A stretch of 20,960 bases of DNA, taken from positions 1 through 20,960 of IMG/VR virus record IMGVR_UViG_3300048507_000291. The stretch is one strand, 5' to 3'. Origin of the DNA: a virus. Position numbers and translations under genes: made by a program. Below the pieces are notes generated by a model. It worked only from the letters and a program-made list of their open reading frames with translations. It did no database searches and was not told the DNA's origin. Below are positions 1 to 20,960 of the stretch, in pieces; position 1 is the first letter of the stretch; every line of letters starts with the position of its first letter.

Positions 1-39
1 ATATATCAGTATCTTAAAGAGAATAAATTTTTATCATGA
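1..39 (+). CDS. 3' end of a gene entering from the left edge
   Basis: Frame 1 is open from the first base and ends at TGA 37-39, giving only twelve residues (IYQYLKENKFLS). An intrinsic terminator follows 13 bases later, which fits the end of a transcription unit here. Nothing can be said about function from such a short tail. It could be a chance open frame; the position just before the terminator is the main support. Confidence 0.4.
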   Translation: MYQYLKENKFLS

Positions 40-52
40 AGTTACTAAACAC

Positions 53-78
53 AGGACTGCTTATGGCAGTCTTTTTTT
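53..78 (+). terminator. Rho-independent terminator
   Basis: GACTGC (55-60) pairs perfectly with GCAGTC (66-71) across the five-base loop TTATG. Two more pairs (A53-T73, G54.T72 wobble) can extend the stem, and seven T residues follow at 72-78. This is the classic stem plus U-tract. It lies after the partial gene and before the next one, and it overlaps the N-terminal codons of the longest version of that next gene. Confidence 0.75.
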
Positions 79-89
79 GGTTTTGGCCT

Positions 90-326
90 ATGAGACTATT
101 TACTAGCAAGAACAACTGTTACTTTTGGACACTAGAAAAATTAATTAAAGACGGCGGTAGTATTGAATGGTATCCTTCACGTAGATGGAGAGGTTATCAT
201 GTAGTATGGGTAGACCAAGATAATGTAGCTTGGGAATATACTCGTAAAATGCATAGGCACAATCCTTGGTATACTATGATATTCTACACAGGTCATGTAC
301 GTAGATTTCGTGGCAAAAGAAAATAA
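90..326 (+). CDS. Small basic, aromatic-rich phage protein of unknown function
   Basis: Encodes 78 residues from ATG 90, rich in Trp, Tyr, Arg and His (for example WYPSRRWRGYHVVWV and RKMHRHNPWY). It has no recognisable catalytic motif and no clear membrane segment when started here. The frame opens further upstream, with ATGs at 36 and 63, but those starts would put the terminator hairpin inside the coding region. A start reading MRLF also resembles, from memory, the opening of small proteins in marine T4-like phages. ATG 63 has a possible AGGA ribosome site at 53-56, buried in the hairpin stem, so the start remains uncertain. Function unknown. Confidence 0.6.
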   Translation: MRLFTSKNNCYFWTLEKLIKDGGSIEWYPSRRWRGYHVVWVDQDNVAWEYTRKMHRHNPWYTMIFYTGHVRRFRGKRK

Positions 327-330
327 TAAG

Positions 331-338
331 GATAAATA
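331..338 (+). promoter_or_regulatory. Possible T4-type late promoter octamer GATAAATA
   Basis: GATAAATA differs from the T4 late consensus TATAAATA only at its first base. The same octamer occurs at 549-556 and 20399-20406, also upstream of late-type genes. T4 late start sites lie about six bases after the octamer, which would put the start at about 344, on the ATG itself, and make a leaderless RNA. This copy is therefore less certain than the other two. Confidence 0.4.
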
Positions 339-343
339 TTATT

Positions 344-553
344 ATGAAAATGTACGAAATATTAGACGAAGAAGCAACAGCAGGCGGCACTAACGCAAGT
401 AGTATGGCAGTAGTAGCAAATCCAACTGTTAAAACTAAAAAAGGTAAGTACGGTGCACCTAAGGCTCCCCAAGCTACTAAAGCAGACGGAACTGCTAAAA
501 ACGCACTAGATATGAAGGCCAACGTTATGGGCGGCAAAGCTATTAAACGATAA
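344..553 (+). CDS. Small basic late protein, probably virion-associated
   Basis: Encodes 69 residues with an acidic N terminus (MKMYEILDEEATAGG) and then a low-complexity stretch rich in Ala, Lys, Gly and Thr, including KTKKGKYGAPKAPQATKADG. There are no Cys residues and no hydrophobic segment, so it is probably soluble and partly disordered. An AAGGA ribosome site lies at 328-332. The late octamer just upstream and the two larger late-type genes downstream suggest a product made with the virion. No known family is recognised with confidence; the virion role is inferred from context only. Confidence 0.7.
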   Translation: MKMYEILDEEATAGGTNASSMAVVANPTVKTKKGKYGAPKAPQATKADGTAKNALDMKANVMGGKAIKR

Positions 554-556
554 ATA
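549..556 (+). promoter_or_regulatory. T4-type late promoter GATAAATA
   Basis: The octamer overlaps the stop codon of the preceding gene (551-553) and is followed by CATATAG. By T4 spacing the transcript would start at about 562, leaving a 20-base leader with GGGA at about 570 before ATG 582. The spacing is what a functional phage late promoter should show, so this is the best-placed copy in the left part of the window. Confidence 0.6.
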
Positions 557-581
557 CATATAGAATAACGGGAACTGTAAG

Positions 582-1298
582 ATGAGAGAAAAAGAGATTA
601 CTGAAGGATTAGGCGAATTAGCAGATATTGCCGAACGTGATCACGAAGTACAAATGGCTCGTGCTGACCTTTATAAGTCTGCCAAATATGCAATTAAGCT
701 ACATGACATGCTCAAAGGTGTAAGTGAAGCAGAAGGCTTAGAAGGTTGGGTACAATCCAAAATTACCAAAGCAGCAGACATGCTCGGTAGTGTTTATCAT
801 CATATGGACTATGAGGAAAGTGGACTAGCAGACGAAGCTGTTGTAGTAGGCGAAGCAAAAAAAGACACACACTGTTCAGACAAATGCTGTGGCGCAGATG
901 TTAAAGCAGAAGACTGTGGATGTCCTCCGACATGCAAGCATTGTAATTGCAATGCAACTAATGAATCAACTAACGAAGGTCCATTTAAAGGTGCCGGTAA
1001 AGTGATGATGAAGCGAAAGCTCAAGAAACAATATAAAAAATCAGACCTTGCAAATTTCGATAAGTCAGGAATAGACACAAGCGGAAAATCACCTGAAGAG
1101 GTTGGGGATATGAAGTCAGATTTCTATCATGGTCATATGGACAAGGCGGCTAGAGCAAAAAAAGCTATGAACCGGTTATCAAAAAAGAAAGAATCTTACA
1201 AAGAAGAACTACATTTAAAATTAGAAGGTAAGAAAAAGTTCAAATCAGCTGCACACCGTAAAGCAGTACATGCCGCGAAAGCTTCAGGCAAGAGATAA
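582..1298 (+). CDS. Late phage protein with helical N-terminal domain and Cys-rich insert
   Basis: Encodes 238 residues in three parts. Residues 1-85 look helical and include a stretch around LYKSAKYAIKLHDMLKG and GWVQSKITKAADMLGSVYHHMDY, a type of segment that recurs, as far as I recall, in virion-associated proteins of marine T4-like phages. Residues about 98-124 contain nine cysteines in CxxxCC, CxC, CxxxCxxCxC-like spacing with a His, suggestive of metal binding. Residues 135-238 are very basic and end in a Lys/His/Ala-rich tail. It has a late promoter and overlaps the next gene by one base (ATAATGG). Its role is inferred as virion or head-core related; no enzyme motif is visible. Confidence 0.75.
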   Translation: MREKEITEGLGELADIAERDHEVQMARADLYKSAKYAIKLHDMLKGVSEAEGLEGWVQSKITKAADMLGSVYHHMDYEESGLADEAVVVGEAKKDTHCSDKCCGADVKAEDCGCPPTCKHCNCNATNESTNEGPFKGAGKVMMKRKLKKQYKKSDLANFDKSGIDTSGKSPEEVGDMKSDFYHGHMDKAARAKKAMNRLSKKKESYKEELHLKLEGKKKFKSAAHRKAVHAAKASGKR

Positions 1299-2122
1299 TG
1301 GACTATCATGCTCTCCAGCAAAAACTATTTGAAATTGATCCTGCAGATCCTGCAGAAGATATACGCAAGCTTACTGAAATGGCTTCAGGAAAAGCATCCG
1401 TTGGATCTGAAGATTTAACAGTAAATCATTTAGAAGAAAGTGTTTCTGATATTCCAGAAGGCACTATGCCAGTAGATAAAGATTATAGTATAAGTGATTT
1501 TGCTAAACTAGCAGGCGTTCAACTTAATGAAGGCGAAAAGTTCGATAATTTTAAGAAAACTATTAAAACTGGTGCTAAAGCGGCAAAAGCTGCAGTCAAG
1601 TCCGGTGCCAGCTCTTTTAAAACTGGAGCAAAAGCAGGCTATAAAGATCCTCATAAACTAAGTCCAGCGTTTAAGGCTGCTAAAGACGAATACGATAAAG
1701 CTAAAGAGCCAAAAGTACCTACAGCCAAGCCAAAGCCTAAGACATCTAAAGATTATAAAGATGAATACAAGGCGCAACAAGGTCAAAAAGAATCGTTAAA
1801 TTTTGATCAAGATTCTTTAATTGAAGCAATATCACAAGAGCTAGATGAAATATTACCAGCAATAGCAGGTATGGCAGCTAGAGGATTAGCAGCCAAAGCA
1901 GTTGGTGGCGCTGTTGACAAATTAACAGCAAATAAAAAGAACAAACAAAAACCTATCAAAGCAAGAGATCCAAATGCTCAGTATATGAATGACCTACGAA
2001 AAAGTGGTGCCGCAGGCGGTCATAAAGATAAAACAAAAACCATTCCCCGTAAACAAAAACATAAAGATACTAATGAATCCATAAAGTCCCAACTCTGGGC
2101 AGCATTAAACTCAAAAAAGTAG
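1298..2122 (+). CDS. Late phage protein, probable virion or prohead-core type
   Basis: Encodes 274 residues and starts within the stop codon of the gene before it. The N terminus (MDYHALQQKLFEIDPADPAEDIRKL) and the segment DKDYSISDFAKLAGVQLNEGE resemble conserved pieces of marine T4-like phage virion proteins as I remember them; no database check was possible. Residues about 85-165 are a low-complexity Lys/Ala/Pro stretch (KTGAKAAKAAVKSG, KVPTAKPKPKTSK). A short helical Ala/Gly segment around 190-208 (AIAGMAARGLAAKAVGG) follows, then another basic tail ending IKSQLWAALNSKK. It looks disordered and DNA- or scaffold-interacting rather than enzymatic. It is the last gene before an early promoter. 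Confidence 0.75.
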   Translation: MDYHALQQKLFEIDPADPAEDIRKLTEMASGKASVGSEDLTVNHLEESVSDIPEGTMPVDKDYSISDFAKLAGVQLNEGEKFDNFKKTIKTGAKAAKAAVKSGASSFKTGAKAGYKDPHKLSPAFKAAKDEYDKAKEPKVPTAKPKPKTSKDYKDEYKAQQGQKESLNFDQDSLIEAISQELDEILPAIAGMAARGLAAKAVGGAVDKLTANKKNKQKPIKARDPNAQYMNDLRKSGAAGGHKDKTKTIPRKQKHKDTNESIKSQLWAALNSKK

Positions 2123-2151
2123 TTGACAACCCCTTAAAACTGTAGTATAAT
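2123..2151 (+). promoter_or_regulatory. sigma70-type promoter for the replication block
   Basis: TTGACA at 2123-2128 and TATAAT at 2146-2151 are both exact consensus hexamers separated by exactly 17 bp. A leader of about 28 bases with GGAG at 2176-2179 precedes ATG 2187. This is a strong host-RNA-polymerase (early) promoter immediately after a late gene, so it marks a change of transcription class. Confidence 0.9.
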
Positions 2152-2186
2152 AATACAATTACACTAACACCTAATGGAGAAATTGT

Positions 2187-2447
2187 ATGAGTGATCGCAC
2201 CTATGGCGCTGAAGAAAAAGCTAAGTTAGAACGTCTTGTCAACGAAGGCGTAACAGTATTACAAGAAATTGAAGATTTAAGCACAGGTCTAAAGGAAACT
2301 GTTAAAGCAGTAGCAGAAGAATTGGACATGAAACCTACTCTTATTAACAAAGCAATTAAGATTGCACAAAAAGGCGATTGGGCACAACATGCCGATGCGT
2401 TTGATGATCTTGAAACACTTGTTGTAACAGTGGGTAAAGATAAGTGA
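2187..2447 (+). CDS. Small DNA-binding protein, DsbA-like
   Basis: Encodes 86 acidic, helical residues with a segment LKETVKAVAEELDMKPTLINKAIKIAQKG. The pattern of helix, 'ELDxKPxLxNKAIKxAxK', then an acidic helix resembles the T4 DsbA double-stranded-DNA-binding protein family of late-promoter modulators (T4 DsbA is 89 residues). The match is by eye and modest. It is the first gene after the strong early promoter, with a clear GGAG ribosome site, and overlaps the next start by four bases (GTGAATG region). Position ahead of the polymerase gene fits a role in DNA or transcription management. A generic phage helical protein is the alternative. Confidence 0.55.
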   Translation: MSDRTYGAEEKAKLERLVNEGVTVLQEIEDLSTGLKETVKAVAEELDMKPTLINKAIKIAQKGDWAQHADAFDDLETLVVTVGKDK

Positions 2448-2725
2448 ATGGTATCGTTGGCTACTTCAAAGAAAGTTATCGACTAAGTCCATTTGCATTC
2501 TACTGTGAATTAGTTGAAACTATTTTCCTAGTAGGTGCTAGTGCAGTACTAACATTTACAGTACTCGATCCTGCAACTGAAATTTTTATTCCTATGTATC
2601 TCATAGGTAGTTTGCTAGGTTTGATTAGTACTGTTATACGCAAAGCGGCATTTACAATTATATTATGTAGCTGGTTTGTTGTAATGAATACAATCGCTTT
2701 AATACAATTGTTTGTGTTACAGTGA
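2444..2725 (+). CDS. Small integral membrane protein
   Basis: Encodes 93 residues with hydrophobic segments at about 22-42 (CELVETIFLVGASAVLTFTV), 48-62 (IFIPMYLIGSLLGLI) and 68-92 (AAFTIILCSWFVVMNTIALI), so two or three membrane spans. The N terminus is short and mildly charged. It begins inside the last codons of the DsbA-like gene and its stop overlaps the next GTG start, so translation is probably coupled. No family is recognised. A phage inner-membrane protein made early might affect host membrane functions or superinfection; that is a guess from topology and timing only. Confidence 0.7.
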   Translation: MNGIVGYFKESYRLSPFAFYCELVETIFLVGASAVLTFTVLDPATEIFIPMYLIGSLLGLISTVIRKAAFTIILCSWFVVMNTIALIQLFVLQ

Positions 2726-2805
2726 TATATATTAGTATAGATTCGCTCACTAAAGAGCAAGTAAGGTTAGCGTTGGCCGCAAGCAACGAGGAGGCAAAGA
2801 TTTGA
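2722..2805 (+). CDS. 27-residue coupling ORF ahead of DNA polymerase
   Basis: A GTG start overlapping the previous stop (caGTGA) opens a 27-codon frame, VIYISIDSLTKEQVRLALAASN then EEAKI, that ends at TGA 2803-2805 overlapping the polymerase start (atTTGA). The sense-like acidic and helical composition and the exact stop/start overlaps at both ends suggest a real short gene or a translational coupling leader. Its end contains the GAGGAGG ribosome site of the polymerase (2788-2794). No homologue is known to me. Confidence 0.5.
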   Translation: MIYISIDSLTKEQVRLALAASNEEAKI

Positions 2806-5471
2806 GTTACGTGGACGCAATGTTCGATAGAGATTCTGATATTATTAGAGCTGTTGAACGTCGAGAAGGCAAAAGACATTTTACAGAGTATCCGGTAAAG
2901 TATACTTTTTATTACAAAGACCAACGTGGCAAGTATAAAAGTATATACGGTGACCCACTAAGTCGTATTGTTTGCAAAAACACAAAAGACTTCCGCAAAG
3001 AAGTTGCTATTAATAGAGACAAGCAACTATTCGAAAGCGACATTAATCCTATATTTCAATGTTTAAGTGAAAACTATCTTAATCAAGATGCACCTAAACT
3101 AAACATTGCATTCTTTGATATTGAGACTGACTTTGATCCAGAGAGAGGCTTTGCTGATCCAAGTGATCCCTTTATGCCTATTACAAGTATCTCAGTATAC
3201 TTGCAATGGTTAGAAACAATGGTATGCTTGGCTGTTCCTCCTAAGACACTTACTATGGACGAAGCTAAAAAAGAACTTGAAGGTATCGACAATGTAATGT
3301 TGTTTGAAAAAGAAGGTGACATGATTGACACTTTCTTGACACTGATTGAAGATAGTGATATCTTATCAGGTTGGAACAGCGAAGGTTATGATATTCCTTA
3401 TACTGTAAACAGAACTGCTCGTGTACTAAGCAAAGATGACACACGTAGATTTTGCTTGTGGGGACAACTTCCTAAGAAGCGTGAATATGAAAAGTATGGT
3501 AAAATAGCACAAACCTTTGACCTAATAGGCAGAGTGCATTTAGATAGTTTGAATTTATATCGTAAATATACATATGAAGAAAGACACACATATAGACTTG
3601 ATGCCATTGGCGAAATCGAAGTTGGCGAGAACAAGGTCCCTTATGAAGGTACTTTGGACGCATTGTACAACAATGACTTTAGAAAGTTCATCGAATACAA
3701 CATACAAGATACCGCACTACTGGACAAGCTGGACAAAAAACTAAGATTTATTGATCTTAGTAACGAACTTGCTCATGCAAACACTGTTTTGCTACAAACC
3801 ACTATGGGGGCCGTAGCAGTTACAGAACAAGCCATTGTCAACGAAGCACATCATCGAGGCATGCAAGTTCCTAATCGTGCAAAACGTGATGATGAAAACA
3901 CACAAGCCGCAGGTGCGTATGTGGCATTTCCGAAAAAAGGACTGCACAAATGGATTGCAAGTATGGACTTGAACAGTCTATATCCTAGTGTAATTCGTGC
4001 ATTGAATATGGATCCGGCAACTATTGTTGGACAAATACGTCCTGATATTTCAGATGCTCGTGTAACAGAAGATATGGGTCTAAAGAAAAAGTCATTTGCA
4101 GGTAGTTGGGAAGGGCGTTTTAGTACAGAAGAATACGAAGCTGTTATGGAGCAACGCAAAGATGTTGCACTTACAGTTGACTTTGAGAACGGCGAATCAA
4201 AGGTAATGAGTGGTGCTGAAATATACAAAGTAATCTTTGATAGTAATAAACCTTGGATGCTTAGTTCAAATGGCACAATTTTTACAACAGAATACGAAGG
4301 TGTTATTCCTGGACTTCTAAAGCGTTGGTATAGTGAACGTAAAGATCTACAAGCACAACTTAAAAAAGCAAAAGACGCAGGCAATTCTATTGAAATTGAA
4401 TACTGGGACAAACGTCAACTTGTTAAGAAGATTAACTTGAATAGTTTGTATGGTGCTATTTTAAATCCAGGCTGTAGATTTTTTGATAAAAGAATTGGTC
4501 AATCAACCACACTAAGTGGTCGAACTATTGTTAAGCATATGAGTGCAGAAGCTAACAACGTCATTGCAGGTAAGTATGATCACACAGGTGAAGCAGTAAT
4601 TTATGGTGACACTGACTCTGTATATTTTAGTGCATACCCAACACTTAAAGCTGATATTGATTCAGGTAAAATTCCATGGTCAAAAGAAAATGCTATTAAG
4701 CTTTATGATCAAGTAAGCGAGGCTGTAGATAGTACGTTTACAAAATTTATGGCCCAAGCATTTCACTGTCCAGCAAGTCGTGCAGAAGTTATTGCAGCTG
4801 GTAGAGAAATTGTTGCAGAAAGCGGATTATATATTACTAAGAAACGTTATGCAGCACTAGTAATTGACAACGAAGGGTTTAGAACTGACGTTGATGGCAA
4901 AGCTGGAAAAGTAAAAGCTATGGGCTTAGACTTGCGTAGATCAGATACACCTGTGTTTATGCAAGAGTTTTTAAGTGAACTATTACTAATGGTACTAACA
5001 GACAAGCCAGTAGAAGATGTACTAGAACGTATTACTGTATTCCGTAAAGAGTTTAGTGAACGTCCTGGTTGGGAAAAGGGTTCGCCGAAACGTGCTAATA
5101 AAATTGGTCACTATCAGCGACTAGAAGAAAAACAAGGCAAGGCAAATATGCCTGGTCATGTACGAGCAAGCATTAACTGGAATACACTTAAACGCATGAA
5201 TGGCGACAAGTATTCGCAAGAAATTGTTGACGGTATGAAAGTTATTGTTTGTAAATTAAAACAGAACCCACTAGGGTATACAAGTGTTGCTTATCCAACA
5301 GATGAGCTTCATATACCTGATTGGTTCAAAGAACTGCCATTTGACGATGCAGCAATGGCAGAAACTATTATTGATAATAAGCTAGACAACTTAATTGGTG
5401 TGCTAAACTATCCGTTAGAAGATACAAAGCGTAACAATACGTTTAACAGTTTATTTGATTTTGGAGAATAA
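2802..5471 (+). CDS. 43: Family B DNA polymerase with 3'-5' proofreading exonuclease (T4 gp43 type)
   Basis: Encodes 889 residues, close to T4 gp43 (898). The exonuclease motifs are present: FDIETD at 105-110 (Asp106, Glu108), GWNSEGYDIPY at 190-200 and YNIQDTALL at 299-307. The polymerase motifs are also intact: A, DLNSLYPSVI at 389-398; B, KKINLNSLYG at 542-551; C, YGDTDSVY at 601-608; and KKRYAAL near 680. The C terminus, FNSLFDFGE, is of the type by which T4 gp43 binds the gp45 clamp. The start is TTG at 2802, chosen because GAGGAGG lies seven bases upstream. All catalytic residues look intact, so this is the replicative polymerase. Confidence 0.97.
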   Translation: MSYVDAMFDRDSDIIRAVERREGKRHFTEYPVKYTFYYKDQRGKYKSIYGDPLSRIVCKNTKDFRKEVAINRDKQLFESDINPIFQCLSENYLNQDAPKLNIAFFDIETDFDPERGFADPSDPFMPITSISVYLQWLETMVCLAVPPKTLTMDEAKKELEGIDNVMLFEKEGDMIDTFLTLIEDSDILSGWNSEGYDIPYTVNRTARVLSKDDTRRFCLWGQLPKKREYEKYGKIAQTFDLIGRVHLDSLNLYRKYTYEERHTYRLDAIGEIEVGENKVPYEGTLDALYNNDFRKFIEYNIQDTALLDKLDKKLRFIDLSNELAHANTVLLQTTMGAVAVTEQAIVNEAHHRGMQVPNRAKRDDENTQAAGAYVAFPKKGLHKWIASMDLNSLYPSVIRALNMDPATIVGQIRPDISDARVTEDMGLKKKSFAGSWEGRFSTEEYEAVMEQRKDVALTVDFENGESKVMSGAEIYKVIFDSNKPWMLSSNGTIFTTEYEGVIPGLLKRWYSERKDLQAQLKKAKDAGNSIEIEYWDKRQLVKKINLNSLYGAILNPGCRFFDKRIGQSTTLSGRTIVKHMSAEANNVIAGKYDHTGEAVIYGDTDSVYFSAYPTLKADIDSGKIPWSKENAIKLYDQVSEAVDSTFTKFMAQAFHCPASRAEVIAAGREIVAESGLYITKKRYAALVIDNEGFRTDVDGKAGKVKAMGLDLRRSDTPVFMQEFLSELLLMVLTDKPVEDVLERITVFRKEFSERPGWEKGSPKRANKIGHYQRLEEKQGKANMPGHVRASINWNTLKRMNGDKYSQEIVDGMKVIVCKLKQNPLGYTSVAYPTDELHIPDWFKELPFDDAAMAETIIDNKLDNLIGVLNYPLEDTKRNNTFNSLFDFGE

Positions 5472-5576
5472 ATGAAAATTAAAGTAGAGATTGAAATTGA
5501 TTCTGATAAGCCTGATGATGCAGACTTAGTAGAACAAATAATGGATGTACTAAAAGAACTAAAGGAGAGACAATGA
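5472..5576 (+). CDS. 34-residue acidic protein, unknown
   Basis: ATG 5472 follows the polymerase stop directly, with GGAG at 5463-5466 five bases upstream. The frame runs 34 codons, MKIKVEIEIDSDKPDDADLV and then EQIMDVLKELKERQ, and stops in an ATGA overlap with the next gene. The composition, a beta-like alternating start and an acidic helix, is coherent and phage-like. There is no known function. The good ribosome site and the tight overlaps on both sides support it as a real small gene. Confidence 0.65.
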   Translation: MKIKVEIEIDSDKPDDADLVEQIMDVLKELKERQ

Positions 5577-5902
5577 AAGTAAATCTGGATGACATAGGCG
5601 GTTATATTGCAAAACAAGATGATAGGTATGTTGTTAAAGACAATCCTTTTGGTAATACACTAGTCCTAAGCAGTACCAGATTACACGGACATAAAGAAAC
5701 AAGTGGACATAAACATGATGGACAAGAAGAAGTATATTTGTTTATCGAAGGGGCAGGACAAATGCAATTGGATAATGAATTTATCGAAGTAGAAGCAGGC
5801 GATGTAGTACCTATCAATGATGGTGTATTCCATAAAGTAATAAATCCACGTGATGCAGACATGTATTTTATTTGCGTCTTTGACGGGCAAAGGAAACACT
5901 AA
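5573..5902 (+). CDS. Cupin-fold protein
   Basis: Encodes 109 residues with a single cupin barrel. The first motif is LHGHKETSGHKHDGQEEVYLFIEGAG (about residues 38-63), with the His pair and Glu that usually bind a metal. The second is EAGDVVPINDGVFHKVIN (about 74-91), with the closing His. Small cupins act as sugar isomerases or epimerases, dioxygenases or binding proteins. It lies at the head of an overlapping run with a cytidylyltransferase, a phosphomannomutase-like phosphatase and an NAD-dependent epimerase, so a role in sugar or nucleotide-sugar metabolism is plausible but not shown. AAAGGAGAG ribosome site just upstream. Confidence 0.8.
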   Translation: MKVNLDDIGGYIAKQDDRYVVKDNPFGNTLVLSSTRLHGHKETSGHKHDGQEEVYLFIEGAGQMQLDNEFIEVEAGDVVPINDGVFHKVINPRDADMYFICVFDGQRKH

Positions 5903-6318
5903 TGAAAGTAGGATTTACTTGCAGTACATTTGATCTATTACATGCAGGACATGTAATTATGCTACGTGAAGCGAAAGAGCAATGCGACTATTTGTTAGTG
6001 GGGTTACAAGTTGATCCTAGCGTAGATAGAAAAGAAAAGAACTCACCAATACAAACTATTGTAGAACGTTATACACAATTAAAAGCAGTTGGTTATGTAG
6101 ATGAAATTATCCCTTATGGCACAGAAGAAGATTTAGAAGATATTTTGCAGATGTATCCTATAAACATTAGAATATTAGGAGAAGAATATCGCGATAAGGA
6201 TTTTACTGGCAAGGATATATGTCGTAGTAGAGATATAGATTTGCATTTTAATAAACGAGATCACCGATTCAGCACAAGTGATTTACGTTCACGAGTAGCT
6301 GACACGGAGAAGAAATGA
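5902..6318 (+). CDS. Cytidylyltransferase, glycerol-3-phosphate type
   Basis: Encodes 138 residues, full length for the TagD/TarD-type nucleotidyltransferase fold. FDLLHAGH (10-17) is the HxGH nucleotide-binding motif, RYTQLKAVGYVDEII is the usual mid-domain segment, and RFSTSDLRSRV near the C terminus occupies the place of the ISSTxIR motif. The family joins CTP to a phosphorylated alcohol or sugar (for example glycerol 3-phosphate) to make a CDP-activated compound. Relatives occur in marine T4-like phages. The exact substrate is unknown. It overlaps the cupin by one base and the following small gene by four. Confidence 0.85.
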   Translation: MKVGFTCSTFDLLHAGHVIMLREAKEQCDYLLVGLQVDPSVDRKEKNSPIQTIVERYTQLKAVGYVDEIIPYGTEEDLEDILQMYPINIRILGEEYRDKDFTGKDICRSRDIDLHFNKRDHRFSTSDLRSRVADTEKK

Positions 6319-6494
6319 CTGACGCAGAAGAAAAGAGATTGGCTATTGAAGCAGACAGAAAATTAGTCAAAGAATGGTTAGCTAAAGGCAACGAAATTAC
6401 AGTTTATCCATATGGTGCTAGATCTGAAGAAGTAGAATATACTAGTGGTATGTATGCAAAAAGGAAAAAGAAGGGTGAAAAAAGTAAAAAATAA
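6315..6494 (+). CDS. 59-residue charged protein, unknown
   Basis: ATG 6315 overlaps the cytidylyltransferase stop (ATGA). The 59-codon frame begins MTDAEEKRLAIEADRKLVKE, contains the segment WLAKGNEITVYPYGARSEE, and ends in a Lys-rich tail. GGAG lies six bases before the start (6306-6309). The helix plus 'WLAKGNxITVxPxGAR' pattern resembles short proteins of marine T4-like phages, from memory. The function is unknown. The C-terminal 20 bases overlap the GTG start of the next gene. Confidence 0.7.
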   Translation: MTDAEEKRLAIEADRKLVKEWLAKGNEITVYPYGARSEEVEYTSGMYAKRKKKGEKSKK

Positions 6495-7194
6495 ATTTAT
6501 TTTTGATGTTGACGGAACATTAACTCCGAGCAGGCAAGTAATCGATGAACGATTTGCAGTTTGGTTTAAATCGTTTTGCCAATCAAATGATGTTTATCTT
6601 GTTACAGGCAGTGATCGGCCTAAAACGCTCGAACAAATCGGCGAAACAATTTATAATAGCTGTAAACGTGTATATAATTGCAATGGTAATGATGTTTGGG
6701 AAAAAGATGTAAATGTTAGATCTAACGATTGGATATTACCAGAAGATGCACACGAGTGGCTTAGTATTGAGCTCACAGAAAGTGATTTCAACTTACGAAC
6801 AGGATTGCATTTTGAACATCGTCCTGGTATGGTAAATTTTAGTGTTGTTGGTCGCAATGCAACAAAAGAACAAAGAGAAAAATATGTAGTTTATGACTCT
6901 TTAACTTCTGAACGTGAAATAATTGCAAGACAATTCAATGCATTGTTTCCTAAGATCAAGGCAACAGTAGGCGGAGAAACAGGTATCGATATATCACCTA
7001 TCGGCACTGATAAAGCACAAATTATAAAAGACTTTGATGCCGAAGATACTAAATATTTCTTCGGAGATAGAATGGATAAGGACGGAAACGATTATCCTTT
7101 AGCACAAGTTGTGAACCACACTAGAGCAGTAAGTAGTTGGCAGCAAACAAGAGAGTATCTACAATTTTTTCAAGAGTCTGGAATAGCATCATGA
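6475..7194 (+). CDS. HAD-superfamily phosphatase, phosphomannomutase-like
   Basis: Encodes 239 residues from GTG 6475, preceded by AAGGA at about 6461-6465; upstream ATGs at 6445 and 6454 lack a ribosome site and run inside the previous gene. FDVDGTLTPSR holds the nucleophile and acid/base aspartates (Asp11, Asp13). The second half reads GGETGIDISPIGTDKAQII then KYFFGDRMDKDGNDYP. The latter pair matches the cap and loop of eukaryotic-type phosphomannomutases (type IIB HAD), which interconvert mannose 6- and 1-phosphate. The family could equally be a sugar-phosphate phosphatase. Context with the epimerase and cytidylyltransferase supports sugar-phosphate chemistry. Confidence 0.8.
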   Translation: MKKVKNKFIFDVDGTLTPSRQVIDERFAVWFKSFCQSNDVYLVTGSDRPKTLEQIGETIYNSCKRVYNCNGNDVWEKDVNVRSNDWILPEDAHEWLSIELTESDFNLRTGLHFEHRPGMVNFSVVGRNATKEQREKYVVYDSLTSEREIIARQFNALFPKIKATVGGETGIDISPIGTDKAQIIKDFDAEDTKYFFGDRMDKDGNDYPLAQVVNHTRAVSSWQQTREYLQFFQESGIAS

Positions 7195-7955
7195 TAGCCG
7201 TACAAAAAATACTACTAACAGGTCATAGAGGATTTATTGGTAGTAGATTGCACAAAAGACTATTACACAATGACGTAGTAGGTATCGATTTATTAGACGG
7301 ACAAGACTTGCTTACTTGTGATTTACCTAACGTAGATTTTGATTTAATTATACACTTAGCAGGACGTTCTGGTGTTCGTGAAAGCATTAATGATCCTGCG
7401 GCATATTGGCAGAATAATATAGAAGCAAGTAGGCGATTGTTTGAGCGTTATCCTGAAACACGTATATTGTATGCGAGCAGTTCGAGTGCATACGAACCAG
7501 ACTTAAATCCTTATGCGGCAAGTAAATATGTGCTAGAAGAATTAGCAGAACGCTATCCAAATACATTAGGTATGAGATTTCATACTGTATGGAGTGACAC
7601 TCCAAGAAAAGGAATGTTTCTTGATAAACTTTTTAACAATAAATTAGAATACGTAACTAACCATCATCGAGACTTCATACATATTAATGATGTTTGCGAT
7701 GCTATACAAATACTAATTAATAAACCCCATGTCAAAGGAGTATTAGACATCGGATCAGGTAACCCGATTAAAGTCCGTGACTTAGCACCTGATGCTCCTA
7801 TTCGTCTAAATACCCCGAACGAAAGGACATTTACATGTGCTAATACAGAAAAAATGAAAAGCTTAGGCTTTAAACCTAAATATAGTATAGAAAACTACTT
7901 GACAAACGCTGATAAAGGCATTATACTTAATATAACTAATGGAGAACCCGCATGA
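7191..7955 (+). CDS. NAD-dependent sugar epimerase/dehydratase (SDR family)
   Basis: Encodes 254 residues from ATG 7191, which overlaps the previous stop (ATGA). The Rossmann glycine motif is TGHRGFIGSRL (10-20). HLAGRSGV (55-62) is the usual second strand, SSSSAYEP holds the catalytic Ser/Thr position, and YAASK (108-112) is the YxxxK motif. It is slightly short for extended SDR enzymes (about 300), but the C-terminal substrate region is present. Such enzymes act on nucleotide sugars such as UDP- or GDP-hexoses. Its substrate is not evident. The last codons contain the promoter of the clamp gene. Confidence 0.85.
   Translation: MIAVQKILLTGHRGFIGSRLHKRLLHNDVVGIDLLDGQDLLTCDLPNVDFDLIIHLAGRSGVRESINDPAAYWQNNIEASRRLFERYPETRILYASSSSAYEPDLNPYAASKYVLEELAERYPNTLGMRFHTVWSDTPRKGMFLDKLFNNKLEYVTNHHRDFIHINDVCDAIQILINKPHVKGVLDIGSGNPIKVRDLAPDAPIRLNTPNERTFTCANTEKMKSLGFKPKYSIENYLTNADKGIILNITNGEPA
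7899..7927 (+). promoter_or_regulatory. sigma70-type promoter for the sliding clamp gene
   Basis: TTGACA (7899-7904) and TATACT (7922-7927) are separated by exactly 17 bp, inside the 3' end of the epimerase gene. The transcript would start at about 7934, giving a short leader with GGAG at about 7941 before ATG 7952. This allows the clamp to be expressed independently of the upstream metabolic genes. Confidence 0.8.
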
Positions 7956-8683
7956 AAGACATTTTACAAGACGTTGTTGCTAAAACCCACGCACTAGGCT
8001 TTTTAAGCTTAGTAAAGGTAAACAGTGAAAGCGAAGCAACAACTTTCGAAAGTATGGCAGAAGATCGTTCTGTGATTTTAAATTCTACTACGCACTCAGC
8101 TGTGTCAGAATTTAACGGCACATTTGGAATGCCTAACCTAGATAAACTAGCATTACATTTAAAAAATCCTGAGTATCAAAAAGATGCTAAAATTGATGTA
8201 GTAACTGCTGATAGGAACGGTGAAGTTATTCCTACACATATACACTTTGAAAACGCAAGTGGTGACTTTGAAAATGATTATCGATTTATGAATAAACAGA
8301 TCATTGAAGAAAAACTTAAAAGTGTAAAATTTAAAGGTGCGTCTTGGAATGTAACATTTCAACCTAGTATGGCAGCAATTGGTAGAATGAAATTGCAAAG
8401 TGCGGCACACTCAGAAGAGCCTACATTTAATGTTTCAACTAAAGACAATGACTTAGTGTTTAGCTTTGGTGATGCAAGTACACACGCAGGTACATTTGTT
8501 TTTGAAGCTGGTGTCGAAGGTACATTATCTCATACATGGAGTTGGCCTGTTGCACAAGTGCAAGCTATCTTAAATTTAGATGGTGATATTACTATGAGTA
8601 TTAGTGATCAAGGTGCTATGCAAATTAGTGTAGATAGTGGTTTGGCAAAATATGATTACATACTTCCAGCACAGAGCAAATAA
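7952..8683 (+). CDS. 45: DNA polymerase sliding clamp, gp45-like
   Basis: Encodes 243 residues; T4 gp45 has 228. The two-domain clamp pattern can be followed by eye: residues 1-75 give an opening domain with FNGTFGMPNLDKLALHL where clamps have F-G-x-aliphatic-x-L, and residues 125-240 run as repeated strands ending AVQ-type VAQVQAILNLDGDITMSI, then GLAKYDYILPA, the usual clamp C-terminal strand. T4-type clamps form a trimeric ring that tethers gp43 to DNA and also activates late transcription. The polymerase here ends in a clamp-binding tail, which supports the call. Start ATG overlaps the epimerase stop (CATGA) and has GGAG upstream. Confidence 0.72.
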   Translation: MKDILQDVVAKTHALGFLSLVKVNSESEATTFESMAEDRSVILNSTTHSAVSEFNGTFGMPNLDKLALHLKNPEYQKDAKIDVVTADRNGEVIPTHIHFENASGDFENDYRFMNKQIIEEKLKSVKFKGASWNVTFQPSMAAIGRMKLQSAAHSEEPTFNVSTKDNDLVFSFGDASTHAGTFVFEAGVEGTLSHTWSWPVAQVQAILNLDGDITMSISDQGAMQISVDSGLAKYDYILPAQSK

Positions 8684-8887
8684 ATGACTCCAGCAGAACA
8701 AGCACAAAAACAAGCAGAACAAGCTATGGACGGCTTTATGGCTTGGTCTAAGAAAGGCTTGATGTGGAGTGCAATTTTTCTTTGCGTTGTAGTATTTGCA
8801 TGTAATAACGGTGTTGAGACTGGACCAAATAAAACTGGGTCTCAATATAATGGCGAACAATATTCGCCAATGAATATGGGAAAATAA
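8684..8887 (+). CDS. Small single-span membrane protein
   Basis: Encodes 67 residues: a helical N-terminal part rich in Gln/Ala (MTPAEQAQKQAEQAMDGF), one hydrophobic segment at about 26-41 (LMWSAIFLCVVVFACN), and a polar tail with Asn/Gly/Thr. A Cys follows the hydrophobic stretch, but the N-terminal 25 residues are too long and charged for an ordinary lipoprotein signal, so a membrane anchor is more likely. It sits between the clamp and the dpdA gene, with a one-base overlap to the latter. Function unknown. Confidence 0.65.
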   Translation: MTPAEQAQKQAEQAMDGFMAWSKKGLMWSAIFLCVVVFACNNGVETGPNKTGSQYNGEQYSPMNMGK

Positions 8888-10446
8888 TGATTACAGACTT
8901 GACAAAAGCACAACAGGATTACGCAACTTTTTTACCAGCACTTAGCGGGTTCTTTGCAACGTATGTTGGTAAACAGCGACATCCTGATCCTGTGAAAGGT
9001 CCGTATGTTGATCCGGCTAGAGTACCTAGCAACTTTCCAAATGGAGTTGAAAGCTTAAACTATCTTAATAAACAAGAAGGTATGTTCCAATACAAATGGT
9101 GTTTGTATTCTGCAGGGCATGCCGACTTAGACACAACTAAGTTTGTACCTAAAGAAGATATGGTACGAAACAGAGACAGAGCAAATACTTGGTTATTAGG
9201 TGATAGTGGCGGTTTCCAAATTGGTAAAGGCGTTTGGGAAGGAGACTGGAAAGATCCCAACTGTCCTAAAGCACAAAAGAAACGTGACGGTGTTCTTAAA
9301 TGGATGGATGCTTACATGGACTATGGAATGATACTTGATATTCCAGCTTGGGTAGCACGTTCTCCAGAAGGTGCAAAAGCAACAGGTATTTCAACATATG
9401 CAGAAGCAGTAGCCGCAACACGTATTAACAATGATTATTTTATGAAGCACAGAACAGGTGCTTGTAAATTTTTAAATGTATTACAAGGCGAAAATCACGC
9501 AGACGCAGATGATTGGTACAATCAAATGAAAGACTACTGCGATCCTAAAGTATATCCAGACACACATTTTAATGGGTGGTCAATGGGTGGTCAGAACATG
9601 TGTGATGTACATTTGGTTCTTAAACGTCTAGTTGCATTGAGATTCGACGGACTACTGGAAACAGGCATACATGATGTAATGCACTTCTTAGGTACATCAA
9701 AACTAGAGTGGGCTACACTACTAACTGATATACAAAGAGCAGTTCGTAAATATCATAATCCAAACTTTATGATTACATTTGATTGTGCAAGTCCTTTCTT
9801 AGCAACTGCTAATGGACAGATTTATTGTGAACTCGAAACACAAGATAGATTGAAATGGGTATATCGAATGGTTCCTAGTATTGATGATAAAGGATTATCA
9901 CAAGATACTACACCATTTGGCAGTGCATTTGTAAGAGAAGGTAAGCACACTAGCTTTAAAGATTCTCCTATTACTGCTGAACTACAAGCCAAAGATATAT
10001 GCATATATGGTCCAGGAGATCTAAATAAAATAGGTAAAGAAGGAAAAACATCTTGGGATAGTTTTTCATATGCGATCCAAATGGGTCATAATGTATGGAG
10101 TCATATTAATGCAGTACAAGAAGCAAATAGACAATACGACAATGGAATCATTCCGAACATGCTTGTTGAAGAACGTTTCGACAGGTTATTTTTTAGAGAT
10201 GTTGTGGAAGCAATATTCGCAACTGACAGTCGAGACGAAGCGAATGCAGTAATTGAAGAATTTTCAAAATTCTGGATGTCAATACCAGGTACTAGAGGTG
10301 CTATTGGTAAAAAGACTGTTAATGCACAAACCTACTTTAATTCATTGTTTGACACAGACGATAATGTTGAAGAAGAACAAGAGCAGGAACTTAATGAAGA
10401 AAAGTTAGAGGTACTAGAGGATGAGCAACTTCACAGCGAAGCATGA
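8887..10446 (+). CDS. dpdA: DpdA-type DNA 7-deazaguanine transglycosylase
   Basis: Encodes 519 residues related to tRNA-guanine transglycosylases. DSGGFQ (106-111) is the family signature with the first catalytic Asp; LDIPAW (150-155), VLQGEN (198-203) and GWSMGG (230-235) match substrate-pocket segments; FDCASP (298-303) holds the second catalytic Asp (299), equivalent to the nucleophile in DCxxPTR. The zinc-binding CxCxxC-H tail of tRNA enzymes is not seen. That, the phage setting and nearby FolE, QueD-like and QueE genes point to DpdA, which swaps guanine in DNA for a 7-deazaguanine base. An acidic tail (after residue 490) and the hexapeptide FNSLFD at 484-489, also present at the polymerase C terminus, are notable. 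Confidence 0.87.
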   Translation: MITDLTKAQQDYATFLPALSGFFATYVGKQRHPDPVKGPYVDPARVPSNFPNGVESLNYLNKQEGMFQYKWCLYSAGHADLDTTKFVPKEDMVRNRDRANTWLLGDSGGFQIGKGVWEGDWKDPNCPKAQKKRDGVLKWMDAYMDYGMILDIPAWVARSPEGAKATGISTYAEAVAATRINNDYFMKHRTGACKFLNVLQGENHADADDWYNQMKDYCDPKVYPDTHFNGWSMGGQNMCDVHLVLKRLVALRFDGLLETGIHDVMHFLGTSKLEWATLLTDIQRAVRKYHNPNFMITFDCASPFLATANGQIYCELETQDRLKWVYRMVPSIDDKGLSQDTTPFGSAFVREGKHTSFKDSPITAELQAKDICIYGPGDLNKIGKEGKTSWDSFSYAIQMGHNVWSHINAVQEANRQYDNGIIPNMLVEERFDRLFFRDVVEAIFATDSRDEANAVIEEFSKFWMSIPGTRGAIGKKTVNAQTYFNSLFDTDDNVEEEQEQELNEEKLEVLEDEQLHSEA

Positions 10447-10633
10447 AAAATATGCAATATACCTACAAGAACTTTATAAAAAGCATAGAACACTGGACAA
10501 AGAAATTATCGAAGGATATAAAAAATTAATGCCAGATCAAGAACTTGTAGTACTCAAAACAAAAAAATTATGGTTTAAAGACGAAATACATCGAATTGAA
10601 AAGAAACTTGTTGACCTAGGACCTATATCATGA
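10421..10633 (+). CDS. Small helical protein, DUF465/YdcH-like
   Basis: Encodes 70 residues that form two helices: residues 5-30 (KHEKYAIYLQELYKKHRTLD) and 42-66, ending LVVLKTKKLWFKDEIHRIEKKL. The order 'hxxLxxLYxxHxxLDKEI ... ELxxLKxxKLxxKDEI' is that of the DUF465 (YdcH) family of small coiled-coil proteins, whose role is unknown. It overlaps the end of dpdA by 26 bases in another frame and the next gene by four (ATGA), so it is part of the dpdA operon. It may be a small partner, but nothing more is shown. Confidence 0.65.
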   Translation: MSNFTAKHEKYAIYLQELYKKHRTLDKEIIEGYKKLMPDQELVVLKTKKLWFKDEIHRIEKKLVDLGPIS

Positions 10634-11145
10634 AAAGAAATTATGACGCAGGCGAGTTTGATAACGTAACATACTTTACTGGTACAGAAGTAGAGCATAC
10701 TCCTGCATATGGTATGTATACATTGTTTGTAACAGGAGTACAACCTGTTAAAGATATCGAAGAACAACTATTGGCATATAATCAAGTAGAACATATTTTC
10801 TTTGGTGCTAATCATAGTGTGCAAGCAAATAAGGTCGGACCTGGTTGGGGAGAAATGATTACACACTTCTTAAAACAAGATTATTGGTGTAGTTTAGATA
10901 TTCCGATTACTTGTGCAGAAGAGATTTTAGAAGACGGTCTCACAGAGTACGACAATTTTATTCCGCAAATCCGTGTTCCGATTCCATATGTAAAACTATG
11001 GAACTACAACACTATGATTAAAATTGATGACAAAGGATTTGCCGCAACTAATCCAGGTGTTTGGAGTCACAGACTTCATGACTTGATGGATGCAAATAAA
11101 TTTACTAATTGGTCCAAATATGGCCTTGACAAACCTATTAAATGA
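10630..11145 (+). CDS. Conserved-looking phage protein linked to dpdA, function unknown
   Basis: Encodes 171 residues with no family I can name. It has segments VEHTPAYGMYTLFVTGVQP, VEHIFFGANHSVQ, KQDYWCSLDIPI, FIPQIRVPIPYVKLWNYN and TNPGVWSHRLHDLMD. Strand-helix alternation and several buried-looking aromatic/His/Asp positions suggest a compact alpha/beta domain, possibly enzymatic. I have an impression of similar proteins in marine T4-like phages but cannot confirm it. Tight coupling (ATGA overlap) to the dpdA operon makes a role in deazaguanine base handling the leading hypothesis, and no more than that. Confidence 0.7.
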   Translation: MKRNYDAGEFDNVTYFTGTEVEHTPAYGMYTLFVTGVQPVKDIEEQLLAYNQVEHIFFGANHSVQANKVGPGWGEMITHFLKQDYWCSLDIPITCAEEILEDGLTEYDNFIPQIRVPIPYVKLWNYNTMIKIDDKGFAATNPGVWSHRLHDLMDANKFTNWSKYGLDKPIK

Positions 11146-11154
11146 AAGTATACT
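11126..11154 (+). promoter_or_regulatory. sigma70-type promoter before the QueD-like gene
   Basis: TTGACA (11126-11131) and TATACT (11149-11154) are exactly 17 bp apart, with the -35 inside the end of the previous gene. The start of transcription would be at about 11161, which coincides with the first ATG of the next gene. Either that RNA is leaderless, or the protein starts further downstream. Confidence 0.7.
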
Positions 11155-11160
11155 AATAAT

Positions 11161-11694
11161 ATGGTAGAAGATGAACACACATCACCAGTTTTTGAAAAAG
11201 GTTACCCATCGTATGATGCAGTCAATCGTGAAAGCTATCATGATTACATGGGTAGACGAATGAGAGAGGAAGATGCTAAAATGCAAAAAGAAAATGCACT
11301 AAATAATGCACAACGAAGTATATGGGTTACATTCTCAAAGGAAGGTATTCATTGTTATCCGGCAGCATTAGATGATCCCAAACTTGCAACAGGTGGGTGG
11401 GATGATGTTAGTTTTCTTGGTCATCCTCATCGTCACATTTTCCACTTCAGGGTGCGTATTGAGGTGTTTCACGATGATAGAGACATTGAATTCATTCAGT
11501 TCAAGCGATGGCTTGAAAGACTATACAGTGATTCCGCTGAAGGTCAAGTGCTTGTTCTAGATCATAAATCCTGCGAAATGATTGCAGATGAACTATATAA
11601 AGAAATTTCAAATCGACATCCCGGCCGTTTTGTCGAAATTGAAGTAAGTGAAGATAACGAAAACGGCTGTTCAATTTTTTATCCAAATAGTTAA
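11161..11694 (+). CDS. queD: QueD-like T-fold protein (6-carboxytetrahydropterin synthase family), divergent
   Basis: Encodes 177 residues; the fold starts at about residue 52. By eye it lines up with E. coli QueD in order: His64 in GIHCYPA with the first zinc ligand, His90/His92 in HPHRHIFHFRVRIEV with the HGH pair, DIEFIQFKRW with the IDFxxLK segment, LDHKSCEMIA with the LDH/PTxE region, and EVSEDNENGCSIFY with the VKET...GC C-terminal strand. QueD makes 6-carboxy-tetrahydropterin from dihydroneopterin triphosphate, between FolE and QueE. The catalytic Cys normally four residues before the HxH pair is absent. The N-terminal 40 residues are extra; ATG 11281, with AGGAAG eight bases upstream, is an alternative start. 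Confidence 0.65.
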   Translation: MVEDEHTSPVFEKGYPSYDAVNRESYHDYMGRRMREEDAKMQKENALNNAQRSIWVTFSKEGIHCYPAALDDPKLATGGWDDVSFLGHPHRHIFHFRVRIEVFHDDRDIEFIQFKRWLERLYSDSAEGQVLVLDHKSCEMIADELYKEISNRHPGRFVEIEVSEDNENGCSIFYPNS

Positions 11695-11716
11695 TGACAA
11701 AAGGAAGAATTATACT

Positions 11717-11908
11717 ATGTCTATTAAAAACCCGGTTGTGGCAAAGATCTTCAACGACCTCGACGCTTATCGCGACTATTGCCGCTTTGAGGGAAAGAAG
11801 TTTGATGAAAAAGCTCTTTACAAAAAGAGCGATCCAAACTGGCAAGCTTACGAAAGGTATCGTGGGTGGCTTCGTGCTAAGAAGGCCGGCTTTAATAAAA
11901 GGAAGTAA
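11717..11908 (+). CDS. 63-residue basic phage protein, unknown
   Basis: ATG 11717 has AAAGGAAG at 11699-11706. The product, which includes VAKIFNDLDAYRDYCRFEGK and WQAYERYRGWLRAKKAG, is rich in Tyr, Arg and Lys and probably all-helical. It resembles small proteins seen in marine T4-like phages, but I know no function. Its codons prefer C in the third position (ATC TTC AAC GAC CTC GAC), unlike the A/T-ending codons of most neighbours, so it may have a different history or strong translational selection. No frame overlap with flanking genes; it ends four bases before the next start. Confidence 0.7.
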   Translation: MSIKNPVVAKIFNDLDAYRDYCRFEGKKFDEKALYKKSDPNWQAYERYRGWLRAKKAGFNKRK

Positions 11909-11911
11909 CTA

Positions 11912-12970
11912 ATGACAATTCATATTGTAGATATCGAAGCAGTTGATACTCGTTACACTGCACAATGGAAGGAGCATCTTCCAAAGCAATTAAAGCGAGC
12001 TACAAATGAAGAAGTTTTAGTTATAAGTGGAGGGGAAACGCCTCAGGCAACTACGCCTGGAGCTTTCCTTAATTTCGGAGGAACAAATGTATATAAAAGC
12101 AAGCAACTCGAACAAATCGGTGAGCTTTTCTGCAAAGGAAAGATTAGTGATGGCGACTATTTTTTGTATACCGACGCTTGGAACCCTACTGTTATACAGC
12201 TTCGTTATATGGCAGAGCTACTAGGTGTTGACATTTATATTGGTGGCATGTGGCATGCAGGTAGTTATGATCCACAAGACTTTTTAGGTAGACTCATAGG
12301 TGATAAACCTTGGGTTAGGCTTGCAGAAGCAAGTATGTATGAGTGTTATGATCATAATTTTTTTGCAACCGAATTCCACATTGATATGTTCGAAGATGCC
12401 TTTGCATCAGCTGAATTAGACTTTGAAAGAAAAAGTGTACGTGTTGGATGGCCTATGGAGTATCTTTGTACTTCTTTAGAGCAATATCGACATATGGAAA
12501 AACGTGATGTAATATTATTTCCACATAGAATTGCTCCTGAAAAGCAAGTTGATATCTTTAATGATCTTCGACAGTCACTTCCACAATATGATTTTATTGT
12601 ATGCCAAGAGCAACAACTAACAAAGAATGAATATCATAATTTACTTGGTGAAGCTAAGATGGTGTTTAGTGCAAACTTACAGGAAACACTAGGTATTAGT
12701 TGGTATGAAGGCGCAGTAGTTGATGCAATTCCTATGGTACCAGACAGACTTAGCTATTCAGAAATGGCTACAGATACATTTAAGTATCCAAGTGAATGGA
12801 CTAAAGATTTTCAAACTTATTTGTTACATAAGCAAGACGTAATAGATAAAATAATTGAGTACATGGAAAATTATGACGACTATCTTCCAGCTTTACAAAA
12901 GCAAACTAACAAACTTAAGAAAAACTTTTTTAGTGGCAAGGATCTTTACGAGGAGATTAAAGGTGAGTAA
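11912..12970 (+). CDS. Glycosyltransferase, GT-B-like
   Basis: Encodes 352 residues. The C-terminal half has the look of a GT-B donor domain: DVILFPHRIAPEKQVDIF (about residues 198-215) corresponds to the FxGRLxPEKGxd segment of family-4 type enzymes, followed by an alpha/beta stretch and QETLGISWYEGAVVDAIPMVPDRLSY (about 259-284), which matches the E-x7-E-like donor site (xExxGxxxxEAxxxGxPVV). The N-terminal acceptor half is unrecognised. The acceptor could be DNA, a lipid or a protein. Its position in the deazaguanine block allows a role in modifying phage DNA, by analogy with T4 glucosyltransferases, but surface sugars are equally possible. Confidence 0.75.
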   Translation: MTIHIVDIEAVDTRYTAQWKEHLPKQLKRATNEEVLVISGGETPQATTPGAFLNFGGTNVYKSKQLEQIGELFCKGKISDGDYFLYTDAWNPTVIQLRYMAELLGVDIYIGGMWHAGSYDPQDFLGRLIGDKPWVRLAEASMYECYDHNFFATEFHIDMFEDAFASAELDFERKSVRVGWPMEYLCTSLEQYRHMEKRDVILFPHRIAPEKQVDIFNDLRQSLPQYDFIVCQEQQLTKNEYHNLLGEAKMVFSANLQETLGISWYEGAVVDAIPMVPDRLSYSEMATDTFKYPSEWTKDFQTYLLHKQDVIDKIIEYMENYDDYLPALQKQTNKLKKNFFSGKDLYEEIKGE

Positions 12971-13358
12971 TAACGATGATTGGAAAGAGCAGTTAGATAT
13001 TTTTACAAATGATAATGATTATACTATAAAACTTACTGGTGTAAGTGATACTATTGATACTAGTTATATCGACAGTTCTGCTACAATGAGCTCTTGGACA
13101 ACTGATACACTTACAATTGGTAGTAATCCTGCATCAACATTTACAATCAGTACTGGTGGTGATATTACATTTGGTAGTGATGATATTACTTTAACTACAC
13201 ACGATCCAGTAGATTTTGTAGACCAATTACCTACTTTAAATAAAATACAAGACATGTGTGCAGAGTATCCAGGATTGAGCAAAGCATTTGATAATTTTAA
13301 AGTTACTTACAAAATGGTTCATCAAGATTGGATGGGGAAGAAAAAAGTAAATGATTAG
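12963..13358 (+). CDS. Beta-rich phage protein with conserved C-terminal segment
   Basis: Encodes 131 residues from GTG 12963, with GAGGAG at 12950-12955 as ribosome site; it overlaps the glycosyltransferase end by eight bases. Residues 15-85 are Ser/Thr/Asp/Gly-rich short strands (TMSSWTTDTLTIGSN, FTISTGGDITFGSDDITL). Residues 90-125, DFVDQLPTLNKIQDMCAEYP and on to FKVTYKMVHQDW, form a helical module of a type found, as I recall, in several marine T4-like phage proteins. The strand-rich part is reminiscent of virion fibre or baseplate proteins. Function unknown; a structural role is an inference from composition. Confidence 0.65.
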   Translation: MSNNDDWKEQLDIFTNDNDYTIKLTGVSDTIDTSYIDSSATMSSWTTDTLTIGSNPASTFTISTGGDITFGSDDITLTTHDPVDFVDQLPTLNKIQDMCAEYPGLSKAFDNFKVTYKMVHQDWMGKKKVND

Positions 13359-13833
13359 TTTTTTCAAAAACAGAAAAAGAGTAATTTACGATAGAGCAGG
13401 TAAAATTCCTTATCTTATAAGATACTATCTATTTTTAAAAGATCGTACATGGTTTCCTTTTAACTTTACTCTACACAAAGTTTTAAAGAGTGACGAAGAA
13501 GTGTTACATGATCATCCATGGTCTTATGCAACACTAATTCTTAAAGGCGGTTACTATGAGCATATACCTATTCGATCACGAGAAGGTGCTGTTGTAGGTA
13601 GTAAGTCAGTATGGCGAGGACCAGGGCATTTTAGATATCGTGATTCAGATGATCTACATTGGTTAGAATTAGCTAAAGACGAAGATGGTAATGAAATACC
13701 TTGTTGGAGTCTTTTTTATATGGGTAAGAAAGCAAAAAGCTGGGGCTTTATGCCTTTTAAGTTTGGCACTTCTTATTCAGACGGTGGTTATACTTGGGTA
13801 GACAGTGAGGAGTATTTAAATGGTAATCAATAA
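13351..13833 (+). CDS. Cupin-like phage protein
   Basis: Encodes 160 residues. LHDHPWSYATLILKGGYYEH (about 53-72) is a good first cupin motif with HxH metal-binding residues. RGPGHFRYRDSDDLHWLEL (about 90-108) provides the second motif with a closing His. A basic N terminus (FFKNRKRVIYDR) precedes the barrel. Related proteins occur in marine phages as I recall; the substrate is unknown. It starts inside the end of the previous gene (ATGATTAG overlap) and its stop overlaps the phosphoribosyltransferase gene by 14 bases, placing it in the nucleotide-metabolism operon. Confidence 0.75.
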   Translation: MISFFKNRKRVIYDRAGKIPYLIRYYLFLKDRTWFPFNFTLHKVLKSDEEVLHDHPWSYATLILKGGYYEHIPIRSREGAVVGSKSVWRGPGHFRYRDSDDLHWLELAKDEDGNEIPCWSLFYMGKKAKSWGFMPFKFGTSYSDGGYTWVDSEEYLNGNQ

Positions 13834-14380
13834 GCATTTCTATAGTTGGAAAGACGTTGAAACAATGTGTACAGAAATTGTAACTACAATGTATACAAGT
13901 AACTATAAGCCTGATTATATTGTAGGTATTACAAGGGGTGGCAATGTTCCCGCTACAATTATTAGTAACATGACTGGTATACCATGTGAAGCAATTAAAG
14001 TTAGCCTACGTGACGGTAGCATATTAGAAAGTAACTGTTCAATGGCCGAAGATGCATTTGGCATTGTTCCTTATAATGAGCAAGGAACATATAAAAGCAG
14101 ATGGGATCCTGATAGACGAAAAAAGATTCTTATTGTAGACGATATCAATGACACTGGTGCTACTTTTAATTGGATTAGAAATGACTGGATGTCAGGTTGT
14201 TTCCCCCATGAAGATAATGCTTGGGCAAGTGTTTGGGGCAACAGTGTAAAGTTTGCAGTGCTTACAGAAAACTTAGCTAGCGACTTCCATCATACTAATT
14301 TTTATGCCCACGAAGTAAACAAAGCTGAGGAAGATGTTTGGTTAGTTTACCCTTGGGAAAACGTAGGTAAATACGAATGA
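13820..14380 (+). CDS. Phosphoribosyltransferase, purine (Gpt) type
   Basis: Encodes 186 residues. PDYIVGITRGGNVPA (31-45) and LIVDDINDTGAT (104-115) are the N-terminal strand and the PRPP-binding loop of type I phosphoribosyltransferases. VWLVYPWE near the end resembles the base-contacting C terminus of xanthine-guanine enzymes. The reaction is base plus PRPP to nucleoside monophosphate. GAGGAG lies at 13807-13812, seven bases before ATG 13820. In this setting it could salvage guanine released when DpdA exchanges bases, or supply GMP toward GTP for FolE; both are inferences. Confidence 0.85.
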   Translation: MVINKHFYSWKDVETMCTEIVTTMYTSNYKPDYIVGITRGGNVPATIISNMTGIPCEAIKVSLRDGSILESNCSMAEDAFGIVPYNEQGTYKSRWDPDRRKKILIVDDINDTGATFNWIRNDWMSGCFPHEDNAWASVWGNSVKFAVLTENLASDFHHTNFYAHEVNKAEEDVWLVYPWENVGKYE

Positions 14381-14760
14381 AAGCTGATACACTAACATTA
14401 GCACAACAAGACAACAGAGCTCCGTGGACAGATGTCGAATTGGAGACACGAGATTTCATAGTATATAAAGATGCTTATCCGGTTACAGAAGGACATACTC
14501 TTATCGTACCTAGAGAAGCAACACAAGAGAATATCCTCAAGTGTTTTAATTATGCAGTTACTATGGGTTACGACAATGTGCAAAGTAATAGAAACAATAT
14601 TACTGGATACAATGTCGGGTTGAATGTAGGCGAGAGTGCAGGGCAAACTTGCATGTACCCCCACGTGCATTTGATTTTTAGAAGAGATGGTGACACTAAA
14701 GACCCACGTGGTGGCGTTAGACATGTTATTCCAGAAAAAGGTAATTACCAGTTAAGTTAA
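14377..14760 (+). CDS. HIT-family nucleotide hydrolase or transferase
   Basis: Encodes 127 residues of the histidine-triad fold. EGHTLIVPR (38-46) is the first conserved block and GESAGQTCMYPHVHLIFRR (about 86-104) the triad itself. The canonical HxHxHxx reads YPHVHLI here, so the first His is Tyr while the nucleophile and the third His are kept. The family hydrolyses or transfers nucleotidyl groups from substrates such as AMP-lysine, Ap4A or GDP-sugars. It overlaps the phosphoribosyltransferase gene (ATGA). The substrate is unknown. Confidence 0.82.
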   Translation: MKADTLTLAQQDNRAPWTDVELETRDFIVYKDAYPVTEGHTLIVPREATQENILKCFNYAVTMGYDNVQSNRNNITGYNVGLNVGESAGQTCMYPHVHLIFRRDGDTKDPRGGVRHVIPEKGNYQLS

Positions 14761-14779
14761 CCAAATATTGGAGAAAGGT

Positions 14780-14989
14780 ATGGATAATTTGAAGCAACAA
14801 ATGGTGAATGCAGCTATCAAACACGCCGAGGCGGAGTTAGAGTTGCATAAGACTAACATCGAAGTTTACATGCAAAAGGTTGTAGGCATTGGTGAACATT
14901 CTGATATCATTGAAACGATACAGAAAGAGCTTGATCAAATGGCGGCCGCACAAGACCGTATTGATATGCTAGAAAAGTATTTTGTATAA
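14780..14989 (+). CDS. 69-residue helical protein, unknown
   Basis: ATG 14780 is preceded by GGAGAAAGG at 14770-14778, so it is preferred to the in-frame TTG at 14768. The product begins MDNLKQQMVNAAIKHAEAEL and later reads IIETIQKELDQMAAAQ then DRIDMLEKYFV. It is almost wholly alpha-helical with heptad-like spacing and could be a short coiled coil. There is no catalytic motif. It ends just before the FolE promoter. Confidence 0.7.
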   Translation: MDNLKQQMVNAAIKHAEAELELHKTNIEVYMQKVVGIGEHSDIIETIQKELDQMAAAQDRIDMLEKYFV

Positions 14990-14994
14990 AATAC

Positions 14995-15023
14995 TTGACA
15001 AAAACCTAAATACAATGTATAAT
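14995..15023 (+). promoter_or_regulatory. sigma70-type promoter for folE-queE
   Basis: Exact TTGACA (14995-15000) and TATAAT (15018-15023), 17 bp apart. A CTAAATA sequence falls in the spacer (15006-15012). Transcription would begin at about 15030, giving a leader of some 60 bases that holds a hairpin before the GGAG ribosome site (15078-15081). Confidence 0.9.
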
Positions 15024-15050
15024 AATATTATTGTGCATTGTATTTTATTA

Positions 15051-15073
15051 TTAATGGCAATCCACTGCCTTAA
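15051..15073 (+). promoter_or_regulatory. Leader hairpin upstream of folE
   Basis: TTAA-T-GGCA (15051-15059) pairs with TGCC-TTAA (15066-15073) across the loop ATCCAC with one bulged T. It lies five bases before the ribosome site. It does not match any riboswitch I recognise (no preQ1-I pattern of C-rich stem plus A-rich tail), so it may only protect or space the leader. Confidence 0.4.
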
Positions 15074-15090
15074 CATCGGAGATATAAAAC

Positions 15091-15780
15091 GTGAGCAAAG
15101 TAGAAGAAATTAAAACAAAGCTAGAAGAAGCTGGTATTAGATACTGGGCTAATGATAACATTAGTGAAGTACTTGAAGAAGGCGACAAGCAACAACTAAT
15201 TGAAGAAGCAGTTCCTGCTTTCGAAAATGTATTACAAACACTGTTAATTGATACAAAAACAGATCCTAACAGTCAAGACACCGCAAGGCGTATGGCTAAG
15301 ATGTACATTAATGAAATTATGTCTGGTCGTTATGATACAATGCCTAACCCAAGTGCATTTCCTAACTACATTGAAGGTGGTTATGAAGGTATGTTGGTTG
15401 TGCGTAGTGAACTTACAAGTTTATGTTCGCATCATCACCAAACAGTAAAAGGTGTGGCATACATTGGTATTATTGCAGGTCCTAAACTATTAGGTCTTAG
15501 CAAGTACACACGTATTGCACAATGGTGTGCTATGCGAGGAACACTACAAGAAGAGCTTAATGTTATGATTGCAAATGCAATACAAGAGCAAACTGGTAGT
15601 GAACACGTTGGCGTATACGTACAAGCGACACATGGTTGTTGTGAGAACAGAGGTATTAGAGCAAAAAGTAGTCTAACACAAACAACTGTATTGCGTGGTG
15701 CATTTAAAGACGATCCTGCAACTAAAAAAGAGTTTATCGATAATGTTAAACTTCAGCAGGAGTTCGCGTGTGGGAAATAA
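15091..15780 (+). CDS. folE: GTP cyclohydrolase I
   Basis: Encodes 229 residues from GTG 15091. The zinc site is complete: Cys112 and His115 in SLCSHHHQTVKG and Cys183 in ATHGCCENRG, with His181 beside it. GLSKYTRIAQWCAMR (about 135-149) and QEEL are the usual substrate-binding helix. The enzyme opens GTP to 7,8-dihydroneopterin triphosphate, the first step of both folate and 7-deazaguanine synthesis. No other folate gene is present, while queE follows directly, so the product most likely feeds the deazaguanine path. It has its own strong promoter. Stop overlaps the queE start region by 11 bases. Confidence 0.95.
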   Translation: MSKVEEIKTKLEEAGIRYWANDNISEVLEEGDKQQLIEEAVPAFENVLQTLLIDTKTDPNSQDTARRMAKMYINEIMSGRYDTMPNPSAFPNYIEGGYEGMLVVRSELTSLCSHHHQTVKGVAYIGIIAGPKLLGLSKYTRIAQWCAMRGTLQEELNVMIANAIQEQTGSEHVGVYVQATHGCCENRGIRAKSSLTQTTVLRGAFKDDPATKKEFIDNVKLQQEFACGK

Positions 15781-16669
15781 GCTTAGATACTCAGAAGCTT
15801 TTTACTCTGTACAAGGTGAAGGTAGATTTGTAGGAGTCCCTAGTGTATTCCTACGTACCTTCGGTTGTAACTTTCGTTGTATGAATTTTGGTACAGATGA
15901 AACAAGAGATCGTTGGGAACAACACAAAGCAGGTAAAAAGCATAATGCAGAGGTTGCAGAATTAATTGCAAAAGATGTACATAAAACAACTGTAGACTTT
16001 AACGATTTGCCTATTATACACACAGGCTGTGATACTTATGCAAGTATCTATCCTGAGTTTAAGCATTTTAATAAGCAAAAAGAAGTAGATGAAGTAGTAG
16101 AACATCTTCTTTCACTTACTCCTGAAGGTAAGTGGACAATGGATAATGGACAAGATATACATTTAATTATGACAGGCGGTGAACCGTTGTTAGCGTGGCA
16201 ACGGCTTTACATTGAGCTATTCGAACATCCACGCATGCAGGATTTAAAAAATGTTACATTTGAAACAAATACTACGCAACGTCTCAAAGATGATTTCTGC
16301 GACTATCTCAGCAATCAAGACAGATTTGAAGTTACTTGGTCTTGTTCCCCAAAACTATCAGTTAGCGGAGAACCTTGGGATACTGCTATTAAGCCTGATG
16401 TTGCTAGTGAGTATAGCAATGTGGATGGTAGCAATATCTATCTTAAGTTTGTGGTTGCTACTAAAGATGACTTTGATGAAGTTACTAGAGCTGTCGAAGA
16501 GTATCGTAGCGCCGGGGTCGACTGTCCAGTATATCTTATGCCGCTGGGCGGACGTTCGGAAGAGTACAACCTTAATGTTCAAGAAGTTGCGGAGGCGTGT
16601 ATGGAAAGAGGATGGCGTTTCACCCCAAGACTCCACATATCCTTATTCGGAAATGCATGGGGTACATGA
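15770..16669 (+). CDS. queE: 7-carboxy-7-deazaguanine synthase (radical SAM)
   Basis: Encodes 299 residues from GTG 15770, with AGGAG at 15758-15762. SEAFYSVQGEGRFVGVPSVF is the QueE opening with the QGEG substrate loop. The cluster motif reads TFGCNFRCMNFG: CxxxC is present but the third Cys of CxxxCxxC is Phe. A Cys in IHTGCDTYAS about 65 residues later may supply it. MTGGEPLLAWQ is the SAM-binding GGE motif. Residues after 240 end the small barrel (LHISLFGNAWGT). The enzyme converts 6-carboxytetrahydropterin to 7-carboxy-7-deazaguanine. The family is clear; the cluster arrangement is a variant. Confidence 0.88.
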   Translation: MGNKLRYSEAFYSVQGEGRFVGVPSVFLRTFGCNFRCMNFGTDETRDRWEQHKAGKKHNAEVAELIAKDVHKTTVDFNDLPIIHTGCDTYASIYPEFKHFNKQKEVDEVVEHLLSLTPEGKWTMDNGQDIHLIMTGGEPLLAWQRLYIELFEHPRMQDLKNVTFETNTTQRLKDDFCDYLSNQDRFEVTWSCSPKLSVSGEPWDTAIKPDVASEYSNVDGSNIYLKFVVATKDDFDEVTRAVEEYRSAGVDCPVYLMPLGGRSEEYNLNVQEVAEACMERGWRFTPRLHISLFGNAWGT

Positions 16670-16757
16670 TAAAGTCGAACGCGAAAGACAAGAAAAACTA
16701 TCAAAAGCTATGAAAGCACCGATAGATATAGAAAGGCTAAGACAGAAAGGTTTTTAG
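16653..16757 (+). CDS. 34-residue basic peptide, tentative
   Basis: ATG 16653 opens a 34-codon frame in another phase within the end of queE and runs past its stop to TAG 16757. The product, MHGVHDKVERERQEKLSKAM plus a KAPIDIERLRQKGF tail, is strongly basic and helical. A weak CGGAA precedes the start. It fills the gap between queE and the next gene, where no other frame is open, which is the main support. Could be chance. Confidence 0.45.
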   Translation: MHGVHDKVERERQEKLSKAMKAPIDIERLRQKGF

Positions 16758-16765
16758 GAGAGGAT

Positions 16766-17176
16766 ATGAAAAAAGATAAAAGTTGGTTTGCAAACTTTGT
16801 AAACAATACATTAGGTAAAAAGAAAGTCGAACCTGAAGTACAAGTGCAATCTACTTCAGAAGAAGAACGTAGGGCAGTGCTTGAACGTGAAAAAGAAGAA
16901 GCTACTAAAGCAGGTAAGGCTTGGGTAGCAGTTCTTGATACACAACTTAATCCAGAAAATATTAAAAATGGATTCTTTGAATTAGATTGGAACAATCAAT
17001 TTATTGAAGAACTACTAGATGCAGGGTATCAAGGCGAAACAAATGAAGCTATAGTAGATGCTTGGTTTAAGAGTATTGTAGTACAAATGTTAGAGGAAGA
17101 AGGACAGTCTACAGATAGAGATATGGGACATATTAAAATAGTTTCAACAGGAGATGGAAAGTCTGAGGTTAGCTAA
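16766..17176 (+). CDS. Conserved-looking acidic phage protein, unknown
   Basis: Encodes 136 residues with a basic N terminus (MKKDKSWFANFVNNTLGKKK), a charged helix (SEEERRAVLEREKEEATKAG) and a compact domain, AWVAVLDTQLNPENIKNGFF then ELDWNNQFIEELLDAGYQG. The 'NGFFELDWNxxFI' and 'VDAWFKSI' segments are of a type I associate with marine T4-like phages. No function is known. GGAGAGG at 16757-16763 precedes ATG 16766. It overlaps the oxygenase gene by one base. Confidence 0.7.
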   Translation: MKKDKSWFANFVNNTLGKKKVEPEVQVQSTSEEERRAVLEREKEEATKAGKAWVAVLDTQLNPENIKNGFFELDWNNQFIEELLDAGYQGETNEAIVDAWFKSIVVQMLEEEGQSTDRDMGHIKIVSTGDGKSEVS

Positions 17177-17865
17177 TGGAAATACTTAGACTTAAAAGTG
17201 AGCATCCAATATCTCCTTATGCTCCAGTTTGGAACGCTCCTCTTGGATTTGCACAATGGGATGAAAGCGACAAAGTAGACACTATTCGAGAATTCCTTTT
17301 AGCTAAAGAAAAAAAGATTATTAATGACTTACCTTATCGTAATGATGGTAGAACAGGATTAGACGCTAACAATGTTACTACTAGGCATGGTCGATTTAAT
17401 ACATTTGAATTTAAAGATGAATGTCCTGAAATAGGAGATTTACTAAAATGGCTTAAATTTCAATACTTTAACTATATTATGCAAGATGGAACTAGACCAT
17501 ATAATCTACGTATTGGTAGTTGGTTTAATGTAGTACGCAAAGGAGATCGTATTACAAAACATAGGCACAGTGCTATGTTTAGTGCATATTTAAGTGGTAA
17601 TATGCATTTGGATGACTATGAGACATGTACATACTACGAGCATATGGAGCAAGGTCAAGAGGTATCAAACTTCAAAGGTGGAATGACTCTATTTCCAAGT
17701 TACGTCGAACATGCTGTTCCAGAGTATACTGGAACAACTCCAAGGGTAAGTATAGCATTTGATTTATATCTCGATATGCCTCCATATTATAGTGTTGGCG
17801 AAAATATAATATCAGAAGAATTTTTCAATATAGAAGATGATTTACAGTCTAACGAAAGTGGTTGA
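17176..17865 (+). CDS. 2-oxoglutarate/Fe(II)-dependent oxygenase-like protein
   Basis: Encodes 229 residues. The C-terminal half follows a double-stranded beta-helix dioxygenase: ITKHRHSAMFSAYLSG (126-141) supplies the first His, GGMTLFPSYVEHAVPEYTG (168-186) the second His (179), and TPRVSIAFDL (188-197) the Arg (190) that binds 2-oxoglutarate in 'RxSxAFN'-type phage enzymes. The acidic metal ligand is less clear. Enzymes of this group hydroxylate proteins, small molecules or nucleic-acid bases; the substrate here is unknown. Marine phages carry many. The end of the gene holds the -35 box of the next promoter nearby (17862). Confidence 0.75.
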   Translation: MEILRLKSEHPISPYAPVWNAPLGFAQWDESDKVDTIREFLLAKEKKIINDLPYRNDGRTGLDANNVTTRHGRFNTFEFKDECPEIGDLLKWLKFQYFNYIMQDGTRPYNLRIGSWFNVVRKGDRITKHRHSAMFSAYLSGNMHLDDYETCTYYEHMEQGQEVSNFKGGMTLFPSYVEHAVPEYTGTTPRVSIAFDLYLDMPPYYSVGENIISEEFFNIEDDLQSNESG

Positions 17866-17890
17866 CGCAAGCCAGATCTGGTGCTATAAT
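17862..17890 (+). promoter_or_regulatory. sigma70-type promoter for the exonuclease gene
   Basis: TTGACG (17862-17867) and TATAAT (17885-17890) with exactly 17 bp between. The predicted start near 17897 gives a 20-base leader with AAGGA at 17908-17912 before ATG 17920. The -35 overlaps the stop of the oxygenase gene. Confidence 0.88.
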
Positions 17891-17919
17891 AGTATTATAA
17901 ATTATTTAAGGATTGACTT

Positions 17920-18906
17920 ATGAGTACATATGTACTAGTAGACACTGCAAATACATTCTTTCGTGCTAGACATGTAGTTCGTGGTGACCTTGACACTAAG
18001 GTAGGCATGGCACTACATATTACACTTAACAGCATTAAGAAGGCTTGGCAAGACTTTGATGCTGATCATGTTGTGTTTTGCTTAGAAGGTCGTAGTTGGC
18101 GTAAGGACTTTTACGAACCTTACAAACGTAATAGGCAAGTAGCACGTGATGCACTTACAGTAAAAGAAGCAGAAGAAGATACATTGTTTTGGGAGATCTT
18201 TGATGAGTTTAAGGACTTTGTTACAGACAAAACTAATTGTACTGTTATGCAACATCCGCAACTAGAAGCAGATGATCTTATTGCAGGCTGGGTACAAGCA
18301 CATCCTAAAGACACACATGTAATCATTAGTACAGACGGTGACTTTGCACAACTAATTGCTCCTAACTGTAAACAATACAATGGTGTTAGTAATACAACTA
18401 TCACTCATGAAGGCTATTTTACAGACAAAGGTGAACATGTTATTGATAAGAAAACTAAAGAGCCGAAGCCTGCACCTGTGCCTGCATTTATGTTATTTGA
18501 GAAATGTATGCGTGGTGACACTAGCGACAACGTGTTTAGTGCATATCCAGGTGTACGTAAGAAAGGTACTAAAAATAAAGTTGGACTACTAGAAGCATTT
18601 GCAGACAAAGACACAAAGGGCTACAACTGGAATAACATGATGCTACAACGTTGGACTGATCATGATGGTGTAGAGCATCGTGTGCTAGAAGATTATCAAC
18701 GTAATGTTATATTGTGCGATCTCACTGCACAGCCTGATAACATTAGAACTATTATTAACGATACTATAGAAGAAGCAATGACCCCTAAAGAAGTACAACA
18801 AGTAGGTATGCGTCTTATGAAGTTCTGTGCTAAGTGGGATATGCAACGTATTGCAGATCAAGCACAGCTATATGCAACCCCTTTACAAGCGAGGTACCCT
18901 GTATGA
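17920..18906 (+). CDS. rnh: 5'-3' exonuclease, T4 RNase H type (FEN family)
   Basis: Encodes 328 residues; T4 RNase H has 305. LVDTANTFFRARH (6-18) carries the first metal Asp, LEGRSWRKDFYEPYKRNR is the substrate helix with basic residues, EADDLIAGW (about 116-124) and STDGDFAQL (about 137-145) are acidic metal motifs, and MRGDTSDNVFSAYPGVRKKG (about 194-213) is the H3TH region with the GDxSDN motif. The enzyme removes RNA primers and short flaps from lagging-strand fragments with gp32/gp45. It has its own early promoter and overlaps the next gene by four bases. Confidence 0.88.
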   Translation: MSTYVLVDTANTFFRARHVVRGDLDTKVGMALHITLNSIKKAWQDFDADHVVFCLEGRSWRKDFYEPYKRNRQVARDALTVKEAEEDTLFWEIFDEFKDFVTDKTNCTVMQHPQLEADDLIAGWVQAHPKDTHVIISTDGDFAQLIAPNCKQYNGVSNTTITHEGYFTDKGEHVIDKKTKEPKPAPVPAFMLFEKCMRGDTSDNVFSAYPGVRKKGTKNKVGLLEAFADKDTKGYNWNNMMLQRWTDHDGVEHRVLEDYQRNVILCDLTAQPDNIRTIINDTIEEAMTPKEVQQVGMRLMKFCAKWDMQRIADQAQLYATPLQARYPV

Positions 18907-19370
18907 CAATAAAAGCAAATACTGTTTTAAAAAATAAATTTTGGATAGTAGAAGATGATGGTAAAAAAGTTGGAACACTAAGTTATAATGACGAACGATA
19001 CCTATATTCGTGTAATAACGAAACTTGTTTCTTTGACAATACAAAGCAAATTAGTAAAAAATTAGGAACAATACACTGGGACGAGGATGTCCCAAAGACT
19101 ATAACAACATCAGAAAAAATTGTACACGGTTATCCAACTAGTGTTACACCACATAATACAATGTATGATGTACAACGCAAACTACCTTTGTTTACAAAGT
19201 CTTTAAAATCAAATAGTTTGTATTGTGCAGGATATTATATTATTAAGTTTGATAAAGGATGGGTTAAAAGTTTTTGTCCTAAATTAGTTACTGTGGAAAG
19301 ATATGGATATAAAGGACCGTTTAAAACAGATGTTGAAATGAGATCGGAGTTGTCAATTGCAAACCGTTGA
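18903..19370 (+). CDS. Phage protein of unknown function, 155 residues
   Basis: ATG 18903 overlaps the exonuclease stop (ATGA). The product opens MTIKANTVLKNKFWIVEDDG, a pair of strands that looks like a small beta domain (KFWIVEDDGKKVGTLSYND), continues with IVHGYPTSVTPHNTMYDVQ and ends with GWVKSFCPKLVTVERYGYKG. Mixed alpha/beta with no catalytic signature; three or more Cys are scattered. I have seen similar C-terminal wording in marine T4-like phages but cannot attach a role. Coupling to the RNase H gene suggests a replication-associated function, weakly. Confidence 0.7.
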   Translation: MTIKANTVLKNKFWIVEDDGKKVGTLSYNDERYLYSCNNETCFFDNTKQISKKLGTIHWDEDVPKTITTSEKIVHGYPTSVTPHNTMYDVQRKLPLFTKSLKSNSLYCAGYYIIKFDKGWVKSFCPKLVTVERYGYKGPFKTDVEMRSELSIANR

Positions 19371-19599
19371 GCCATTAAACACAATACCTTTACAACTTTT
19401 TATTCAACAGGTAAAGAGTGCTGAATCTAGTCAATCTAGAGAAATTAAAATAGATATTGCAACAGCCAAAAATTTAGCTTTTACATTAGGAATTGTAATG
19501 AGTAGATTAGAAGGCGACTTGGAAAAATTAGTATCACAAAGTAGCCAATCAGATGAAAAAATAGAAATAAATCTTGATGGCGGGTCTGGATGGAAGTAA
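19357..19599 (+). CDS. 80-residue helical phage protein, unknown
   Basis: Starts at TTG 19357 with GGAG at about 19346-19349, inside the end of the previous gene. The product opens MQTVEPLNTIPLQLFIQQVK and continues SAESSQSREIKIDIATAKNL, AFTLGIVMSRLEGDLEKLVS, ending EINLDGGSGWK. It appears to be a strand-helix-helix-strand arrangement with a long amphipathic helix. No motif is known. The gene after it begins inside its last codons (10-base overlap). Confidence 0.65.
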   Translation: MQTVEPLNTIPLQLFIQQVKSAESSQSREIKIDIATAKNLAFTLGIVMSRLEGDLEKLVSQSSQSDEKIEINLDGGSGWK

Positions 19600-20387
19600 G
19601 ATCAATACGTATCGGCGGAGCACAAATTCCAGTAAGAGCAGATATACAAAAAAATATTATCACCATAAAAACTGCAATTGATTGGGCTTCTGAAAATAAA
19701 GTTGATTACTTAGTTACTCCTGAAGGAAGTCTTAGTGGGTATGTGCCATATTATAACTTTGAGGATGTACAAGCCGCCCTTACAGAAATAGAAAAATATT
19801 CCGCAGAGAAAAAAGTAGGTCTTTGTTTAGGAACAATGTGGCAAGAAGATGAATATTTTGGAAGAGTTAGAAGGAACCAAATACGTTTTTATAATAATGG
19901 TGAATTAATTGGTGTAACTAATAAAAGTCATATTATCGAACACGATGCATCATTACCTAATGACTTAGAAAAGGATGGCATTCGAATTCATTGGTTGACT
20001 ACAGAAAAGTGTAATATACCAATAGTTGGATTAATATGTAATGATCTATGGGGACACAGTTGGTTAGGTGGAAAATGTATTATAAATGAAGCACAAAAAA
20101 CGGGCGGCGTAGGTCTCTTTATACATAGTACAAACGGCAATAGAGGTAACGATGAAGATGAATACTTCGAAAGGTGGCACGATGCACATTTTAGATTATT
20201 GTCTAGAGCTTCACAAATTCCTATCTTTACTGTAGATAATAGCATACATATGACTGGCGAAGAATATCATGGCAAAACTAGTAGTGAAAGTGGAGTAATA
20301 ATAAACGGAGAATGGGTAACAAATGTTCCTCGAACAGGTACACAATATTTTTACTATGACTTTGCTGGAGGATATATAGGTACTTAA
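19590..20387 (+). CDS. Carbon-nitrogen hydrolase, nitrilase superfamily
   Basis: Encodes 265 residues, full length for a single nitrilase domain. The catalytic triad is present: Glu45 in PEGSLSGY, Lys112 in TNKSHIIEHD, Cys150 in VGLICNDLWGH. RASQIPIFTVDNSIHM and the terminal strand complete the four-layer fold. The superfamily cleaves nitriles or amides, or releases ammonia for amidation in fused enzymes. The substrate here is unknown. Presence in a phage that appears to make a nitrile-bearing or carboxylated deazaguanine raises a link discussed as a finding. Last gene before the return to late-type expression. Confidence 0.85.
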   Translation: MEVRSIRIGGAQIPVRADIQKNIITIKTAIDWASENKVDYLVTPEGSLSGYVPYYNFEDVQAALTEIEKYSAEKKVGLCLGTMWQEDEYFGRVRRNQIRFYNNGELIGVTNKSHIIEHDASLPNDLEKDGIRIHWLTTEKCNIPIVGLICNDLWGHSWLGGKCIINEAQKTGGVGLFIHSTNGNRGNDEDEYFERWHDAHFRLLSRASQIPIFTVDNSIHMTGEEYHGKTSSESGVIINGEWVTNVPRTGTQYFYYDFAGGYIGT

Positions 20388-20398
20388 CTTCTAAAAGA

Positions 20399-20406
20399 GA
20401 TAAATA
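20399..20406 (+). promoter_or_regulatory. T4-type late promoter GATAAATA
   Basis: Third copy of the octamer, in the 47-base gap before ATG 20435. By T4 spacing the late transcript would start near 20412, inside the 5' arm of the hairpin at 20406-20436. AGAGGA (20422-20427) is the ribosome site. Confidence 0.65.
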
Positions 20407-20436
20407 TATGCGTAGTTAATAAGAGGATACGCATAT
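20406..20436 (+). promoter_or_regulatory. Start-codon hairpin overlapping a late promoter
   Basis: ATATGCGTA (20406-20414) is the exact reverse complement of TACGCATAT (20428-20436), a nine-bp stem with a 13-base loop (20415-20427) that holds the ribosome site. The stem includes two bases of the ATG at 20435. A transcript arriving from upstream would form the full stem; one started at the late promoter would lose most of the 5' arm. Confidence 0.7.
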
Positions 20437-20725
20437 GAGCAGACCAAAACCCACAGTGATATTGGAGCATATTAATAACGATAATTATAAGTCAGATCAA
20501 GTGTTAGAAGCTGAAGCTATTTGGGCAGTTTTTTATAAAGATAAACCTTTTAATTTAAAAAGTGCAAACATGCTGACTAACTACCCAGGTCCGAAATACA
20601 AGAAAGTTTCTTTTTCCAACCCAGGCCATGCACATAATCTAGCTAAAAAACTAAACGATATGTTTTCAAGTGAAGAGTTTGCTGTTTATAGATTAACAGA
20701 CGGCGAAGTAGTTATTGAAGAATGA
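20435..20725 (+). CDS. Late phage protein, unknown
   Basis: Encodes 96 residues opening MSRPKPTVILEHINNDNY, with a segment VLEAEAIWAVFYKDKPFNLK and a Pro/Gly/Lys turn, YPGPKYKKVSFSNPGHAHNL, then a helix and a final strand pair. The wording is like a conserved small protein of marine T4-like phages as I recall, but no role is known to me. Late promoter and hairpin upstream suggest timing with virion or late DNA functions. Ends in an ATGA overlap with the next gene. Confidence 0.75.
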   Translation: MSRPKPTVILEHINNDNYKSDQVLEAEAIWAVFYKDKPFNLKSANMLTNYPGPKYKKVSFSNPGHAHNLAKKLNDMFSSEEFAVYRLTDGEVVIEE

Positions 20726-20960
20726 ACTGGAAAGAAGCATATACTAAGATCTTTTTAAAAGAACAAGGTAAAAGTGCAAACGAATTGACAATAAAAGAGT
20801 TCATGCCACTATGGTGGAAGAACACTAGAAACAAAGGAGCAAGCGGTTTACGATTAACAGATCTAGGATTTGAAGTAGTTAATGAAATAGACTTAGCAAC
20901 ATACGATGTTCCTTATCCAAAAGATATGCCATTAACTACCCAAGTAATTATATTCCTAGA
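20722..20960 (+). CDS. 5' part of a late phage gene, running off the right edge
   Basis: ATG 20722 overlaps the previous stop. The frame stays open to the window end (79 full codons): it opens MNWKEAYTKIFLKEQGKSAN and continues ELTIKEFMPLWWKNTRNKG, GLRLTDLGFEVVNEIDLATY. The 'EFMPLWWKNTRNKGASGLRLT' stretch is Trp- and Lys-rich and could bind nucleic acid. No function known. Partial only because the window ends. Confidence 0.75.
   Translation, partial: MNWKEAYTKIFLKEQGKSANELTIKEFMPLWWKNTRNKGASGLRLTDLGFEVVNEIDLATYDVPYPKDMPLTTQVIIFL

Follow-up and report, generated by a model that had tools for sequence, protein, structure and literature searches.

A DpdA-like transglycosylase in a phage genome carries a putative clamp-binding tail peptide of the polymerase type

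Overview

The DpdA-like enzyme encoded in the window (the whole 20,960-nt stretch of viral DNA analyzed here) is, in all likelihood, a client of the sliding clamp that the phage itself encodes, to which it would attach by a peptide in its C-terminal tail; physical binding, localization at the replication fork, and an effect on modification are inferred. This reading rests on the motif, its disorder, conservation and relocation, the folds of the clamp and of the TGT-type enzyme, the adjacency of their genes, the absence of the motif where no clamp is present, and a parallel case in 9g-type enzymes. According to the proposed mechanism, the TGT-fold body would carry a flexible tether at its C-terminus. 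The PIP/SCBM-like peptide in this tether (F484-x-x-L487-F488, followed by acidic residues) would be a counterpart of the polymerase tail and would fit into the peptide pocket of the clamp whose gene lies just upstream. Because the clamp would be loaded at primer ends and stay behind on the new duplex, such a tether would enrich the enzyme on phage DNA under replication, and guanine would be swapped there for a 7-deazaguanine, at or behind the fork. On the best reading, in which binding is inferred, docking of DpdA on the clamp would thus place deazaguanine in newly made phage DNA.

A Peptide Shared by the Polymerase and the DpdA-Like Protein

An earlier note on this DNA had pointed to the hexapeptide FNSLFD as common to the end of the DNA polymerase and to DpdA, and both locations were reproduced from the ORFs. 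The hexamer occupies residues 881–886 of the family-B polymerase (nt 5442–5459), whose C-terminal sequence is ...TFNSLFDFGE, and the DpdA-like ORF has a second copy in its C-terminal tail (...QTYFNSLFDTDDNVEEEQ...; Table 1). As the note had also held, none of the remaining proteins contains it (33 window proteins checked). The bare hexamer match is nevertheless weak evidence, because a mean of 0.65 shared hexamers is expected by chance in shuffled window proteins and a second pair of window proteins shares LEQIGE; with this chance expectation, the significance of the exact hexamer was dropped as an argument. Once position and conservation are counted, the match is far beyond chance.

The best PDB match of the window polymerase is RB69 gp43 (E 9e-61), and its tail follows the h-x-x-a-a-D-F pattern seen in the terminal ...SLFDMFDF of RB69 gp43 and ...SLDFLFG of T4 gp43.

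Table 1. Features of the window discussed in the text.
Feature	Position (nt)	Strand	Evidence
Family-B (gp43-like) DNA polymerase, 889 aa	2802..5471	+	Pfam DNA_pol_B 5e-35, exo1 1.4e-17; phrog_262 E 1.8e-193
Polymerase C-terminal clamp-binding tail FNSLFDFGE (by likeness, no binding data)	5442..5468	+	sequence
Predicted sliding clamp (PCNA/gp45-type fold), 243 aa; phrog_12062 "unknown function"	7952..8683	+	AF2 pLDDT 93.7
Hypothetical ORF, 67 aa, between clamp and dpdA	8684..8887	+	ORF list
DpdA-like DNA-guanine transglycosylase, 519 aa (base exchange inferred)	8887..10446	+	AF2 pLDDT 89.9; Foldseek TGT matches
DSGGFQ, TGT active-site signature, residues 106–111	9202..9219	+	D106, S107, G108, G109, Q111 invariant in 93 homologues
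D299, candidate catalytic nucleophile (FDCASPF)	9781..9783	+	invariant in 93 homologues; role by TGT analogy
Disordered tail, residues 471–499	10297..10383	+	AF2 pLDDT <50
DpdA putative clamp-binding motif FNSLFD, residues 484–489	10336..10353	+	tail conservation, no binding data
C-terminal acidic helix, residues 504–516, EKLEVLEDEQL	10396..10434	+	helix in model, block pLDDT ~78
FolE, GTP cyclohydrolase I	15091..15780	+	Pfam 1.8e-37
QueE-like 7-carboxy-7-deazaguanine synthase	15695..16669	+	phrog_2076 4e-54; TIGR04322 2e-12, below curated cut-off

Structural Models of the Clamp and the Enzyme

Neither the clamp gene nor DpdA is given a name by Pfam, PHROGs, NCBIfam, or PADLOC, and a PDB sequence search found no relative of either protein; their identity was therefore derived from structure models, and AlphaFold2 with Foldseek supported both earlier assignments. 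The product of the upstream gene models as a sliding clamp with the two-domain fold of the PCNA/gp45 superfamily (single chain), and the 50 PDB matches listed by Foldseek, with E from 6e-11 to 1.4e-9, belong to clamps of the PCNA or 9-1-1 type; a ring-forming trimer and its loading by a clamp loader are inferred. In spite of this fold it has no detectable sequence match to gp45 of Vibrio phage nt-1, nor any Pfam match, and homology to the T4-type gp45 sequence family is not established. The gene is co-oriented with dpdA in all 160 loci compared and lies within 1.5 kb upstream of it in 159 of them.

DpdA, modeled on 93 homologues, appears as a DNA-guanine transglycosylase with the TGT (beta/alpha)8 fold, base exchange in DNA being inferred. 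TGTs take the first 16 places among the PDB matches of the model (the best at E 2e-6 and prob 1.0), and the DSGGFQ signature is accompanied by a conserved Asp, D299, a candidate nucleophile whose catalytic role is assigned by analogy with TGT. The earlier reading would have failed had the motif been buried; the low model confidence for residues 471–499 instead puts FNSLFD in a disordered tail, with only a weak short helix at residues 480–487.

Conservation, Relocation, and Loss of the Motif

Among 202 unique DpdA tails (49 core clusters), 143 contain F..[LMF]F and a further 19 a C-terminal [LMF]F, counted when no more than three residues from the protein end, together 80%. The same pattern occurs in 5% of shuffled tails and in 25 of 862 (2.9%) other phage genes. 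With a matrix trained on polymerases (p ≤ 0.01), the motif was found in 100/135 DpdA tails vs. 8/983 other DpdA segments, and among 71 ortholog groups only polymerase and DpdA have it at the C-terminus. It is retained at 29–45% identity, past the alignable region, in 35 of the 49 core clusters. The proposed conservation of FNSLFD stood, with one correction: the segment is kept in close and very distant homologues as an h-x-x-a-a core ([FLM]xx[LFM]F, usually with D/E) and not as the exact hexamer. Where the ancestral site has decayed (L308/L310 and L328/L330/L338/L341), the protein ends in ...NPSLFE or ...TTFDSLFE, placing the motif at a new C-terminus.

The DpdA core, situated in a flexible tail, resembles the tail of its own polymerase also in distant isolates: PA5oct has SFNSLFDVD in DpdA and a terminal HFDSLFGW in the polymerase, and Vibrio 2.275.O has NNDLFGW and NTDLFDW, respectively, at the two C-termini. 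Single-sequence scans with these two DpdA proteins gave no matches, and alignment seeds were therefore adopted as queries. The residue at the L/F/M position agrees with that of the cognate polymerase in 9 of 11 cases in which the latter is not L; with independent pairs at 3 vs. 0 (p 0.25) the tree test is underpowered, and co-variation is suggestive only. Given that the peptide is kept in very distant relatives, it is very probable that the enzyme travels with the replication machinery, a deduction from sequences without binding data.

The motif is missing in 33 of 34 chromosomal DpdA homologues, which have no phage clamp alongside, and in a motif-less phage clade the clamp adjacency is lost wherever it is visible; absence of the motif thus goes with absence of the clamp partner, a pattern for which the earlier note had proposed to look among phages. 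Most of the 20% of tails that fail the pattern still have a degenerate [LMI]F core, but L040 and L234 look like genuine losses. Phosso, at one point taken for a C-family-polymerase phage without clamp, has a B-family polymerase (terminal TTFNDLFTF) and a clamp elsewhere in its genome.

A Parallel Case in 9g-Type DpdA

DpdA1 of phage 9g and other Queuovirinae, likewise a DNA 7-deazaguanine insertion enzyme whose gene abuts that of a phage clamp, has no detectable homology to the window DpdA (hhalign prob 0.5). Unexpectedly, tails of this family end in a β-clamp-type ...Q-x-L-F, for example IQELF: a C-terminal [LF]F is present in 13/13 9g-type proteins encoded next to the phage clamp gene and in 0/4 encoded next to parB. 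The last seven residues of DpdA in 9g itself, a phage for which dG+ has been measured, are LQDLFDE. The differences lie in the clamp, here the phrog_947 processivity factor, and in the QxLF-type motif. We regard it as reasonably likely that replisome tethering is a general, convergent trait of phage DNA 7-deazaguanine transglycosylases, in which at least two unalignable families, with dpdA adjoining the clamp gene, would each have acquired a C-terminal peptide fitting its own clamp (PIP/SCBM-like with a PCNA/gp45 fold, QxLF-like with phrog_947), and the clamp would decide which DNA is modified (new phage, not host) and when. Counting against clamp docking, plasmids in E. coli are modified by 9g DpdA even when the phage clamp is absent (PMC6884629).

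Alternative Explanations

TGTs are dimers, and the tail peptide could bind DpdA itself, in dimerization or autoinhibition, or another replisome partner, its likeness to the polymerase being coincidental. The lack of binding data for the DpdA peptide and a conserved look-alike in a folded baseplate protein leave room for this; it is nonetheless improbable, as the motif lies in a disordered segment, shifts its place within the tail, agrees with the clamp tail of the polymerase, and is not found where there is no clamp, while an unrelated DpdA family with a β-type clamp has a β-type motif instead. Docking on the host DnaN β-clamp is harder still to sustain. The ...SLF core does resemble the bacterial QL(S/D)LF motif (PMC9690074), and 9g-type tails such as IQELF suit β very well, but, of 100 strong matches in the window family, 98 have F at position 1 and none is listed with Q there, the phage has a polymerase with the same peptide and its own clamp gene next to dpdA, and chromosomal homologues in DnaN-bearing bacteria lack the motif.

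That the hexapeptide is a functionless coincidence, conserved only through close kinship, is scarcely credible: the number of shared hexamers expected by chance and the 77–100% identity of the 80 nearest homologues would allow it, yet the 202-tail count already contradicts it, as do the retention of the motif at low identity and its re-emergence at new C-termini. Docking on the phage's own clamp is the reading that we retain.

Comparison with Known Clamp Clients and Implications

As proposed for the window enzyme, the T4 proteins gp43, gp55, gp33, and DNA ligase bind gp45 through short hydrophobic-acidic C-terminal peptides on flexible linkers, and the motifs of the first three are interchangeable (PMC2988020). 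Cores like that of DpdA terminate T4 gp43 (LDFLFG), gp55 (LDFLYEAND, where residues continue beyond the motif, as in DpdA), and RB69 gp43 (LFDMFDF). The T4 clients, however, are a polymerase, a sigma factor, a co-activator, and a ligase, whereas the proposed client in the window is a base-exchanging DNA-modifying enzyme. The earlier note knew of no clamp-tethered base exchange in DNA; this novelty has to be narrowed, since clamp-bound DNA modification has precedents. T4 alpha-glucosyltransferase, a phage DNA-modifying enzyme, binds gp45 (PMC13216743, citing Sommer 2004), and DNMT1 is held at the fork on PCNA via a PIP box (PMC11371216). Clamp-bound modifiers are known, and a base-exchanging enzyme as client would be what differs. 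The glucosyltransferase glucosylates a base that is already in the DNA and lacks a clamp tail at its C-terminus, although its internal FYQMFDF (residues 211–217) is a candidate; DNMT1 is a eukaryotic maintenance methyltransferase with an N-terminal PIP box and does not exchange bases. Two observations count against our reading. Clamp binding was reported not to be the main determinant of modification by the T4 enzyme (PMC13216743), and the TGT-type DpdA2 of the T4-like phage nt-1 (weak match to profile A1, prob 58.6, E 1e-4; prob 3.6 with the larger profile A3) lacks a C-terminal clamp motif although nt-1 has gp43 and gp45.

If true, the clamp tether would explain both how phages aim post-synthesis 7-deazaguanine insertion at their own genome and how modification precedes the action of restriction enzymes, because the enzyme would travel on a clamp that is loaded onto phage DNA as it replicates. 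Base exchange would then be, after glucosylation, the second hypermodification chemistry linked to the replisome, modification might show strand or fork-distance patterns, and a general rule would be at hand for spotting clamp clients among uncharacterized phage genes.

Two further candidates, a baseplate-hub-like protein with C-terminal FFA/FFG and a baseplate protein with an internal conserved FGSL[YF]E, were set aside as structural; the internally kept look-alike in the latter is a point against the docking reading.

Additional Tail Element and Pathway Genes

The acidic helix is a second conserved tail element, whose D-x-K-L-x-x-L-E recurs in many homologues and is missing from those that end at the motif. 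The 7-deazaguanine pathway genes linked to DpdA inside the window are FolE and QueE; PA5oct has FolE and PTPS without any match to QueC, and long phage records contain FolE in 12/13 cases, PTPS in 10/13, and full-length QueC in only 1/13.

Identification of Clamp and DpdA

The polymerase is a family B enzyme with RB69 gp43 as its nearest PDB match. Pfam, PHROGs and NCBIfam gave no name for the clamp or DpdA, and both were therefore modelled from alignments of phage homologues. All 50 PDB matches listed for the clamp model (pLDDT 93.7) are PCNA or 9-1-1-type clamps; a sequence relation to gp45 of Vibrio phage nt-1 was not detectable. For the DpdA model (pLDDT 89.9), tRNA-guanine transglycosylases fill the top 16 PDB matches, DSGGFQ and D299 are conserved, and genes for FolE and QueE both lie within the window. 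That the enzyme exchanges bases in DNA is assumed from family and context. Clamp homologues are annotated as "structural protein" in Pseudomonas phage PA5oct (L132:1921-2667) and as "DNA polymerase III sliding clamp beta" in Phosso (L361:3969-4709); for phrog_12062, the label "unknown function" should give way to sliding clamp. In three loci (L059, L060, L066) an interruption near residue 604 breaks the polymerase ORF, which carries an intein-like extension (TVTEDHSLMIDRDGF...).

Features of the window discussed in the text
Feature	Position (nt)	Strand	Remark
Polymerase ORF	2802-5471	+	C-terminus TFNSLFDFGE
Sliding clamp	7952-8683		243 aa
DpdA-like ORF	8887-10446	+	519 aa
FNSLFD of DpdA	10336-10353	+	residues 484-489
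Acidic tail helix of DpdA	10396-10434		D-x-K-L-x-x-L-E
Unassigned protein	10630-11145		171 aa; TEVEHTPAYGMYTLFVTG...
phrog_17812 protein	11161-11694		HPHRHIFHFRV... DHKSCEMIADEL

A Motif Common to Polymerase and DpdA Tails

The earlier note proposed that DpdA docks on the clamp through FNSLFD, which it placed in the polymerase C-terminus, in DpdA and in no other window protein; these positions and this restriction are correct. The hexamer match alone is poor evidence, because 0.65 shared hexamers are expected on average among shuffled window proteins and a second protein pair also has one in common; weight comes from position and conservation. Modelled DpdA residues 471–499 have pLDDT below 50, and the motif lies within this tail, in a weak helix (480–487). 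It is therefore not buried, and the proposal also withstood comparison with close homologues, since a [FY]xxLF[DE]-like segment is kept in 79 of the 80 nearest (the exception is L040).

Relatives of about 30–50% identity were obtained by alignment-seeded scans. A score matrix built from polymerase tails only (p ≤ 0.01 against shuffled tails; 135 polymerase/DpdA pairs) detected the motif in 100 DpdA tails vs. 8 of 983 other DpdA segments. The pattern F..[LMF]F or C-terminal [LMF]F occurs in 162 of 202 (80%) unique DpdA tails from 49 core clusters, vs. 5% of shuffled tails and 25/862 other phage genes; most of the 40 failing tails have a degenerate core (e.g., ISNSLFVE, NKDLFDW). These counts rest on fragmentary IMG/VR contigs, mechanical gene calls and scans limited to the 80 best loci, and many of the loci are relatives of one another; counted by core cluster, 35 of 49 is the fairer figure. 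When the genes of five long phage contigs were sorted into 71 ortholog groups, polymerase and DpdA were the only groups with the motif near the C-terminus. Some DpdA homologues stop at the motif or shortly past it (KFGELFE, QFGNLFTEE); the acidic helix, a second conserved tail element past the motif, is missing from those that stop at it. A baseplate-like protein (long phage contig G003, 118848-122482, and orthologues) keeps an internal FGSL[YF]E, which shows that conserved chance look-alikes exist in folded proteins.

The motif also turns over. At loci L308/L310 and L328/L330/L338/L341 the usual site has decayed and the C-terminus, itself new, carries another copy of the motif (NPSLFE, TTFDSLFE). 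Proteins of the L293 group terminate in VADLFG, and PA5oct carries SFNSLFDVD past the alignable part of DpdA, its polymerase ending in HFDSLFGW. DpdA and polymerase of Vibrio phage 2.275.O end in NNNDLFGW and NNTDLFDW, respectively, and FF-type DpdA tails (VLNEFFEF) accompany FF-type polymerase tails (ALQAFFEF). The DpdA residue matches that of classifiable non-L polymerases in 9/11 cases. As only three independent pairs are available, all in favor (p 0.25), this apparent co-variation of sequences is no more than suggestive.

Linkage to the Clamp Gene

In all 160 non-redundant loci the clamp gene lies on the dpdA strand, at most 1.5 kb upstream in 159 and overlapping by one base in the other (median gap 214 bp). 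In a motif-less phage clade (L296, L301, L306, L313, L317, L323, L326) it is 2–5 kb off or was not found near dpdA. Absence of the motif without a phage clamp, which the docking proposal implied, was borne out in 33 of 34 such homologues from bacterial genome records. Three phage contigs binned in bacterial records, with polymerase and clamp, have the DpdA motif; in a fourth (L399) DpdA lies two genes ahead of a gp44-like loader and ends in VFNQFFE. The motif-less genes in bacterial records (L366-L398, L401) are mostly from Alphaproteobacteria (Shinella, Azospirillum, Sphingobium, Sulfitobacter, and others).

Phage 9g DpdA, shown in E. coli to place deazaguanine in DNA (PMC6884629), could not be aligned with the window enzyme. 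Its gene adjoins a phage clamp gene (phrog_947 processivity factor; order folE-dpdA-clamp-pol) and its product ends in LQDLFDE. Relatives were collected from Providencia, Pseudomonas, Escherichia, Vibrio, Alteromonas, Variovorax, Sulfitobacter, Rhizobium, and Synechococcus phages and viral contigs. Their tails, including VQELF, IQELF, VMELF, IQGLF, QMELF, TQGFF, EQRLF, QPGLF, and PDPVLF, match the bacterial beta-clamp consensus QL(S/D)LF (PMC9690074, PMC4549789) and occur in 13/13 enzymes with an adjoining clamp and in L411, where no clamp was found, vs. 0/4 beside parB. Genes with the QxLF end adjoining a phage clamp gene are those of L406:3007-3960 and L414-L424. The two families thus appear to have gained the tail separately, each in a form fitting its own clamp; a clamp-type tail is possibly a general rule for DpdA enzymes.

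Proposed Function of the Tail

In T4, the C-terminal peptides with which gp43, gp55, and gp33 bind gp45 can replace one another (PMC2988020), and the C-termini of T4 gp43 (LDFLFG), gp55 (LDFLYEAND), and RB69 gp43 (LFDMFDF) have the same h-x-x-a-a core as DpdA, where it reads [FLM]xx[LFM]F. Most likely, the tail would hold DpdA on the clamp, beside or behind the polymerase, where it would exchange bases in newly made phage DNA. The analysis itself established the motif with its conservation, the modelled disorder of the tail, the clamp and TGT folds, the linkage of the genes and the outcome of the controls; binding, localization at the fork and a functional need for the tail are inferred. Clamp-bound DNA modifiers are already known: DNMT1 binds PCNA (PMC11371216), and T4 alpha-GT binds gp45 (PMC13216743, which cites Sommer 2004). 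T4 alpha-GT (L404) contains FYQMFDF at residues 211–217, resembling the RB69 gp43 tail; this is possibly its clamp site, which has so far been unassigned.

Three points call for caution. In E. coli, 9g DpdA modified plasmids with no phage clamp present (PMC6884629), for which host beta could have substituted; nt-1 DpdA2 lacks the tail motif despite the presence of nt-1 gp45; and for T4 alpha-GT, the level of modification was not governed by clamp binding (PMC13216743).

Deazaguanine Pathway

Long phage records (n = 13; those behind L005, L048, L191, L205, L246, L311, and L332, plus PA5oct and Phosso) encode FolE in 12/13 and PTPS in 10/13 cases, and full-length QueC in one of the 13. These phages may rely on 7-carboxy-7-deazaguanine, on the QueC of their host, or on some replacement not yet known. 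The phrog_17812 protein looks QueD/PTPS-like by eye, for which Pfam gave no confirmation. The 171-aa protein, of no known family, lies downstream near dpdA in several divergent phages and is a candidate for the missing pathway step.
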